A stretch of DNA of 64,000 nt from Arthrobacter saudimassiliensis (GTDB lineage: Bacteria > Actinomycetota > Actinomycetes > Actinomycetales > Micrococcaceae), in contig LN483070.1 in assembly GCA_900016675.1 (NCBI GenBank), positions 248,001-312,000 of the forward strand. Direction: 5' to 3'. This document shows, piece after piece, positions 1-64,000 of this stretch. The position numbers and the translations under genes are program-made. The notes under the pieces are model-generated. The model made no database searches. It saw only the letters and a list, made by a program, of their open reading frames with translations, and had not been told where the DNA came from. Positions within the stretch are counted from its first letter, which is position 1; every line of letters begins with the position of its first letter.

Positions 1-207
1 GAAAGGCTTCGGCTCGAGGTCCTGAAGCGTCCAAGCACCGACGCGGAGTTGATGTATGCTGACGAGCAGCTGCGGACTTACAATTACCGAGTGAAGTCAT
101 TGGCTTATAGAAGCTGGCTTGTCCGCATTGGCTTTGCTCTGCTGGCGTTATCCATTGCGACCCGCGCAGCAATCATTTTAGACATACACATAACTACCGG
201 AAAATGA
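1..207 (+). CDS. C-terminal part of an unidentified membrane protein
   Basis: The frame is open from the first base of the window to a TGA at 205-207 and gives 68 residues, so the start lies upstream. The visible part is a charged, probably helical stretch (residues 1-40) followed by one hydrophobic segment (about residues 45-62) and a short polar tail. That architecture is a cytosolic coiled or helical domain anchored by a C-terminal membrane helix. The stretch is A/T-richer than the rest of the window. I do not recognise the family. The gene is followed after 9 bases by a 49-codon ORF, so the two may be co-transcribed. Confidence 0.5.
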   Translation, partial: ERLRLEVLKRPSTDAELMYADEQLRTYNYRVKSLAYRSWLVRIGFALLALSIATRAAIILDIHITTGK

Positions 208-216
208 AGGCAGGCA

Positions 217-366
217 ATGAGTAAAGAAGATAACGAGTGGCTTAATGACAATGAGGTCCCGCCCATCAGTAGCCTCGATTTGGGTTACACAATGGAATTC
301 GCTGAAAGCGGGAGGGTGTCCGACATTCTCCTTGGCGTGAAGGAAGTTGGAACATCTAAGCGATAA
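217..366 (+). CDS. small acidic protein of 49 residues, unknown function
   Basis: ATG at 217 opens a 49-residue frame ending in TAA at 364-366. An AAGG-like stretch at 206-210 could serve as ribosome binding site. It starts 9 bases after the preceding stop, which suggests one transcript with the upstream membrane-protein gene. The product is acidic and hydrophilic, with no membrane segment, Cys motif or recognisable domain. Size and position would suit a small partner or immunity-type protein, but that is only inference. The ORF could also be fortuitous. Confidence 0.35.
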   Translation: MSKEDNEWLNDNEVPPISSLDLGYTMEFAESGRVSDILLGVKEVGTSKR

Positions 367-767
367 ATAACGGCTTGGCGACAGGTGTCGATTACCGCAT
401 TCGCCCAGCAGTTGGAGGGATGCCGCCAAGACGTAGTGAAGATATCTCGAGCCAAATAGTGCCCACACTAAAGTGACGCTGAGGCCACTGCCCGCGCGCC
501 CGCTGGTGCCCAAAGTTCCGTCGTGAACCTCGACGAGCGGGTGCGCCTGAGCTGACGGGATTCTCAGTAGGGCATTGGGGCCATGATGATAGTCATCCGG
601 CTGAGGGGGAACCTGGCCACTGTGCCCGAGAACCGCACCGCGAGACGCCAATGGATGCGCTTGCCAATACCACCCAAGGCTAGAAACTACAGCAGCTTCG
701 CGCCTAGTTGTACCCAGCCAGGACGTTGGTAGCGGCGTGGCTGGTTGAAACGTAAGAGAACCTCCGG
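367..767. other. gene-free stretch before the transposase
   Basis: About 400 bases with no convincing gene. A long open frame on the minus strand and a short plus-strand frame starting at 582 have no recognisable motif, no ribosome binding site and unconvincing composition. The left end of the insertion sequence probably lies near the right edge, but I could not pair it with a right-end repeat. I see no tRNA or obvious attachment site. Confidence 0.5.
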
Positions 768-812
768 GTGGGATGTGGCTTGTCAAAGACCCACTCCAAC
801 CCGGAGATTCTC

Positions 813-1777
813 GTGTCTCACAGTACTCCCCGTTTGACTGTTTATGGTCGTCTGCTGATCGTGAGACGCCATCAGGACGGCTGGAAACAGGCGCACATCG
901 CTGCGGCTATGGGCGTCTCCCGCAAATGCGTGAAAACCTGGATCGACCGTTAAGCAGCTGAGGGTGAAGCGCGCCTGGCCACCCGGTCATCGCGGCCGCA
1001 CAGGACGCCCACCCGCACCAGCGCCGAGGTTGAGCAGCAGATCCTCACCGCACGCGCCGAGCACCGCGCCGGCCCCGAGGTGATCGGCGCGATGCTGGGC
1101 GTGCCGGCCCGCACGGTTTCCCGGACACTGCGCCGCCACGACGTTGCCTACCTGCGTGATTGCGATCCGATCACCGGAGAGGTGATCCGCGCATCGAAGG
1201 CCACCGCCGTGCGCTACGAACGCGAACGGCCCGGGGAACTGGTGCACATGGACGTCAAGAAGCTCAGCAAGATCCCCGACGGCGGAGGATGGAAAGCCCA
1301 CGGCCGGCAGATGGGCTCCAGCAGCGCCCGCAGCAGCTCAAAGTCGGCTACGACTACGTCCATTCCCTCATCGATGACCACTCCCGGCTCGCCTACAGCG
1401 AGATCCTGCCCGACGAGAAAGGACACACCTGCGCCGGGTTCCTGGAACGGGCGATCGCCTACTTCGCAGCGCATGGCATCACCCGGATCGAGCGATTGAT
1501 GACCGACAACGCCTGGGCCTACCGCTACTCACTGCGAGAGCCTTGCGCCACGCACGGAATCACGCAGAAGTTCATCAAGCCACACTGCCCCTGGCAAAAC
1601 GGCAAGGTCGAACGTCTGAACCGCACCCTGACCACCGAGTGGGCCTACCGACAGGTTTCCACGACCAACGACGAGCGCGCAGCCGCCCTTGCACCATGGC
1701 TCAAGCACTACAACAATGAACGACGCCACAGCGCACTCGGAGGCGAACCACCCATCAGCCGACTGCTACCAACCTGA
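813..1777 (+). pseudogene. IS481-family transposase, broken by a nonsense codon and a frameshift
   Basis: The GTG at 813 begins a typical IS481-type transposase: an N-terminal helix-turn-helix (around 860-950), then an rve/DDE integrase core. The acidic residues are visible in HMDVKK (about 1246), MTDNAW (about 1498) and NGKVERLN (about 1600). The frame is cut by TAA at 951-953 where relatives have a Tyr codon (R-Y-A-A-E-G). It shifts near 1320-1335, after the GRQMGSSSA segment, and continues in another frame as VGYDYVHSLIDDHSR to the stop at 1775-1777. Two independent lesions make it inactive. Terminal inverted repeats and target duplication were not resolved by eye, so element ends are undefined. 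It marks the 5' part as an insertion-prone region. Confidence 0.9.
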
Positions 1778-1889
1778 TGGCCCAGTACACCTAGCGAGTC
1801 AGCGGCTCCCATCCTCATGCCCTTGCTCGAAAGAGTAAGGGCATGTACAACAGCCAGGAAGTTCCAACAAACTGCCATCCCGACCTGAG

Positions 1890-2978
1890 TTAGCTGCTGG
1901 ACTCGATGGCCTTCCTGACCTCGGAGGCTACAGCTTGCCTGCTGCATCTTGCCCAGGGCTGCTGCGCCCTCCGGCCCGATATCACGTGACGAACCTGAAT
2001 CTCGAACGACTCTACGCCCGTCGTATCCACAACTGCGGCGCAGACACTTATTCGAGAATTGCCTCTTATACCCTCAAAACACATCAAGTGGCCTGAATGA
2101 GGCGTGAATCGGTTCCAGATACGTGAGCTAAACGAAAAACGCCCCAGCGCAGCATCCATTTCCGCAGCGCTTGTATAACGCTGGGCCGGGTCGCGATGCA
2201 TGGCCTTTCGAACAATCCTTAGAAGTCCTGCGGGAACGTGGGGCGCTAGAATCTTAAGATTCCTAGGGTCGGTCGTCGCTACAGCCATCATCGTCGCGAG
2301 TGGCCCTCCCTCGGGAGAATAGGGCGGCTCGCCTGCCAACATCCAGAAGAGCGTCGCCCCTAGACTATAAATGTCAGATCGCATGCTGGCAGGGGATGCT
2401 GAAGCCCATGTCGACCTGTCCTCTGTCCCGACAGCAGCAACTTCTGGGGCCATGGTCAAGGGGGTTCCCCCGAATGCAGCCTTTCCCTCGGCATCCATCA
2501 TGGCTGCAAGACCAAAGTCGCCGACGAGCGCATCCAACCTTGCATTCAAGAACAGGTTGTCCGGCTTGAGGTCGTTGTGGACAAGACGCAAGTCATGAAG
2601 GCGTGCCACCCCCCTGCAAGCGTGGCGCCCCCAACGGATTGCCTGTTCTACGGGAACTCCAACGCCGGGTTTTATACGCGTAGCTACAGAACCGCACTCG
2701 GCGACCTCCGTCACGATGTAAGGAACCCCGACCACGTGGCTGGCGTTGCGGACTGGGAGGATATATTCCCCAGCCAGCCCAGCCAAGATATGAGCCTCGC
2801 GCCAGACTTCGTCGTGCTGCACTCTATTGGGGTCGAGAATTTTCAGGGCACTGACCTGGCCGGTATTGTGATCGTTAACCTGATAGACGGCGCCAAACGC
2901 ACCCCTCCCGAGGGAAGATAGGACCTCATACCTATTATCCAGGACGGCCCCTACTGGCAAGGCTGTAATGTCACTCAC
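1890..2978 (-). CDS. eukaryotic-like serine/threonine protein kinase, cytosolic
   Basis: A 362-residue Hanks-type kinase starting at a GTG (2978). Visible kinase motifs are the Gly loop GRGAFGAVY (24-32), the ATP-binding Lys in ALKIL (about 46), the catalytic loop HNDLKPDN (134-141), DFG (154-156) and an APE motif. The catalytic loop has Asn where most kinases have Arg before the catalytic Asp (HRD), so it is a non-RD kinase and probably does not need activation-loop phosphorylation. The kinase domain ends near residue 290. The last 70-75 residues form a separate small domain carrying an SGRR motif. There is no transmembrane helix or PASTA repeat, unlike PknB. It is transcribed divergently from the gene at 3003, with only 24 bases between starts. 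Its substrate is unknown; the two neighbours are the obvious candidates. Confidence 0.85.
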   Translation of the reverse strand: MSDITALPVGAVLDNRYEVLSSLGRGAFGAVYQVNDHNTGQVSALKILDPNRVQHDEVWREAHILAGLAGEYILPVRNASHVVGVPYIVTEVAECGSVATRIKPGVGVPVEQAIRWGRHACRGVARLHDLRLVHNDLKPDNLFLNARLDALVGDFGLAAMMDAEGKAAFGGTPLTMAPEVAAVGTEDRSTWASASPASMRSDIYSLGATLFWMLAGEPPYSPEGGPLATMMAVATTDPRNLKILAPHVPAGLLRIVRKAMHRDPAQRYTSAAEMDAALGRFSFSSRIWNRFTPHSGHLMCFEGIRGNSRISVCAAVVDTTGVESFEIQVRHVISGRRAQQPWARCSRQAVASEVRKAIESSS

Positions 2979-3002
2979 CCATCAAGAGTAAGGTACTAGG
3001 CT

Positions 3003-3482
3003 ATGCGATCGCTCGGTCTCTCTATTGAGGTCACTGCTAAACGACCCACGTTACGGGCTGTCCTCCTAGAAGCCAGCACGGAGGACGGTGCCCCTACCGC
3101 GGGCAGCATCGCGGTGCGGGACGAGTTTGAGGTCCCCAGTTCAAACGAGGACCTCGCTACGCAGCTGAAGGAACTAAGCGATGCGCTCCGTGGGCGCATC
3201 CGGACTCTTGCACCGGATACGGTCGTGATACGTCGAGCCGATCGACCCACACGTCCAAGCAATCAGGAGGGTCCGAGGCTTCGTCTCTTGGCCGAAGGCG
3301 CAGTGATAGCGAGCGCCCGCTCCCTAGTCGAGCAAACCTCCGTCCGTACCGGCAAGGAGTGCGGGGCCGCTTACGGAACCAGCAAGGCCGACTTGGATGC
3401 CGCTGCAGGGACGATAGCCACCACAACGAAGCAGGTTCCAGCCGTAGCTGCCGCACTCAGCGGCCTCTTCCATGACAAATAG
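3003..3482 (+). CDS. hypothetical protein, possible RNase H/RuvC-like fold
   Basis: A 159-residue soluble protein from ATG 3003, with an AAGG-type ribosome binding site about 12 bases upstream. It opens with a beta-strand-like LSIEVTAKRP segment. A second strand-like segment, DTVVIRRADRP, sits mid-protein, followed by a helix rich in Ala (LLAEGAVIASARS). This strand and helix order resembles small RuvC/RNase H-fold proteins, but the usual first acidic residue pattern is not clear, so catalytic activity is doubtful. It is divergent from the kinase at 2978 and 24 bases upstream of the next gene, so it probably forms a unit with both. The family assignment is a weak inference. Confidence 0.55.
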   Translation: MRSLGLSIEVTAKRPTLRAVLLEASTEDGAPTAGSIAVRDEFEVPSSNEDLATQLKELSDALRGRIRTLAPDTVVIRRADRPTRPSNQEGPRLRLLAEGAVIASARSLVEQTSVRTGKECGAAYGTSKADLDAAAGTIATTTKQVPAVAAALSGLFHDK

Positions 3483-3506
3483 CCCGAGTAGAGACATACT
3501 TACGCC

Positions 3507-3968
3507 ATGACCAGGATGGCTGCTGTCCTGCGGGACGTGCAATACGCCCAAGACCGAGCGAGAGAGCTGACGATGGGTCAACTCAACTTTGCTGCGAAAG
3601 TAGTGGACGGCTGGGCTGCGTCAGAAGCACTAGTTCTTCATGCTGTCGACCAAACCGGCGAGAGGATACTGGGAGTAATTCAGTCCACTTCCCCTCTTCA
3701 CGCTCCATTCACCGATACAACCCGCAGGTTCGACGGCCAAAGAATTCTCTTAGTGGTTGGCCCAGTCGCAGGACCTGCTGGACTTTCACAAAGTGCATTC
3801 GTGTGCAGATCCCTTGGCGCTAGCGAGGTGCACGCAGCAATTCTTGAAGGCGACCTACGAGGTTCTTTCGGGTGCGACTCTGTAAGGTACGTTTTCCGAA
3901 AAGCTCCTAATTGCCTGTCACAGTCACCCAGCTTGGAGAGCCATGCAAGCCTCTGCGCCAATTCTTAA
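3507..3968 (+). CDS. phosphoribosyltransferase-like protein with degenerate PRPP loop
   Basis: A 153-residue frame from ATG 3507; an ATG at 3573, preceded by GAGAGAG, is an alternative start. The central segment reads GQRILLVVGPVAGP, then a helix ending in LGASEVHAAIL. This follows the strand / PRPP-loop / helix / strand order of type I phosphoribosyltransferases (normally VLLVDDV-x-TTG followed by LGA). The paired acidic residues of the PRPP-binding motif are replaced by Val-Gly, so it may bind a nucleotide or act as a sensor rather than as an enzyme. It sits 24 bases after the 3003-3482 gene, almost certainly in the same operon. The C-terminus is Ser-rich without a recognisable motif. Confidence 0.55.
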   Translation: MTRMAAVLRDVQYAQDRARELTMGQLNFAAKVVDGWAASEALVLHAVDQTGERILGVIQSTSPLHAPFTDTTRRFDGQRILLVVGPVAGPAGLSQSAFVCRSLGASEVHAAILEGDLRGSFGCDSVRYVFRKAPNCLSQSPSLESHASLCANS

Positions 3969-4463
3969 GGCGTGCCCCTGATTCAAGGGCCGGTTTGGTG
4001 CTGCGATTGCGCCGCAAGAGTTCATGTATCAGGTGTGCGGCAACCCATACAGCTCACACCTGCTATCCGACGGGCAAACAACATCACTCGCTGCAGCGGC
4101 TGCTTCGACATGGTTGTCACGGTCTTCGATCCTTGCTGCTCCTCCCGCTTGCTCCCTTCAAGGGCTTCTCGATGGACCTGTCGACACGAGAACCTACGAC
4201 GAATCTGAGGTTACTGACGTGTTCGCAGAGACGTTTGATTGCCATGGTCAGATTGATTCTCAGGAGGATCCGTCACTCTCAAGGGCCGCCCTAGGGACAG
4301 GCACTACGGACAGGCTGCATCACGTGTGCCGTTGCCACCGTGCATCCCTATCCGGCACCCACTCGCTTGGGTCTCCGCCGCCTGCCCGTGCGCCTGGCTG
4401 CGGAAAGGCCCAGCTAGAATCGGGAAGGCCCGTTTTCCCCACAGCACGGGCGGAAAGTGCAGC
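3969..4463. other. gene-free junction between island and jet operon
   Basis: About 500 bases without a supported gene. Several open frames overlap here, but none has a ribosome binding site or a recognisable domain. An 8-bp inverted repeat, CAGGTGTG / CACACCTG, lies at 4030-4037 and 4055-4062 with a 17-base spacer, which could be an operator or a chance match. Composition changes from A/T-richer to strongly G/C-rich across this stretch, so it probably holds the island boundary and the jet operon promoter. Confidence 0.5.
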
Positions 4464-5963
4464 ATGTCCTTCACCGAAAACGCCCTGGCGCACCGGGCGG
4501 AACTGCAGCGCCTGCAGGCCGCGCCAGGCTGGCGGCTCACCTCCGCGAACCCCTGGGTGCTGGCGCTCTTCCGTGAAGCCTTCCCCCGTACCCGGCCCCG
4601 GGTGCCGCTGGAGGACTTCCACGACATGACCGACACGTTCCTCGCCGCCCTGCGCCGCGAAGGCGTCGCCCTGCGCGAGGACTGGACCGGCAAGAACTAC
4701 GCCGACGACTGGGTGGCCCGCCGCTTCCTGGCCCGTCCCCGCGCCGACGGCCGGTTCGTCTACGAACTCACCGAATCCTCCGTCCGCTTCCTCTCCTACC
4801 TCGACGGGTTCACCAGCGACAAGACCTCGCTGAACAGCTCCCGCCTGGCCACCCTGCTCTCCCGGGTCGAGAACCTCGCCCAGGAATCCAACCCGGACCC
4901 TGAAGCGCGCATCGCCGTGCTCCGCGAGGAAATCGCCCGGCGCGAGGAAATGATCGCCGCCCTGGAAGCCGGCGACGCTCCCCCGCCCATGGACGCCGAC
5001 GCCGCGCTCGAAGCCGCCGGCGACATCCTCGACCTCGCCGCCTCCCTGCCCGCCGACTTCAAGCGCATGCGCGACGGCCTGGAGAAAATGCTGCACGCCC
5101 TGCGCCAGGAAATGGTGGAATCCAACGCCGCCAAGGGCCTGACCATGGGTGAAATCCTCGAAGCCGACCGGAAGCTGCGCAGCACCAGCGAGGGCCGCAC
5201 CTACGAGGGCTTCACCGCGTTCCTGAACGACGCCGACCAGCAGGCCCGCTTCCGGCAGGCCATCAGCGAAGTCCTCGAACGCGACTTCGCGGACCGGATG
5301 AGCCCCGAAGACCGGCAGGCCCTCTACCGATTGATCAGCGACATGCGCGCCCAGGCCGCGGAAATCCACCGCATCTACGGCCGGCTCTCCGAATCCATGC
5401 ACACCTACGTGCAGAGCGACGAATACCGCGAATCCGTGCAGCTGCGCCAGCTCATCCGCGCCGCCGAAACCGCCATCCACAAGGCACCGCGCGGCCGCCG
5501 CCGCGCCGCCGTCGTGCCTGCACCGAAGCTGTACGGCTCCGCCTTCGAGTCCCTGGGCATGGTGCGCCTGTTCGACCCGGCCGACCACCGCGCCCCCGGC
5601 CGGCTGCCGGAGCCGCCCAGCTTCACCGAAACCGACATCCACCGCGCCGCCCGCACCCCGCGCGCGGACCGCAAGGTGCTAGGCGCCGCCGTCCGCAAGG
5701 CGGCCGCCCGCCGCGGCCGCGCCACCGTGGCCGAAGTCTTCGCCGAACTACCCGCCGAACACCGGCACCTGAACAGCATCCGCGCCCTGCTCGCCCAGGC
5801 GGCCGCGGCCGGCACCGTTCCCGGCTCCGCGGCCGACGGCGCCCCCGCAGCCTCCGGGGCCGGCGTGCGGTCCGAATCCGTCTCCTTCATCCAGATCGAC
5901 GGCACCGAGCGCACCGCCGTGCTGCCCGCCGTCACCGTCGCGAAAGACCCAGACCATGAGTGA
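4464..5963 (+). CDS. jetA: JetA/MksF, DUF3375 kleisin-like subunit of a Wadjet/MksBEF SMC complex
   Basis: A 499-residue protein of the DUF3375 family. I chose ATG 4464 because a purine-rich GCGGAAAG lies about 8 bases upstream and the family begins just at this point; an in-frame start at 4326 would add an unrelated leader. The first 100 residues carry the conserved winged-helix-like block (LFREAFP, DFHDMTDTFL, DDWVARRFL). A long helical middle follows (about 130-330), then a C-terminal block and a variable tail. In the Jet/Mks systems this kleisin bridges the SMC heads and binds the JetB/MksE dimer. The gene overlaps jetB by 8 bases and heads a three-gene operon. Confidence 0.93.
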   Translation: MSFTENALAHRAELQRLQAAPGWRLTSANPWVLALFREAFPRTRPRVPLEDFHDMTDTFLAALRREGVALREDWTGKNYADDWVARRFLARPRADGRFVYELTESSVRFLSYLDGFTSDKTSLNSSRLATLLSRVENLAQESNPDPEARIAVLREEIARREEMIAALEAGDAPPPMDADAALEAAGDILDLAASLPADFKRMRDGLEKMLHALRQEMVESNAAKGLTMGEILEADRKLRSTSEGRTYEGFTAFLNDADQQARFRQAISEVLERDFADRMSPEDRQALYRLISDMRAQAAEIHRIYGRLSESMHTYVQSDEYRESVQLRQLIRAAETAIHKAPRGRRRAAVVPAPKLYGSAFESLGMVRLFDPADHRAPGRLPEPPSFTETDIHRAARTPRADRKVLGAAVRKAAARRGRATVAEVFAELPAEHRHLNSIRALLAQAAAAGTVPGSAADGAPAASGAGVRSESVSFIQIDGTERTAVLPAVTVAKDPDHE

Positions 5964-6876
5964 GCCCACCCCCGCCCCCACCGCGCAGGACCTGCCCGAC
6001 GACGGCACTGACCTGAACACGGCCCCGGATGGGCCCGCCGTCGAGGTTGAACTCGAGGACGGCACCGACTTCGCCGAGGCCGCCGACACGGACGACGTCG
6101 ACGCCGATGACACGGACTCCGACGCCCCCGCCCCGGCCCGCGACGTCCTCGTGGACGGCCCGGAGCTGTTCCCCGGCGACACCGGCACCCTGCCGCTGAA
6201 GCTGCGCCAGGCCCTGGTCCGGCTGCTGCGCGGCCCCTACCTGGACGCGACCTCCTCCGACAACGTCTACAACACCGTGGTGGACAACCAGGAGCAGCTG
6301 CGCGCCCGGCTCAGCGAACTGTTCCTGCAGCTGGTCATCGACGAGGACCGCAAGGTCGCCCTGCTCCGCCCGGTGGACATGGCCGAGCCGCACACCCAGG
6401 TGCTGCAGCGCCAGCGCGAAATGACCCGCGAGGAAACCCTGCTGCTGCTGCGCATGCGCCTGCTGCTGGACCGCCACGCCGGCACCGGCAACGACGCCGT
6501 GATCGCCCGCCGCGACATGGTCGAAATCCTCGAACAGTACGTGGACCCGGGCCAGCAGGACGCCAAGGGCGTGGAGGACCTCACCGACGCCGCCATCCGC
6601 AAGCTGGCCTCCGAACGCCGCCTGCTGCTGCCCACCGAGCTGGAGGACACCTGGGTGATCTCCCCCGCCCTGCCGCTCGCCCTGCCCTACGAGCACATCG
6701 GAGACATCATCGCCTTCATGCAGTCCCTCACCGAGCCCGACGACGACGGCGCGCCCGCCGCGGCCGACGGCACCGCAGCCGCGGCGCCCGGCCCGGAGAT
6801 GACGGAGCCCGACGCCGCCGGCACCCCGGCGCTGGACCTCACCGAGCTCGATACCGCCGTGGAGGAGCAGGCATGA
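5956..6876 (+). CDS. jetB: JetB/MksE, DUF4194 KITE-like subunit
   Basis: A 306-residue DUF4194 protein starting at ATG 5956, inside the end of jetA, and ending four bases into jetC. The folded part runs from about residue 75 to 260 (LRQALVRLLRGPYL, a MTREETLLLLRMRLLL helix, then a strand-rich end). It is flanked by acidic, low-complexity tails: the first 60 residues are Asp/Glu/Ala-rich and the last 45 are Ala/Asp/Pro-rich. Such tails are longer than the core family needs. In related complexes two copies bind the kleisin and organise the SMC motor. Both start/stop overlaps indicate translational coupling. Confidence 0.92.
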   Translation: MSEPTPAPTAQDLPDDGTDLNTAPDGPAVEVELEDGTDFAEAADTDDVDADDTDSDAPAPARDVLVDGPELFPGDTGTLPLKLRQALVRLLRGPYLDATSSDNVYNTVVDNQEQLRARLSELFLQLVIDEDRKVALLRPVDMAEPHTQVLQRQREMTREETLLLLRMRLLLDRHAGTGNDAVIARRDMVEILEQYVDPGQQDAKGVEDLTDAAIRKLASERRLLLPTELEDTWVISPALPLALPYEHIGDIIAFMQSLTEPDDDGAPAAADGTAAAAPGPEMTEPDAAGTPALDLTELDTAVEEQA

Positions 6877-9800
6877 GCATCGAAACCACCCTGCCCATGG
6901 GGGACCTGATCAACCCCGGCCAGAACCGCCTCGCCTCGGTGCAGATCGTCAACTGGGGCACCTTCGACGGCGCGCACACCATCCACGTGGACCGCGCCGG
7001 CACGCTGCTCACCGGTGACTCCGGCGTCGGCAAGTCCACCGTCTTTGACGCGATCCTGCAGGTCATGGACGCCCGGCCCAAAATGAACGAGGCCGCACAG
7101 AACAACGGCGGCACCACCGCCGAGGAACGCCGCACCGCGTTCAGCTACATGCGCGGCCGGCTGGGCACCCAGCCGACGTCGGCCCCCGCTTCCGCGCCCG
7201 GCAGCGCCGACGCCGCCCCCGGCACGGATCCGGTCACCGGCACCGCCTACCAGCGCCCCGGCGCCACCTGGTCCGCCGCGTGCCTGACCTTCGACAACGG
7301 CCTAGGCCAGGTCACCAGCCTCTCCGTGCTGATGGACCTGCCCGAGCACGGCACCGAACAGCACGTGGGCCGGTTTTACCTGCTGCACAACCGCCCGCTG
7401 GACGTCGCCGCCATCGAGACCGGCATGCGCGGACGGTTCACCAAGGGCAGCCTGGAGGCGCTGCTGCCCGGCGCGCAGGTCTTCGACTCGCACAAGCTGT
7501 TCGCCGAGCGCTACCGGCACGCCCTGGGCGTGGAGGACGAGAAGGCGTTCAACCTGCTGCGCATCCTGCAGACCGGCCGCGGTCTGGGCGGCACCGTCAA
7601 CGACTTCTTCCGCGCCAACGTGCTGGAAACCCCCAAGACCCTCACTGCCGCCGAGGAGGCGGTGGAGGACTTCAGCCACCTGCGCAGCATCCGCCGCCAG
7701 CTCGAACGTGCCCGCCGGCAGCGCGACCACCTCGCCGAGGTCCCCGGCCTGCACGCCCGCTACCTCACCGCCCGCGCCGAGCTGGAACGCTCCCGCGCCC
7801 TGCTGGACCGCGGCCTGCCCGCCTACCGCCGCAGCCTCGCCCTCGCTGGACAGGAACGCGAGGTCGCCCGGCTCACCGCTGAGACCGACGCCGCCCGCAC
7901 CGCCCTGGCCGACGCCGAAACCCGCCGCGGCGAACTCAAGGACGCCATGGACGCGCTCCGCGCCCGCTACGCCTCCGAGGGCGGCGGCGCCGTCGCCACC
8001 CTGGAACGCGAACTGGCCGCCGCGCAGGCCCAGCTGGCCGCCCGCGAAGCGGTGGAGACCGCCGCCCGTGCAGACCTGGACGCCGCCGGGCTGGACGCCG
8101 ACTTCTCCCCCGCCGGCCTTCAGACCGCCCGACGCCGGGCCGCCGACCAGGTGCGCTCCCTCGCCGCCGAGCTGGCCGCCGCCCGCGAGCGCAGCAGCGA
8201 CGCGCACGGCGAGGCGTGGGCCGCCAAGGGCCGGATCCGCCGGCTCGAGGAGGAGATCGCGTCCTTCCGCCGCCGGCGCAGCAACATCCGCCAGGACAGC
8301 CTGGACCTGCGCGCCCGGATCAGCGCCGGCACCGGCATCCCGGCCGAGGAGATGCCCTTCGCGGGCGAGCTGATCGACCTGGCCCCGGAACACGCCGCCT
8401 GGCGCCCGGCCGCCGAACGCGCCCTGCGCTCCCTGGCCGTGTCCCTGCTGGTGCCCGGCGAGCACATGGCCGCCGTCACGAAGTTCCTGAGCGAGACTAA
8501 CCTGCGCGGCTTCATCCGCTGCATCGACGTCTCCGTCCCCGTGGACGGGCGCACCGATCCGGACGAGGACCACCTGGTCACCAAGCTGCTCACCGCCCCC
8601 GGGGCCATGGGCGACTGGGTACGCCGCAAGATCACCGCCCACTACGACTACGTGTGCGTCGCCGATCCGGCCGGGCTGGCCGACGTCGACCGCGGCGTCA
8701 CCCGCGGCGGCGCGGTCAAGCGCAACGCCAGCACCACCGAGAAGGACGACCGGCACACCGATCCCGGCGACCAGGTGCTCGGCTTCGACAACAAGGACAA
8801 GGTCGCCGCCCTGGAGGCCGAGCTCGAGGCGCTGCAGCGCTCCTTCGAGGAGGCGGACACGGTCTCCCGCGAGCAGGCCCGCGCCCAGGACGCCGTCGCC
8901 GCCCGGCTGGCCGCCGCGTCCCGGGTCGCCGAGGACGCCCGCACCTGGGAGGAACTCTCCGCGGACGCGTTCCGCGCCGAGCTGGCCGCCGCCGCGGAGC
9001 GGCTGGACACCGCCCGGGACGCGAACGCGGACCTGGAGCAGATCCGCTTCGAGCTGGAGACCGCGGAGCTGGACCACACCGCCGCCGTCGAGAAGGTCGG
9101 CACGCTCAAGGGCGAGCTGGCCCGCCTGCAGGCCCAGCTGGACGCCGCCGTCGGCCGTCGCGACGTGTTCGCCGCCCGCGGCACCGAGGCCCTGGACGAG
9201 GAGCTGCGCGCCGCGCTGGAGGAGCTGTTCGCCCCCTACGGGGAGGCCCGCGACGCCGACGCCGTCACCGCGGCCGCGGCCGCCGTCGAACGTAAGCTGC
9301 TCACCGGCGCCGCCGCGCAGGAGAAGGCGCTGCTGGAATCGAAGAACCGGCTGGAGCGGATCTTCGAGACCTACACCGAGAAGTGGGGCTCGGACTTCGG
9401 CACCTCGGTGGACGCCGCCGAGGCGTACGCGGACCGGTACGAGGACATCGTCACCGAGGGCCTGCCGCAGCGCGAGGCCGAGTTCCGCGAGTACTTCAAC
9501 AACCGCACCTACGAACGCTTCAGCGACCTGCTGCAGCTGCTGGACGAGGAGCGGCGCAGCATCTCCTCGCGGCTGCTGCCGCTGAACTCGGTGCTGCGCC
9601 GGGTGGAGTACCACGCCGGCAGCCACCTGGAGATCGAGGTGAAGGACAGCATTCCGGACGCCGCGCACAAGTTCCGGCAGGACCTGAAGAACGCGCTGCC
9701 GCTGATGGGCCGCCGGCAGGACAAGGCGGACATGGACGCCCGGTACGCCGGCCTGGAGGCGCTGGTGGAGCGGCTGAAGGACCCCGAGGAGAAGCGCTGG

Positions 9801-10229
9801 CGCGCCGAGGTGCTGGACGTGCGCGCGCACGTCACCATCACCTGCACGCACCGGCTGCCCGACGGCGGGGCGTACACCAACCTGCAGGCCTCCCTGATGT
9901 CCGGCGGCGAGGGCCAGCGGTTCACCGCGTTCATCATGGCCTCGGCGCTGGCCTACCAGCTGGGCATCGTGTCCCAGGGGTTCAGCACCTACGGCACGGT
10001 GATGATGGACGAGGCGTTCGTGAAGTCCTCGCTTTCCTTCGCCGAGGCGTCGATCAACGCGCTGCATGAGTTCGGGTTCCAGCTGCTGCTGGCCGCCCCG
10101 GAGGACAAGGTGGACCTGTCCCGGTTCCTGGGCTCGGTCACCGAGATCCTGCGCGACGACGCGACCAACCGCTCCGGCGCGCTGCAGCGGTCCGGCGGTT
10201 CGGTGCCGGTAAATATCCTGCTCCGCTGA
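6873..10229 (+). CDS. jetC: JetC/MksB, SMC-like ATPase
   Basis: A 1118-residue SMC-type ATPase. The N-terminal head has Walker A GDSGVGKST at 48-56. The C-terminal head has the ABC signature LMSGGEGQR (about 1007) and Walker B VMMDEAF (about 1042). Between them lie two long coiled-coil arms rich in Ala, Arg and Glu, with a hinge-like globular block near residues 490-640. A Ser/Pro/Ala insertion sits at about 98-118 in the head. The protein is expected to extrude DNA loops as a dimer with JetA and JetB. It starts in an ATGA overlap with jetB. In full Wadjet operons jetD follows; here the next gene is an unrelated small membrane protein. Confidence 0.93.
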   Translation: MSIETTLPMGDLINPGQNRLASVQIVNWGTFDGAHTIHVDRAGTLLTGDSGVGKSTVFDAILQVMDARPKMNEAAQNNGGTTAEERRTAFSYMRGRLGTQPTSAPASAPGSADAAPGTDPVTGTAYQRPGATWSAACLTFDNGLGQVTSLSVLMDLPEHGTEQHVGRFYLLHNRPLDVAAIETGMRGRFTKGSLEALLPGAQVFDSHKLFAERYRHALGVEDEKAFNLLRILQTGRGLGGTVNDFFRANVLETPKTLTAAEEAVEDFSHLRSIRRQLERARRQRDHLAEVPGLHARYLTARAELERSRALLDRGLPAYRRSLALAGQEREVARLTAETDAARTALADAETRRGELKDAMDALRARYASEGGGAVATLERELAAAQAQLAAREAVETAARADLDAAGLDADFSPAGLQTARRRAADQVRSLAAELAAARERSSDAHGEAWAAKGRIRRLEEEIASFRRRRSNIRQDSLDLRARISAGTGIPAEEMPFAGELIDLAPEHAAWRPAAERALRSLAVSLLVPGEHMAAVTKFLSETNLRGFIRCIDVSVPVDGRTDPDEDHLVTKLLTAPGAMGDWVRRKITAHYDYVCVADPAGLADVDRGVTRGGAVKRNASTTEKDDRHTDPGDQVLGFDNKDKVAALEAELEALQRSFEEADTVSREQARAQDAVAARLAAASRVAEDARTWEELSADAFRAELAAAAERLDTARDANADLEQIRFELETAELDHTAAVEKVGTLKGELARLQAQLDAAVGRRDVFAARGTEALDEELRAALEELFAPYGEARDADAVTAAAAAVERKLLTGAAAQEKALLESKNRLERIFETYTEKWGSDFGTSVDAAEAYADRYEDIVTEGLPQREAEFREYFNNRTYERFSDLLQLLDEERRSISSRLLPLNSVLRRVEYHAGSHLEIEVKDSIPDAAHKFRQDLKNALPLMGRRQDKADMDARYAGLEALVERLKDPEEKRWRAEVLDVRAHVTITCTHRLPDGGAYTNLQASLMSGGEGQRFTAFIMASALAYQLGIVSQGFSTYGTVMMDEAFVKSSLSFAEASINALHEFGFQLLLAAPEDKVDLSRFLGSVTEILRDDATNRSGALQRSGGSVPVNILLR

Positions 10230-10322
10230 GGGGTTTGCTGCACGTTTTCGCGTAGTTACCGGCCGGTTTCGAGCATTCCGAGGCGGCGTGTTGGCCCGGG
10301 TCCGTTGCTAGGGTCCGGGCCT

Positions 10323-10703
10323 ATGGAAACCGCGAACCGCTGCCCGCGCCGCGTCGTCGGCGCCTGGACGGTCGGCGCCCTGGGCCTGCTTTGCCTGCTG
10401 GTGGTCTTCGGCGTCCACTCGCCGCTCGCGCCGCAGAGTCGGGCGGTGGCCGGCGCCGCCGCCGTCGGCCCCTCCGCCGTCGGCTCCGCCTATCTGCTCA
10501 ACGGGCAGCTGCTGGGCCGCCGGCTGCCGGCCGGCACCGCATGGGGCGCAGCGGCCGCCCTGACCGTCTGGGCGGCCGCGCTGGGTCGGCTGGTCCTGTG
10601 GGAGGACCCGGCGAACCAGCTGCCGCTGGCGTTCCTTCCGCTGCTGCCCGCCGTGTGGGTGATCGCCGCCTGCCAGCCGCAGAGCCGCCCGCCGGGCCGC
10701 TGA
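10323..10703 (+). CDS. small integral membrane protein, unknown function
   Basis: ATG 10323 gives 126 residues. A TTG six codons earlier is less likely. Four hydrophobic segments are visible: residues 17-36, 42-60, 70-92 and 98-115. The remainder is short loops, with no conserved polar residues that would suggest a transporter or enzyme. It follows jetC by about 90 bases and precedes the MpaB-like gene by about 70. It is not a JetD protein: length, hydrophobicity and the absence of a Toprim motif all exclude that. Confidence 0.6.
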   Translation: METANRCPRRVVGAWTVGALGLLCLLVVFGVHSPLAPQSRAVAGAAAVGPSAVGSAYLLNGQLLGRRLPAGTAWGAAAALTVWAAALGRLVLWEDPANQLPLAFLPLLPAVWVIAACQPQSRPPGR

Positions 10704-10771
10704 TTCGGCCCGAACTGGCCTTCGGGGTTCCGGCCGGAGGACACTGGGAGAAACCTCGCGGCAGGAGCACC

Positions 10772-11686
10772 ATGAACCGTGTACGGCAGGCCTGGCAGTC
10801 CTGGCGCCGGCAGCTGATCGGCACCTTCAGCAACAACAGCCCCACCGAGCAGCAGTGGGAGCTGGACCTGGCCAAGGGCGATGACGTCGGCCACTTCGGC
10901 CCCGACTCCGCCGTCTGGGCGGTGCACGGCTCCATGACGCCCATCGTCGCCGGCATCCGCGCGCTGCTGCTGCAGGCCCTGCATCCGGGCGCCCTGGCCG
11001 GAGTGCACGATTACTCCAACTATCAGGAGGACCCGCTGGGCCGGCTGGCCGGCACCATCCGCTGGATCTTCACCGTCACCTACGGCGACACCGCAGCCGC
11101 CCGCAACGGCTCGCAGTGGGTGCGCCGGCTGCATGACCGGGTGCAGGGCCGCTACGTCGACGCCGACGGCGCGCCGCGCACCTACGCCGCCAACGATCCG
11201 GAGATCGGCCGCTGGGTGCATCTGGCGTTCACCGACGCGTTCCTCACCTCGCATCTGGCCTTCGGCGGCCCGATCCCCGGCGGCGCCGACCGGTACGTGG
11301 ACGAGTGGGCCGTGGCCGGGGAGCTGATGGGCATTCCCGATCCGCCGCGCAGCGAGGCGCAGCTGCGCGCCCAGATGGCGGCGTTCGACGGCGAGCTGTA
11401 CCACAGCGCGTATCTGGACGAGGTGCTGGGGTTCCTCCGCAACCCGCCGCTGCCGGCCTCCCAGCGGCTGGGCTACCGGGTGCTGTTCGCCGGGGCGGTC
11501 TCCACCCTGACTCCCGCGCACCGGCGGCTGCTCGGACTGCGCGCCCCGCAGCTGGGGCCGGTGCCGATTCCCATGCGGCTGCCGGTCAAGGCGGTGCTGG
11601 GCGTGATCCGGCTGGGCCTCGGCGCCCAGGGTCCCAGCGAACGCTCCGCCCGGGAACGCATCGCCCGGCTGCAGAACCTGCCCTAG
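10772..11686 (+). CDS. oxygenase MpaB-family (DUF2236) protein
   Basis: A 304-residue protein from ATG 10772, preceded by GCAGGAGC eight bases upstream. It shows the DUF2236 features: an early VHGSMTPIVAG block, LLLQALHPGALAGVHDYSNY with the family's His, a LHDRVQGRY helix, and the HLAFTDAFLTSHLAFG segment with further His residues. Members include the latex-clearing (rubber) oxygenase Lcp and MpaB; they bind heme or another cofactor through conserved His, and most bacterial members are uncharacterised. The stop overlaps the convergent LysR stop in a shared CTAG at 11683-11686. The substrate cannot be told from the sequence. Confidence 0.8.
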   Translation: MNRVRQAWQSWRRQLIGTFSNNSPTEQQWELDLAKGDDVGHFGPDSAVWAVHGSMTPIVAGIRALLLQALHPGALAGVHDYSNYQEDPLGRLAGTIRWIFTVTYGDTAAARNGSQWVRRLHDRVQGRYVDADGAPRTYAANDPEIGRWVHLAFTDAFLTSHLAFGGPIPGGADRYVDEWAVAGELMGIPDPPRSEAQLRAQMAAFDGELYHSAYLDEVLGFLRNPPLPASQRLGYRVLFAGAVSTLTPAHRRLLGLRAPQLGPVPIPMRLPVKAVLGVIRLGLGAQGPSERSARERIARLQNLP

Positions 11687-12588
11687 CCGTCCAGGCGCCC
11701 GGCGGCCGCCACGGACACCAGCTCCGCGGCGGCCCCGGTCAGCCGGCGGGGGCCCGCCCACACCGCGGTCAGCGGCCGCCCGGCGTCCAGCCCGTCCACC
11801 GGAACCTGCAGCAGCTCGCCGGCGGCCAGCTGGTTCCGCACCGCCAGTGCGCTGAGCGCGGCCGGACCGGCACCGGCCTCCACCGCCACCCGGACCGCCG
11901 CGTTGCTGCCCAGCACCTGCACCGGCTCGGCGACGTCGTAGCCGGCGAGCGCGTCCCGCAGCGCCTGGCCGGTGCCCGAGCCCGGTTCACGCACCACCAG
12001 CGGCGTGGCCGCGAGCTCCTGGACGCTGAGCCGCCCGGCGCGCTCCGCCCACTCGTGGCTGGGCGCCACGACCACCACCAGCTCATCCTCGGCGACCACC
12101 AGGGCGTTCAATCGGACCGGGACCGTCGGGGTTTCCACGAACCCCAGCTGCAGCCCGCCGCGCTGGACCTCGTCGAGCACCTGGGCCGAGTTCAGCACCT
12201 GCACCTGCACCCTGGCCTCCGGCAGGCGGCGTTTCAGTTCGGCCAGCCAGCCGGGCAGCAGCGTCTCGGCAACCGTGTCGCTGGCGCCGACCGTCAGCTC
12301 CTGCACCCCGGAGGCGGCGGCGCCGCCCTGCACGGCGGTGAACCGGCGGGCCGCGTCCAGCAGCTCCCGGGCCGCGTCCCCGAGCTGCCGTCCCCGGGCG
12401 GTGGGCGCCGACCCGCGCGGGCTGCGCACCAGCAGGGCCGCGCCCTGCTGTGCCTCCAGCTCGGCGAGCGCGCGGCTGGCGTTCGGCTGCGCCATGCCTA
12501 CCCGCCGCGCACCGGCCCCCACGCTGCCTTCCTCCACCACGGCAACGAACAGCTCCAGCACCTGAAGGTCCGGCCACCGCTCACCCAT
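11683..12588 (-). CDS. LysR-family transcriptional regulator
   Basis: A 301-residue protein from ATG 12588. A longer in-frame upstream extension has no helix-turn-helix character and was discarded. Residues 1-60 form the winged helix (LFVAVVEEGSVGAGARRVGMAQPNASR). From about residue 88 on is the periplasmic-binding-like effector domain with an LTVGAS start and a Ser/Thr-rich pocket. It is divergent from the DsbA-like gene at 12774. An imperfect dyad ATAtcagaacgatATA at 12587-12602, directly at its start codon, could be an autoregulatory site. The effector and the target are unknown. Confidence 0.85.
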   Translation of the reverse strand: MGERWPDLQVLELFVAVVEEGSVGAGARRVGMAQPNASRALAELEAQQGAALLVRSPRGSAPTARGRQLGDAARELLDAARRFTAVQGGAAASGVQELTVGASDTVAETLLPGWLAELKRRLPEARVQVQVLNSAQVLDEVQRGGLQLGFVETPTVPVRLNALVVAEDELVVVVAPSHEWAERAGRLSVQELAATPLVVREPGSGTGQALRDALAGYDVAEPVQVLGSNAAVRVAVEAGAGPAALSALAVRNQLAAGELLQVPVDGLDAGRPLTAVWAGPRRLTGAAAELVSVAAAGRLDG

Positions 12589-12773
12589 ATCAGAACGATA
12601 TAGGCCGGTGCCGATCGGCGGGGTACCAGCACCCCGGCCGCCGGTGCAACGATCGAAATGATGGGGAGCGCAGTGCCCGCCGGCATGATCCGGCCACCCT
12701 TTCCCTCCCGGCCCCTCCCCATCAGTAAGGCCTTCCACGGCCTCACGGCATCCCACGACTCTGGAAAGGAACC

Positions 12774-13451
12774 ATGCGCAGGGTTGCAACCTCACTTCTC
12801 ATCGCGGGCCTGCTGGCAGGCGGCGGCGTGGTGTCCTGCGGGACCACCCCCGACTCGCCCTCCCCGGAGGCCTCGACCAGCGCCACCGCGGCGACCACGG
12901 TGCCGGCGGAGCAGGCCGACCAGCTGGTTCCCACCGACGCCCGGACCCTTACCGACCCGGCGGATCCGCAGGCCACCCTGGTGCTGTTCACCGACTACCA
13001 GTGCCCCTACTGCGCCATGATGGATGAGCTGATCCAGCAGGCCAGGGACGACTACGGCGACTCGGTGCGCATCGTCGTGCGGAACTACCCGCTGCCCAAG
13101 CATAAGAATGCCGAGCCGTCCGCCCGCGCCGTGGAGGCCGCCGCCGAGCAGGGCGCCATGGAGCAGATGGCCGCCGCCGTCTTCGAGCACCAGCAGGACT
13201 GGAAGACCGCAGACAACGTGGACGACATCTTCGCCGGCTACGCCGAGGAGATCGGCCTGGACATGGACCGGTACCGCGCCGACTACGCCTCGGACGCCAT
13301 CAGGGACCGGGTGGCCCGGGACCTGCAGGACGCCCAGGAGCTCGAGGTCCGCGGCACCCCCACCCTCTACCTGGACGGCGAGGCGCTGCAGCTCGAGTCC
13401 GGTGCCTACAGCGAGATCCAGGAACCGCTGGACGAAGCCCTCGGCCGGTAG
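12774..13451 (+). CDS. DsbA-like thiol-disulfide oxidoreductase, lipoprotein
   Basis: A 225-residue protein from ATG 12774 with GGAAAGGA nine bases upstream. It has a lipoprotein signal peptide with lipobox V-V-S-C (lipidated Cys22), a Ser/Thr/Ala linker to about residue 50, then a thioredoxin fold with an inserted helical domain. The active site is CPYC at 77-80 and the cis-Pro loop is GTPT near residue 197. This matches the actinobacterial DsbA-like group that introduces disulfides in exported proteins. The gene stands alone between the LysR gene (divergent) and the KAS II operon (convergent). Confidence 0.88.
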   Translation: MRRVATSLLIAGLLAGGGVVSCGTTPDSPSPEASTSATAATTVPAEQADQLVPTDARTLTDPADPQATLVLFTDYQCPYCAMMDELIQQARDDYGDSVRIVVRNYPLPKHKNAEPSARAVEAAAEQGAMEQMAAAVFEHQQDWKTADNVDDIFAGYAEEIGLDMDRYRADYASDAIRDRVARDLQDAQELEVRGTPTLYLDGEALQLESGAYSEIQEPLDEALGR

Positions 13452-13464
13452 GCCCGACCGTCCC

Positions 13465-14730
13465 CTACACCGCGCCGAACACCAGCACGCAGTTCTGCCC
13501 GCCGAACCCGAACGCGTTGGTGACGGCATATGAGGCCCGCAGCTCGCGGGCCTCATTCGGCACGTAGTCCAGGTCGCACTCCGGATCCGGCGTGCCGTAG
13601 TTGATGGTCGGCGGCACGACGCCCCCGCTCAGCGCCATCGCGCACAGCGCGGAGGCCAGGGTACCGGCGGCGCCGATCAGGTGCCCGGTCATGGACTTCG
13701 GCGCGGTCACCGCCAGCTTGTCGGCCGCGGCGCCGAACACCTGCCGCAGCGCCATCGTCTCGGTGCGGTCATTGGCCTTGGTGGAGGTGCCGTGCGCGCA
13801 GACCAGCTGCACGTCCGCCGGATCCAGCCGGGAGCGGTCCAGGGCCAGCCGAATGGCCTCGGCCGCCCAGCGGCCATTCGGTTCCGGGGCCACGATGTGG
13901 AACCCGTCGGAGGTCATCGCCCCGCCGAGCACCTCCGCGTATACGCGGGCACCCCGCGCTCGGGCCGCGGAGAGGCGCTCCAGCACGCAGATCACCGCGC
14001 CCTCGGCAAACACGAACCCGTCCCGGTCCGCGTCGAAGGGCCGGGACGCCTCCTGCGGCGCGTCGTTGCGGCGGGAGAGCCCGCGCATGGCGGTCAGCCC
14101 GGCGAACATCACCGGGGTGATCGCCGCGTCCGTCCCGCCGGCGACGACGACGTCGGCGTCGCCGGCCAGCAGCGTCCGGCGGGCCTCCAGCAGGGCGTGC
14201 GTGCCGGAGGCGCAGGCCAGGGCGCTGGCGTTGACCGGCCCGTGCACGCCGAGCTCGATGGCGACCTCGCAGGCGGGCATGTTGGTCAGCGACGAGGCGA
14301 CGAAGCTGGGGCTGATCGGCCGCAGCCCGTCCCGGGCGAACGTCTCGGTGGCGTCCTGGATTTCCGGATAGCCCGCCACGGCGCAGTTCACGACCACCGC
14401 GGCGCCGGCCTCCTCCAGCGAGGGCCCGAGCCCGGCGTCGGCCACCGCCTCCCGCGCCGCGGCCACGGCCAGCTGGGAGGCACGGGAGGAACGGTTGATC
14501 CGCTTGACCGGCAACACGGCCGCCGGATCGAAGCCGCGCACCTCGCCGGCGATCCGGGTGGGAAAGTCGGCGGCGTCGAAGGCGCTGATCGTGTCGATGC
14601 CGCTGCGCCCGGCCACCAGCCCCGCCCAGGTGGCCGGCCAGGTGGTGCCCAGCGGGGTCAGCGCGCCGATGCCGGTGATCACCACCCGGCCGTGGTCCGG
14701 GTCCCCGCCGCGGTCCGCGGGCTCAGCCAT
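13465..14730 (-). CDS. beta-ketoacyl-ACP synthase II (FabF-like)
   Basis: A 421-residue KAS II-type condensing enzyme. The catalytic triad is visible: Cys173 in ACASGTHAL, His in HGTST (about 312) and His in GHLIGAAG (about 348). The start ATG at 14730 overlaps the upstream ligase stop by 8 bases (ATGGCTGA), so the genes are translationally coupled. The length is normal for FabF. It is not in a housekeeping fab operon with malonyl transferase and acyl carrier protein; its partners are a CoA/ACP ligase and a FabL-type reductase. A role in making or extending a special fatty acyl chain is an inference. Confidence 0.88.
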   Translation of the reverse strand: MAEPADRGGDPDHGRVVITGIGALTPLGTTWPATWAGLVAGRSGIDTISAFDAADFPTRIAGEVRGFDPAAVLPVKRINRSSRASQLAVAAAREAVADAGLGPSLEEAGAAVVVNCAVAGYPEIQDATETFARDGLRPISPSFVASSLTNMPACEVAIELGVHGPVNASALACASGTHALLEARRTLLAGDADVVVAGGTDAAITPVMFAGLTAMRGLSRRNDAPQEASRPFDADRDGFVFAEGAVICVLERLSAARARGARVYAEVLGGAMTSDGFHIVAPEPNGRWAAEAIRLALDRSRLDPADVQLVCAHGTSTKANDRTETMALRQVFGAAADKLAVTAPKSMTGHLIGAAGTLASALCAMALSGGVVPPTINYGTPDPECDLDYVPNEARELRASYAVTNAFGFGGQNCVLVFGAV

Positions 14731-16450
14731 CCCGGCGCTCCCCGCCCAGAGCGGCGGCATCCGCCGCGGAGCCGGCGGACCGGGCGGGCAGCGGCGCCTG
14801 CAGCAGCCCCTCCGCTGCATCGAGGACGGCCTGCTCGGCGATCCGGAAATGCATCTTCTTGCCCGTGGCCGTGAGCGGCAGGTCCGCCACGAACCGGTAG
14901 GCGCGCGGCCGCTTGAAGTCGGCCAGCCCGTCGTGGGCCAGGCAGAACGCCTCCAGCGCGTCCGCGTCGGCCCCGGCGCCCGACCCGGAGTCCGACCCGG
15001 CGGCCCGCACCACGTACGCCACCACCCGCTGTCCCCAGTGCTCGTCCGGCACCCCGACGACGACGGCGCTCGCCACCCCGGGATGCTCGGCCAGGACCTC
15101 TTCGACCTGGACCGGGTGGATGTTCTCGCCGCCGGAAATGATCATGTCGTCCTTCCGGCCCAGGATGGTGACGAAGCCCTGCTCGTCCCAGGTTGCCATG
15201 TCCCCGGGATACAGCCACCCGTCGTGGAACTTCTCCTCCTCCACATGCGGCAGGTTCACGTAGCTGTACCCCGACTTCGGCGAGCGCATGATCACCTCGC
15301 CGGCCTCCACGCCGTCCTGCGCCGCCAGCTCGTCCGGCCGGGCCCGCCGGTCCTCGAACACTTTCACCACCGCCACGTCGTCGTCAGTGCACGCCCGGCC
15401 GGCGGTTCCCGCGTACTCGGGCAGGTCCTCGGGACGCAGGAAGGTGTTCCAGAACGCCTCGGTGGTGCCGTAGCCGTTGAAGATCCGCGGGGTCAGCAGC
15501 TGCTGGTAGCGCAGCGCCGAGGCCCGGTCCAGCGGGGCGCCCATGGTCACGATGCCGTTCAGGGTGGACAGGTCCCGCGGCTGCTTCTCCTGCTCCACCG
15601 CGATCATCTCCAGGGTGGTGGGCGCGCCGATCAGGAACGTCAGCCCGTGCTCGCCGACCCAGTCCAGCACGGTGCCGGGCGCGAAGCTGCGCAGCGGCAC
15701 CACCGAGGCCGCGGCGTAGAACGCCGGGGTGGGCCCGCCGGAGTGCAGCCCGCCGCGGTGGAACCACGGGGTCATGTTCAGGGTCCGGTCCTGGCTGGTC
15801 AGCGGAAAGTGCATGATCACGTCGTGCGCGCTGAGCACCTCCACCACCGACGGCAGGGCCACACCCTTGGGCATGCCGGTGGTACCGGAGGTGTAGAGCC
15901 GGGTGGCTTCCTCGAAGGTGCTGAAGTCCGCCGGCACCGGCGCGGCGGCCGGATCGGCGGCCGCCACGGCGTCGGCGAACCGCTCGACGCCGGGCACGTG
16001 CGTGTGCTCGGGCCCGACCACCAGCAGCGCCGGCTCGACGTCCGCGAGTTCCAGGGCGCGGAGGGCGGACGGCGCGCATTCGGCGTCGAACACGAACAGC
16101 GCCGGATGGCTGTCGTGCAGGATGTGCGCGGTCTCCGCGGGGGCCAGCCGGAAGTTGATCGGCACGGACACGGCGCCCAGCCGGTGCGTGGCCAGGTACA
16201 GCAGCGCGAACTCCAGCCCGTTGAAGAGCTGGTAGAGCACCGTGTCGCCGCGCCCGACGCCGCGCTCTGCCAGGGCGGCGGCGGTGCGGTCCACCTCCTG
16301 CCCCAGCTGCGCGTAGGTCAGCTCCCGGCCGCCGGCGGGGTCGACGACGGCGGGCCGCGTGCCGTAGCGGCGCACGTTGCGCTGGAAGCCGGCGGCGTAG
16401 GTGAAGGCGCTGTCGAAATAGTCCCGGAACCGGGACGGGTCGTACGGCAT
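14723..16450 (-). CDS. AMP-dependent acyl-CoA (or acyl-ACP) ligase
   Basis: A 575-residue ANL-superfamily adenylating enzyme. Visible motifs are the P-loop TSGTTGMPKG near residue 190, YGTTE near 326, the GD(M)A hinge region LYPGDMATWD near 420, and the C-terminal catalytic Lys context TGKKMHFR near 540. Size and motif spacing fit medium or long-chain acyl-CoA synthetases. It is the middle gene of a three-gene operon with a FabL-type enoyl reductase upstream (44-base gap) and a KAS II downstream (8-base overlap). It could activate a free acid as the starter for the other two. The substrate is not predictable. Confidence 0.87.
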   Translation of the reverse strand: MPYDPSRFRDYFDSAFTYAAGFQRNVRRYGTRPAVVDPAGGRELTYAQLGQEVDRTAAALAERGVGRGDTVLYQLFNGLEFALLYLATHRLGAVSVPINFRLAPAETAHILHDSHPALFVFDAECAPSALRALELADVEPALLVVGPEHTHVPGVERFADAVAAADPAAAPVPADFSTFEEATRLYTSGTTGMPKGVALPSVVEVLSAHDVIMHFPLTSQDRTLNMTPWFHRGGLHSGGPTPAFYAAASVVPLRSFAPGTVLDWVGEHGLTFLIGAPTTLEMIAVEQEKQPRDLSTLNGIVTMGAPLDRASALRYQQLLTPRIFNGYGTTEAFWNTFLRPEDLPEYAGTAGRACTDDDVAVVKVFEDRRARPDELAAQDGVEAGEVIMRSPKSGYSYVNLPHVEEEKFHDGWLYPGDMATWDEQGFVTILGRKDDMIISGGENIHPVQVEEVLAEHPGVASAVVVGVPDEHWGQRVVAYVVRAAGSDSGSGAGADADALEAFCLAHDGLADFKRPRAYRFVADLPLTATGKKMHFRIAEQAVLDAAEGLLQAPLPARSAGSAADAAALGGERRDG

Positions 16451-16493
16451 GGTGGGTCCTTTCTCCGGGCCGGGACGGCGGGGGTTTCGGGTT

Positions 16494-17312
16494 TCAGGGG
16501 CGGCGGGGCCGTTTCGGCAGGGCCACCGGCGGCGAGGTGTCGGCGTAAAACGGCGGCGCCGTGACGGACAGGCCGCCGTCGACCACCAGGGCCTGCCCGG
16601 TGATGTACTCCGCCTCCGGGGAGAGCAGGAACGTCACGGCGGCGGCGACCTCGTCCACGGTGCCGGCCCGCTGCTTGGGAATCCGGGCGAGCACGTCCGC
16701 CAGGGGCGCCATGCCCTGCGTACCGTAGAAGTAGTCCAGGGAGTCGGATTTGATCAGCCCGCCGTTGACGGCGTTGACGTTCACCCCGTAGGCGGCGAAT
16801 TCCACCGCCATGTACCGGACGAAGGACTCGATGGCCGCCTTGTAGGAGCCCAGCGCCGCGTAGGCGGGGAAGGCCCGGATGCTGCCGTAGCTGGTCAGCG
16901 CCACGATCCGCCCGCCGCGGTCCATCAGCTTCACCGCCTCCTGGGCGCCGAGCACGAACGGCCGCACGTTCACCGCGTACGCCCGGTCCAGGTGGTGGGG
17001 CTTCAGCTCGGCGACCTGGCGGAACGCGGCGGCCGCGGCGTTGTTCACGAACCAGTCGAGCCGCCCGTATTGGTCCGCCGCGGCGTCGAACAGCAGCTGC
17101 AGCTCCTCGGGGTTCTCCACGTCGGCCTGTACCGCGATCCCGCCGCCGCCCAGGCGCTTGAGCTCACGGACGACGTCGTCCGCCAGCCCGGCGCTGCGGC
17201 GGTACCCGACGACGACCTGCGCGCCCTGGGCGGCCAGCCGCTCCGCCACCCGGCGGCCGATGCCCCGGGAGGCGCCGGTGATCAGGGCGATCCTCGCGTC
17301 GGTCTTCGCCAC
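16494..17312 (-). CDS. SDR with FabL-type active site, probable enoyl-[ACP] reductase
   Basis: A 272-residue short-chain dehydrogenase. I chose the GTG at 17312 because AGGAGG lies six bases upstream; the longer ATG frame adds a Pro/Arg-rich leader. The nucleotide motif is TGASRGIG and the NNA motif is VNNAAA. The active site is Y-A-A-L-G-S-Y-K, a Y-x6-K spacing typical of enoyl-ACP reductases FabI/FabL rather than the Y-x3-K of ordinary SDRs. The first gene of an operon with the ligase and KAS II genes. This trio contains ligase, condensation and enoyl reduction but no ketoreductase, dehydratase or carrier protein. Confidence 0.8.
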   Translation of the reverse strand: MAKTDARIALITGASRGIGRRVAERLAAQGAQVVVGYRRSAGLADDVVRELKRLGGGGIAVQADVENPEELQLLFDAAADQYGRLDWFVNNAAAAAFRQVAELKPHHLDRAYAVNVRPFVLGAQEAVKLMDRGGRIVALTSYGSIRAFPAYAALGSYKAAIESFVRYMAVEFAAYGVNVNAVNGGLIKSDSLDYFYGTQGMAPLADVLARIPKQRAGTVDEVAAAVTFLLSPEAEYITGQALVVDGGLSVTAPPFYADTSPPVALPKRPRRP

Positions 17313-17437
17313 GTGCGGCCTCCTGCCTGCGCCGGGGTCCGGGAGTTCCGTCCGCGGGCGCGCCGAGGGGCGGGCCGGGCGGATGCGTGGCACCCACCTT
17401 GTCACCGGGCCGGCAGGCCCACAAGCCCCTGGAGTAC

Positions 17438-18082
17438 CTAGGAGCGCAGGTAGGCGAGGGTGGCCAGGACCCGGCGGTGCCCGCTGTCCGACGGCGCGAG
17501 CCCGAGCTTGGCGAAGATGTTGCCGATGTGCTTGCTGACTGCCGTTTCGGACACGGAAATGGCCTCGGCGATGGCCGCGTTGCCCAGGCCTTCGGCCACC
17601 AGCCCGAGCACTTCGAACTCGCGCGGCGTCAGGGACCGGATCGGGTCCTGGGTGCTGCGGCGGCTGAACAGCTGGGCGATGACCTCCGGGTCCATCACGG
17701 TGCCGCCGGCGAGCACCCGGCGCAGCCCGTCCACGAACTCGCCGACGTTGCCCACGCGCTCCTTCAGCAGGTAGCCCACCCCCTGCGCGCCGGAGGCCAG
17801 CAGCCGGCTGGCGTACCGGTCCTCCACATAGGCGGACAGCACGAGGACCGGAAACTCCGGCACCCGTTCGCGCAGTTCCAGGGCCGCGCGCAGGCCTTCG
17901 TTGGTGAAGGTGGGCGGCATCCGCACGTCCAGCACCGCGCCGTCGGCGCCGCCGGGTTCGAAGGCGGCCAGCAGGTCCTCGGCGTTGTCCCAGGACCCGA
18001 CGACGTCAAACCCTTCTCCGCGCAGCAGCAGTTCCAGCCCGGCGCGCAGCAGGGCGTCGTCTTCGGCGATCAGAAGGCGCAT
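17438..18082 (-). CDS. NarL/LuxR-type response regulator
   Basis: A 214-residue response regulator. The receiver domain (1-120) has acidic residues E7-D8-D9, the phospho-acceptor Asp52 in VLDVRMPP, a Ser/Thr at about 83 (VLSAY) and Lys in LLKERV. The LuxR helix-turn-helix is at about 148-205 (LTPREFEVLGLVAEG, VSETAVSKHIGNIFAKLGL). It overlaps its kinase gene by 13 bases. The pair is divergent from an ABC exporter operon at 19500, which is its likely target. Confidence 0.92.
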   Translation of the reverse strand: MRLLIAEDDALLRAGLELLLRGEGFDVVGSWDNAEDLLAAFEPGGADGAVLDVRMPPTFTNEGLRAALELRERVPEFPVLVLSAYVEDRYASRLLASGAQGVGYLLKERVGNVGEFVDGLRRVLAGGTVMDPEVIAQLFSRRSTQDPIRSLTPREFEVLGLVAEGLGNAAIAEAISVSETAVSKHIGNIFAKLGLAPSDSGHRRVLATLAYLRS

Positions 18083-19359
18083 GGCAGCTCCACCCTCAGT
18101 CTGGTCGGCCCGCCGGCCGGGCTGGTGAGCCGCAGCCTGCCGCCGAACGCGGCCGCCCGCCGGGCGATCCCGGCCAGGCCGGTCCCGGACCCGCCGCCCG
18201 CGCCGTCGCCGTCGGCCGGGTCCGGCACCCGCGCTCCGCCGCGCCCGTCGTCGTCCACTTCAATCACCAGGGTCTCCTCCCGCCCGCCCGATTCGGTCCG
18301 CAGGGCCACATCGATCCGTGCCGCCTGCGAATGCTTGGCCGCGTTGGTCAGCGCCTCGGCGAGCACGAAGTAGGCCGCCGATTCCACCGCCGCCGGGGCC
18401 CGCTCCAGGCCGGCCGTGTCCAGGGTGCAGGGTATCGGTGACCGGCTGGTCAGCGCCGACGCCGCTCCGCCCAGGCCGAGTTCGTCCAGCACCGGCGGAT
18501 AGATGTCGTGCACCGCCGCGCGCAGCCCGGCCAGCGCCTCCGACGCCGCGTCCTGCGCCCGGCCCAGGAACGGAACCGCCGCCGCCGGATCGGTTTCCGC
18601 TGCCCGCTGCGCCAGCCCGAGCATCATGACGACGCCGACCAGCCGGTTCTGCGCGCCGTCGTGCAGTTCGCGCTCAATCCGGCGCAGCTCGGCCGAGTGC
18701 GCGGCGAGCGCGCTGGCCCGGGCGGAGGACAGCTCCTGGATCCGGCGGGAGAGCTCCGCGTAGCGGCGCGGCGAGAGGATGCCCAGCGTTCCCTCGCTCA
18801 GCCGCCGCGCCATCCAGGGCAGCAGCAGCCAGGCCAGCACGGCGTACAGCACGCCGAGCAGCATGGCCAGGAAGGCGTCCGGCCAGCTGGTGACGGTGAC
18901 CGTCATTTCCAGCGGCGCGTCCGCCGGGAACAGCTGCCACCACGGGGCCAGCAGCAGATAGAGCACGGCCCCGGCGGGCAGCGCCAGCGCCAGCGCTCCG
19001 GCCAGCAGCCCGACGGCGCAGTGGAACAGCAGCCAGGACAGGTCCCGTTTGGTGTCCGGGGCGGTGACCAGGGCGGCCAGCTCGCTGAAGGACTGCCGGC
19101 CGGCCAGCCGGCGCCGGTCAAAGGGCATCACCGCGTGGGCGAATCCGGCCGAGCGGTGCTGGGCGCGGACGGCGAGCAGGTTCACCGCGGTCAGCAGTCC
19201 GGGCACCGCGTAGAGGCCCACGCCCAGCGCCACGAACGGCAGCAGCGCGATCCCGGCCACCAGCACCGCCCACGAGGCCAGCGACCAGGCGCCTTCGCGC
19301 AGCAGGAACAGCAGGTCCCGGGTGCGGGAGGCGAGGCCTGCGCGGCTCGGGGAGGTCAT
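18070..19359 (-). CDS. sensor histidine kinase, HisKA_3 type
   Basis: A 429-residue membrane histidine kinase. Four hydrophobic segments span about residues 28-62, 107-140 and 158-182, the first long stretch probably holding two helices. The dimerisation domain carries the phospho-acceptor His233 in ERELHDGAQNRL. The HATPase domain shows EALTNAAKHS (N box) and DDDGRGG, and GTGLAGIARR (G box). It lacks a large extracellular sensor, as is common for kinases that sense envelope stress or antimicrobial compounds through their membrane domain and an adjacent ABC exporter. It is co-transcribed with the response regulator and divergent from the exporter. Confidence 0.92.
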   Translation of the reverse strand: MTSPSRAGLASRTRDLLFLLREGAWSLASWAVLVAGIALLPFVALGVGLYAVPGLLTAVNLLAVRAQHRSAGFAHAVMPFDRRRLAGRQSFSELAALVTAPDTKRDLSWLLFHCAVGLLAGALALALPAGAVLYLLLAPWWQLFPADAPLEMTVTVTSWPDAFLAMLLGVLYAVLAWLLLPWMARRLSEGTLGILSPRRYAELSRRIQELSSARASALAAHSAELRRIERELHDGAQNRLVGVVMMLGLAQRAAETDPAAAVPFLGRAQDAASEALAGLRAAVHDIYPPVLDELGLGGAASALTSRSPIPCTLDTAGLERAPAAVESAAYFVLAEALTNAAKHSQAARIDVALRTESGGREETLVIEVDDDGRGGARVPDPADGDGAGGGSGTGLAGIARRAAAFGGRLRLTSPAGGPTRLRVELPCAF

Positions 19360-19499
19360 TTCCAGAATTATGCCGGACCGCCCGGCGGCTGTCGGTATAG
19401 CTGGCTCTACCCCAAACCGGCCGGCTGGCGGTATGGGATCGCCGCGCGGCGCTCAATAGCGTCGAGAGGGAAGCCGATCCCCTTCCGATAGGACACATC

Positions 19500-20255
19500 A
19501 TGTACACCGATGCCGCTGAGTTTTCCGCCCCTGCGGCGCTTGCGCTGCAGGGCGTTTCCAAGAGTTACCGGTCCGGCAGTTCCCGGGTCCACGCGCTCCG
19601 GGACGTGTCCCTGGCCCTTCCGGCCGGGACGTTCACCGCGGTCATGGGCCCCTCGGGCTCGGGCAAGAGCACGCTGCTGCAGAGCGCCGCGGGCCTGGAC
19701 ACCCCCGATACCGGCCGGGTGCTGCTGGGCGGCACCGAAATCTCCCAGCTGCGGCCCAAGGCCCTGACCCGGTTCCGGCGGGACCACGTGGGCTTCGTCT
19801 TCCAGTCCTACAACCTGCTGCCCCAGCTGAGCGTGGCGCGGAACGTGACGCTGCCGCTGCTGCTGGCCGGCCGCGGCCCGGACCAGGCCTGGCTGGACTA
19901 CGTGCTGGAGGCGGTCGGGCTGGGCGGGCTGGGCCACCGGAAGCCGCAGGAGCTCTCCGGCGGCCAGCAGCAGCGGGCCGCGATCGCCCGGGCCCTGATC
20001 ACCCGCCCGGCGGCCGTGTTCGCGGACGAGCCGACCGGCGCCCTGGACTCGGCCACCGCGCAGCAGGTGCTGGGGCTGCTGCGCCACACGGTCTCCGCCC
20101 TGGGCCAGACCGTGATCATGGTGACCCACGACCCGGTGGCCGCCCGGCACGCGGACACCGTCCTGTTCCTCGCCGACGGGCGGCTGGACGGCAGCATGAC
20201 CGATGCCTCCCCCCGTGACATCACCGCCCGCATGGCCGACCTGGGAGAGCGCTGA
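19500..20255 (+). CDS. MacB/LolD-type ABC transporter ATPase
   Basis: A 251-residue ATPase from ATG 19500. Walker A is GPSGSGKST near residue 52, the Q-loop is FVFQSYNLLP, the signature is LSGGQQQR, Walker B is VFADEPTGALD and the H-loop is MVTHD. The residues following Walker B (EPTGALD) are typical of exporters in the MacB/LolD/FtsE group. The next gene, starting at 20257, is its permease. The operon lies head-to-head with a two-component system, with 140 bases between the start codons holding both promoters. Confidence 0.93.
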   Translation: MYTDAAEFSAPAALALQGVSKSYRSGSSRVHALRDVSLALPAGTFTAVMGPSGSGKSTLLQSAAGLDTPDTGRVLLGGTEISQLRPKALTRFRRDHVGFVFQSYNLLPQLSVARNVTLPLLLAGRGPDQAWLDYVLEAVGLGGLGHRKPQELSGGQQQRAAIARALITRPAAVFADEPTGALDSATAQQVLGLLRHTVSALGQTVIMVTHDPVAARHADTVLFLADGRLDGSMTDASPRDITARMADLGER

Positions 20256-20256
20256 T

Positions 20257-22758
20257 ATGTGGACCCTTGCCAAAGCCTCCGTCCGCCACCACCGCGGCGG
20301 GTTCGCCGGCGTCTTCGTCGCCGTGTTCCTCTGCTCCGCGCTGATCACGGCGATGGGCGTGCTGATTGAATCCGGGCTCCGCGGCGGCGTCGGTCCCCAG
20401 CGCCTGCAGGGCGCCGACGTCGTCGTGGGCGCCCCGCAGGCGGTCCCGGTCGTGGAGGACATGGACGTCGCCCTGCCTGAGCGGGTCCTGCTGCCGGCCG
20501 CGGCGGTGGAGCAGATCGCCGCGGTGCCCGGCGTGGACCGGGCCGTGGGCGGCGTCGAGATTCCGCTGGCCACCGCCGACGGCGCCGCCGTCACGGCCGC
20601 CGGCTGGGACAGCGCCGCCCTGGGCTCCTACGAGCTGGCCGACGGACGGGCCCCGCAGGCCGCCACCGACGTGGCCGTGGACCCCTCCTTCGGCGCGGAA
20701 CCGGGCAGCCGGCTGGTGCTGGCCCACGGCGGGGAGCGCACCGAGTACACGGTCTCCGGCGTCCTGGCGGCCGACGACGGCGCGAAGACCGCCGACGCCG
20801 CGTCGTCGGCCGCCAGCCCGGCCGTCTTCCTCAGCCCGGCCGGGGCGCAGGCCCTGTGGCCGCACGGCGGCTCCGTGGCCACCGTCGGCGTGCTCGCCGC
20901 CCCCGGCATCAGCCCGGACCAGCTGGCGGAGGACATCGAATCCCGGGTGGACGGCGTCGTCACCTACACCGGCGACGCCCGCGGGGACGTGGAGAACCTG
21001 GGCGGGGCAGCGGCCCGCTCCGGCCTGCTGCTGCTGAGCGGCTCGCTGGCCGGCGTGGCGGTGATGACCGCCGTGTTCGTGACCGCCGGAACGCTGTCCC
21101 TGTCGGTGCTGGGCCGCCGCCGCGAGTTCGCCATGCTGCGGGCCGTGGGGGCGGGCACCGGGCAGTCGCTGGGGCTGGTGGTCCGCGAGGTGCTGCTGGT
21201 CTCGGCGGCGGCCGCCGTCCTGGGCGCCGCCCCCGGGTTCGGGCTGGCCGCGCTGCTGGGCGGGCAGTTCGCCGACGCCGGCGTCATCCCGGACTCCTTC
21301 CGGCTGGCCTACGGCCCGCTCCCGGCGCTCGCTGCGGTGCTGATCAGCGTGGCCGCGGCCGTGGGCGCCTCGTTCGTCGCCGCCCGCGGCACCGTCCGCA
21401 CCCCGCCGACCGCCGCGCTGCGGGAGTCCCAGACCGAGTCCGCACGGCTCGGCCGCGGCCGGGTGAACACCGGCCTGGCCCTGCTGGCCGCGGGCCTGCT
21501 CGCCGCCGTCGTCCCGGTGGCGGTGCCCGGCGACGGCGGGCTGGCGGCGGCCGCCTCCAGCATCCTCCTGCTGGTGATCGGCACGGCGGTCCTCGGGCCG
21601 TGGCTGGTCACCGCGGTGCTGACGCTGCTGCGGCCGCTGCTGGGCCGCAGCGCCTCGGCGTCGCTGGTGCTGGCCGAAGCCAACGCCGGCGCCTTCCCGC
21701 GGCGGCTGGCCGCCGGCATCGTTCCGCTCGCGCTGGCCGTGGCCCTGGGCTCGGTGCAGTTCTTCACGCCCACCACCGTGGAGGCGGAGGCCGAGCGGCA
21801 GGCCCGGGACGGAACGGTGGCCGCCTACCTGGTCAGCGCGCCGGCGTCGGGGCTGTCCGCCGACACCGCGGAGCGGGTGGCCGCCCTGCCCGGGGTGCAG
21901 TCCGCGACCGCCGTGGCCCGGTCCGCGGTCCTGGCCGACACCCGCTTCCTCGGCATGGAGGACGGCGTCACGCCCTACGCCGTGCAGGGGCTGGACCCGG
22001 CGGAGCTGGACGGGACGCTGGACCTGCAGGTTCGCGAAGGCTCCCTGGACCGGCTGGCCGAGCCCGGCACCGTGGCGCTCAGCGTCGACCTGGCCCAGGC
22101 CGCCGGCGTCGCCCCGGGCGGGGAGTTCGGCTTCCGGTTCGGGGACGGCACGCCGGCGACCGCCGTCGTCGTCGCGACCTATGAGCGGGGCCTGGGCTTC
22201 GGGGACGTCGCGGTGGCCAACGACACCCTGCGCGCCCACACCACCACGGGCTTGAACGACCATCTGCTGGTCAGCGCCGTACCGGGCACCGATCCTGCGG
22301 AGCTCGAGGCGGCCGTGGCCGGACTGGGGCTGACGCTGCTGGACCGGGACGGCCTGGCGGCGGCAGGTGCCGCGGAACGGAACGCCGAGTCCTGGGTGTC
22401 CGTGATCGCCATGCTGGTGCTGCTCGGCTACCTGGCCGTCTCAGTGGTCAACACCCTGGTCATGGCCACCGCCCGGCGCCGGCCGGAGATGCTGCTGCTG
22501 CGCAGCCTGGGCGCCTCGGATGCCCAGCTGCGCCGGATGACCGGAGGGGAGGCGGCCCTGGTCGTGACGGTGGCCGTCGCGGTGGGCACCGTGCTGGCCG
22601 TCCCGCCGCTGATGGGCATCGCTTACAGCGTCTCCGGGGCGCCGCTGCCCACGGTGGTGCCGTGGGCCTACCTGGCGCTGGCCGGCGCGACGGCGGCCCT
22701 GGGCCTGGGCTCCGTCGCCGTGGCCACGCGGGCGGCGCTGCACCCGGCCCGGAGCTGA
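20257..22758 (+). CDS. FtsX-like ABC transporter permease (MacB-type), double repeat
   Basis: An 833-residue permease from ATG 20257, with GGGAGAG nine bases upstream. Architecture: one N-terminal membrane helix, an extracellular domain (about 50-250), three FtsX helices (about 270-390), a second set of helices (about 405-480), a second extracellular domain (about 510-710) and three final helices (about 718-828). This is the 4+4 arrangement of actinobacterial exporters of antimicrobials or lipids. An RTPPTAALRE-type cytosolic motif follows the first FtsX block. With the ATPase it forms a mechanotransmission-type exporter, likely controlled by the divergent two-component system. Confidence 0.9.
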   Translation: MWTLAKASVRHHRGGFAGVFVAVFLCSALITAMGVLIESGLRGGVGPQRLQGADVVVGAPQAVPVVEDMDVALPERVLLPAAAVEQIAAVPGVDRAVGGVEIPLATADGAAVTAAGWDSAALGSYELADGRAPQAATDVAVDPSFGAEPGSRLVLAHGGERTEYTVSGVLAADDGAKTADAASSAASPAVFLSPAGAQALWPHGGSVATVGVLAAPGISPDQLAEDIESRVDGVVTYTGDARGDVENLGGAAARSGLLLLSGSLAGVAVMTAVFVTAGTLSLSVLGRRREFAMLRAVGAGTGQSLGLVVREVLLVSAAAAVLGAAPGFGLAALLGGQFADAGVIPDSFRLAYGPLPALAAVLISVAAAVGASFVAARGTVRTPPTAALRESQTESARLGRGRVNTGLALLAAGLLAAVVPVAVPGDGGLAAAASSILLLVIGTAVLGPWLVTAVLTLLRPLLGRSASASLVLAEANAGAFPRRLAAGIVPLALAVALGSVQFFTPTTVEAEAERQARDGTVAAYLVSAPASGLSADTAERVAALPGVQSATAVARSAVLADTRFLGMEDGVTPYAVQGLDPAELDGTLDLQVREGSLDRLAEPGTVALSVDLAQAAGVAPGGEFGFRFGDGTPATAVVVATYERGLGFGDVAVANDTLRAHTTTGLNDHLLVSAVPGTDPAELEAAVAGLGLTLLDRDGLAAAGAAERNAESWVSVIAMLVLLGYLAVSVVNTLVMATARRRPEMLLLRSLGASDAQLRRMTGGEAALVVTVAVAVGTVLAVPPLMGIAYSVSGAPLPTVVPWAYLALAGATAALGLGSVAVATRAALHPARS

Positions 22759-22778
22759 TGCCGGCGGCTGACAGCGGA

Positions 22779-22821
22779 AAAGCAGAAGACCCCGGCCCAA
22801 GGGACCGGGGTCTTCTGCTTT
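22779..22821 (+). terminator. Rho-independent terminator after the ABC operon
   Basis: A perfect 17-bp inverted repeat (AAAGCAGAAGACCCCGG at 22779-22795 and its complement at 22805-22821) with a 9-base loop. It starts 20 bases after the permease stop. It can also act on the minus strand, where the tRNA-Ser transcript arrives. Confidence 0.85.
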
Positions 22822-22838
22822 GATGATCATCTCATCGG

Positions 22839-22923
22839 CGGAGGATGGGGGATTTGAACCCCCGAGGGCGTTAACCCAACACGCGTTCCAGGCGTGCGCC
22901 ATAGGCCGCTAGGCGAATCCTCC
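22839..22923 (-). tRNA. tRNA-Ser (anticodon GGA)
   Basis: The minus strand folds into a class II tRNA. The acceptor stem is GGAGGAT paired with ATCCTCC, the anticodon arm is CACGC-CTGGAAC-GCGTG with anticodon GGA (22887-22889), there is a long variable arm, and the T arm has GGGGGTTCAAATCCCCC. The discriminator is G. The CCA end is not encoded. It reads codons UCC/UCU. It lies just before the start of the catabolic region but I see no duplicated 3' end that would mark an integration site. Confidence 0.95.
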
Positions 22924-23008
22924 AAGCTTGCTCGTCAAGAGCAGATACAAGACTACCGGACAACGCCCGGATTGCCGAATCGGCCCTGATCGGGTCGGGT
23001 GCCGGCCC

Positions 23009-23647
23009 TCAGGTCTGCAGCTGCCGGCTGCCCAAAAGGCCCAGCACGATGTTGACCGCGGGAATCGCAAGCCAGGACAACTGTGCGGCGGTCGGGCTGG
23101 CCAGCGCAATCGGCACCGAGAGCAGAAAGACCAGGGGCGCGACGGCGGCGTGCTGCCATGCGGTGCCCAGCAGCCGCTCGTCGTACTGCGGCTTGAACAG
23201 GTGCCGGCGCTTGCAATAGAGCCACATCAGGGCGTCCACGCCGCCGATGAGCGCCACGGTTCCGGCGTAGATGGCCAGCCCGAGGAACTGGTCGCCGTGG
23301 AACACCAGCATGTCCGTTGCGTAGCCGATCAGGGCCACGAAGAGCAGCAGCAGGAGATTCAGCCGTTGGAATGCAGGGGTGTAACCGCTCAGCACACGGA
23401 TCATCCGGTGGTGGCTGAGCCAGTACGCGCCCGTCACCACGAACGACAGCGCGTAGGCGCCGAACTGGGGCAGCTGGTCCGCCACCGCGCCGGGCAGCTC
23501 GGCCGCCGGCACCCGGGGAACGTCGATGCCGACGGCCAGCAGGGTCATGGCAACGGCGAAGATCGCATCGCTGAAGGAAGCGGTGCGGTCCAGGCTGTCT
23601 CCGGAGCTGAACTCCTCCCGGAAAATCCGGTTCCGGCTGCCGTCCAC
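23009..23647 (-). CDS. TMEM175-family (DUF1211) potassium channel-like protein
   Basis: A 212-residue membrane protein. The first helix has the family's R-x3-FSD motif (RTASFSDAIFAVAMTLL). Five more hydrophobic segments follow, giving six in total, which is the bacterial TMEM175 size. In characterised members the FSD helix lines a K+-permeable pore of a tetramer. A GTG at 23647 is used as start; no clear ribosome binding site is seen and a start a few codons downstream is possible. The gene is monocistronic, between the tRNA-Ser gene and a long hairpin at 23660-23704. Confidence 0.85.
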   Translation of the reverse strand: MDGSRNRIFREEFSSGDSLDRTASFSDAIFAVAMTLLAVGIDVPRVPAAELPGAVADQLPQFGAYALSFVVTGAYWLSHHRMIRVLSGYTPAFQRLNLLLLLFVALIGYATDMLVFHGDQFLGLAIYAGTVALIGGVDALMWLYCKRRHLFKPQYDERLLGTAWQHAAVAPLVFLLSVPIALASPTAAQLSWLAIPAVNIVLGLLGSRQLQT

Positions 23648-23659
23648 TCCGCCATTGTT

Positions 23660-23704
23660 CCCGCTTTACTCCCGTCCGGGACACCCGGGCGGGAGCAAAG
23701 CGGG
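23660..23704 (-). terminator. strong hairpin terminator at the end of the etf-cytochrome operon
   Basis: A 21-bp stem (23660-23680 and 23684-23704) with a 3-base loop; the arms differ at two positions that form G-U pairs in RNA. It lies 40 bases past the stop of the b-type cytochrome gene and just before the start of the TMEM175 gene, so it should end the long minus-strand operon. No clear T-run follows. Confidence 0.7.
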
Positions 23705-23744
23705 ATCAGGCGGCCGGGATCCCTGCCACCGTCAGCGACCGACG

Positions 23745-25328
23745 TCAGCGGCCGACTTTGCCGAACAGCGAGGCGATCGGGGCGAGCACGAACGGGCGGG
23801 CGGCGAACCAGCCGCCGGCGATCACCAGCAGGGAGGCGAACATGATCCAGAAGCCCGTCCAGTTCACCGCGTCCTGGCCGGCGTACATGTGGTTCAGGTT
23901 CTTCAGGGCGCCGGTGGACAGCACCAGCGCGACGTGCACGATGATGAACGCCACGAAGTACAGCATCACCGGGAGGTGGATGGCCCGGGCCACCTCCACC
24001 GGGTAGATGCGGTTCAGCCGGTCCGCCTTGGCCGGCCACATGCCGGACATGCGGTAGCCGGTGATCGCCGCCAGGGGTGCGGCCACAAAGATGGTGACGA
24101 AGTACGCCAGCACCTGCAGGGAGTTGTAGTTCACCCAGCCGTTTTCCGTCGGCCAGTCCAGGGAAAGGTACTGCAGGGCGGCGGAGGCCGCATTCGGGAA
24201 CACGTCCCAGCTGGTCGGCACCACCCGCATCCACTGCCCGGTCACGGCGAGCAGCACCACGAAGACCGCACCGTTGACCAGCCAGAGGATGTCCAGCGAC
24301 TGGTGCAGCCACAGGGTGAGGCTGATCTTCTTCGGGTTCTTTCCCCACTTGGGGGTCCACTGCGCCGGCGGGCGGCGCTGGGTGCGGACCTGCCAGCCGG
24401 AGCGGATGATCAGGACCATCAGGAACACGTTGAAGAAGTGCTGCCAGCCCAGCCACGCCGGAATCCCGACGGGGGCTCCGTGCGGCAGCTCGCTTTCCCC
24501 CGGGTAACGGGCGAGGAACTCCTGGACCGGCCCCAGCGTGACCAGCCATCGGGCGGCCAGCACCGCGGCGGCGCTGAGCACCAGCAGGACGACGGCGAGC
24601 AGGGCGGCCTGCCGCAGCCGGCTCCGTTCCGGCTTGGCGGGGGCGGAAGCCGGCTTCGCCGGGGCGGCCGACGTCGGGCCAGTGGAGGCTGCGCCGGCGG
24701 CTGGGGCCGCTCCGGCCGCGGAAACCGGGGTTGCGGCTGCCGCGGCAGCGGGCGCAGGGGCCGCGGCCGGGCGGGGCATCCCCTGGCGCCGGCCGGTGGG
24801 TGCGTTGGTGGACGCATTGGTGGGTGCCTTGGCGGATGCACCGTCGGGAGTATTGGCGGGCGTATTCGTAGGCGCGCCGGCAGCCGCGTCGGCCGTGGGA
24901 GCCGCCGGGGCCTCCCCCGCGGCGGCCGGCCGGGGCAGCCCCCGGCGCCGCCCGGTGGTTGCCGCTGCGGTCGGGGCGGACGGTGAGGAGGAAGCGGACG
25001 GCGAGGAAGGGGCGGGGTTGGCCGCGGCGCCGCCGGGCTCTCCGGCGGCTGCCGCTGTTGCGGCGTCCGGTCCGGGGCCGGGCGCGCCCGCTGTCCGGGG
25101 CAGCCCTTGCCGCCGGCCGGAGCGGGCCGGGGCGGCTGCGGGCTCTGCCGCCGCCGTCGCAGTAGCCGCAGCAGTCGCAGCCGCTGCGGCCGCCGTCGGC
25201 CTCTGCTCCGGAGCTGCTGCGCCCGTTTCAGCCGCATTCGCCGCCGCTGCGTTCGGTGCCGCCGCGGCCTGTTTCGGTGTCGCCACGGCTGCCTGCCCGG
25301 CGGTCCGCGGCAGTCCCTTCCTCACCAT
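23745..25328 (-). CDS. b-type membrane cytochrome (cytochrome b561/FdnI-like) with long disordered N-terminus
   Basis: A 527-residue protein with two parts. Residues 1-235 are Ala/Pro-rich and disordered, with a short motif repeated about five times: (R/K)-x-GLPR(T/P)A or GMPRPA, always after Gly/Arg-rich residues, including the N-terminal VRKGLPRTAG. Residues 240-527 hold a membrane helix and then a cytochrome b561/hydrogenase-cytochrome-like bundle. His residues stand in WQHFF, LWLHQS, RAIHLP and IIVHVA, a set that could ligate two b hemes. It is the last gene of an operon with etfB and etfA; the etfA stop is 4 bases upstream of its start. An electron route from ETF to the quinone pool through this protein is plausible but inferred. 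Confidence 0.75.
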   Translation of the reverse strand: MVRKGLPRTAGQAAVATPKQAAAAPNAAAANAAETGAAAPEQRPTAAAAAATAAATATAAAEPAAAPARSGRRQGLPRTAGAPGPGPDAATAAAAGEPGGAAANPAPSSPSASSSPSAPTAAATTGRRRGLPRPAAAGEAPAAPTADAAAGAPTNTPANTPDGASAKAPTNASTNAPTGRRQGMPRPAAAPAPAAAAAATPVSAAGAAPAAGAASTGPTSAAPAKPASAPAKPERSRLRQAALLAVVLLVLSAAAVLAARWLVTLGPVQEFLARYPGESELPHGAPVGIPAWLGWQHFFNVFLMVLIIRSGWQVRTQRRPPAQWTPKWGKNPKKISLTLWLHQSLDILWLVNGAVFVVLLAVTGQWMRVVPTSWDVFPNAASAALQYLSLDWPTENGWVNYNSLQVLAYFVTIFVAAPLAAITGYRMSGMWPAKADRLNRIYPVEVARAIHLPVMLYFVAFIIVHVALVLSTGALKNLNHMYAGQDAVNWTGFWIMFASLLVIAGGWFAARPFVLAPIASLFGKVGR

Positions 25329-25332
25329 CGCA

Positions 25333-26319
25333 CTAGCCCCGCTTCTCTTCGATGGCGGCCACCAGCTGCGGGACCACGGTGAACAGGTCCCCCACCACGC
25401 CGAAGTCGGCGATGTCGAAGATCGGCGCGTCGGGGTCCTTGTTCACCGCGACGATGGTCTTGGCCGTCTGCATGCCGGCCCGGTGCTGGATGGCGCCGGA
25501 GATGCCCAGGGCAATGTAGAGGTCCGGTGCCACGGTGACGCCGGTCTGTCCCACCTGCATCGCCTGCGCCACGTACCCGGCGTCGACGGCGGCGCGGGAG
25601 GCGCCCACCGCCCCGCCGAGCGCGTCGGCGAGGCTCTCCACCAGGGCGAAGTTCTCGCCGGAGCCCAGGCCGCGGCCGCCGGAGACGACCACGGAGGCGC
25701 CGCGCAGCTCGGGCCGCGTGGACACCGTGCCGGTCTCCTCGCAGCGGGTGATCGTTGCGTCGGGAGCGCCGGAGGCCGGTGCGGCGAGCACCTCGACCGA
25801 GGGTTCCTGCGCGTCGGCGCGGAGGCTGGAGGAGCCCTGGCGCAGCGTGATGACCAGCGTGCCGTTGGCTGCGGCGGAGTCCGTCAGATACGCCCCGCCG
25901 TAGACGGAGTGGTGCGCCACCACGCCTTCCTCGTCCCGGGAGACGCCGACGGCGTCGGCGGCCAGCGCGGCGCCGGTGCGCACGGCGAAGCGTGCGGCGG
26001 CGTCGCGGCCCTGGATCGAGTTGGGCACCAGCACCGCTTCGGGCGCCAGGGCCGCGGCGGCGGCGGTCAGCGCGTCCACCACGGGGGCCACGACGGCGGT
26101 GCCGGCCTGGTCGGTCTCGGCGATCATCACGTGCGCGGCGCCGAGGTCCGCCAGTTCCTTGCCGAGCCGGTCGGCGCTGCCGGGCGCGGCCACCGCGAGG
26201 GCCACCGGCGTGCCGATGGCGGAGGCGGCGCCGATCAGTTCGGCGGCGCTGGAGCGCAGTGTGCCCGACGGCGAGAGGTCGACGAGCACGAGGGTCGCGT
26301 TTTCGGGGTATGCGGGCAT
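25333..26319 (-). CDS. etfA: electron transfer flavoprotein alpha subunit
   Basis: A 328-residue EtfA. The C-terminal FAD domain shows the family signature: [50 protein letters not shown] and the final [14 protein letters not shown]. The N-terminal domain pairs with EtfB. The gene lies 2 bases after etfB. ETF takes electrons from acyl-CoA dehydrogenases; four FadE genes lie in the same gene block, so this ETF probably serves them. Confidence 0.96.
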
Positions 26320-26321
26320 GG

Positions 26322-27107
26322 TCAGTGTCCTTTGATGAGTTGGTTCTCGGCGAGGAAGTCGGCGATCTGTCGGCCGGCGTCGCCCTCGTCTTCGATGCGG
26401 ATGCCGGCGGCGCGGGCCGGGCGCTGCGCCACGGAGAGGATGATGGAGCGGTTCGCCTCGTCGTCGACGGTGAGGCCGAGGTCCGCCAGGGTGAGGGTGT
26501 CGAAGGGCTTCTTCTTCGCGGCCATGATGCCCTTGAAGTTGGGGAAGCGGGCGTCCGGCAGGGCTTCGGTGATCGAGATGACGGCGGGCAGGGGCGCCTG
26601 CACCTGGGTGCTTTCGGTTTCCAGGTTTCGGGTGCCGGCGACCGTCTCCGCGGTGAGTTCGACCGCGCTGAGGTAGGTGATGCCGGGGACTCCCAGCAGT
26701 TCGGCCAGCATGGAGGGCAGCACGCCCGCGCCGCCGTCGGTGGAGATGTTGCCGGCGATCACCAGGTCGAAGCCGATGCTGCGGATGGCCGCCGCCAGCA
26801 CCTCGGCGGTGAGGGTGGTGTCGGCGCCGAGCATGGCCGGGTCGCAGATGTGCACGGCGCGGTCGGCGCCCATGGCCAGGCCCTTGCGCAGGGTGGCCGG
26901 CATGGTGCCGTCCGGCCCGGCGGCGAGCAGGACCACCTCGGTGTCCGGGTCGGCGCTGCGGTGGGTCAGCGCCACCTCGAGGGCCCGTTCGGTGATTTCG
27001 TCCAGGACCGGGTCTCCGGCGGCGCGCTCCAGGAGCCCGGTTTCCAGGTTCAGCGTGCGCTCCCCGTAGGTATCCGGGACTTCCTTCATGAGAACAACTA
27101 TTTTCAT
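26322..27107 (-). CDS. etfB: electron transfer flavoprotein beta subunit
   Basis: A 261-residue EtfB from ATG 27107, with the family's N-terminal [12 protein letters not shown], the central [22 protein letters not shown] nucleotide loop region (abridged here to its key Gly and Asp residues) and the AKKKP recognition-loop-like segment near residue 200. It is preceded by the MaoC gene with a 46-base gap and followed by etfA. Its position in an operon that begins with a side-chain-type SDR and MaoC protein links the ETF to acyl-CoA oxidation. Confidence 0.95.
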
Positions 27108-27153
27108 CGATTTCCCTCTTTCATCGTCGAAGTTCGGGGCGCAACCGTGCGGG

Positions 27154-27987
27154 TTACGCGAAAGCTATCAGTCCGTCGGTGATGACCGGGCGGTCCGCCA
27201 CGGCGGCGTCGAACCGTCCGTCCGTCCAGCACCGGACGGCGATTTCGTCGCCCGGGAACACCACGCCCGAAAACCGTCCGGAGAACTCGCGGAGATCGGC
27301 CGGATGAGCGCCGGCGAGCCCGGCCAGCGGCAGCGTGACCGCGGCCAGCGAGGCCAGGCCGTGCAGGATGGGCCGGTCCTGGCCGATCCGCCGGGCAGCC
27401 TGCGGGTCGATGTGGATGTGGTGCCGGTCCCCCAGCAGCCGGTACAACGCCGCCTGGTTGGGCTGGGTGGCGATGCTTCCGACGGCGGCGGGCTCCGTGT
27501 CCGGCGCCGCGGGAGCGGAGGGGCCGCGGTCTCCGCCGAAGCCGCCGCAGCCGGGGGCGAAGATCCGCCAGGTCGCGGCGAAGAAGTCGCTTTCGACGAT
27601 GACGTTGAAGACGGCGGCGGACCCCTTGTCCCAGACCTCGCCCACCCGGGCGCTCATGGTCACTTCCCCGGAGCGGGGCAGCGGCCGGTGGACGGTGAGC
27701 TGCTGCGAGCCGTGTACGGCGCGGTTGTCGAAGGCGCCCTGCCCGGCCAGCACGTCCGGGGCCCATTGGGCCAGGGTCAGGCCGAAGGAGGGCAGCACCC
27801 GCAGCCGGTCCTCGAAGACCAGGTCCAGGTCCTGCGCGGAGGCGCCGACCGCGAGCGCGTAGAGGATCGCCTCGGTTTCGGTGTAGCCCGCCGTGCGGTC
27901 GCCGAGGCTGCGTCCGGCCCAGTCGCCGGCGGTGCCGGCACCGGTCCCGGGCACGGCCCCGATGCCGGGGGCGGCTGCGCCGCTCAT
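27154..27987 (-). CDS. MaoC-type enoyl-CoA hydratase 2 (Hsd4B-like)
   Basis: A 277-residue double hot-dog protein. The C-terminal hot dog carries the hydratase 2 motif: Asp and His in YRLLGDRHHIHIDP followed by ILHGLAS. The N-terminal half is the degenerate, substrate-binding hot dog (YALAVGA near residue 45). This is the architecture of Hsd4B/Mfe2-type hydratases that act on steroid side-chain and other long acyl-CoAs. ATG 27987 overlaps the SDR stop by 4 bases, so hydratase and dehydrogenase are coupled, mirroring the two domains of eukaryotic multifunctional enzyme 2. Confidence 0.85.
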   Translation of the reverse strand: MSGAAAPGIGAVPGTGAGTAGDWAGRSLGDRTAGYTETEAILYALAVGASAQDLDLVFEDRLRVLPSFGLTLAQWAPDVLAGQGAFDNRAVHGSQQLTVHRPLPRSGEVTMSARVGEVWDKGSAAVFNVIVESDFFAATWRIFAPGCGGFGGDRGPSAPAAPDTEPAAVGSIATQPNQAALYRLLGDRHHIHIDPQAARRIGQDRPILHGLASLAAVTLPLAGLAGAHPADLREFSGRFSGVVFPGDEIAVRCWTDGRFDAAVADRPVITDGLIAFA

Positions 27988-28889
27988 GCGCCGTACACCG
28001 GTTCGGGAGCGGCGGCCTTCTGCAGCAGCGCCGTGACCGCCTCGCCGACGGCGGCGGCCTCCCAGCGGCGGCCGGCGTCCTGCGCGGGGCCGTGGTTCCA
28101 GCCCTCCTCGATGCAGATGCGTCCGCCTTCGATTTCAATGACCCGGCCGGTGACCTCCCGGGAGCCCGGGCTCGCCAGCCAGGCGACGACGGGCGAGACG
28201 TTGGCCGGATCCATGGCGTCGAACCCGCTTTCGGGGGCGGCCATCGCCTCGGCGAAGGCGCCTTCGGTCATGCGGGTGCGGGCGGAGGGGGCGATGGCGT
28301 TCACGGTGACCCCGTAGCGGGCCAGCTCGTGGGCGGCGACCAGGGTGAGCCCGGCAATGCCGGCCTTCGCCGCGGAGTAGCTCGCCTGCCCCACGCTGCC
28401 CTGCAGCCCGGCGCCGGAGGAGGTGTTGATGACCCGGGCGTCCGGGGTCCGCCCGGCCTTGGCCTCGGCCCGCCAGTACTCGGCGGCGTGGCGCAGCGGG
28501 GCGAAGTGCCCCTTCAGGTGCACCCGGATCACGGCGTCCCACTCCTCCTCGGAGGTGTTGACCAGCATCCGGTCCCGCACGAACCCGGCGTTGTTCACCA
28601 GGATGTCGAGGCCCCCGAAGGTGTCGACGGCCTGCCGGACCAGGCCGCGGGCCTGCTCGAAGTCGGCGACGTCGGCACCGTTGGCCACCGCTTCCCCGCC
28701 CATCGAGCGGATCAGGTCGACGACGTCGTGGGCCGGCCCGGAAGCCTCGACGATGCCGTCGAGGGAGGTCCCCAGGTCGTTCACGACGACCTTCGCGCCC
28801 TGCCGCGCCAGCTCCAGCGCGTGCTCGCGGCCCAGGCCGCGGCCGGCGCCCGTCACGATGGCAACTCGTCCCTTACAGATGCCGGTCAT
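27984..28889 (-). CDS. SDR, Hsd4A-like (3R)-hydroxyacyl-CoA / 17-beta-hydroxysteroid dehydrogenase
   Basis: A 301-residue SDR. I chose ATG 28889 because AAGGAGAG is nine bases upstream; the longer frame from 28913 translates that binding site. The cofactor motif is TGAGRGLGREHA, the active site is S-x12-Y-x3-K (NTSSGAG ... YSAAKAG), and the C-terminal extension beyond 250 residues is like mycobacterial Hsd4A and the SDR domain of multifunctional enzyme 2. It heads the operon SDR-maoC-etfB-etfA-cytochrome b, and faces echA20 across a 98-base space that contains two copies of the regulon palindrome. Confidence 0.85.
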   Translation of the reverse strand: MTGICKGRVAIVTGAGRGLGREHALELARQGAKVVVNDLGTSLDGIVEASGPAHDVVDLIRSMGGEAVANGADVADFEQARGLVRQAVDTFGGLDILVNNAGFVRDRMLVNTSEEEWDAVIRVHLKGHFAPLRHAAEYWRAEAKAGRTPDARVINTSSGAGLQGSVGQASYSAAKAGIAGLTLVAAHELARYGVTVNAIAPSARTRMTEGAFAEAMAAPESGFDAMDPANVSPVVAWLASPGSREVTGRVIEIEGGRICIEEGWNHGPAQDAGRRWEAAAVGEAVTALLQKAAAPEPVYGA

Positions 28890-28939
28890 GTCGATTCTCT
28901 CCTTAGGGTTCACTGCCCTGGTCGGCCAGTGTAGCGTCT

Positions 28940-28976
28940 ACCAAGCAAATGTTAGGGTATCAAGCAAACGTTAGGT
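28940..28976. promoter_or_regulatory. two tandem copies of the KstR2-like palindrome
   Basis: ACCAAGCA-AA-TGTTAGGG (28940-28957) and ATCAAGCA-AA-CGTTAGGT (28959-28976), back to back. Both match the consensus ACCAARCA-NN-TGYTWGGT shared by every divergent gap in the catabolic block. The pair sits between the Hsd4A-like operon and the echA20-ipdABC operon and could control both. Confidence 0.7.
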
Positions 28977-28987
28977 AGGGTACTGCT

Positions 28988-29746
28988 ATGCCAATCAGAT
29001 CGAAGATGCATTCCAACGGCGTCCGTGTGGTCACCATGGACTACCCGCCGGTCAACGCGCTGCCCGTGGCCGGCTGGTTCGCGGTCAGCGAGGCGCTCAA
29101 CGAAGCGGGCGCCGACGCCGACACCCGCGTGGTGGTGCTGCGCGCCGAGGGACGCGGCTTCAACGCCGGCGTCGACATCAAGGAAATGCAGGCCACCGAA
29201 GGCTTCACCGCCATCCTCGGCGCGAACCGCGGCTGCTACGAGGCGTTCCGCTCCATCTACGAATGCCCGGTCCCGGTGGTCGCCGCCGTGAACGGGTTCT
29301 GCCTGGGCGGCGGCGTCGGCCTGGCCGGCAGCGCGGACACGATCATCGCCTCCGAGGACGCCTACTTCGGGGTGCCCGAGGTGGACCGCGGCGCCCTGGG
29401 CGCGGCCACGCACCTGTCCCGGCTGGTGCCCGCCCACCTGCTGCGGACGCTCTACTACACCAGCCGCACCATCAGCGCCGCCCGCCTGGCGGAGCTGGGC
29501 AGCGTGGCGGAGGTGGTTCCCGCCGACCGGCTCGACGACGCCGCGTTCGCCTTCGCGGACGAGGTCGCCGCCAAGGATCCCCGGGTGATCCGGGCGGCGA
29601 AGGAGGCCCTGAACGGCATCGACCCCGTCGACGTCGTGAAGAGCTACCGGTTTGAGCAGGGCTTCACCTTCGAGCTCAACCTGGCCGGCGTCGCCGACGA
29701 CCTCCGCGACGATTTCGTCGCCACCGGCGCCTCCTCCGCCCCATGA
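28988..29746 (+). CDS. echA20: EchA20-type crotonase, steroid ring D hydrolase
   Basis: A 252-residue crotonase-fold protein. It closely follows mycobacterial EchA20: DYPPVNA near residue 18, RAEGRGFNAGVDIKEMQ-type oxyanion strand near 52-65, ANRGCYEAF, AAVNGFCLGGG, EVDRGALGAATHLSRLVP and the C-terminal YRFEQGFTFELNLAGVAD. In the HIP pathway EchA20 hydrolyses ring D of the bicyclic CoA ester so that IpdAB can open ring C. The gene starts directly after a double operator, and overlaps ipdA by 4 bases (ATGA). Confidence 0.92.
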   Translation: MPIRSKMHSNGVRVVTMDYPPVNALPVAGWFAVSEALNEAGADADTRVVVLRAEGRGFNAGVDIKEMQATEGFTAILGANRGCYEAFRSIYECPVPVVAAVNGFCLGGGVGLAGSADTIIASEDAYFGVPEVDRGALGAATHLSRLVPAHLLRTLYYTSRTISAARLAELGSVAEVVPADRLDDAAFAFADEVAAKDPRVIRAAKEALNGIDPVDVVKSYRFEQGFTFELNLAGVADDLRDDFVATGASSAP

Positions 29747-30594
29747 GCGGAAAAGTCACCGCCCTGGATGCGGTGGCCGCCCGGTTCCGCGACGGGATGA
29801 CCATCGGCATCGGCGGCTGGGGATCGCGCCGCAAGCCCATGGCGCTGGTGCGCGCGCTCGTGCGCTCCGGCGTCCGGGACCTGACCGTGGTGAGCTTCGG
29901 CGGGCCCGACGTCGGCGTCCTCTGCGCCACCGGCCAGGTGCGGCGGGTGGTGTTCGGGTTCGTGACGCTGGACAGCATCGCCGTGGAACCGCACTTCGCC
30001 GCGGCGCGGCAGGCCGGCGCCGTCGAGGCCGTGGAGCTGGACGAGGCCATGCTGGTCGCCGGGCTGCGCGCCGCCGGGCGGCGGCTGCCCTTTGAGGCCA
30101 CCCGCTCCGGGCTCGGGGCGGACACGCTCGCCGCCAACCCCTGGATCCGCACCGTGGCCTCCCCCTACGCCGACGGCGAGGTGCTGGTGGCCATGCCCGC
30201 CGTGCCCCTCGACGTCGCCCTGCTGCACCTGAACCGCGCCGACGCGCTGGGCAACGCCCAGTGCCTGGGCCCGGACCCGTACTTCGACGACCTCTTCGCG
30301 CGGGCGGCGGAGCACACCGTCGTCAGCGCGGAGGCCGTGGTGCCCACCGGCGAACTCACCCGCAACGCGCACCCCTCCACGCTGCTGCTGAACCGGACCA
30401 TGGTCGATGCGGTGGTCGAAGCGCCGCTCGGGGCGCACTTCACCTCCTGCCTGCCGGACTACGGACGGGACGAATCCTTCCAGCGCGAATACGCGCGCAG
30501 CGCCGCCTCGGCCGAGGACTGGCAGCGGTTCCGCGCCCGGTTCCTCGACGTGGACGACGCCGGCTACCTCGCCGCCGTGGGAGCCGGGCGATGA
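29743..30594 (+). CDS. ipdA: IpdA, alpha subunit of the COCHEA-CoA ring-opening hydrolase (copy 1)
   Basis: A 283-residue family I CoA-transferase-like protein. Diagnostic segments are GMTIGIGGWGSRRKPMA, VSFGGPDVGVL, GFVTLDS, LDEAML near residue 106 (the region holding the catalytic Glu of IpdA), and DPYFDDLFARAA. IpdAB proteins lost transferase activity and catalyse retro-Claisen ring cleavage of the last steroid ring. Encoded between echA20 and ipdB, with ATGA overlaps on both sides. A second, more mycobacterial-like copy occurs at 41601. Confidence 0.9.
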   Translation: MSGKVTALDAVAARFRDGMTIGIGGWGSRRKPMALVRALVRSGVRDLTVVSFGGPDVGVLCATGQVRRVVFGFVTLDSIAVEPHFAAARQAGAVEAVELDEAMLVAGLRAAGRRLPFEATRSGLGADTLAANPWIRTVASPYADGEVLVAMPAVPLDVALLHLNRADALGNAQCLGPDPYFDDLFARAAEHTVVSAEAVVPTGELTRNAHPSTLLLNRTMVDAVVEAPLGAHFTSCLPDYGRDESFQREYARSAASAEDWQRFRARFLDVDDAGYLAAVGAGR

Positions 30595-31346
30595 GCGCGC
30601 CGTCCCGGGCCGAAGTTGCGGTCACGGCGTGCAGCGACCTGTTCCGCGGCGAGACGGACATCCTGGCCAGCCCCGCCGGGATCGTGCCCACGCTCGGCGC
30701 CCGGCTGGCCGCCCTCACGCACGCACCCGGACTGATGCTCAGCGACGGAGAGTCCACGATCTTCGGCGACGTCCCGCCCCTAGGCGGGGCGTCCGCCGTC
30801 ACCGCGGGCTACCTGCCGTACCGCGAACTGTTCGAGCTGATCGCCGCCGGCCGGCGCCACGTGGTGATGGGCGCGGCGCAGCTGGACCGCACCGGCAACC
30901 AGAACCTGTCGGTGATCGGCAGCCACGACCGGCCGCGCCGCCAGCTGCTGGGCACCCGGGCCGCCGCCACCAACACGGTCAACCACCGGACCAGCTACTG
31001 GATCGCCCGGCACAGCCCGCGCACCATGGTGGAGCACGTGGACTTCGTGACCGGCGTCGGCACCGACCGCGCCCGCGAAGCCGGCCCCTCGGCCGCCCGG
31101 TTCCACGACCTGCACCGGGTGGTGACCAACCTGGGCGTCTTCGATTTCAGCGGCCCCGGCGGCACCCTCGCCGTGGTCTCGGTCCATCCCGGCGTCGACG
31201 CCGGCGACATGCAGGCCGCCACCGGGTTTCCGCTGCACTTCGGCGGCCCCGTCCACACCACCCGGCTTCCCGACGACACCGAGCTGCGGCTCATCCGGGA
31301 CGTCCTGGATCCACAGAAGCGCAGAGAAGACGAGGTACCGGCATGA
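30591..31346 (+). CDS. ipdB: IpdB, beta subunit of the ring-opening hydrolase (copy 1)
   Basis: A 251-residue beta subunit from ATG 30591, in an ATGA overlap with ipdA. Family marks are VTACSDLFRGE, GIVPTLGARLA, LSDGES, GAAQLDRTGNQNLSVIG, NTVNHRTSYWIARHSPR and VTNLGVF. It forms the heterodimer interface and half of the active site with IpdA. The order echA20-ipdA-ipdB-ipdC is the same as the corresponding Mycobacterium tuberculosis genes (Rv3550-Rv3553). Confidence 0.9.
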   Translation: MSAPSRAEVAVTACSDLFRGETDILASPAGIVPTLGARLAALTHAPGLMLSDGESTIFGDVPPLGGASAVTAGYLPYRELFELIAAGRRHVVMGAAQLDRTGNQNLSVIGSHDRPRRQLLGTRAAATNTVNHRTSYWIARHSPRTMVEHVDFVTGVGTDRAREAGPSAARFHDLHRVVTNLGVFDFSGPGGTLAVVSVHPGVDAGDMQAATGFPLHFGGPVHTTRLPDDTELRLIRDVLDPQKRREDEVPA

Positions 31347-32428
31347 GCACCCCCGCCCGCATTTCCACCCCGCTGACGGAACTGACCGGCGTCGAGCATC
31401 CGATCGTCCAGACCGGCATGGGCTGGGTGGCCGGACCGCGGCTGGTCAGCGCCACCGCCGAGGCCGGCGCCCTGGGCATCCTCGCCTCGGCAACCATGAC
31501 CCTGCCCCAGCTGGAGGCGGCGATCGTGGAGGTGAAGAGCCGCACCGACCGGCCCTTCGGGGTGAACCTGCGGGCCGACGCCGCCGACGCCGGCGCCCGG
31601 GTCGACCTGCTGGTGAAGTACGGGGTCAAGGTGGCCTCGTTCGCCCTGGCGCCGCGGCCGGAGCTCATCGCCCGGCTCAAGGAGCACGGCGCGGTGGTGA
31701 TCCCCTCCATCGGCTCCGTCCGGCACGCGCAGAAGGTCGCCTCCTGGGGCGCCGACGCCGTCATGATCCAGGGCGGGGAAGGCGGCGGACACACCGGCGC
31801 CACCCCGACGTCGATCCTGCTGCCCAGCGTGGTTTCCGCCGTGGACCTTCCGGTCATCGCGGCCGGAGGCTTCTACGACGGGCGCGGGCTGGCCGCCGCG
31901 CTGGCCTACGGCGCCGTCGGCATCGGCATGGGCACCCGGTTCCTGCTCACCCGGGACAGCGCGGTGCCGGAGGAGATCAAGCAGCGCTACCTCGGCTTCG
32001 GGCTGGACGGCACGGTGGTCACCGCCAAGGCCGACGGCATGCCGCACCGGCTACTGCGCACCGAATTCGTCGCCTCGCTGGAGGAGTCCGGGCGGCTGCG
32101 CCGGATGCTGCCCACCCTGCGCCGGACCCTGCGGTTCAAGGAGATGTCGGGGCAGTCCTGGGCCGGGCTGCTCCGGGACGGGGTGGCCATGAAGCGCAGC
32201 TCGGGGCGCAGCTGGAATCAGATGATGCTCGCCGCCAACACTCCCATGCTGCTCAAGGCGGGACTGGTCGACGGCGACACCAGCGCCGGCATGCTCGCCT
32301 CCGGACAGGTGGTCGGCGTGATCGACGACCTGCCCAGCTGCGCCGAGCTCGTGGACCGGATCGTGGCCGAGGCGGCGGAGCGGCTCCGGGCTGCCGCCGG
32401 CACGGTGCGGGCCGGCCAGGCCGCCTGA
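31343..32428 (+). CDS. ipdC: IpdC, nitronate monooxygenase-family flavoprotein of the HIP pathway
   Basis: A 361-residue TIM-barrel flavoprotein of the NPD/enoyl-reductase II family from ATG 31343. Visible are HPIVQTGMGWVAG at the N-terminus, GVNLRAD, MIQGGEGGGHTG (FMN phosphate and substrate region), PVIAAGGFYDGRGLAAAL and GIGMGTRFLLT. In the mycobacterial pathway IpdC is a flavin-dependent reductase needed to process the hydroxylated ring intermediate. The last gene of the echA20-ipdABC operon, ending 22 bases before a strong hairpin shared with the convergent fadA6. Confidence 0.9.
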   Translation: MSTPARISTPLTELTGVEHPIVQTGMGWVAGPRLVSATAEAGALGILASATMTLPQLEAAIVEVKSRTDRPFGVNLRADAADAGARVDLLVKYGVKVASFALAPRPELIARLKEHGAVVIPSIGSVRHAQKVASWGADAVMIQGGEGGGHTGATPTSILLPSVVSAVDLPVIAAGGFYDGRGLAAALAYGAVGIGMGTRFLLTRDSAVPEEIKQRYLGFGLDGTVVTAKADGMPHRLLRTEFVASLEESGRLRRMLPTLRRTLRFKEMSGQSWAGLLRDGVAMKRSSGRSWNQMMLAANTPMLLKAGLVDGDTSAGMLASGQVVGVIDDLPSCAELVDRIVAEAAERLRAAAGTVRAGQAA

Positions 32429-32449
32429 CCCCGTCCCCGCGGAGAACGC

Positions 32450-32491
32450 AAAGGGGGCCGCCGCAGCCATGTCGCTGCGGCGGCCCCCTTT
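32450..32491. terminator. bidirectional terminator between ipdC and fadA6
   Basis: A perfect 18-bp stem: AAAGGGGGCCGCCGCAGC at 32450-32467 with its complement at 32474-32491, six-base loop, flanked by A and T tracts on either side. It separates two convergent operons. Confidence 0.88.
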
Positions 32492-32509
32492 TCCCTGCGC
32501 TGCCGCGCG

Positions 32510-33661
32510 CTACAGCCGTTCGATGATGGTGACGTTGGCCTGGCCGCCGCCCTCGCACATCACCTGCAGGCCGTAGCGGCCGCCGGTCCGTTCCAGCTCG
32601 TTGAGCAGCGTGGCCATGATGCGGGTGCCGGTGGCGCCGATCGGATGGCCGAGCGCGATCCCGCCGCCGTTGACGTTGACCTTCTCCAGGTCGACGCCCA
32701 GCTCCATGGCCCAGGCCAGGACCACGGAGGCGAACGCCTCGTTGCACTCGAACAGGTCGATGTCGTCCACGTCCATCCCGGCCTTCTCCAGCGCATGCGC
32801 CGTCGCCCGGATGGGTCCGGTGAGCATCCAGACCGGATCGTCCGCGCGCACCGAGAGGTGGTGGATCCGGGCCCGGGGCGTGAGCCCGTGCGTCGCCACG
32901 GCGGCCTCGGAGGCGACCAGCAGGGCGCTGGCGGCGTCGGTGATCTGCGAGGCGACGGCGGCGGTGATGCGCCCGCCCCCGGTCAGCGGTTCCAGCGCCG
33001 CCATCTTCTCCAGCGAGGTGCCGCGGCGCGGGCCTTCATCCTGGCTCAGCCCGGCCAGCGGCACGATCTCCCGGGCGAAGCGGCCCTCGTCGGTGGCCCG
33101 GATGGCGCGCTCATGGCTGCGCAGCGCGAACTCCTCCATCCGTTCCCGGCTGATGTTCCACTTCTCGGCGATCATCTCCGCGGAGCGGAACTGCGAGACC
33201 TCCTGGTTTCCGTAGCGGCGCACCCATCCCGGGGACTCGGCGAACGGCGTCGTGAAGCCGTACTGCGTGCCCACGACCATGGCCGCGGAGATGGGAACGG
33301 CGGACATGTTCTGCACGCCGCCGGCCACGATCAGGTCCGCGGTGCCGGACATGACGCCCTGCGCCGCGAAGTGCACGGCCTGCTGGCTGGAGCCGCACTG
33401 CCGGTCGATCGTGACGCCGGGAACGTGGTCCGGCAGCCCGGCGACCAGCCAGGCGGTGCGGGCGATGTCCCCGGCCTGGGGGCCGATGGTGTCGGTGCAG
33501 CCGAAGATCACGTCGTCGACCGCGGCCGGATCGACGCCGGTGCGCTCCATCAGCGCGGAGATCACGTGGGCGCCGAGGTCGGCGGAATGGATGCCGGCCA
33601 GGGAACCGTTGCGGCGCCCGCCGGGGGTGCGGACGGCGTCGACAATGTAGGCGGTGGTCAT
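32510..33661 (-). CDS. fadA6: FadA6-type thiolase
   Basis: A 383-residue thiolase. The nucleophilic Cys89 is in TIDRQCGSSQQA, the catalytic His in GGIALGHPIGATG, and the second Cys in MCEGGGQAN. Sequence throughout follows mycobacterial FadA6 (for example GTADLIVAGGVQNMS and AEKWNISRE). In the HIP pathway it thiolytically cleaves the opened-ring diketo CoA ester. It is the last gene of fadE30-ipdF-fadA6, with 9 bases after ipdF. Confidence 0.92.
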   Translation of the reverse strand: MTTAYIVDAVRTPGGRRNGSLAGIHSADLGAHVISALMERTGVDPAAVDDVIFGCTDTIGPQAGDIARTAWLVAGLPDHVPGVTIDRQCGSSQQAVHFAAQGVMSGTADLIVAGGVQNMSAVPISAAMVVGTQYGFTTPFAESPGWVRRYGNQEVSQFRSAEMIAEKWNISRERMEEFALRSHERAIRATDEGRFAREIVPLAGLSQDEGPRRGTSLEKMAALEPLTGGGRITAAVASQITDAASALLVASEAAVATHGLTPRARIHHLSVRADDPVWMLTGPIRATAHALEKAGMDVDDIDLFECNEAFASVVLAWAMELGVDLEKVNVNGGGIALGHPIGATGTRIMATLLNELERTGGRYGLQVMCEGGGQANVTIIERL

Positions 33662-33670
33662 GGTGGCTCC

Positions 33671-34477
33671 TTAGGCCTGCTGGCTGCTGACGGACACGAC
33701 TTCGCCCGTCATGTAGGACGAGTAGCCGCTGGCGAGGAAGACCATCACGTTGGCGATCTCCCACGGTTCGGCGGCGCGGCCGAACGCCTCCCGCGAGGTC
33801 AGCTGCTCGAGCAGCTCCTCGGAGGTGACCTTGGCCAGGAACGGATGCATGGCCAGGCTCGGGGACACGGCGTTGACCCGGATGCCGGCGTGGGCCAGGT
33901 CCAGGGCGGCCGAGCGGGTCAGGGCCATGACGCCGGCCTTCGCGGCGGCGTAGTGGGCCTGGCCCTCCTGGGCGCGCCAGCCGATCACCGAGGCGTTGTT
34001 GATGATCACACCGCCCTGCACGCCGTTGCGGACCATGCGCCGGCCTGCGGCGCGCACGCTGCGGAAGGTGCCGGTCAGCGTCACGCCGAGGACCTTGTCC
34101 CACTGCTCGTCGGTCATCTCCAGGATGGAGGCGGTGCCGCCCAGGCCGGCGTTGTTGATCATGACGTCGACGCCGCCGGCGTCCTCGGCGAGGTCCAGGA
34201 GGGCCTCGACCTGCTCGTCGACGGTGACGTCGCAGACCGCGGCCCGGACCCGGTCGGTCCCGAATTCGGCGCCGAGCTCGGCAACGGCGGCCTCCAGCCG
34301 GCCCGCGTGCGTGTCGCCGAGGACCACCAGCTGCGCGCCCTCCTCCAGGGCCCGCCGGGCGGCGCCGGCGGGGGTGCCGGCCCCGGCGGCGGCGGTGACC
34401 ACCACGCGCCGGCCGGCGAGCAGGTTGTGGGCCGGAACGTAGTCCGGAGCGGGCTGGGCGGTGCGGGTGGGAATCAT
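33671..34477 (-). CDS. ipdF: IpdF, SDR oxidising the 5-hydroxy group of HIP-pathway intermediates
   Basis: A 268-residue SDR from ATG 34477, in an ATGA overlap with the fadE30 stop. Its cofactor motif TAAAGAGTPAG is looser than the usual TGxxxGIG, as in mycobacterial IpdF. The NAG motif is NNAGLGG, with catalytic S and Y-x3-K (NNASVIGW, HYAAAKAG). The position between fadE30 and fadA6 matches the M. tuberculosis order around Rv3559c-Rv3560c. In the pathway it oxidises the 5-hydroxyl before ring opening. Confidence 0.88.
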   Translation of the reverse strand: MIPTRTAQPAPDYVPAHNLLAGRRVVVTAAAGAGTPAGAARRALEEGAQLVVLGDTHAGRLEAAVAELGAEFGTDRVRAAVCDVTVDEQVEALLDLAEDAGGVDVMINNAGLGGTASILEMTDEQWDKVLGVTLTGTFRSVRAAGRRMVRNGVQGGVIINNASVIGWRAQEGQAHYAAAKAGVMALTRSAALDLAHAGIRVNAVSPSLAMHPFLAKVTSEELLEQLTSREAFGRAAEPWEIANVMVFLASGYSSYMTGEVVSVSSQQA

Positions 34478-35643
34478 GCGCGGGCCTCCTTGGGCAGGCC
34501 GAGCACGCGCTCGGCGATGACGTTTCGCTGGATTTCGTCCGAGCCGCCGTAGAGCGTGTCCGCGCGGCTGAACAGGAAGAGGGACTGCAGGGGGCTCAGC
34601 CCGTAGGGCGCCTCGGCGACGGTCAGCCCGGCGCTGCCGGCCACGGCCATGGCCAGCTCGCCCAGGGACCGGTGCCAGGGCGCCCACAGCAGCTTGGTGA
34701 TCGAGGCTTCGATGCCCTGCTCGCCGCTGAGCGTGCGCAGTCCGTGCAGCCGCAGCATCTGCAGGCCCATGTGGGCGGAGACGATCCGGTCCCGGATCAG
34801 CGGATCCTCGAGCGCGCCATTGTCCCGGGCGAGGTCGACGACGGCGTCGAGCTCGCGCTGGAAGGCGATCTGCTGGGCGAGGGTGGAGACGCCGCGTTCG
34901 AAGCCGAGCGTGCCCATGGCCACGGCCCAGCCGGCGCCGGGCTCGCCGACCACCAGGTCGGCGTCGGTGCGCGCGCCGTCGAAGAAGACCTCGTTGAACT
35001 CGGAGGTGCCGGTCAGCTGCAGGATCGGGCGGATCTGCACGCCCGGCTGGTCCATCGGCACCAGCAGGTAGGACAGCCCGTGGTGCGGGCGGTCGCCGGT
35101 GCCGGTCCGGGCGATGACGAAGCACCAGTCGGCGTGGTGGGCCAGGGAGGTCCAGACCTTCTGCCCGTCGATGACCCACTGCCCGTCCTCGAGCCGCGCC
35201 TTGGTGGACACCGAGGCCAGGTCGGAGCCGGCCCCCGGCTCGGAATAGCCCTGGCACCACAGTTCCTCCACCGCCACGATCTTCGGCAGGAACCGGGCCT
35301 GCTGCTCCGGGGTGCCGAAGGCGATGAGCGTGGGGCCGAGCAGTTCCTCGCCCAGGTGGTTGACCCGTGCCGGGGCGTCGGCCCGGGCGTACTCCTCATG
35401 GAAGATCACCTGCTGCAGCAGGCTCAGGCCGCGGCCGCCGTGCTCCTTGGGCCAGCCGACGCAGCTCCAGCCGTGCGCGGCGAGGTGCCGGTTCCATTCC
35501 AGGCGTTCCTCGAAGGCCTCGTGCTCCCGGCCGGAGCCGCCCAGGCCGCGCAGCTGCGCGAACCTGCCGACGAGGTTCGCTTCCAGCCAGCTGCGTATCT
35601 CCCGGCGGAACTCCTCGTCTTCTGCTGAATAGTTCAGGTCCAC
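34474..35643 (-). CDS. fadE30: FadE30 acyl-CoA dehydrogenase
   Basis: A 389-residue acyl-CoA dehydrogenase. GTG 35643 was chosen as start because AGGAAAGG lies six bases upstream; an in-frame ATG at 35670 is less well placed. It follows mycobacterial FadE30 closely: LRGLGGSGREHEAFEERLEW, WCQGYSEPGAGSDLA, VWTSLAHHADWCFV and the C-terminal GGSDEIQRNVIAERVLGLP. FadE30 oxidises the propionyl-CoA side chain of 5-OH-HIP-CoA. First gene of the fadE30-ipdF-fadA6 operon, with a regulon palindrome 62 bases upstream. Confidence 0.93.
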   Translation of the reverse strand: MDLNYSAEDEEFRREIRSWLEANLVGRFAQLRGLGGSGREHEAFEERLEWNRHLAAHGWSCVGWPKEHGGRGLSLLQQVIFHEEYARADAPARVNHLGEELLGPTLIAFGTPEQQARFLPKIVAVEELWCQGYSEPGAGSDLASVSTKARLEDGQWVIDGQKVWTSLAHHADWCFVIARTGTGDRPHHGLSYLLVPMDQPGVQIRPILQLTGTSEFNEVFFDGARTDADLVVGEPGAGWAVAMGTLGFERGVSTLAQQIAFQRELDAVVDLARDNGALEDPLIRDRIVSAHMGLQMLRLHGLRTLSGEQGIEASITKLLWAPWHRSLGELAMAVAGSAGLTVAEAPYGLSPLQSLFLFSRADTLYGGSDEIQRNVIAERVLGLPKEARA

Positions 35644-35704
35644 GGAACACCTTTCCTCGGCCGCCGCCACTGGTCAATAAGTCGAGCGTCGCCTATGCTA
35701 GCAA

Positions 35705-35722
35705 ACCAAGCACTTGTTTGGT
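35705..35722. promoter_or_regulatory. KstR2-like palindrome between fadE30 and echA
   Basis: ACCAAGCA-CT-TGTTTGGT, the best copy of the regulon palindrome, with one mismatch between half sites. It lies in the 114-base space between the divergent starts of fadE30 (35643) and the crotonase gene (35758). Confidence 0.75.
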
Positions 35723-35757
35723 AAGTGTTGGTTGAAGCATCCCAGAGAGGAACCACG

Positions 35758-36615
35758 ATGCAGAACGACGAAGCCGGCGGGGTGGTGACATACGAGGTGC
35801 GCGGCTCCGTCGCCGTCGTCCGCCTCAACCGCCCGCAGTACCGCAACGCGCAGAATTCGAAGGTCACCTACGCCCTGGATGCCGCGTTCACCCGCGCCGT
35901 CAACGACGACGCCGTCAAGGTGATCGTGCTCGCGGGCAACGGAAAGCACTTCTCGGCCGGCCACGACATCGGCTCCCCCGAGCGGGACGCCGATCAGAGC
36001 TTCGAACGCCGGGCGGTGATCTGGTGGGACCACGTCGGTACCGAGGGCGTGGACTCCCGGTTCGCCCGCGAATCCGAGGTCTACCTGGGCATGTGCCGGC
36101 GCTGGCGGGAGATCCCCAAGCCCATGATCGCCATGGTGCAGGGCGCCTGCATTGCCGGCGGCCTGATGCTGGCCTGGTCCTGCGACTTCATCGTCGCCGC
36201 CGACGACGCGTTCTTCTCCGATCCCGTGGTGCGCATGGGCATCCCGGGCGTGGAGTACTTCGCCCACCCGTGGGTGATGAACCCGCGCGCGGCCAAGGAG
36301 TTCCTCTTCACCGGCGACCGCTTCACCGCCGGCCGCGCCCGCGAGCTGGGCATGGTCAACCACGTGGTTCCGGCCGCCGAGCTGGAGGACACCGTGATGG
36401 CGATGGCCGAGCGGATCAGCGCGATGCCCCGGCTGGGGCTGGCCCTGGCCAAGAAGGCCGTCAACCAGGCCGAGGACCTGCAGGGCATGCGCGCCGGCAT
36501 GGACTCGGTCTTCGGGCTGCACCACGCGGCCCACGCGCACAACGCGGAGGTCGGCGTCGACTCGCTGGCCGGAATGGGAGTAAAGAGCATGCGGAACGCG
36601 GCGGTGCAGTCATGA
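35758..36615 (+). CDS. enoyl-CoA hydratase (crotonase family)
   Basis: A 285-residue crotonase from ATG 35758, preceded by AGAGAGGAA. Visible motifs are LNRPQYRNAQN, LAGNGKHFSAGHDIG (oxyanion strand), MVQGACIAGGLMLA (second oxyanion loop) and the C-terminal helix region KKAVNQAEDLQG. The glutamates expected in hydratases are not clearly placed (DPVVRMGIPGVEY replaces the usual E-x-xLG-xxP), so the reaction may not be hydration. It starts the echA-fadE31-fadE32/33-like operon with an ATGA overlap to fadE31. It probably acts late in the pathway on the opened chain. Confidence 0.85.
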   Translation: MQNDEAGGVVTYEVRGSVAVVRLNRPQYRNAQNSKVTYALDAAFTRAVNDDAVKVIVLAGNGKHFSAGHDIGSPERDADQSFERRAVIWWDHVGTEGVDSRFARESEVYLGMCRRWREIPKPMIAMVQGACIAGGLMLAWSCDFIVAADDAFFSDPVVRMGIPGVEYFAHPWVMNPRAAKEFLFTGDRFTAGRARELGMVNHVVPAAELEDTVMAMAERISAMPRLGLALAKKAVNQAEDLQGMRAGMDSVFGLHHAAHAHNAEVGVDSLAGMGVKSMRNAAVQS

Positions 36616-37805
36616 ACGGCGACGCGATGAACCTTGACCTGACCGGGGAGCAGCAGGCCTTCGCCGCCGAGGCGCGGGCCTGGCTGGCCGCCCATGTGCC
36701 GGCGCAGCCGCTGCCGTCCATGGACACCGCCGAGGGCTTCGCCGCGCACCGCGAGTGGGAGGCCGAGCTGGCCCGCGGCGGCTGGTCGGTGGTGTCCTGG
36801 CCCGAGGAGTTCGGCGGCCGGGGCGCGGGCCTGATCGAGTGGGTCCTGTTCGAGGAGGAGTACTACCGCGCCGGGGCGCCCACCCGGGTGGCCCAGAACG
36901 GCATCTCGCTGCTGGCGCCCATCCTCTTTGAGCACGGCACCGACGACCAGCGCCGGCGCTACCTGAAGGACATGACCGACGGCTCGCTGATCTGGGCGCA
37001 GGCCTGGTCGGAGCCCGGGGCGGGCAGCGACCTGGCCGCCATCCGCAGCACCGCCAGGCGCGACGACGAGCGCGGAGGCTGGCTGCTGAGCGGCCAGAAG
37101 ACCTGGAGCTCGCGGGCGGTGTGGGCGGACCGCGGGTTCGGCCTGTTCCGCACGGATCCGGAGGCGCAGCGGCACCGCGGGCTGACCTACTTCCTCTTTC
37201 CGATGGACGCCCCGGGCCTGAGCATCCGGCCCATCACCCAGCTGGACGGATCCACCGGCTTCGCCGAGCTGTTCTTCGACGACGTCTTCGTGCCCGACGC
37301 CGACGTCCTGGGCGCCCCGGGCGACGGCTGGCGGGTGGCCATGAGCACGGCCGGCAACGAGCGCGGCCTGTCGCTGCGCTCCCCCGGCCGCTTCTGCGCG
37401 GCCGCCGACCGGCTGATGAACCTCTGGGGCACCCTGCCGGACCCGGATCCGGCCGCCCGCGACGCCGTCGTCGACGCCTGGATCAAGGCGGAGGCCTACC
37501 GGCTCTACACCTGGGGCACGGTGGGCACCATGCAGGACGGCGGCGACATCGGCGCCGAAGGCAGCGTCAACAAGGTGTTCTGGTCCGAGCTGGACATCGC
37601 CCTGCACGAAACGGCGCTGTCCCTGCTCGGCCCGGACGCGGAGCTGCGCGGCGCCCCCGCCGCCGGCGACGGCCGCTGGGCGGAGGACTACCTGTTCGCC
37701 GTGGCCGGGCCCATCTATGCCGGCACCAATGAAATCCAGCGCAACATCATCGCAGAACGGCTGCTCGGTCTCCCCCGCGGCGGCGATGCCAGGAGGAAGC
37801 CATGA
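36612..37805 (+). CDS. fadE31: FadE31-type acyl-CoA dehydrogenase
   Basis: A 397-residue acyl-CoA dehydrogenase from ATG 36612. It tracks mycobacterial FadE31: FGGRGAGLIEWVLFEEEYYRAGAPTR-type block (residues about 70-95), AWSEPGAGSDLAAIRS, KTWSSRAVWADRGFGLF, AMSTAGNERGLSLRSPGRF and IYAGTNEIQRNIIAERLLGLP. Overlaps both neighbours by four bases. In mycobacteria FadE31, FadE32 and FadE33 form heteromeric alpha2beta2-type enzymes; the neighbouring two genes supply the partner type of subunit here. Confidence 0.9.
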   Translation: MNGDAMNLDLTGEQQAFAAEARAWLAAHVPAQPLPSMDTAEGFAAHREWEAELARGGWSVVSWPEEFGGRGAGLIEWVLFEEEYYRAGAPTRVAQNGISLLAPILFEHGTDDQRRRYLKDMTDGSLIWAQAWSEPGAGSDLAAIRSTARRDDERGGWLLSGQKTWSSRAVWADRGFGLFRTDPEAQRHRGLTYFLFPMDAPGLSIRPITQLDGSTGFAELFFDDVFVPDADVLGAPGDGWRVAMSTAGNERGLSLRSPGRFCAAADRLMNLWGTLPDPDPAARDAVVDAWIKAEAYRLYTWGTVGTMQDGGDIGAEGSVNKVFWSELDIALHETALSLLGPDAELRGAPAAGDGRWAEDYLFAVAGPIYAGTNEIQRNIIAERLLGLPRGGDARRKP

Positions 37806-38770
37806 AATTCGTGCTCAGTGAAGAGCAGCATTCGCTGGCCGAGGCCATCGACGAAATCGTCGAGAGCGCGGGCGGCACCAAGATCGCCCGGACCTGGGCC
37901 GACGGCGATCCGGCACTCGGGCGCGCCCTGTGGGCCCAGCTGGCCGAACTCGGCCTGTTCGGGCTCTGCGTGGCCGAGGACGACGGCGGCCTGGGCGGCA
38001 CCGCGGTGGACCTCGCCGTCGCGTTCGAACGGCTGGGCTACCACGCCGTCCCCGGGCCCTACGTCGAATCGGCGGCGCTGCTGCCGGACCTGGTCGACGC
38101 CGAGGTGCGCGCCGGCCTGCTCGACGGCTCGATCATCGCCACGGCCGCTGTCCCCGGCGCCGCGCCCTACGCCCTCGACGCGGCCGCTGCCGACCGGAGC
38201 TTCCTGGTGGACACGGCATCCATCGCCCCCGCCGCGGCCGGTCCCGGCGTCACGTCCCTGGACCGCACCCGCACCCTCAGCCCGCTGACGGCGGCGGGCC
38301 CGGCAGCGGACCTCGACCCGGCCGTCCGGGCGCTGGCGGTGGACCGGGCCGCGCTGGCCTGTGCCGCCGTCCAGCTCGGCGCCGGCGAGCGGCTGCTGGC
38401 GGAGGCCGTGTCCTACGCGAAGATCCGCGAACAGTTCGGCCGGCCGGTGGGCGAGTACCAGGCCCTGAAGCACCAGCTGGCCAATGTCCGGATTGCCCTG
38501 ACCTTCGCCCGGCCGCTGATCTTCAACGCCGCCCTCGACCTGGGCGGGCCCGACGGCCCGCGCAGCGTCTCGGCGGCCAAGGTCGCGGCCACCGACGCGG
38601 CGGACCTCGCCGCCCGGGTCGGCCTGCAGGTCCACGGCGCCATCGGCTACACCGAGGAGCACGACCTGGGCCTCTGGTTCACCCGGGTCCGCGCCCTGGC
38701 CGGCGCCTGGGGCACCCCGCGGCAGCACCGGGACCGGCTGGCCTCCCTCCTCCTTCCTTCCACCCGCTGA
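37802..38770 (+). CDS. FadE32/FadE33-like acyl-CoA dehydrogenase subunit
   Basis: A 322-residue, shortened acyl-CoA dehydrogenase. It has the C-terminal helical domain (YAKIREQFGRPVGEYQALKHQLAN and VHGAIGYTEEHDLGLW) but a weak beta domain, typical of the non-catalytic or partner subunit in alpha2beta2 dehydrogenases. Length equals mycobacterial FadE32 and FadE33 (about 320). ATGA overlap with fadE31, 7 bases before the next fadE. It likely pairs with FadE31. Confidence 0.85.
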   Translation: MKFVLSEEQHSLAEAIDEIVESAGGTKIARTWADGDPALGRALWAQLAELGLFGLCVAEDDGGLGGTAVDLAVAFERLGYHAVPGPYVESAALLPDLVDAEVRAGLLDGSIIATAAVPGAAPYALDAAAADRSFLVDTASIAPAAAGPGVTSLDRTRTLSPLTAAGPAADLDPAVRALAVDRAALACAAVQLGAGERLLAEAVSYAKIREQFGRPVGEYQALKHQLANVRIALTFARPLIFNAALDLGGPDGPRSVSAAKVAATDAADLAARVGLQVHGAIGYTEEHDLGLWFTRVRALAGAWGTPRQHRDRLASLLLPSTR

Positions 38771-38777
38771 GGACACC

Positions 38778-39890
38778 ATGGACTTCTCCCTGACCGAAGA
38801 GCAGAACGAACTCGTCAAGATGCTCCGGGCGGTCTTGGACCGCCATGCGACCTCCGCCGCGGTGCGCGACGCCGCAGCCTCCGAGACCGGCTACGACGCG
38901 GACCTGTGGCGTGTCCTGGCCGAAGAGATCGGCGCCGCGTCGCTGGCCATCCCGGAGGAGTACGGCGGCGCCGGCTTCACCTGGTTCGAGACCGGGCTGG
39001 TCCTGGAGGCTCTGGGCTACTCGCTCGCTCCGACGCCGCTGCTCGCCTCCGCCGTGCTCGGCGCCGCCGCGGTACTGCACGCCGACGACGAGGCGGACCG
39101 GGAGCGGCTGCTGCCGGGCATCGCCGAAGGCTCCACCATCGCCACCCTGGCCTGGGCCGACGAACAGGGCCGCTGGCGCACCGACGGATCCGGCCTGACC
39201 GCCGTCGAAGGTTCCGGGTGGACCCTGGACGGCACCGCCACCCTGGTGCTCGACGGGGCCGGCGCGGACACCATCCTGGCCGTCGCCTCCACACCTGCCG
39301 GCGTCGGCCTGTTCGAGGTGCTCGACACCGGGGCCGTCGAACCGGCGGAGACCCCGGCGATGGATACGACGCTGCGGGTGGCCACGCTGACGTTCCGCAA
39401 GGTCGCCGCCCGCCCGCTGGTGCTGGACGCCCGCGCCGCGCTGGAGGAGATCCGGGACATCGCCCTGGTGGCTGTCAGCTGCCTGCAGGTGGGCACCGCC
39501 CAGCGCGGGCTCGACATGACGGTGGAATACGCCGGGCAGCGGGTGCAGTTCGGCCGCCCGATCGGCTCCTTCCAGGCCCTGAAGCACCGGATGGCCGACA
39601 TGCTCGTGCAGGTGGAGACGGCCCGCACGGCGGCCTGGGCCGCCGCCTGGTCCGCCGGCACCGGCGCGGCCGACCTGCCGGAGCGGGCGGCGATGGCCAA
39701 GGCCTGGTGCTCGGACGCGCTGGAGAAGGTGGCCTCGGAGACCGTGCAGCTGCACGGCGGCATTGCCATCACCTGGGAACATGACGCTCAGCTGGTGTTC
39801 AAGCGGGCCCACGCCACGGGAGAACTCTTCGGGCCGGCCCGGGAGCACCGCCGCCGGCTCCAGTCCATGCTGGGCCTGGTTCCGGCCTGA
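38778..39890 (+). CDS. acyl-CoA dehydrogenase subunit, FadE32/FadE33-like
   Basis: A 370-residue acyl-CoA dehydrogenase from ATG 38778 with GAGGACACC upstream. Visible motifs are IPEEYGGAGFTWFETGLVLEALGY, YAGQRVQFGRPIGSFQALKHRMAD, and ETVQLHGGIAITWEHDAQLVFKRA. The beta domain lacks a clear W-x-TSG segment, again suggesting a partner subunit. Last gene of the four-gene echA-fadE31-fadE-fadE operon, followed by a hairpin at 39913. Confidence 0.86.
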   Translation: MDFSLTEEQNELVKMLRAVLDRHATSAAVRDAAASETGYDADLWRVLAEEIGAASLAIPEEYGGAGFTWFETGLVLEALGYSLAPTPLLASAVLGAAAVLHADDEADRERLLPGIAEGSTIATLAWADEQGRWRTDGSGLTAVEGSGWTLDGTATLVLDGAGADTILAVASTPAGVGLFEVLDTGAVEPAETPAMDTTLRVATLTFRKVAARPLVLDARAALEEIRDIALVAVSCLQVGTAQRGLDMTVEYAGQRVQFGRPIGSFQALKHRMADMLVQVETARTAAWAAAWSAGTGAADLPERAAMAKAWCSDALEKVASETVQLHGGIAITWEHDAQLVFKRAHATGELFGPAREHRRRLQSMLGLVPA

Positions 39891-39912
39891 GCCTGCGCAC
39901 CGGGCAACGCAG

Positions 39913-39956
39913 CGCCGCCGCCTGTCCTGCCGATCAAGGCAGGGCAGGCGGCGGCG
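39913..39956. terminator. hairpin between convergent fadE and SDR operons
   Basis: A 19-bp stem (39913-39931 with 39938-39956), one G-U position, six-base loop. It begins 22 bases after the fadE stop and lies before the end of the convergent SDR gene at 39991. No long T-run, but stem stability is high. Confidence 0.7.
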
Positions 39957-39990
39957 TTGGCAGGGCAGTGGAACCGCAGTCCACACAGCG

Positions 39991-40737
39991 TCAGGCGGTG
40001 GCTCCGCCGTCCACCACGAAGTCCTGTCCGGTGCAGTAGGCGGCCGCGTCGCTGGCCAGGAAGGCCACCATATTGGAGATCTCCTCCGGCCGGCCCGCCC
40101 GCGGCACCGGAATCCCGGCAATGAAGCCGACGCCGGCCCGGGTCTCCTCACTGATCATCGGGGTATCGACGGCGCCGGGGCAGATGGTGTTCACGCGGAT
40201 GCCGTACTCTCCCAGTTCCCGGGCGGCGGAGCGGCTCGCGCCGCGCAGCCCCCACTTGGAGGAGGAGTAGGCCACGCGCTGCGCGTACCCTGCCAGGCCT
40301 GCCGTCGAGGAGATGTTGATGATGGACCCTCCGGCGTCCCGCATCGCGGGCAGCACCGCCTGCATCCCCAGCACCGGCCCGACGAGGTTGATGTCGATGA
40401 CCCGGCGCAGGGTCCGTTCATCCGTCTCTCCCAGCGGGGCCACCGGGGCCCAGCCCGCGTTGTTGACCAGCACATCCAGCCGCCCGAACTCGGCCAGCGT
40501 CCCCTCGACGACGCGCGCCCAGTCCTCCGCCGAGGCCACGTCATGGCCCCGTCCCGCCGCTCCGGTGCCGAGCGACGCGGCGAGCGCGGCCGCGCCGGCG
40601 GCGTCGACGTCGGTGAGCATCAGCCGGGCGCCCAGCCGGGAGAGCAGGGCGGCGTGGGCGCGGCCCTGCCCGCCGGCGGCACCGGTCACGAGCACGACCT
40701 TTCCGGTGAGGTCGACGAGCGGGGCCGCGGCGGTCAC
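39991..40737 (-). CDS. SDR, probable 3-alpha/20-beta-type hydroxysteroid dehydrogenase family
   Basis: A 248-residue classical SDR. GTG 40737 shares a GTGA overlap with the upstream SDR stop. The cofactor motif TGAAGGQGRAHA resembles the 3-alpha,20-beta-HSD subgroup, and the active site is Ser in NISSTAG with YSSSKWG. The C-terminus has the usual GQDFVVDGGAT. Second gene of a two-SDR operon divergent from ipdA2-ipdB2. Substrate could be a hydroxy group on ring C/D intermediates; this cannot be settled from the sequence. Confidence 0.85.
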   Translation of the reverse strand: MTAAAPLVDLTGKVVLVTGAAGGQGRAHAALLSRLGARLMLTDVDAAGAAALAASLGTGAAGRGHDVASAEDWARVVEGTLAEFGRLDVLVNNAGWAPVAPLGETDERTLRRVIDINLVGPVLGMQAVLPAMRDAGGSIINISSTAGLAGYAQRVAYSSSKWGLRGASRSAARELGEYGIRVNTICPGAVDTPMISEETRAGVGFIAGIPVPRAGRPEEISNMVAFLASDAAAYCTGQDFVVDGGATA

Positions 40738-41462
40738 TCCCCGACAGCCGTCCAGCCGCCGTCGACGGCTAGGCACTGCCCGGTGACGAAGGTGGCGTCG
40801 AGCAGCAGGAAGAGGATGGCCGTGGCGATCTCCTCCGGCTGGGCAAACCGGCCCATCGGCGTGCGCTTCTCCACTGCGGCGGTGTCGTAGCTGCCGCTGT
40901 CGATCACCGCCTGGACCATGGGCGTGAGCGTGTTGCCCGGAGCCACGGCGTTGACCCGGACCCCCAGGGAAGCCCACTCGACCGCCAGGTTCTGGGTCAG
41001 CTGCCGCACGGCGGCCTTGGCGACGCCGTAGTCCGCCTGCTTTTCCCAGCCGCCGAAGGCCGTGGCCGAGGAGACCGTGACGATCGAGGCCGGCCGGCCC
41101 TCCAGCCGCCGGACCACTTCCCGGCTGACGGCCAGCGCCCCCAGCACGTGGATGTCGAAGACCTTGCGGGCATGCTGCAGGTCGGCTTCCATCGCCGGCA
41201 CGAACAGGCCGCGGTTGCCGTGGCAGATCACCACGCCGGTCACGGTGCCCTGTTCCGCCTCGGCCTGCGCCACCGCATCCCGGACCGCGTCCTCATCCGA
41301 GGCGTCCACCTTGATGAAACCGACGCCGGCGGGCAGGGTTTCGCCCAGCGGGGGCTGCAGGTCGAAGATCGTCACCTGTTCCCCGCGGGCCAGGAGCGCC
41401 TCGACGACGGCGGCTCCGATGCCGCTGGCTCCGCCGGTGACGACTGTGTGTGTTGGGCTCAA
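40734..41462 (-). CDS. SDR family oxidoreductase
   Basis: A 242-residue SDR from ATG 41462 with the cofactor motif TGGASGIG, VDASD acidic loop, VSSATAFGG Ser, DYGVAKAA Y-x3-K and GQCLAVDGGW near the end. The NNAG motif is replaced by ICHGN, a common variant. First gene of the two-SDR operon. The regulon palindrome at 41542-41559 lies 80 bases upstream, between this start and ipdA2. Confidence 0.86.
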   Translation of the reverse strand: MSPTHTVVTGGASGIGAAVVEALLARGEQVTIFDLQPPLGETLPAGVGFIKVDASDEDAVRDAVAQAEAEQGTVTGVVICHGNRGLFVPAMEADLQHARKVFDIHVLGALAVSREVVRRLEGRPASIVTVSSATAFGGWEKQADYGVAKAAVRQLTQNLAVEWASLGVRVNAVAPGNTLTPMVQAVIDSGSYDTAAVEKRTPMGRFAQPEEIATAILFLLLDATFVTGQCLAVDGGWTAVGE

Positions 41463-41541
41463 TGTCTGGCTCCTTTGCCTTGTCCCTCCGGGCCCCGTCC
41501 GACCCGGAAACAGTGGGATTCGGGCCCATGCTAGCCTAGCG

Positions 41542-41559
41542 CCCTAACAAGCGCTAGGT
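41542..41559. promoter_or_regulatory. KstR2-like palindrome between SDR operon and ipdA2
   Basis: CCCTAACA-AG-CGCTAGGT fits the regulon consensus with half-site variation. It overlaps a perfect 8-bp inverted repeat, CCTAGCGC (41535-41542) and GCGCTAGG (41551-41558), in the 138-base space between the two divergent starts. Confidence 0.6.
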
Positions 41560-41600
41560 TTATTGGTAGTACTGCCGGGAGACATTGCAAAGGAGCACGC

Positions 41601-42467
41601 ATGCCCAACAAGAAGATCGGGCTCTCGGACGCCATAGCGTCCATCGAGTCCGGAATGACCATCGGCATCGGAGGGTGGGGATCCCGGCGCAAGCCGATGG
41701 CCGCCGTCCGCGAACTGCTGCGCAGCGACGTCAAGGACCTGACCGTCGTCGCCTTCGGCGGGCCCGACGTCGGCCTGCTCGTCGCTGCGGGCAAGGTCCG
41801 CAAGCTGATCTACGGGTTCGTGTCCCTGGACAGCATTCCGCTGGATCCGCTGTTCACGGCCGCCCGCGAGCGCGGCGAACTCGAAATCAACGAATACGAC
41901 GAGGGCATGTTCGTCACCGGGCTGCGCGCCGCGGCGTCGCGCCTGTCCTTCCTGCCCACCGTCGCCGGCCTCGGGTCGGACGTGCTGGCCGCGAACCCGC
42001 ACCTGAAGACCATCGCCTCGCCGTACTCCGACGACGAGTACGTGGCCGTGCCCGCGATTCCGCTGGACGTGGCCTTCATCCACGCCAACCGGGCCGACAG
42101 CGGCGGCAACGCCCAGTTCCTGGGCCCGGATCCGTACTTCGACGACCTGTTCGCGATGGCCGCCAAGCGCACCTTCGTCAGCACGGAGCGGATCGTGGAG
42201 ACCCGGGACCTGCTCAACCAGGGCTCGTTCCACACGCTGATGCTCAGCCGCATGTACGTCACCGGCGTCATCGAGACCCCGCGGGGCGCGCACTTCACTA
42301 CCTGCGAGCCGGACTACGGGCGGGACGAGCGCTTCCAGAAGCACTACGCCGCGTCCGCGAAGGACCCGGACACCTGGCGCGCCTTTGCCTCCGAGTTCCT
42401 CGACGGGGACGAGGCCGGCTATCTCGAGGCCGTGGACCGCTTCCACGCCGCCCAGGAGGTGAAGTGA
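41601..42467 (+). CDS. ipdA: IpdA-type hydrolase alpha subunit (copy 2)
   Basis: A 288-residue IpdA-like protein from ATG 41601, with AAAGGAG upstream. Same diagnostic segments as copy 1: GMTIGIGGWGSRRKPMA, AFGGPDVGLL, GFVSLDS, YDEGMF near residue 107, DPYFDDLFAMAA, AHFTTCEPDYGRDERFQKHYA. In parts it is closer to the mycobacterial protein (KVRKLIYGFVSLDS) than copy 1 is. It overlaps ipdB2 by one base (TGATG). It either backs up or specialises relative to 29743-30594. Confidence 0.88.
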   Translation: MPNKKIGLSDAIASIESGMTIGIGGWGSRRKPMAAVRELLRSDVKDLTVVAFGGPDVGLLVAAGKVRKLIYGFVSLDSIPLDPLFTAARERGELEINEYDEGMFVTGLRAAASRLSFLPTVAGLGSDVLAANPHLKTIASPYSDDEYVAVPAIPLDVAFIHANRADSGGNAQFLGPDPYFDDLFAMAAKRTFVSTERIVETRDLLNQGSFHTLMLSRMYVTGVIETPRGAHFTTCEPDYGRDERFQKHYAASAKDPDTWRAFASEFLDGDEAGYLEAVDRFHAAQEVK

Positions 42468-43225
42468 TGGCCGCCGACGTCACCCTGGCCGAAATCTGCG
42501 TTGCCGCCTGCTCGGACACCTACCGGGAGTCCGGCGAGATCCTGGCCCACGCCGTCGGGATCATTCCCACCATCGGCGCGCGGCTGGCCAAGCTCACGCA
42601 CTCCCCGGACCTGGTCCTCAGCGACGGCGAGGCGTTCATGATGAGCGAGCCGCCGCCCCTGGGCAAAACCGCGGCCGCCGGTGGGGTCATCGAGGGCTGG
42701 GCGCCGTTCCGCCGCATTTTCGACATCGTCGCCTCCGGCCGTCGGCAGAGCATGATGGGCGCCAGCCAGATCGACCGCTTCGGCAACCAGAACATCTCCC
42801 TCATCGGAGACTGGAACAAGCCCACCCGCCAGCTCATCGGCGTCCGCGGGGCGCCGGGGAACACCGCCAACCACCGGGTGGACTACTGGGTGGCCCGGCA
42901 CAGCCCCCGGCTCTTCGTCGAGGCCGTGGACATGGTCTCCGGCGTCGGCAATGACCGGGCCCGCGCCGCGGGACCCGCGCTGCGCCACCACCACCTGGGC
43001 GTGATCGTGACCAACCTGGCCGTGCTCGGCTACGACGACGACGGCGCCGTCACGGTGCTCTCCATCCACCCGGGCGTGGACCCGGCGGCGGTGGCCGAGA
43101 ACACCGGCTTCGCCCTCGACGTCGACGGCGCCCCGGCCACCCGCGTCCCCACGGAGGAGGAACTGCGCCTCATCCGCGAGGAGCTGGATCCGCGCGGGGC
43201 CAGGACCCGCGAAGTGCCGGACTGA
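42467..43225 (+). CDS. ipdB: IpdB-type hydrolase beta subunit (copy 2)
   Basis: A 252-residue IpdB-like protein from ATG 42467 with CAGGAGG eight bases upstream. Marks: AACSDTYRESGEILA, GIIPTIGARLAK, LSDGEAFMM, GASQIDRFGNQNISLIG, NTANHRVDYWVARHSPR, VTNLAVLGY. It completes a second ipdAB pair in its own two-gene operon. The stop is 15 bases from the convergent end of the TetR gene. Confidence 0.88.
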   Translation: MAADVTLAEICVAACSDTYRESGEILAHAVGIIPTIGARLAKLTHSPDLVLSDGEAFMMSEPPPLGKTAAAGGVIEGWAPFRRIFDIVASGRRQSMMGASQIDRFGNQNISLIGDWNKPTRQLIGVRGAPGNTANHRVDYWVARHSPRLFVEAVDMVSGVGNDRARAAGPALRHHHLGVIVTNLAVLGYDDDGAVTVLSIHPGVDPAAVAENTGFALDVDGAPATRVPTEEELRLIREELDPRGARTREVPD

Positions 43226-43239
43226 CCGGCACCCGCCGA

Positions 43240-43860
43240 TCAGTCCTGCAGGAGACCGGAATGGATCAGTTCGAGGAAGTGGCGGCCGGCGCTTTCAGCC
43301 GAGTGCCGGCCGCCGGGGCGGAACCAGCGCACCGAGGACCACATGCCGTCGCGGATGAAGCGGTAGGTCATCGCGGAGTCCAGGTCCGCGCGGAACACGC
43401 CCTCGCGCTGGCCGTCCTGGATCACGTTCTGCCAGATCGCCTCGATCTTCGCGCCCTCCTGGGCGACGAATTCGAAGCCGGGCAGCTTGGCCAGGAACGC
43501 GGCCTCGTTCTGGTAGATGCCGACGGCGTCGGGCTGCTGCTCGATGGTCCGGAACGCGGTGCGGACCAGCTCGTCGAACATGTGCAGCGCTCCGCCGCCC
43601 TTTTCGGCGATTTCCTCGCAGCGCTCACGCAGGCCGACCATGAAGGTCCGCAGGACCTCGTCGAGGATCGTCTCCTTGGAGGAGAAGTGGTGGTAGAGGC
43701 TGCCCGAGAGGATGCCGGCTTCGTCGGCGATGTCCCGCACCGTGGTCGCCGAGTACCCGCGCGTGGCGATCAGCCGGGCCGCGATGGCCAGCAGCTGCTC
43801 GCGGCGCCCGGAGCCCTGCTCGGCGCCTGCGGCGCGCTCCGTTTTCCTGCTCGTTGCCAT
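43240..43860 (-). CDS. kstR2: KstR2-like TetR-family repressor
   Basis: A 206-residue TetR regulator from ATG 43860 with CGGAGGAG upstream. The helix-turn-helix reads ATRGYSATTVRDIADEAGILSGSLYHHFSSKE, almost identical in pattern to mycobacterial KstR2, and the effector domain shares IYQNEA, YRFIRDGMW and SVRWFRPGG. KstR2 responds to HIP-CoA and represses the ring C/D genes. Here it sits in the middle of the block, divergent from fadD3, whose product makes that ligand. It is the likely reader of the 18-bp palindromes. Confidence 0.9.
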   Translation of the reverse strand: MATSRKTERAAGAEQGSGRREQLLAIAARLIATRGYSATTVRDIADEAGILSGSLYHHFSSKETILDEVLRTFMVGLRERCEEIAEKGGGALHMFDELVRTAFRTIEQQPDAVGIYQNEAAFLAKLPGFEFVAQEGAKIEAIWQNVIQDGQREGVFRADLDSAMTYRFIRDGMWSSVRWFRPGGRHSAESAGRHFLELIHSGLLQD

Positions 43861-43883
43861 TCGCTCTCCTCCGGTTTCAGTTG

Positions 43884-43901
43884 CCCAAGCGTATGCTCGA
43901 T
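43884..43901. promoter_or_regulatory. weak KstR2-like palindrome between kstR2 and fadD3
   Basis: CCCAAGCG-TA-TGCTCGAT matches 12 of the 16 consensus half-site positions. It lies in the divergent space upstream of both the regulator and fadD3, where an autoregulatory site would be expected. Confidence 0.45.
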
Positions 43902-43987
43902 TATCCCGCATCCGCCGCCCCGGCCGCGCCCGCCGCGCCACGGCCCGCCCGCTGTTCCACCTTCCGCCCTGAAAGGATCCACCCCTG

Positions 43988-45598
43988 ATGCACCTCTCGG
44001 ACGCCCAGACCCTACCCGAGCTGCTGACGCAGATGGCGCGGCTCGGCGACCATCCCGCCGTCGTGGACGGAGACACCGTCGTCTCCTACCGTGACCTGGG
44101 CGGGCGGGTGGCCGAGGTGTCGCGCGGCTACCTGGCGCACGGGGTGCGGCGGGGCGACCGGGTGGCCGTGTGGTCGCCGAACCGGCTTGAGTTCATCCTC
44201 GCCATGCTCGGTGCGCAGGCGATCGGCGCCGCCGTCGTGCCCCTGAACACCCGCTTCACCGGCCACGAGGCGTCGGTGATCCTGGGCCGGTCCCGGGCCT
44301 CGGTGCTGGTGGTGGCGGGCGGCTTCCTGGGCCGGCGGCCGCTGCAGGCGCTGCGCGCCGCCGCGGCGGATGCCGGCCCGTCGGACGGACCGGTCTCGGG
44401 GCTGCCCTCGCTCGGCCTGGTGGTCGACCTGGACAGCGCCGCGGACACCGCCGGCGAGCTGTGCTGGGCGTCGCTGCTGGCATCGGGAACGGCGGCCGAC
44501 GACGCCGCGTACGCCGCCGCGGTCGCCGCGGTCACCCCGGATGACGTCTGCGACATCGTGTACACCTCGGGCACCACCGGCCTGCCCAAGGGCGTGATGA
44601 GCGCCCACCGGCAGACCCTCGGCGTGGCGCGGGCCTGGTCCGCCGGCGCGGACCTGGCCCCCGAGGACCGGTACGCGGTGGTGAACCCGTTCTTCCACGG
44701 GTTCGGCTACAAGGCCGGCATGATCGCCTGCCTGGTGGCCGGGGCCACGATCTACCCGGTGGAGACCTTCGACGCGACCGCGCTGCTGGAACTGATCCAG
44801 TCGGCCCGGATCACGGTGCTGCCCGGGGTGCCGACGATCTTCACGTCGCTGCTGAACCATCCCCAGCTGGCCGACTATGACACCTCGTCGCTGCGCTTCG
44901 CCATTGCCGGTGCCGCGACCGCCCCGGAGACGCTCTTCATGGACATGGTCCAGGTGCTGGGCTTCCGCAGGGTGGCGCAGGCCTACGGGCTGACCGAGTG
45001 CGTGGTGGCCACGCTGTCCCGCCCGGGCGAGGAGCTGGAACACGCCAAGCAGACCACCGGCCCCGCGGTGGACGGCATCGAAATCCGCGTCGTGGACGCC
45101 AACGGCACGGACCGGCCCGTCGGCGAGGACGGCGAGGTCCTGCTGCGCGGCGACAACGTCATGCTCGGCTACTTCGAGGACCCGGAGGCCACCGCCGCCG
45201 CGATCGACGCCGACGGCTGGTTCCACACCGGAGACATCGGCCGGCTGGACGAGCACGGCTGCCTGAAGATCACCGACCGGCTCAAGGACATGTTCATCGT
45301 GGGCGGCTTCAACGTGTATCCCGCCGAGATCGAAAACGTGCTGCGCCAGCATCCGGCGGTGAACGAGTCCGCCGTCGTCGGCGTCCCGGACGAGCGGATG
45401 GGCTCGGTGGGCCGGGCCTACGTGGCGCTGCTGCACGACGCCGATCCGGTGCCGACGGCGGAGGATCTGCGGGACTTCTGCCGGGCACGGCTGGCGAACT
45501 ACAAGCTGCCGCGGGAGTTCGTGATCGTGGAGGACTTCCCGCGCAACGGCACCGGCAAGGTGCTCAAGACCGAGCTGCGCCGGGTGGAACCGGCCTAG
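43988..45598 (+). CDS. fadD3: FadD3-type HIP-CoA synthetase
   Basis: A 536-residue ANL ligase. Motifs: P-loop YTSGTTGLPKG near residue 196, AYGLTE near 335, GWFHTGDIGRLDEHG near 412, DRLKDMFIVGGFNVYPAEIE near 432, and catalytic Lys in NGTGKVLKTELR near 522. Features shared with mycobacterial FadD3 and the divergent KstR2-like gene support HIP as substrate. It carries about 30 residues more than FadD3, mostly an Ala/Asp-rich loop near 115-165. The gene stands alone and ends at a hairpin (45645-45684). Confidence 0.87.
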   Translation: MHLSDAQTLPELLTQMARLGDHPAVVDGDTVVSYRDLGGRVAEVSRGYLAHGVRRGDRVAVWSPNRLEFILAMLGAQAIGAAVVPLNTRFTGHEASVILGRSRASVLVVAGGFLGRRPLQALRAAAADAGPSDGPVSGLPSLGLVVDLDSAADTAGELCWASLLASGTAADDAAYAAAVAAVTPDDVCDIVYTSGTTGLPKGVMSAHRQTLGVARAWSAGADLAPEDRYAVVNPFFHGFGYKAGMIACLVAGATIYPVETFDATALLELIQSARITVLPGVPTIFTSLLNHPQLADYDTSSLRFAIAGAATAPETLFMDMVQVLGFRRVAQAYGLTECVVATLSRPGEELEHAKQTTGPAVDGIEIRVVDANGTDRPVGEDGEVLLRGDNVMLGYFEDPEATAAAIDADGWFHTGDIGRLDEHGCLKITDRLKDMFIVGGFNVYPAEIENVLRQHPAVNESAVVGVPDERMGSVGRAYVALLHDADPVPTAEDLRDFCRARLANYKLPREFVIVEDFPRNGTGKVLKTELRRVEPA

Positions 45599-45644
45599 GC
45601 GGCTGGCCGGCCCGCCTAGGCCGGCAGGCCGGCGCCGGCACGCT

Positions 45645-45684
45645 GAAGGGGCCCGAGGAAGCATCAGCTCCCTCCGGCCCCTTC
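45645..45684. terminator. hairpin between convergent fadD3 and thiolase genes
   Basis: 14-bp stem, GAAGGGGCCCGAGG at 45645-45658 with CCTCCGGCCCCTTC at 45671-45684, one mismatch, 12-base loop, followed on the plus strand by a T-containing stretch. Confidence 0.75.
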
Positions 45685-45699
45685 TGCTGTGTCTGTTCC

Positions 45700-45752
45700 G
45701 TGTCCCGCCTCGGCGTCCCGCCTTCGGTGTTCCGCCTCTGCGTCCCGCGGTT
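45700..45752. repeat. degenerate 13/14-base tandem repeat
   Basis: Four imperfect units with the core G(T/C)GT(C/T)CCGCCT: starts at 45700, 45713, 45727 and 45740. It lies in the short space between the fadD3 terminator and the thiolase stop. No coding function is apparent. Confidence 0.6.
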
Positions 45753-45764
45753 GGCGGGACCGGG

Positions 45765-46985
45765 TCAGCTCAGCCGTTCGAGGATCATGGCCATGCCCTG
45801 GCCGCCGGCGACGCACATGGTCTCGACGGCGAACTGCTCGTCACGCTCCTGCAGGGCGTGGATCGCGGTGGTGGCCATCCGCGCGCCGGTCATGCCGAAG
45901 GGGTGGCCCAGGGCGATGGCGCCGCCGTTGACGTTGACCTTCTCCGGGTCCATGCCGATGTCCTCGATGGAGGGCAGGACCTGGGCGGCGAAGGCCTCGT
46001 TGAGCTCCATGATGTCCATGTCGGAGATGGACATCTTCGCGTTGGCCAGCGCGTTGCGGACGGCGCCGACCGGGCCGAGGCCCATCAGCTCCGGGGTCAT
46101 GGCGGAGACGCCGGTGGCCACGATGCGGGCCAGCGGCGTCAGTCCGAGCTCGGCGGCGCGGGTGTCGCTCATGATCACCAGGGCGGCCGCGCCGTCGTTC
46201 AGCGGGCAGCAGTTGGCGGCGGTGACGGTGCCGTGTTCACGGAAGACCGGCTGCAGCGTCGAGAGCTTCTCCAGCGTGACGCCGGCGCGCGGGCCGTCGT
46301 CCGCGGACACCACGGTTCCGTCCGGCAGCACGACGGGCGTGATGTCGGTGGTCCAGAAGCCGCGGGCCGCAGCGGCCTCGGCACGGTTCTGGCTCAGCAC
46401 GGCCCACTCGTCCTGCGCGGCGCGGGAGACGCCGCGGACCTGCGCGACGTTCTCGGCGGTGTCACCCATGGCGATGTAGATGTCGGGCAGCTCCCCGTTG
46501 TCCCGGGGGTCGCTCCAGCGCGCATCCGGGTCCTTGGCCAGCTGCTTCGTGCGCTCCATGGGCGCGAACCAGGCGGGGTTCTTGGTGTCCGGCAGGCCGT
46601 CGGACTTGCCCAGGCCGAAGCGGGAGACGGTTTCGACGCCGGCGGAGATGAAGACGTCGCCCTCGCCGGCCTTGATGGCATGCAGCGCCATCCGGGCGGT
46701 CTGCAGCGAGGAGGAGCAGTAGCGGTGCACGGTGGTGCCGGGCACGGTGTCCAGGCCCAGCTGCATGGCCACGATCCGGGCAATGTTGTAGCCCTGTTCG
46801 CCGGCCGGCTGCGCGCAACCCATCATCAGGTCCTCGACCGAGTGCGGGTCCAGGGCCGGCACCGCCTCCAGGGCCGCGCGGACCATCTGGGCGGCGAGGT
46901 CGTCCGCGCGCATTTCGCGCAGCGACCCCTTGTGGGCGCGTCCGATGGGTGAACGGACTGCGGAAACGATAACCGCCTCGGTCAT
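45765..46985 (-). CDS. acetyl-CoA acyltransferase (thiolase, FadA5/FadA-like)
   Basis: A 406-residue thiolase from ATG 46985 with AAAGGAG nine bases upstream. Nucleophile Cys90 is in VHRYCSSSLQTA, catalytic His in GGAIALGHPFGMTG and second Cys in MCVAGGQG. Asn/Glu/Ala (ELNEAFAAQ) precede. The YCSSSLQ context is like FadA5, the steroid side-chain thiolase, but general degradative thiolases share it, so I leave the symbol empty. It overlaps the upstream SDR by ATGA and shares that operon's palindrome. Confidence 0.88.
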   Translation of the reverse strand: MTEAVIVSAVRSPIGRAHKGSLREMRADDLAAQMVRAALEAVPALDPHSVEDLMMGCAQPAGEQGYNIARIVAMQLGLDTVPGTTVHRYCSSSLQTARMALHAIKAGEGDVFISAGVETVSRFGLGKSDGLPDTKNPAWFAPMERTKQLAKDPDARWSDPRDNGELPDIYIAMGDTAENVAQVRGVSRAAQDEWAVLSQNRAEAAAARGFWTTDITPVVLPDGTVVSADDGPRAGVTLEKLSTLQPVFREHGTVTAANCCPLNDGAAALVIMSDTRAAELGLTPLARIVATGVSAMTPELMGLGPVGAVRNALANAKMSISDMDIMELNEAFAAQVLPSIEDIGMDPEKVNVNGGAIALGHPFGMTGARMATTAIHALQERDEQFAVETMCVAGGQGMAMILERLS

Positions 46986-47803
46986 GACTGTGCTCCTTTG
47001 GCTGTGGATGGTCGCAGGGTCTGTGCGTTGGGAGTGTGCGCGAGGAAGGCCGGCCATTCCCCGCCGCCGTCGACGTCGAGGACGGCTCCGGTGATGTGGC
47101 CGGCCAGGTCGGAGGCGAGCATCACGCAGGCCGAGCCGATCTCCGCCGGGGCGGCCAGCCGGCCGCGGGGAATGGTGGCCGCCACCCGGGCGTAGCTGTC
47201 CGCGTCGCCGTAGTGATCGGCTGCGCCGTCGGTGGCGACCAGCCCGCAGCTGACGGCGTTCACCCGGATGCGCGGCGCCCACTCCACGGCCAGGCTGCCG
47301 GTCAGCGATTCCAGCGCCGCCTTGGCCGCTCCGTAGACGGCGGTGCCCGGGCTGGGCCGGCGGGCGCTGATCGAGGTGATGTTGATGATCGAGCCGCCCT
47401 GCTCCTGGGCCATCATGACCGGATGCACGGCCCGGGCCACGTGGGCGGCGGAGAGGAAATTCAGTTCCGTCACGGCCCGCTGGTACCGGGCCGACCCCTC
47501 CTCGAAGGGCCCGAACGGGGAGCCGCCGGCGTTGTTGACGACGACGTCGATCCGGCCGCGGCGGGCGGCGACGTCGTCGATCCAGGCGCGCACCTGTTCG
47601 TCGTCGCGCACGTCCAGCCGGCTGAACCGGACCGCCGCCGCCTCCTCGGCAGGGGCGGATGCATCGGATGCCGGTTCGGTGCGGCCGCAGGTCTCCACCG
47701 TGGCGCCGGCCGCGAGGAAGGCATCGACGACGCCGGCGCCCACGCCCCGGGCACCGCCGGTGACCAGGACGACGCGCCCTGTGAGGTCAATGGTGATCGA
47801 CAT
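46982..47803 (-). CDS. SDR family oxidoreductase (Rv3548c/Rv3549c-like)
   Basis: A 273-residue SDR from ATG 47803. Cofactor motif TGGARGVG, VNNAGGSPFGPF, NITSISARRPS, VYGAAKAA and a C-terminal GAVLDVDGGGEWP. The last residues after that motif are extended. In M. tuberculosis an SDR pair stands next to fadA5 (Rv3546) and the ipd genes; the SDR-thiolase pairing here resembles that. Upstream, 40 bases before the start, is a regulon palindrome. Confidence 0.85.
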   Translation of the reverse strand: MSITIDLTGRVVLVTGGARGVGAGVVDAFLAAGATVETCGRTEPASDASAPAEEAAAVRFSRLDVRDDEQVRAWIDDVAARRGRIDVVVNNAGGSPFGPFEEGSARYQRAVTELNFLSAAHVARAVHPVMMAQEQGGSIINITSISARRPSPGTAVYGAAKAALESLTGSLAVEWAPRIRVNAVSCGLVATDGAADHYGDADSYARVAATIPRGRLAAPAEIGSACVMLASDLAGHITGAVLDVDGGGEWPAFLAHTPNAQTLRPSTAKGAQS

Positions 47804-47842
47804 GAGTTTCCCGTCCTCATCGCAACAGTATGAAAGCAACCT

Positions 47843-47860
47843 ACCAAACAAATGCTAGGT
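47843..47860. promoter_or_regulatory. KstR2-like palindrome upstream of the SDR-thiolase operon
   Basis: ACCAAACA-AA-TGCTAGGT; matches the consensus at nearly every half-site position. Forty bases before the SDR start, on the minus-strand side of a 244-base divergent gap. Confidence 0.75.
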
Positions 47861-47960
47861 TGTCTCCTGATGTGCGGGGGGGCTTTCTCGATGCCCTCCC
47901 GACCGCGGCGCAAAGTGGAGCAGATCTGCTGAACTGGTCAAAACTTGCCTCCTCAACAAA

Positions 47961-47978
47961 CCAAACAATTGTTTGTGT
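47961..47978. promoter_or_regulatory. KstR2-like palindrome upstream of the thioesterase gene
   Basis: ACCAAACA-AT-TGTTTGTG, with a perfect inner CAAACA-AT-TGTTTG core (a 14-base palindrome). Seventy bases upstream of the ATG at 48048. It is the second site in this gap, which suggests separate control of each direction. Confidence 0.7.
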
Positions 47979-48047
47979 ACGATGGCCTGCGAATCCGGTC
48001 CGGGCGGGTCAGGCCGCCGCGGCCACCCTGACGATGAGGGGCAAGAA

Positions 48048-48509
48048 ATGGCATCCCAGCAGACCGCAGAACCGAGCGGCGAAACCCGACGGCCCGTGCT
48101 GCACCGGCACACCCAGCGCCTGAGCTACGCCGACACGGATCCGGCCGGCATCCTCTACTACGCCACCTGGTTTCCACGGATGGAAGCACTGCAGACCGAG
48201 TGGCTGTTCCTCAACGGACTACGCCAGGACACCCTGCTGGAACGGTTCGGCTGGTGGACCGTCTCACGCGCGACGCATTGCGATTACCTCGCCGCCGCAC
48301 GACTGTTCGATGAAATCACCATCGAGCTCAGGGTCGGTGACATCGGCACATCGTCGGTCCGCTTCGACTTCGAAATGTGGCGCCCTGCCGATCGGACCCT
48401 CGTCGCGACGGCGTCGAACTGGCTGGTGACGGTCTCACCCGATCAGCGGCCTATCCGCATCCCGGAGATACTGCTCCGCTGCCTGGACGGCACGGGCAAC
48501 GACGCCTGA
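48048..48509 (+). CDS. hot-dog fold acyl-CoA thioesterase
   Basis: A 153-residue 4HBT-family protein from ATG 48048, with GAGGGG nine bases upstream. The catalytic segment Y-x-D-T-D-PAGILYYATWFPRMEA fits the 4-hydroxybenzoyl-CoA thioesterase subgroup with Asp in YADTDPAG. The rest is the single hot-dog domain. Likely role: release of a stalled CoA ester or recycling of CoA in the pathway. It is monocistronic and preceded by an operator. The 4HBT class also includes YbgC-type proteins of other function. Confidence 0.8.
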   Translation: MASQQTAEPSGETRRPVLHRHTQRLSYADTDPAGILYYATWFPRMEALQTEWLFLNGLRQDTLLERFGWWTVSRATHCDYLAAARLFDEITIELRVGDIGTSSVRFDFEMWRPADRTLVATASNWLVTVSPDQRPIRIPEILLRCLDGTGNDA

Positions 48510-48540
48510 GGACCGGCGGGCCCCGGCAGCCCGCGTGCGG

Positions 48541-49317
48541 CTAGGGCACCCTGCCGGCACGGGCAGCACGGAAGTCCACCGGTTTCTTGTTCAGGAAGCC
48601 CTCCCGCGCCAGCGCATACTCGGGACCGGCGAGCAGCTCGGACTGCACATCCAGCTCCCGCTGCGCGGCAGCCCGGAGGGCGGGCGCCTCCGCCTCGCGC
48701 AGCAGCCTCTTCGTCTCCCGCACCGCCGTCCGGGGCGCGGAGGCCAGGCGGTCGAGCAGCTGGTCCACCCGTCCCGGCAGGTCGGCGTCGGGCACCACCT
48801 CGCCCACCAGCCCCCACTCGGCGGCCAGGGCCGCGGGGATCCGCTCCCCGCCGAAGGCCATTCGCGCGGCGCGGGCCCGGCCGGCGCCGGCGAGCACGCT
48901 GTGGGTGGCACCGCCGTCGGGAACCAGCCCGAGCGGCAGGAAGGGCAGCAGGAAGAACGCGGATTCGGCGGCCAGCACCAGGTCGCAGGCCAGCGCGATG
49001 GACGCTCCCACCCCGGCGGCCGGGCCGTTGACCGCCGCCACGACCGGCACCGGCACCTCCGCAATCAGGTTCACCAGCGCACCTGCGGCATCAACGGTCT
49101 CAGCGGTCACGTCCGTGCCGAGATCGGCCCCGGTGCAGAACGCGCGCCCCGTTCCGGTGAGGACGACGGCATCCGCGTCGCGTGCGGCGTCGAGACCGTC
49201 CGCCAGGGCGCGCAGCGCGGCGGTGGACAGTGCATTGAGCCGGTCCGGCCCGTTGATTCGCAGCCAGGCCACGCCGTTGCGGAACTCGGCCAGGATTTCG
49301 GTCTCAGCAGACGCCAT
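48541..49317 (-). CDS. enoyl-CoA hydratase/isomerase family protein
   Basis: A 258-residue crotonase from ATG 49317, chosen because GGAGG sits eight bases upstream; a GTG three codons earlier has no such site. It shows the oxyanion strand TGTGRAFCTGADL, AAVNGPAAGVGASIALACDLVLA, LGLVPDGGATH and a C-terminal helix AREGFLNKKPVDF. The hydratase Glu pair is only partly conserved (no clear first Glu in AGVGAS), so an isomerase is also possible. Divergent from the OYE gene with a palindrome between. Confidence 0.85.
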   Translation of the reverse strand: MASAETEILAEFRNGVAWLRINGPDRLNALSTAALRALADGLDAARDADAVVLTGTGRAFCTGADLGTDVTAETVDAAGALVNLIAEVPVPVVAAVNGPAAGVGASIALACDLVLAAESAFFLLPFLPLGLVPDGGATHSVLAGAGRARAARMAFGGERIPAALAAEWGLVGEVVPDADLPGRVDQLLDRLASAPRTAVRETKRLLREAEAPALRAAAQRELDVQSELLAGPEYALAREGFLNKKPVDFRAARAGRVP

Positions 49318-49359
49318 GCGCGCCACCTCCAGTTCATCCGGTTACGTTTCGTGCACGCT

Positions 49360-49377
49360 ACCAAACTATTGCTTGGT
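49360..49377. promoter_or_regulatory. KstR2-like palindrome between crotonase and OYE genes
   Basis: ACCAAACT-AT-TGCTTGGT in the 71-base divergent gap between starts at 49317 and 49389. In an extended form TACCAA(A/G)...TTGGTA it is nearly perfect. Confidence 0.75.
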
Positions 49378-49388
49378 ATTGTCGACGC

Positions 49389-50597
49389 ATGATCGAGAAC
49401 GCAGCTCCGGAATCCGCGACCGTGCCGGCTCTTTTCACGCCGCTGACCATCCGCGGAGTGACGCTTCGGGACCGTGCGGGCGTCTCCCCCATGTGCATGT
49501 ACTCGGCCTCGGACGGCATGGTGGACGACTTCCACCTGGCTCATCTGGGCCGCTTTGCCCTCGGCGGGGCCGGTCTGGTGATCGTCGAGGCGACGGCCGT
49601 CGAGGAGCGCGGACGCATCTCACATCACGACCTGGGCCTGTGGAAGGACGAACAGCTGCCGGGAATGCGCCGCCTCGCGGCATTCCTCAGCGCACAGGGC
49701 GCGGTGCCGGGCATCCAGCTGGGCCACGCGGGCCGAAAGGCCTCGGTGCGTGAGCCCTGGCGGGCCGGCGCTCCGCTGGATGCCTCCGACGCCGACGCCG
49801 GGCTGGCCCCCTGGCCTGTCGTCGCCCCTTCGGCCCTGCCCGCCGGCCCCGGCTGGCCGGTGCCCCATGAACTCACCGCCGACGAGGTCGCGGGAACGGT
49901 CACTCAGTGGGTCGCCGCAGCCGAACGCGCCGTGGCCGCCGGATTCCGCTTCATCGAGCTGCACGGCGCCCACGGCTACCTGCTGCATTCCTTCCTGTCG
50001 CCGGTCTCCAACACCCGCACCGACCGCTTCGGCGGCGACACGGAGCGCCGCATGCGCTACCCGCTTGAGGTCATCGCGGCGGTGCGCGCCGTGCTTCCTG
50101 AGGACGTGATCCTGTCCTACCGGCTCTCAGCCGTGGACGGCGTGGCCGAGGGCGGGATGGAGTTCGATGACCTCGTCGAGTTTGCCCGCCGGGCTGCCGC
50201 GGCAGGCGTCGACGTCGTCGACACCTCCTCCGGCGGCATCAGCGCCGACCGGTCCACGGACACCCGCGTGCGCCGGGGCTTTGCGTTCCACGCCGATTTC
50301 GCCCGCGAGCTCAAGCGGCGCTCCGGCGCGCTCGTCGCCTGCGTCGGTTTCATCCTGGACCCTGAGCAGGCCAGCGCTCTCGTGGCGGCCGGCGACGCGG
50401 ACCTTGTGCTCCTGGGGCGGGAGATGCTGGACAACCCGAATTGGGTCCAGCATGCCCGCCGCGAGCTCGACGCCGACGAGGCCGGACATTGGGACGTGCG
50501 CTTCGGCAGCGCCCTGATGCCGCGCCGTCGCACCCTGGCACAGCTCGCCGCGGCCGGTGAAACCCCCATGGCCCGCTTCCAGCCCGTCAGTTCGTAG
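49389..50597 (+). CDS. old yellow enzyme (YqjM-like NADH:flavin oxidoreductase)
   Basis: A 402-residue OYE. The YqjM-class signature is clear: Cys36 in VSPMCMYSA, the FMN/substrate pair HGAH in IELHGAHGYLLHSFLSP near residue 197, and the C-terminal LVLLGREMLDNPNW. It starts at ATG 49389 eleven bases after the palindrome. Enzymes of this class reduce activated C=C bonds; an enone among the steroid intermediates would be a natural substrate, which is inference from location. It overlaps no other gene, and the SnoaL operon follows convergently. Confidence 0.9.
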   Translation: MIENAAPESATVPALFTPLTIRGVTLRDRAGVSPMCMYSASDGMVDDFHLAHLGRFALGGAGLVIVEATAVEERGRISHHDLGLWKDEQLPGMRRLAAFLSAQGAVPGIQLGHAGRKASVREPWRAGAPLDASDADAGLAPWPVVAPSALPAGPGWPVPHELTADEVAGTVTQWVAAAERAVAAGFRFIELHGAHGYLLHSFLSPVSNTRTDRFGGDTERRMRYPLEVIAAVRAVLPEDVILSYRLSAVDGVAEGGMEFDDLVEFARRAAAAGVDVVDTSSGGISADRSTDTRVRRGFAFHADFARELKRRSGALVACVGFILDPEQASALVAAGDADLVLLGREMLDNPNWVQHARRELDADEAGHWDVRFGSALMPRRRTLAQLAAAGETPMARFQPVSS

Positions 50598-50626
50598 GCG
50601 GGCGGGGAGCCGCTGCGCCGGGGAGA

Positions 50627-51085
50627 TCAGCGGGCAAGCAGATCCCGCGCCGATTCGTCCCCGGTCAGCAGGGCGTTGGTCCGGTTCGCGACGCGCCATC
50701 CGTCGTCGGTCCGCGTGAGGGTCCAGTGGTTGGCGCTCACACGTTCGGCGACCCAGATTCCGTCCCGGTGGACGAGCACGACCGAGTGGTTCACCGCGGT
50801 GGCCGTGTCGCCGTCGATCCTCACTGATGGGGCACTGAGGAAATGCGCGCAGCCGGCTGCCATGAGTTCCCGATGCGATTCAAGCTCCACCAGGCCGCCG
50901 ATCTCCGCTCCGCGGAGCGTGGTCGTCTCGCCGGCCATCTCGAAGGAGTAGGAGCCGCCCTCGGCCCAGAGCGCGCCGATCCCGGCCCCGTTCCCCGAGT
51001 CGGCCAGGGGGCCGTACCCGGCAATCAGGTCGAGGATGCAGGCGCGGTCTTCGAGCGCCCGCAGGCGCTCCTCCAGGCCGCTCAC
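50627..51085 (-). CDS. SnoaL-like (NTF2 superfamily) protein
   Basis: A 152-residue NTF2-like protein from ATG 51085, in an ATGA overlap with the upstream gene. Features: helix 1 LRALEDRACILDLIAGYGPLADSG, then the Asp-containing strand pair GSYSFEMAG, and HSVVLVHRDGIWVAERVSANHWTLTR-type sheet. It is the SnoaL_4 group found in steroid and aromatic catabolic clusters, sometimes as isomerase or dehydratase. No residue set in it fixes a reaction. It ends convergently to the OYE gene. Confidence 0.75.
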   Translation of the reverse strand: MSGLEERLRALEDRACILDLIAGYGPLADSGNGAGIGALWAEGGSYSFEMAGETTTLRGAEIGGLVELESHRELMAAGCAHFLSAPSVRIDGDTATAVNHSVVLVHRDGIWVAERVSANHWTLTRTDDGWRVANRTNALLTGDESARDLLAR

Positions 51086-51855
51086 CAGTCCTGCCAGGGG
51101 ACGATGGTGCGCAGGGTGGAGGAGAAGAGCACTTCCCCGGGCTCCCCCGGCGCGCCTTCCGCGGCGCCGAGTGCATCTTCGACAGCCTGAATCCGCCGCC
51201 CGGTTTCCTGGACCTCCTCGTCCAGATACAGCAGGCGGATCCGCAGGCTGCCTGGCTGCCGGTCTTCGGAGCCGTCAAAGGGCAGCGAGCTGTGCTGCTG
51301 GAGGTGGCTGAAGGAGAACGTCCAGGCCCCCGCCACTCCCTCCGTGGCCAGGAGGCCGGGGATCAGCTCCCGGTCCTCCCATGCGAACCGGCTGTGCACC
51401 TGGGGGGCGTGCGGCTCCTCGTAGCGGGTCAGCGTGAGGTGAAGGCCGCGGTTGGGGCGGTAGGGAAGAACATCGGGGCTGACCAAGGCCCGGGGGGACG
51501 AATATCCCTTCACCGGGCGAAAGAAACCCAGGAGCGGCCGCTGGACACCGGGAATGATCGGGCCCCGGCCCCACTGATACGACGCTTCCCCGAGCCGGTC
51601 CCACTCCGCGACGCTCTCCTCGACCGGTGAACGGAACCAATACATGGCGACGTAGTCCGTGCCGGCGAAGGGGCCCGCGGCGTGCCCAGCGCGGCCCTCG
51701 GGCGTGCGTGTCCGGGCCCAGCGGTCTCCCCAGGCCACGCCTGGGAGAGCCAGGTTCTCGGGGCGGTGGTCCAGCTGGTGCCATCGGTTGTACGGACCAT
51801 GCTGCGACTCATCCGTAAGTTCGACGAACGAGAAAAAGGCCAGTTCAGCGGGCAA
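51082..51855 (-). CDS. hypothetical two-repeat dimeric alpha/beta-barrel protein, TTG start
   Basis: I assign a 257-residue product starting at TTG 51855 because GGAGGAG lies six bases upstream; the longer ATG frame to 51981 adds a Gly/Pro-rich leader that is unlikely to be real. Two alpha/beta units of the ferredoxin-like barrel type are suggested: the first begins AFFSFVELTDESQ and carries YNRWHQLDHRPENLALPGV; the second begins LHLTLTRYEEP. Such folds include EthD and stress-barrel proteins that bind small hydrophobic molecules. It is coupled to the SnoaL gene. Function is unknown. Confidence 0.65.
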   Translation of the reverse strand: MPAELAFFSFVELTDESQHGPYNRWHQLDHRPENLALPGVAWGDRWARTRTPEGRAGHAAGPFAGTDYVAMYWFRSPVEESVAEWDRLGEASYQWGRGPIIPGVQRPLLGFFRPVKGYSSPRALVSPDVLPYRPNRGLHLTLTRYEEPHAPQVHSRFAWEDRELIPGLLATEGVAGAWTFSFSHLQQHSSLPFDGSEDRQPGSLRIRLLYLDEEVQETGRRIQAVEDALGAAEGAPGEPGEVLFSSTLRTIVPWQDW

Positions 51856-52002
51856 TGCGGCTCCTCCGGTCAGCGCGTGTCCGAGCACGCTACCAAGTGG
51901 GGCGGGTACCTGCGCGCCGCAGTCCCACCCTGAGGGACCGGCGCCCAGGGAACCGGTCAAGGGCCAGTTCGCAGCCGGCACTCACGGGGAGGGGGCTTAA
52001 AC

Positions 52003-52036
52003 AGGTCAGGCCCCGCAGCGCTGCGGGGCCTGACCT
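52003..52036 (-). terminator. terminator of the first (promoter-distal) 5S rRNA gene
   Basis: A perfect 34-base palindrome, AGGTCAGGCCCCGCAGC and its complement with no spacer, beginning 14 bases beyond the 3' end of the 5S gene on the minus strand. As RNA it gives a strong hairpin. Confidence 0.85.
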
Positions 52037-52050
52037 GATTCAAAAGATGT

Positions 52051-52167
52051 CCGGCGGTGACCTACTCTCCCACACCCTCCCGGGTGCAGTACCATCGGCG
52101 CTGTGGGTCTTAGCTTCCGGGTTCGGAATGGGACCGGGCGTTTCCCCCACGCTATGACCGCCGTAAC
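52051..52167 (-). rRNA. rrf: 5S ribosomal RNA (copy A)
   Basis: On the minus strand the sequence begins GTTACGGCGGTCATAGCG and ends GTCACCGCCGGAC-type, with the universally conserved CCCATTCCGAAC loop and the GAGAGTAGG strand. It is 117 bases long and its 5' and 3' ends pair as helix I. It differs from copy B by one base (A for G in the CATAGC / CACAGC region). There is no 23S or 16S gene next to it in the window. Confidence 0.95.
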
Positions 52168-52334
52168 CCTGTGTCCGTGCTTTCGCCGGAAATCCTGGGT
52201 CACAGTCCGCCGGCCCGTGACAGCCTGATCGGCTGACGCGATCCTGCGGCGTGATGCGTTTCCATCTTACCCCCGGTTGGAGCCGCCGCTGACCACGGGC
52301 CTCTGCTTACCGTTACCGGGTGTGTTAAATGGGT

Positions 52335-52362
52335 GAGGGCCCCGCGTCGTTGCGGGGCCCTC
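52335..52362 (-). terminator. terminator of the upstream 5S rRNA gene
   Basis: 11-bp stem GAGGGCCCCGC (52335-52345) with GCGGGGCCCTC (52352-52362) and a 6-base loop, 15 bases past the end of 5S copy B on the minus strand. Confidence 0.8.
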
Positions 52363-52377
52363 CCTGTTAATGGTTGT

Positions 52378-52494
52378 CCGGCGGTGACCTACTCTCCCAC
52401 ACCCTCCCGGGTGCAGTACCATCGGCGCTGTGGGTCTTAGCTTCCGGGTTCGGAATGGGACCGGGCGTTTCCCCCACGCTGTGACCGCCGTAAC
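52378..52494 (-). rRNA. rrf: 5S ribosomal RNA (copy B)
   Basis: The same 117-base sequence as copy A apart from one base. It lies 210 bases upstream of copy A on the same strand, each with its own hairpin terminator. Immediately upstream (52495 on) there is no 23S rRNA, which would be expected in a normal 16S-23S-5S operon. Confidence 0.95.
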
Positions 52495-52521
52495 CCTTTC
52501 GCACCGCCGTGGTGTTTCTTC

Positions 52522-52550
52522 AGCTTATTTCATCCGGCCGGTTTTTGCAA
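52522..52550 (-). promoter_or_regulatory. candidate sigma-70-type promoter for the 5S genes
   Basis: On the minus strand, TTGCAA (-35, 52550-52545) and TAAGCT (-10, 52527-52522) are separated by 17 bases. The -10 lies 27 bases before the start of 5S copy B. That would let the 5S pair be transcribed without an upstream 23S gene. Only a motif match. Confidence 0.4.
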
Positions 52551-53225
52551 TTCGGCGGATTCCTCAGGAACCTTACGAATTACGGTCAAACCGCCCATCC
52601 GAACCCAGCAGAAATCCCGGCCCTTCCGGCCGGCGCACACAGCGCGCAGCGTTGGAACCGAAGAAATTTGGTGGGGTTGGCCGCCATGCTTCGGGCGCTT
52701 TTCCAGCGTCCCGGCCGCGGCGACTTCCAAAACATTACACGCCCTCCGGCACCCGCGCAAATCGTCCGGACGTGGCCTGCGACACGCTCTTTGACGGCCG
52801 TGTCAGGCACTTCCCCGCGGGCATTCCCCCGCCCGGTTGAAGCCGGCGCAGGGACCTGGGAACGGTGCCCCGCGTGCCGATGCCGGCACATGCATCGCTC
52901 TTACGGATCGTTCTTACACCCCGGCACCTGCCCCGCTCCTTTCCGGCCCGTCCATTGCCCTCATGGGAGATTGCTCTTCCGGGAGATGCACTGCTGCTGC
53001 CCTGGAGGGACCCGAGGGTTCCCCGCTCCTGCAGTTTCCTTACGCCGGGACCGGGCAGCCCTCGCGCGCGTGTGCGCGATAGACGGGGTGTTTGCGGTGA
53101 CGGGGCCTGCCCGTGCCCCCGGGGAGCCCGGGGAGCCCGGGAGCCCGGGCCGCTGCGCTGCGGCCCGGCGAGGGGCAGCGCACAGCCCGCAGGGACCACC
53201 CGAAAGATCGGGTAGACTGGTTTGC
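52551..53225. other. gene-free stretch between 5S rRNA and SRP RNA
   Basis: About 675 bases with no gene I can support. Open frames of 80-250 codons exist on both strands but lack ribosome binding sites and domain character. A short GGGAGCCCG repeat runs at about 53120-53150. The SRP RNA promoter is probably the TAGACT at 53213-53218. No rRNA or tRNA fragment is visible. Confidence 0.55.
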
Positions 53226-53312
53226 GGCCCCTCATGTGGTGTCATCCTGTGAACTCCCCCAGGACCGGAAGGTAGCAAGGGTAAGCGGGCTCTGGCAGGT
53301 GCATGAGGGGTC
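53226..53312 (+). ncRNA. ffs: signal recognition particle RNA, small bacterial type
   Basis: The 5' arm GGCCCCTCATG pairs with the 3' CATGAGGGGTC. The conserved domain IV core is CAGGACCGGAAGGTAGCAAGGGTAAGCGGG with GGAA tetraloop and the asymmetric AGCA/AG symmetric loops that bind Ffh. A T-run at 53313-53316 ends it. It sits 80 bases before dnaX, a common actinobacterial arrangement. The 5' end is uncertain by a few bases. Confidence 0.92.
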
Positions 53313-53396
53313 TTTTAATGTCGTGAGGGTCCACGGGCCGACGGCGCCGCTGCCGCCGCCTGAAAAACCGTCAGTGCCAACCGATAGGGTCTAGGT

Positions 53397-56300
53397 GTGA
53401 GTACAGCCCTTTACCGCCGCTACCGTCCGGAAACCTTCGCGGACGTGATCGGTCAGGAGCATGTCACTGAGCCGCTGATGGCGGCCCTGCAGAAGAACCG
53501 CGTCAACCACGCCTATCTGTTCTCCGGGCCGCGCGGCTGCGGCAAGACCACCTCCGCCCGCATCCTCGCCCGCTGCCTGAACTGTGCCGAGGGCCCCACC
53601 CCCACTCCGTGCGGCCGCTGCGAAAGCTGCGTCGAGCTGGCCCGCAACGGCGCCGGCAGCCTCGACGTCATCGAGATCGACGCCGCCAGCCACGGCGGTG
53701 TGGACGATGCCCGGGACCTGCGCGAACGTGCCACCTTCGCCCCCGTCCGGGACCGGTACAAGATCTTCATCATCGATGAGGCCCACATGGTGACCTCCGC
53801 CGGCTTCAACGCCCTGCTGAAGATCGTCGAAGAGCCGCCGGAACACATCAAGTTCATCTTCGCCACCACCGAGCCGGACAAGGTCATCGGGACCATCCGC
53901 TCGCGCACGCACCACTATCCCTTCCGCCTGGTGCCCCCGGAGCCCCTGCTGGCTTACCTCGAGCGGCTCTGCGCGGAGGAGGACGTGCCGGTGGCCCCTG
54001 GCGTGCTCTCGCTGGTGATCCGCGCCGGCGGCGGTTCCGTCCGTGACACCCTTTCCGTGCTGGACCAGCTGATGGCCGGTGCCGGCCCCGACGGCCTGGA
54101 CTATGAGCTGGCCGTGTCCCTGCTCGGCTACACGCACGTGTCCCTGCTCGACGACGTCGTCGACGCCTTCGCGGCCGCCGACGCAGCCACCGTGTTCCGC
54201 GCCGTCGACCGCGTGATCCAGACCGGCCAGGATCCGCGGCGCTTTGTCGAAGACCTGCTGGAGCGCTTCCGCGACCTGATCATCGTCAACGCGATGCCGG
54301 ACAGCGCCGCCGCCGTGCTCCGCGGCATGCCGACGGACCAGATCAACCGGATGCAGGCCCAGGCCAGCCAGATGGGCTCCGCGGAGCTCTCCCGGGCCGC
54401 GGACATCACCAATACGGCGCTGACCGAAATGACGGGGGCCACCTCGCCCAGGCTGCACCTGGAGCTGCTCTGCGCGCGCATCCTGCTGCCGGCCTCCGAG
54501 CACACCGAACGCGGCGTCGCCGCCCGGGTGGACCGGATCGAACGCCGCCTCAGCTACGCCGGTGACGGCTCCCTGGCCGCCGGGCGCGCTGCCGCCGCGG
54601 CCTCGCCGGTACCGGACCAGCCGGCTGCGGCCGCCGCCGCTCCGCCCGCAGCGTCCGTTATCTCCTCCATGCCCGACGCCGCCCCCGAAGCGGCTGCCAC
54701 GGCCGAGGACCAGCCCGGTTCCGGCACCGACAACACGGCCGACTGGGGCGGCACCTGGGCCAGCCCGCCGGCAGCAGCATCCACCCCGGGCCGCGGTCCG
54801 GGCTCGACGGCCACGGGCGGCTCGCAGGCCGCCGCCGGGTCTTCCGCCGGCAACGACGGCCGCGCCTCGTCCACTGCCTCCGCACCTTCCGCGGACAGCT
54901 GGCCGCATGCCGGCGCCGCCGCTGCTGAACAGGCTTCTCCGCGCACCGCCGCGGCGGATGCCTGGCCCCACGCCGGCGGTTCGGCCGCTGAGCCGGCACG
55001 CCCGCACGCCTCCGCCGGGGAAGCGTCAGACGGACAGCCCGCACAGACGCGGCCCGGTGCTTCTGCCTCCGCACGGCCCGCCGCCCAGCCGGCCGCGGCC
55101 GCACAACCAGCCGCCGGCGCGCCGGCCGCCGGGCAGGCACCGGCTCCGGACCCTGCACCGGCAGCACCGGCGGGTCCGGCGGGAGACGGCGGCCAGGTGG
55201 AGATGATCCGCAGGGCCTGGCCGGAGATCATGGAAGCGCTGAGCAGCATCCGCCGCGCCACCTGGCTCAACGTCAGCAAGAACGCCAGTCCGCGGGCCTT
55301 CGACGGCAAGGTGCTGCACCTGGCCTTCGCCAACCCGGGCGCAGCCATGGGGTTCAACCGGCCGGACCATCTGGAGAACCTGCGCCAGGCCATCAACCAG
55401 GTGCTGGGCATTGACTGCCAGATCAACCCCATGCACGACGGAACGGGTGAGTCCGGCCCAAAAGCCGGTAGCCGGCCAGCGCCGGCGCCAGCCCAGCGCA
55501 CCACCCCCGCTTCAGGCATGGCTTCGGCTGCCCCCGTTGCTGCCGCGTCCGGCAGCGTTTCCACCACGGACTCCTCAGCGGCGCCCGACACCCCGGGCCG
55601 GACGGCCGGCACCGATGCCCCCGCGCCGGAGGGCAGGCCCGCTTCCGCCCCCGGTTCCGCTGCCGGTGCTCCGGCAGCCGCCCGCGAAGGTGCACCGGGC
55701 CGGGACGGTGCCGCCGCCCACGGCGCTCCCGGCGGCGCTGCGCCGGCGGCCCCCGCACGCCGCGGGGCGGTAGCCGCTGCCCCGGAACACCGCTCCCCCG
55801 AGCAGCAGGCACCCGAACACCGCTCCCCTGAGCACCGGGCGCCCCAGCGTTCCGAAACCGGTACCAGGCCTGCCGCCCAGGCTGCCGATGCAGCCGGGCC
55901 CGCGCGACCGGCTTCCGCCGCACCGGCTCCGTCGGCGCAGAGCCCGTCGTCGCAGGTTCCGCCTGCGCAGGCTCCGTTGGCGCAGACCCCGGGGTCAAAG
56001 GCTCCGTCCGCGCAGACCCCGTCAGGTGCCGGACGGGCACCGGAGCAGGCCTTCGGCGGGCGCGGCCCGGCGCGCCGCGGAGCTCCCCTGCCGGCAGACT
56101 GGCAGCCGGAGCCCTCGGATCCCTACGACGACATGCCCGAAAGCCAGGCGTGGGCCACCACCGAGGTGCCCGATCTGGAGAACCAGGGCCCGGACGATGC
56201 ATGGCACACGACCAACTGGGCCGGCGAGCCGCTGAGCCGGACCCGGCCCGGCGTTTCCGGCGGCGCCGGCAGTGCGCCCGCCGGCACCCGGCCGGACACG

Positions 56301-56843
56301 GCAGCACCAGGACGCGGCACCGGTACCCACCAGAGCACGCCCGCTTCCTCCCCGCACAGCACCGGGCCCGGCTCCGCTCCGTCCTCCCCAGGCCCTGGTG
56401 GACCTGCAGCTCCCGGGGCCTCCCGATCCGCTCCGGGACAGGCACCGGCCGGGTCCGGGCGGCCCGCCGCCGGGGCGCCGTCGGCGGGCGCCGCGCAGCC
56501 TGCCGTCAACTGGAGCGGCGGCCCGACGGCGCCGTCCTCCCCCGTGCCTCCGGCGCCCGCCGCTCCTGCTCCTGCTCCTGCTCCTGCGAACGGTGCGGCC
56601 GAAGGTGGCGGCAGGCCCAACGGCCGGCCCATGAGCCGCTACCAGCAGCTGTTATCCCAGGCGCGAACGAGCGCCCCCCAGCAGGCCCGTCCGCTGGGCG
56701 GCAACGTAGACTTGAGCTACCCGGAAGACGTTCCCAGCGCCGACGACCTGGCCCTTGAAGACTCCGGCCTGGTCGGACGGAAAGCCATCGAACGCATTCT
56801 GGGCGGCCGGCTGATCGAGGAACGCAGCATCGACGGAAGCTGA
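53397..56843 (+). CDS. dnaX: DNA polymerase III subunit gamma/tau
   Basis: A 1148-residue DnaX starting at GTG 53397. The AAA+ clamp loader core (1-365) has Walker [10 protein letters not shown] (44-52), the zinc module Cys residues ([15 protein letters not shown]), Walker B DEAHM and the GGSVRDTLS sensor 2 region. The rest is mostly Ala/Pro/Ser/Gly-rich and disordered. One folded island (about 600-680, [16 protein letters not shown] to NQVLGID) and a conserved C-terminal tail (last 60 residues, [20 protein letters not shown]) interrupt it. Length is almost double that of E. coli tau. No A-AAA-AAG slippery heptamer is present, so a shorter gamma by frameshifting is not indicated. It is followed by recR without an intervening ybaB gene. 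Confidence 0.95.
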
Positions 56844-56899
56844 CCATTCGCCGGCTGCCCCGGTGCAGCCGACCCCCACCCCAACGCAGAAGAGGTCAC

Positions 56900-57496
56900 G
56901 TGTACGAAGGTGCCGTTCAGGAACTGATCGACGAGCTGGGACGCCTGCCCGGCGTCGGCCCCAAGTCGGCCCAGCGCATCGCGTTCCACATCCTGGAGGC
57001 CGACGCGGAGGACATGCGCCGGCTCTCCTCCGCCATCGCCTCGGTGAAGGACAAGGTCAAGTTCTGCTCCGTGTGCGGCAACGTGACCGAGCAGGAAACC
57101 TGCAGCATCTGCCGGGACGTCCGCCGCGATCCGACCGTCATCTGTGTGGTCGAAGAGTCCAAGGACGTCATGGCGGTGGAGCGCACCCGGTCCTTCCGCG
57201 GCCGGTACCACGTGCTCGGCGGCGCGATTAACCCGATCGCCGGCATCGGCCCCGAGCAGCTGCGCATCCGCGAACTGCTCAACCGGCTCTCGGACGAACA
57301 GATCAACGAGATCATCATCGCCACCGACCCGAACCTGGAAGGCGAGGCAACGGCCACCTACCTGGTCCGCATGCTGAAGACCCTCGGCATCCGCGTCACC
57401 CGGCTCGCCTCCGGCCTGCCGGTGGGCGGCGACCTGGAATACGCCGACGAGATCACCCTCGGGCGTGCCTTCGAAGGCCGCCGCAGCCTGACCTGA
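56900..57496 (+). CDS. recR: recombination protein RecR
   Basis: A 198-residue RecR from GTG 56900, with AGAGG six bases upstream. Helix-hairpin-helix [17 protein letters not shown] (16-32), the zinc-binding [16 protein letters not shown] (57-72), and the Toprim domain with [12 protein letters not shown] and [15 protein letters not shown] follow. It acts with RecO/RecF in gap repair. It follows dnaX by 57 bases. Confidence 0.96.
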
Positions 57497-57683
57497 TCCC
57501 CCGGGAGCCATCCGCCGGGCCGGCACGTTAAGCCAGTGTTGCCCGGCGGTTAGGGGCGCACAGGCCGGGCCGATAGACTTTTGAGCGGTCCGGCGCCCGG
57601 TGCCGGCTCCCTTTCCTTCCGGCCCGGAGCCCGTACGGCCCGGGCAGGCACCCGCTTCCCGACCCCATCCAGAGAGCGTGCGC

Positions 57684-58970
<1,287 letters not shown>

Positions 58971-58997
58971 AGCGTCCGGCCCACCAAGCAAACACGA

Positions 58998-59039
58998 AAA
59001 GGGCCGCACCCGGCGTCGTCACGCCGGGTGCGGCCCTTT
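58998..59039. terminator. terminator between lysC and convergent small gene
   Basis: Perfect 19-bp stem (58998-59016 with 59021-59039) closed by a 4-base loop, with flanking A and T tracts on both sides, so it can work in both directions. Confidence 0.9.
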
Positions 59040-59071
59040 CGCGTTGCCCGGGCCGTACGCCGGGGAGGTGC

Positions 59072-59299
59072 CTACTTCTTCCGGGGCAGGATGTAGCTGC
59101 TGCCGTCGGGACGCTTGACCGTCTCCCACAGCTCGGCGTCCCGCGCCTGCGCTTCCTCGAGCTGGCGCCGGCGCTCATCGGTCATCGGAGTGTCCAGCGG
59201 GGTGGTGGCCGCCGGGCCGAAGATCATCCGCGCCTTGCCGGTGGTCCGCATGAACCGGGATGTCAGGGACTCCTTGGGGGCCTTGTCCTTTTCCGCCAC
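59072..59299 (-). CDS. small conserved hypothetical protein, 75 residues
   Basis: A 75-residue soluble, Lys/Arg- and Glu-rich protein from ATG 59299. The middle contains MIFGPAATTPLDTPMTDERRRQLEE, then a tail YILPRKK. Codon use and composition match the neighbours, and the arrangement (start just before the divergent marR-type promoter, end facing the lysC terminator) supports a real gene. I do not recognise a domain; similar short proteins are often annotated near lysC in Arthrobacter. Confidence 0.7.
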   Translation of the reverse strand: MAEKDKAPKESLTSRFMRTTGKARMIFGPAATTPLDTPMTDERRRQLEEAQARDAELWETVKRPDGSSYILPRKK

Positions 59300-59354
59300 T
59301 GTCCTACCTCCCGTTGAGTTGCGCTGCAGCCGTCACAGCTGCCTTCCATAGTAC

Positions 59355-59367
59355 GCTAACTGTTAGC
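59355..59367. promoter_or_regulatory. MarR-type operator between the small gene and ohrR
   Basis: GCTAAC-T-GTTAGC, a perfect 13-base dyad, followed by a further half-like CTAACGATG at 59370-59378. It lies 70 bases upstream of ohrR ATG 59437, in the divergent gap, a position and spacing typical for OhrR/MarR autoregulation. Confidence 0.6.
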
Positions 59368-59436
59368 CCACTAACGATGTGTTGCCCGCTGCGGCGCGCG
59401 GATACGGTGGAGGCAGTCATCCAAGGAAAGGCACGC

Positions 59437-59955
59437 ATGACCGAGCACGACGCCGCGACGGCGCCCGCCTCCGCCGACGCCCGCGAGGAGGACCTGCTGC
59501 TGGAGCGGCAGCTGTGCTTCGCGCTCTCCGTGGCCTCCCGCACCATTGTGGGTGCCTACCGCCCGGTCCTGGAGGACCTCGGCGTGACCCACCCGCAGTA
59601 CCTCGTGCTCCTTGCCCTGTGGGAGCAGAGCCCGCGCACGGTCCGCGACCTGAGCGACACGCTGCTCATGGAGCCGGCCACGCTGTCCCCCATGCTGAAG
59701 CGGCTGGAAACCGCCGGGCTGCTCAGCCGCAACCGCGCCCCGGGCAACGACCGGGCCCTCGCCGTCGAGCTGACGGCAAAGGGCCGCGCCCTGCGCGCAC
59801 GTGCCCTCGACGTGCCCGGAACCATGATGCAGCGGCTCGGCCTGGAGCGTGCGGAAGTGGAGGAGCTGAACCGGAGCATGCGCCGGCTGATCGACGCCGC
59901 TCAGAGCGGCGAGCAGGGCGCGCCGGCCGGGCCGGGAACCGCCGCCGGCGCCTGA
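59437..59955 (+). CDS. ohrR: OhrR-type MarR regulator (organic hydroperoxide sensor)
   Basis: A 172-residue MarR protein from ATG 59437 with AAGGAAAGG upstream. The N-terminal ERQLCFALS carries a Cys (Cys27) in the position of the redox-sensing cysteine of OhrR (RQLCFALY in family members). The winged helix has DTLLMEPATLSPMLKRLE, and the wing is RAPGNDRALAVELT. No ohr peroxidase gene is next to it in this window, so its target lies elsewhere or is itself. The last 20 residues are a Gly/Ala/Pro-rich extension. Confidence 0.82.
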   Translation: MTEHDAATAPASADAREEDLLLERQLCFALSVASRTIVGAYRPVLEDLGVTHPQYLVLLALWEQSPRTVRDLSDTLLMEPATLSPMLKRLETAGLLSRNRAPGNDRALAVELTAKGRALRARALDVPGTMMQRLGLERAEVEELNRSMRRLIDAAQSGEQGAPAGPGTAAGA

Positions 59956-60181
59956 CCGGCCGGCCGCCGCCCCTTCTGCCCGCCGGGCGCCCCGCCGGGC
60001 CTACCGGCTTCACGAACAGGCCGTCATTGGCTACGAGACGGTAACAATTGCCGTGTGATATATGGAAGGCCGCTTTCTTTCAGAATCGGCAAAAAATGCT
60101 CCGAAACCGCACTATTCTCCTACGGGTCCCGAGAAATGAACCCCTAGGGCGTCAGCACACGCCCCCGAGGAGAAGAACCAC

Positions 60182-62242
60182 GTGGCATCACGTCCAACAC
60201 CCAAGCACCCCTCCGCCCCCCGTCCGGCCGGGGCCGACGGGCCCGACGCCGGCCTGCCGCCGTCGGCTCCGGGGTCAGGGTCCCAGGCGAAACCGACCGT
60301 CGGCCAGCGCGCGAAGCGGGCCCTGAAGCGGGAACTGGACTACCCCCACAACATTCACCCCGGCCTGGTTCCCGGCATCGCCGTCGACGACCAGCGCGTG
60401 CGCTACGGCACCGACCGCCTCGTCTTCGGCGTCGCGGCCGCCCTGATCCTGGCCTTCGTGGCGTGGGGCCTGCTGTCCACCGAGTCCCTGAAATCCGTCT
60501 CCGACGTCGCCCTGGGCTGGGTAGTGGAGAACGCGGGCTGGCTGTTCAGCACCCTCGTGGCCGTGCTGGTGGTCTTCATGCTGTTCATCGGCTTCAGCCG
60601 GTACGGAAAAATCCCGCTGGGCGTGGACGGCGAAAAACCGGAGTATTCAAAGTTCTCCTGGATCGCCATGATGTTCTCCGCCGGAGTCGGCATCGGCCTG
60701 TTCTTCTTCGGGCCCTATGAGCCGCTGAGCTATTTCATGTCCCCGTCCCCGGGGGAGGCGGAACCGGAAACCGCGGAGGCCCTCCACAAGGCAATGGCAC
60801 AGTCCTACTTCCACTGGGGCCTGAACGCCTGGGCCATCTACGCCCTGGTCGGCGCAGCAGTGGCGTACGGCTCCTACCGCCGGGGCCGGGTGCCGCTGAT
60901 GAGCTCCATCTTCGCCCCGCTGCTCGGCAAGAACCGGAGCGAGGGCGTCGCCGGACGGATGATCGACATGTTCGCGATCGTCGCCACCCTCTTCGGCACC
61001 GCTGCATCGCTGGGCATCGGCGCCCTGCAGATCGGCCGGGGCGTGGAGATCGTCAGCGGCATCGGCCGGCTGCCCAACGCGGCCCTGATCGGCATCATCG
61101 CCATCCTCACCGCCGCGTTCATCACCTCCGCCGTCTCCGGCATCGGCCGCGGCATCCGCTGGCTGTCCAACATCAACATGTCCATGGCCCTGGTCCTGGT
61201 GGCCTTCGTGTTCCTCACCGGCCCCACACTGTTCCTGCTGAACCTCATTCCCGCCTCGGTCACCGAGTACCTCTCGGACCTGATGCACATGATGAGCAAG
61301 GGCCCCTCCTGGGGCCAGGACTCCGCCGACTTCTCCGAGGCCTGGACGGTCTTCTACTGGGCCTGGTGGATCTCGTGGTCCCCGTTCGTCGGCACCTTCC
61401 TGGCCCGCATCTCGCGCGGCCGCACGCTGCGCGAGTACGTGCAGTACGTCCTCGTGGTGCCTACCCTCGTCACCATCCTCGCCTTCGGCATCTTCGGCGG
61501 CACCGCCATCTGGATGCGCATGCAGGGCATGGACATCTCGGCCGAGGCCTCACCGCAGGACCTCTTCTTCCAGGTCCTGGACGGACTGCCGCTCAGCACC
61601 ATCACTCCGTTCCTGGGCATGTTCTGCATCGCCGTCTTCTTCATCACCTCCGCCGACTCGGCGTCGCTGGTGATGGGCAGCCTGTCCCAGCGCGGCAAGC
61701 CGGACCCGGACAAACGGGTCACCGTCTTCTGGGGCCTGGCCATGATGGGCATCGCCGTGGTGATGCTGCTCATCGGCGGCAATGTCGCGCTGGAGGGGCT
61801 GCAGAACCTGATCATCGTGTCCGCGCTGCCGTTCGCCGTGATCCTGCTGCTGATGATGGTCGCCCTCACCCGGGACCTGCACACTGACCCGCTGATCATC
61901 CGCCGCGAGTATGCGGTCACCGCCCTGGAGAACGCCGTCCGCACCGGCATCGACGAGCACGGCGACAATTTCGCGCTCACCGTGGAAAAGGCACCCGACG
62001 GTCAGGGGGCGGGAGCCGAGTTCGATTCCCACGACGCCACGGTGACCGACTGGTACCAGCGCACCGATGAGGAGGGCAAGCCCGTGGACTACGACTACGA
62101 ATCCGGCGAGTACGCCGACGGCTGGACCCCCGAGACCGGCGAAAGCGCGGTTGTCGCGAAACCGGACGACGACGGCGGGGCCCGGAACGGCGGCGACCCC
62201 GACGACAGCACCGAGGAACGCCGGCCGGCACCGGTCCGCTAG
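60182..62242 (+). CDS. BCCT-family transporter (betaine/choline/carnitine type)
   Basis: A 686-residue transporter starting at GTG 60182 (GAGGAG twelve bases upstream). Twelve hydrophobic segments lie between about residues 75 and 565. The signature Trp-rich block AWTVFYWAWWISWSPFVGTFLARISRGRTLRE-type region is near residue 390-415, and the fifth helix region has FGPYEPL. The N-terminal 70 residues are Pro/Ala-rich and the C-terminal 110 are Asp/Glu-rich, probably regulatory, as in osmosensing BetP. Substrate not determined. A small hairpin (60147-60164) precedes the ribosome binding site. Confidence 0.92.
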   Translation: MASRPTPKHPSAPRPAGADGPDAGLPPSAPGSGSQAKPTVGQRAKRALKRELDYPHNIHPGLVPGIAVDDQRVRYGTDRLVFGVAAALILAFVAWGLLSTESLKSVSDVALGWVVENAGWLFSTLVAVLVVFMLFIGFSRYGKIPLGVDGEKPEYSKFSWIAMMFSAGVGIGLFFFGPYEPLSYFMSPSPGEAEPETAEALHKAMAQSYFHWGLNAWAIYALVGAAVAYGSYRRGRVPLMSSIFAPLLGKNRSEGVAGRMIDMFAIVATLFGTAASLGIGALQIGRGVEIVSGIGRLPNAALIGIIAILTAAFITSAVSGIGRGIRWLSNINMSMALVLVAFVFLTGPTLFLLNLIPASVTEYLSDLMHMMSKGPSWGQDSADFSEAWTVFYWAWWISWSPFVGTFLARISRGRTLREYVQYVLVVPTLVTILAFGIFGGTAIWMRMQGMDISAEASPQDLFFQVLDGLPLSTITPFLGMFCIAVFFITSADSASLVMGSLSQRGKPDPDKRVTVFWGLAMMGIAVVMLLIGGNVALEGLQNLIIVSALPFAVILLLMMVALTRDLHTDPLIIRREYAVTALENAVRTGIDEHGDNFALTVEKAPDGQGAGAEFDSHDATVTDWYQRTDEEGKPVDYDYESGEYADGWTPETGESAVVAKPDDDGGARNGGDPDDSTEERRPAPVR

Positions 62243-62278
62243 GACGCGCCGCACGGCCCGCATCGGGCGCACATCAAC

Positions 62279-62321
62279 CAGGCAGGCCCGGCCCCCGCAC
62301 CACGGAGGCCGGGCCTGCCTG
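62279..62321 (+). terminator. terminator after the BCCT gene
   Basis: 15-bp perfect stem (CAGGCAGGCCCGGCC at 62279-62293 with its complement at 62307-62321) and a 13-base loop, 37 bases beyond the transporter stop. Confidence 0.8.
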
Positions 62322-62354
62322 CGTCGGACGCGACGCGGCCGCGCGGGCGGGATA

Positions 62355-63299
62355 ATGGATGCCGTGAACACCTCCGCACCGCCCGTCGTCCTCGCCGAGC
62401 AGCAGTGGCTGCCCCGGGCGCAGGCGCACGGCGAGCGCGTGCGCCCCTACGTGGAGGGGTTCCTGGCCCGCCGGTCGGCGGGCAGGAAGCATCCGGTGGA
62501 GGACTTCCTCTTCACCTACTACAGCTTCAAGCCCGGCCAGCTGCAGCGCTGGCACCCGGGGGCCGGCGTCGTGCTCACCGGCGACGCCGCGCGGGAGCGG
62601 GCGGACTGGAAGTTCCACCGCGCCCTGACTGCCGGGGAGAAGGACGGTGCGGGGCTCGCGCCCGGCACCCCGGCGGTAACCGTGGACGTGCCGGCCTTCC
62701 GCGCCGCCCGCGGCGAGGCCATGGCCTTCACCGCCATGCTGCTCTCACGCACCGCAGCCCGCCGGCCGACCCTGGGCTGCTTCGGTTTGCATGAGTGGGC
62801 GATGGCCTACCAGTCGGACCTCAACGGCGTCCGCCACGAGTACCTGGGCCTGCGCCTGGGCGCCGAGGGCACCGACCGCCTGGTGGAGGAAAGCCGCATC
62901 CGCTGCACCCACTTCGATGCCTTCCGGTTCTACGCCCCGCAGGCCGTGCCGTTGAACGAGCTGCAGCCCACCCGCGAGACGCAGCGCGACCTCGAACAGC
63001 CCGGATGCCTGCACGCGAACATGGACCTCTACAAGTGGGCCTACAAGCTGGTGCCGCTGCTGCCGAGCGACCTGGTGATGGACTGCTTCGAACTGGCCTG
63101 GCGGATCCGCGAGATGGACATGCGCGCCTCCCCCTACGACCTGCGGGACTGGGGGTACGAGCCCATCCCCGTGGAGACCCCGGCCGGGCGCGCGGCGTAC
63201 GCCGCCGCGCAGAAGGGCTTCGCCGAGGAGTCCCAGCGGCTGCGTGCCCGGGTCCTGGCGCTGCTCGCCGACGTCGAGGCGGCGCCGGCGCAGGCGTAG
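62355..63299 (+). CDS. conserved actinobacterial protein annotated as 3-methyladenine DNA glycosylase
   Basis: A 314-residue protein from ATG 62355. The family is widespread in actinobacteria and is usually named 3-methyladenine DNA glycosylase, but I see no helix-hairpin-helix-GPD motif of AlkA/Tag. Instead it has an N-terminal LPRAQAHGERV segment and conserved EDFLFTYYSFKPGQLQRWHPG, CFGLHEWAMAYQ (with His), THFDAFRFYAPQA and LDMDLYKWAYK-like blocks. The name should be treated with caution. The downstream TetR gene begins convergently after 0 bases. Confidence 0.7.
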   Translation: MDAVNTSAPPVVLAEQQWLPRAQAHGERVRPYVEGFLARRSAGRKHPVEDFLFTYYSFKPGQLQRWHPGAGVVLTGDAARERADWKFHRALTAGEKDGAGLAPGTPAVTVDVPAFRAARGEAMAFTAMLLSRTAARRPTLGCFGLHEWAMAYQSDLNGVRHEYLGLRLGAEGTDRLVEESRIRCTHFDAFRFYAPQAVPLNELQPTRETQRDLEQPGCLHANMDLYKWAYKLVPLLPSDLVMDCFELAWRIREMDMRASPYDLRDWGYEPIPVETPAGRAAYAAAQKGFAEESQRLRARVLALLADVEAAPAQA

Positions 63300-63965
63300 T
63301 CAGCTCTGCGGCTGCCGGCCTGCCGGCCCCGCTCCGGCTGCGATTTCCGCCAGATCGGCGACGGCGGCCTCAAACAGGTCCAACGGATCCGCCGGACGGC
63401 CGGCGGCCTCTTCCCGCGCGAAGCACTGCCACGCCACCCGCCAGGTACAGGCGACCATCTCCGCGACCAGCAGGGCCCGCAGCGGGGACAGCAGGCCCCG
63501 CTCCACCAGCGAGGCACTGAGTGCCTCCACCAGGTCCAGCTCCTGCCGGGTCACCACCTGCAGCAGCTTCGGTTCCTGCAGCAGCACGCGGGAGATCCGC
63601 CGGAACTCGTAGTGCTCGACCTCCGCCGCGAACCGGGCCCGGCTGACGGAGGTGAGTTCCTGCAGGATGCGCCCGGGCGGCCCGGGGGGAAGCTCCGCGC
63701 CGACCAGTGCGGCGGTCAGGTCCGCCTGGCCGGGGACGGCGGCCGCCTCCTTGGACCCGAAATAGCGGAAGAAGGTCCGCTCGGAGATCCCTGCCCGCTC
63801 GGCGATCCGGCCCACCGTGACGGCCTCCAGGCCCTGGTCCTCGATCAGGTCCAGGGTGGCCCGCTGGATCTGCTGCCGCGTCGCGGCTTTCCGGTCTTCC
63901 CGCACTCCCACGCCCGGCCTGCTCCCTGCCCCTGCGGCGGCCTCCGTACCGACGACGGCGGCCAT
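63300..63965 (-). CDS. TetR-family transcriptional regulator
   Basis: A 221-residue TetR protein. The helix-turn-helix is GLEAVTVGRIAERAGISERTFFRYFGSKEAA near residues 45-75; the effector half is Leu/Ala/Arg-rich helices without a known ligand motif. Start ATG 63965 adds an Ala/Gly-rich leader of about 20 residues, so a later start is possible. Upstream of it (63966-64000) is the end of the window, so its divergent partner cannot be seen. Its stop is directly adjacent to the glycosylase-like gene's stop. Confidence 0.85.
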   Translation of the reverse strand: MAAVVGTEAAAGAGSRPGVGVREDRKAATRQQIQRATLDLIEDQGLEAVTVGRIAERAGISERTFFRYFGSKEAAAVPGQADLTAALVGAELPPGPPGRILQELTSVSRARFAAEVEHYEFRRISRVLLQEPKLLQVVTRQELDLVEALSASLVERGLLSPLRALLVAEMVACTWRVAWQCFAREEAAGRPADPLDLFEAAVADLAEIAAGAGPAGRQPQS

Positions 63966-64000
63966 TGTTTTGTGTCACACCCTGCCACTTTGGCTTATGA

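Follow-up and report, generated by a model that had tools for sequence, protein, structure and literature searches.

The window, as the whole 64,000-nucleotide stretch of DNA analysed is called here, carries a complete jetABC (mksFEB) operon. With a probability of about 60%, an ancestor shared by several Micrococcaceae genera lost its nuclease gene jetD, and the operon has been retained ever since to provide a second SMC complex next to Smc-ScpAB. The source strain is a member of the Arthrobacter citreus/luteolus/gandavensis group, and its genome, 99% complete, has jetABC intact and jetD neither beside the operon nor elsewhere. A preliminary description of this DNA had offered three options, namely a MksBEF without a defence role, a nuclease supplied in trans, or the replacement of part of a former locus by a 5' island; the first appears to fit best, judging from the genus sample (JetA in 29/29 genomes, JetD in 0/29) and a JetD-minus clade, and the other two found no support. 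A genus that keeps the motor in all 29 genomes and a detectable cutter in none, within a family whose other operons keep both, represents a natural experiment.

Organisation of the jetABC operon

The three genes are located on the plus strand at the positions previously described, and their overlaps of 8 and 4 bases were confirmed. The jetA gene (4464..5963) encodes a mksF-like kleisin of 499 aa, matching the PADLOC JetA1 model (E 4.8e-224) and, as a type I Wadjet kleisin should, DUF3375 (PF11855; 321 bits, cut-off 28.6), as well as the JetA of PDB entry 8dk1 (E 1.6e-22), which we take to be the Wadjet of P. aeruginosa PA14. It is followed by jetB (5956..6876), encoding a mksE-like KITE protein of 306 aa with an acidic N-terminal tail, which matches JetB1 (E 8.4e-80), the DUF4194 family of type I Wadjet KITE subunits (PF13835; 106 bits, cut-off 32.7) and PF21980 MksE (31 bits), the nearest solved-structure sequences being 9qxt/8as8 (E 4.3e-6). 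The third gene, jetC (6873..10229), encodes a mksB-like SMC ATPase of 1118 aa, matching JetC1 (E 0), with AAA_29 and SbcC_Walker_B domains above the Pfam cut-off and 8dk2 (E 1.4e-66) and 8as8 (E 1.8e-62) as the nearest solved-structure sequences. Its Walker A (GDSGVGKST, 7014..7040), seen in every JetC alignment row printed, ABC signature (LMSGGEGQR, 9894..9920) and Walker B (VMMDEAF, 9999..10019), the latter two located in the same alignment, are all intact on the plus strand, as in type I Wadjet SMC ATPases, so that the motifs of a working SMC complex are in place as first reported.

The window operon thus shares with type I Wadjet JetABCD (MksFEBG) the JetA (DUF3375), JetB (DUF4194) and JetC proteins, all three recognized by the type I models of PADLOC, besides the gene order and ATPase motifs; the difference is the JetD nuclease, which is missing from the window operon, the genome and the genus sample. 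With SMC, kleisin and KITE genes in a single operon and no MksG, the arrangement is that of nuclease-less MksBEF-like systems. JetC is not a canonical Smc of the Smc-ScpAB type, reaching 26.8 bits against TIGR02168 SMC_prok_B (cut-off 567.35), and the MukB model gave 17 bits for the operon, under its cut-off. A promoter scan returned 0 promoter-like sites, and 4 terminator-like sites against 3.0 expected.

Search for JetD and for a substitute

The JetD frame overlaps the end of jetC in 31/31 JetD-plus loci, and the usual start of jetD, judged from these loci, would lie at the jetC end, where the window (10230..10304, plus strand) holds neither jetD nor a remnant. The initial observation that no Toprim nuclease gene follows jetC or occurs in the window is correct, and the absence extends past the window. 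An unfiltered search of the 1,107 window frames of at least 20 aa with a JetD profile found nothing better than E 0.62 and 0.85. The 31 JetD sequences used as tblastn queries, among them one (L104) that is no more than a 51-aa piece, had no match in the window at E 0.01 and none in 64 JetD-minus loci; by both methods, no frame remnant of jetD exists beside jetC in the window. The genome-wide search and the comparison of relatives proposed in the preliminary description led in the same direction. The source genome has 0 matches to JetD_C (PF09983) and 0 to DUF3322 (PF11795), both being positive in the C. glutamicum control genome, and 0 matches at E ≤10 to a 15-sequence JetD model. Elsewhere in the genus this model produced noise only (17/29 genomes, the best match at E 0.06 and none covering more than 74 of 382 positions), and JetD_C was found in 0/29 genomes at E 0.001; the DUF3322 plus JetD_C nuclease of type I Wadjet is consequently missing from genome and genus sample, and 15 named relatives also lack it. 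A nuclease acting in trans finds no support in these results, with no JetD anywhere in the genus sample, although one unrelated to JetD may conceivably serve. Meanwhile, ScpA is present in 29/29 genus genomes, the source included, from which the operon is judged to be a second SMC system beside Smc-ScpAB.

A very divergent, unrecognisable JetD somewhere in the genome is highly improbable. Distant members can escape Pfam models and JetD is diverse, its sequences sharing 25-41% identity with the first row of alignment A1; however, the two Pfam models and the 15-sequence model were all blank in the source genome, as was the 31-query tblastn in the window and the JetD-minus loci, and a hidden jetD at the usual operon site would be expected to recur next to jetC in relatives, where no such gene was found. 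The next ORF (10305-10703) encodes 132 aa from a TTG, the 126 residues originally reported being true from the ATG at 10323, and is without match in Pfam, NCBIfam and PADLOC at E 0.01, and by tblastn at E 1e-4 in 15 named-genus loci. Genes of at least 100 aa beside jetABC, sought as replacement partners, are conserved in at most 4 of 10 window-clade genera, and no conserved partner of at least 70 aa was found in the other JetD-minus groups (three sets, with a few JetD-plus loci among them), both searches being blind to shorter genes. A second JetA-like match in G015 and G026, considered as a nuclease, was rejected, as it is a partial near-copy of their own jetA N-terminus.

Regarding the surroundings of the operon, the distance between JetA and the start of contig C1 is 221-256 kb in 13/29 genus genomes, source included, and the upstream-region genes of the source adjoin jetA in only 5/10 genus loci tested. 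The 5' island is upstream of jetA and not at the position of jetD, no jetD remnant exists, and the 15 named relatives, in which the island genes were not found, are also without JetD, so that a replacement of part of a former locus by the island is not supported.

Phylogeny and probable loss of jetD

In the JetA tree (80 of 96 loci, with 16 near-copies dropped and L115, which has no JetC, kept), the window falls inside a 22-row clade with support 100, and in the JetC tree (69 rows; 29 loci thinned, and L056 and L092 with split JetC, L115, and the fragmented L119 excluded) it falls in a fully supported 19-row clade, every row being JetD-minus in both; these are quick trees with SH-aLRT support only, and the label refers to JetD in the operon, as some JetD-minus rows have JetD elsewhere in the genome (e.g., L050, L093, L094, L100, L101 and L108). 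The window clade belongs to the Micrococcaceae and comprises ten genera, none with an operon JetD, and the JetD-bearing operons of this family fall outside it in both trees. Among 18 low-scoring loci from other Micrococcaceae genera (L036-L053), 17 are inside the clade and L042 is outside, as is L054, from the sole high-class genome without JetD (G161). In the family sample, JetD is present in 53/54 genomes with high-scoring JetA, and 5/87 genomes with only low-scoring JetA match JetD, all partially or with lower scores; the two classes were set by E-value alone (limit 1e-112), and tree placement covers fetched loci only. The class sample contains 28 intact-JetA genomes without JetD, G315 being uncounted since its JetA spans two frames.

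The trees show at least six changes in whether the operon includes JetD across the Actinomycetes sampled. Where it is present, JetD diverges in step with JetC, as seen by Mantel tests on 33 JetD-bearing loci (JetD-JetC r 0.89, JetA-JetC 0.85, JetA-JetD 0.79; each p 0.001), and its absence is therefore best read, from these sequence comparisons, as an old loss and not as a primitive absence. It is possible, and proposed here tentatively, that Wadjet systems repeatedly became nuclease-free motors kept by their hosts, one old loss in the Micrococcaceae, universal in the genus sample, having led to a second chromosomal condensin working by loop extrusion alone.

In close JetD-minus pairs, jetA and jetC have dN/dS ratios of about 0.05-0.15 and jetB has 0.06-0.40, values similar to the 0.09-0.21 of three JetD-plus pairs; between the window and its relatives, dS is unreliable (GC3 0.91-0.96), the raw ratios there being 0.29-0.54. 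A decaying Wadjet remnant that recently lost jetD is barely credible: JetD is indeed missing, short solo JetD frames with no JetABC nearby occur in three regions of the family (G240, G188 and G032), and JetC is split in L056 and, outside the family, in L092, but the frames of the window operon are full-length with intact ATPase motifs, JetA is found throughout the genus sample, the clade spans ten genera and jetA and jetC have low dN/dS in close pairs.

Possible function and related systems

Since the sampled close relatives all keep the motor without the cutter, it probably serves a lasting function in its own right, possibly in the organisation of the bacterial chromosome. As inferred from its relatives, JetABC may act on the cell's own DNA as a standalone second SMC complex, similar to MksBEF of P. 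aeruginosa, which is read in passages of PMC10586767 as JetABCD minus JetD and organises the chromosome. By homology, JetABC is predicted to be loaded onto DNA in the form of a dimer of SMC dimers and to use ATP for loop extrusion, as known for its relatives. Without JetD, the finishing or stalling of a loop would trigger no cleavage. The complex would then have a structural role, in which it folds or tethers the host chromosome or large replicons or assists in their segregation, the substrate being presumably chromosomal. According to passages of PMC7083940, MksBEFG of C. glutamicum was reported without a chromosomal role, thus motors of this type need not act on chromosomes. As a separate observation, one window-clade member is carried by a 754-kb plasmid, neighbourhoods differ between genera and several clade members share their genome with a full Wadjet, all of which speaks against a standalone condensin.

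It is unlikely that JetABC still acts against plasmids or phages, whether by sequestering, silencing or mis-segregating small circles with no cutting involved, or together with an unrelated nuclease or topoisomerase encoded elsewhere. Passages of PMC10586767 describe JetABC as the part of Wadjet that senses DNA shape, and a Ser/Thr kinase with mad6- and PD-T4-6-like PADLOC matches is encoded 1.5 kb upstream within the window, though it was not found in the 15 named-genus loci. In addition, several genomes with a window-clade JetABC also hold a full Wadjet, so that their JetABC is not wholly without JetD in the cell. However, JetD occurs in none of the genus genomes, no conserved neighbour was found, presence in 29/29 genomes is unlike a patchy defence gene, and plasmid suppression in B. 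subtilis needed all four subunits, as stated in the same passages. Three-gene JetABC matches tagged as Wadjet by defence-annotation tools may not be plasmid defence.

The nuclease-less Wadjet-group operons are a category already in print, to which the window operon adds: according to passages of PMC7617805, MksG/JetD is missing from MukBEF of E. coli and from "several other Wadjet group members", and its genome-scale survey took MksG as optional. MukBEF likewise lacks the nuclease, but is a distant relative, considering the MukB score given above. The P. aeruginosa MksBEF, as far as described, is also a three-gene SMC complex in a cell with Smc-ScpAB, whereas the window genes match the type I families DUF3375 and DUF4194, the likeness to PAO1 MksBEF being one of description. 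In Paenarthrobacter lasiusi, a JetA-JetB-JetC set without JetD is tabled beside a full type I Wadjet (PMC11719660, Table 6) and annotated simply as Wadjet, in passages silent on the absent nuclease, a likeness that comes from the table entry.

Some sequence details were also compared, partly as possible nuclease-linked traits. At the D-loop position of JetC, six residues beyond the Walker B Glu, 35/35 clade rows carry Ser (22) or Asn (13), and Asp is present in the other 58 rows, at the same place in 46 and one position later in 12. Cohesin D-loop mutants, as given in passages of PMC4709263 and PMC4769319, were considered as a model for a slowed ATPase. This nuclease-linked interpretation was rejected, because the JetC chain of 8dk1 also has Ser and 28/28 other JetD-minus rows keep Asp. 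The JetB IFDR motif, reported as a JetD contact in passages of PMC10586767, is found in 0/95 JetBs, JetD-plus and JetD-minus alike, and thus discriminates nothing here. No segment of at least three columns in JetA, JetB or JetC is present in more than 80% of JetD-plus rows and missing in more than 80% of the clade. The acidic JetB tail, thought at first to be unusual, is within the common range, the Asp plus Glu fraction of residues 2-41 being 0.30 in the window, 0.25 on average (0.12-0.38) in 35 clade JetBs, 0.27 in 29 other JetD-minus and 0.18 (up to 0.40) in 31 JetD-plus proteins.

The jetABC operon and its 5' flank

The three overlapping jet genes of the preliminary description were confirmed at 4464-10229, with reading frames on the + strand for jetA (4464-5963), jetB (5956-6876) and jetC (6873-10229), matching the PADLOC type I models JetA1 (E 4.8e-224), JetB1 (E 8.4e-80) and JetC1 (E 0), respectively. 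DUF3375, DUF4194, AAA_29 and SbcC_Walker_B are above the Pfam cut-off in this operon, and the closest solved sequences to its proteins are JetC, JetA and JetB chains. Canonical Smc was ruled out as an identity for the window JetC (26.8 bits, with the cut-off set at 567.35).

Regarding the ATPase, the Walker A, signature and Walker B motifs are all retained in JetC. The D-loop aspartate at residue 1053 (window 10029-10031) is replaced by serine or asparagine in 35/35 JetCs of the surrounding Micrococcaceae clade (window clade); an aspartate at this position or the next one is present in 58/58 other actinomycete JetCs, and a serine is also seen there in the solved JetC chain 8dk1. Further clade-specific departures from otherwise conserved residues occur at JetC 67, 127, 610 and 1017 and at JetA 52 and 325.

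Upstream of jetA, the 5' island (1890-3968) has a Ser/Thr kinase (PADLOC mad6/PD-T4-6-like), in divergent orientation to two small genes that match no family, and a nearby ORF (1160-1777) reads as a putative IS integrase. As the kinase and both small genes were found in none of 15 named-genus loci, the island looks like a local insertion adjoining the operon.

No jetD detected in the window, the genome and the genus

The lack of JetD in the window also stood, as 31 JetD sequences gave no tblastn match at E 0.01 in its 64 kb, and a filter-free JetD profile search of its 1,107 frames of at least 20 aa returned E 0.62 and 0.85 only. Likewise, tblastn with 31 JetD sequences found none at E 0.01 in 64 JetD-minus loci, and an overlap of the JetD frame with the jetC end was seen in 31/31 loci that have JetD. 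A nuclease supplied in trans had been considered, and the whole genome (GCA_900016675.1, 3.55 Mb, 99% complete) was searched for JetD: JetD_C and DUF3322 gave 0 matches each, both models matching in the C. glutamicum genome used as positive control, and a 15-protein JetD model gave nothing even at E 10. Within the reach of sequence searches, jetD is missing from this genome.

The genome was placed by its named relatives in the Arthrobacter citreus/luteolus/gandavensis/koreensis group, whose JetA is 78-79% identical to that of the window in the best segment (15 loci). JetA is present in 29/29 genomes of the genus sample and JetD_C in 0/29, the 15-protein JetD model at E 10 producing noise in 17/29 (lowest E 0.06, spanning no more than 74 of 382 positions). 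ScpA, the sole Smc-ScpAB component looked for, is present in 29/29, therefore the jetABC complex is additional to Smc-ScpAB.

The distance between JetA and the start of contig C1 is 221-256 kb in 13/29 genomes, this one included. The gene ~5 kb upstream of jetA (own contig 245646-247364), read as a putative thiamine-diphosphate, PoxB-like enzyme, is matched at 94% identity upstream of jetA in 3/10 loci (L024, L025 and L055), two more loci (L021 and L035) have matches to different genes from the upstream region of the window jetA, and five have no match, two of these with just 4-6 kb of upstream sequence. Consequently, the place of jetA is partly shared, with turnover. Two genus members have, besides an intact jetA, a partial near-copy of its N-terminus ~3.2-3.5 kb further upstream (L055 frame 5187-5504 in genome G026; L075 frame 2496-2798 in genome G015; reverse-strand coordinates).

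Distribution and history of JetD

JetA was found in 141/245 family genomes (22/32 genera) and JetD in 61/245. When the family was divided into high- and low-scoring JetA, JetD accompanied 53/54 high-scoring genomes (exception, G161), and a match occurred in 5/87 genomes with low-scoring JetA only (G088, G136, G188, G227 and G240), all partial or lower-scoring compared to operon JetDs; genome G032 has JetD and lacks JetA. The JetD frames of G240, G188 and G032 are short, with 321, 251 and 145 aa compared to ~380 in the model (loci L132 10040-11002, +; L133 9593-10345, +; L134 7410-7844, -). No JetABC was found in the examined stretches around them, and they are either lost-Wadjet relics or stand-alone genes. 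The class sample (345 genomes) had JetA matches in 62, JetD in 35 and both in 27; JetA occurs without JetD in 35, being unbroken and strong in 28 of these, with one further genome scored intact in one analysis and split in another. JetC is split over two frames in one JetD-plus operon (L056) and one JetD-minus locus (L092), and L115 has JetA without a detectable JetC.

In the JetA tree (80 of 96 loci), the window belongs to a 22-row clade of ten genera, all JetD-minus (support 100), and the JetC tree (69 rows, four of which are Pseudomonadota copies that are plasmid-borne and have JetD) recovers the same clade with 19 rows (support 100), the next supported node (98) joining 30 JetD-minus and 4 JetD-plus rows. 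The operon-JetD label changes seven times on each tree, at least six of them forced by well-supported branches, compared to ~23-25 changes for shuffled labels. Among 33 JetD-bearing loci, JetD distances follow those of JetC (Mantel r 0.89) and JetA (r 0.79), similar to JetA with JetC (r 0.85; p 0.001 in each). Because JetD tracks its partners, the favoured reading is that it belonged to the operon from the start and was lost several times, not that it was added recently; this polarity is inferred, the trees being unrooted.

Retention and possible role without the nuclease

Seven close JetD-minus pairs gave dN/dS of ~0.05-0.15 for both jetA and jetC, and of 0.06-0.40 for jetB; values in three JetD-plus pairs were comparable (0.09-0.21). 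The window against three relatives gave raw values of 0.29-0.54, with dS unreliable due to a GC3 of 0.91-0.96. Among neighbour genes of at least 100 aa in 35 loci from ten genera, none recurs in more than four genera, three clusters reaching four at varying places, and no general partner gene was found in other JetD-minus groups. Judged by these comparisons, the JetD-minus jetABC appears to be under selective retention, without a visible partner.

P. aeruginosa MksBEF, regarded as a JetABCD lacking JetD, reportedly organises the chromosome (PMC10586767). The C. glutamicum MksBEFG reportedly acts on non-chromosomal DNA only (PMC7083940). The simplest account is that the window jetABC would be a second, nuclease-free SMC motor on host DNA, with a putative chromosomal function. 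Its main rival is a nuclease-independent defence role. One clade member, from Arthrobacter sp. ERGS1:01, carries JetABC without JetD on a 754-kb plasmid (NZ_CP012477.1; L117 2831-8303), adjoining a RecB-nuclease/helicase gene, unlike the four annotated Pseudomonadota plasmid copies, where a JetD or DUF3322 gene follows jetC.

In the parts of the literature covered, MukBEF and "several other Wadjet group members" are described without JetD (PMC7617805), a JetA-JetB-JetC "Wadjet" without JetD is tabulated for Paenarthrobacter lasiusi (PMC11719660, Table 6), and one survey puts the share of actinobacterial genomes with Wadjet at 42% (PMC10482375). The window operon is thus of an already known nuclease-less kind. 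Titles, abstract starts and passages held no description of the Micrococcaceae JetD-minus clade or its genus-wide presence, and what the clade adds is a natural series of losses of the nuclease. A protein resembling JetC (32.6% identity, 65% coverage) was also seen in an unannotated 54-kb "Bacteriophage sp." record (MT835499.1 25742-28975, hit H21).
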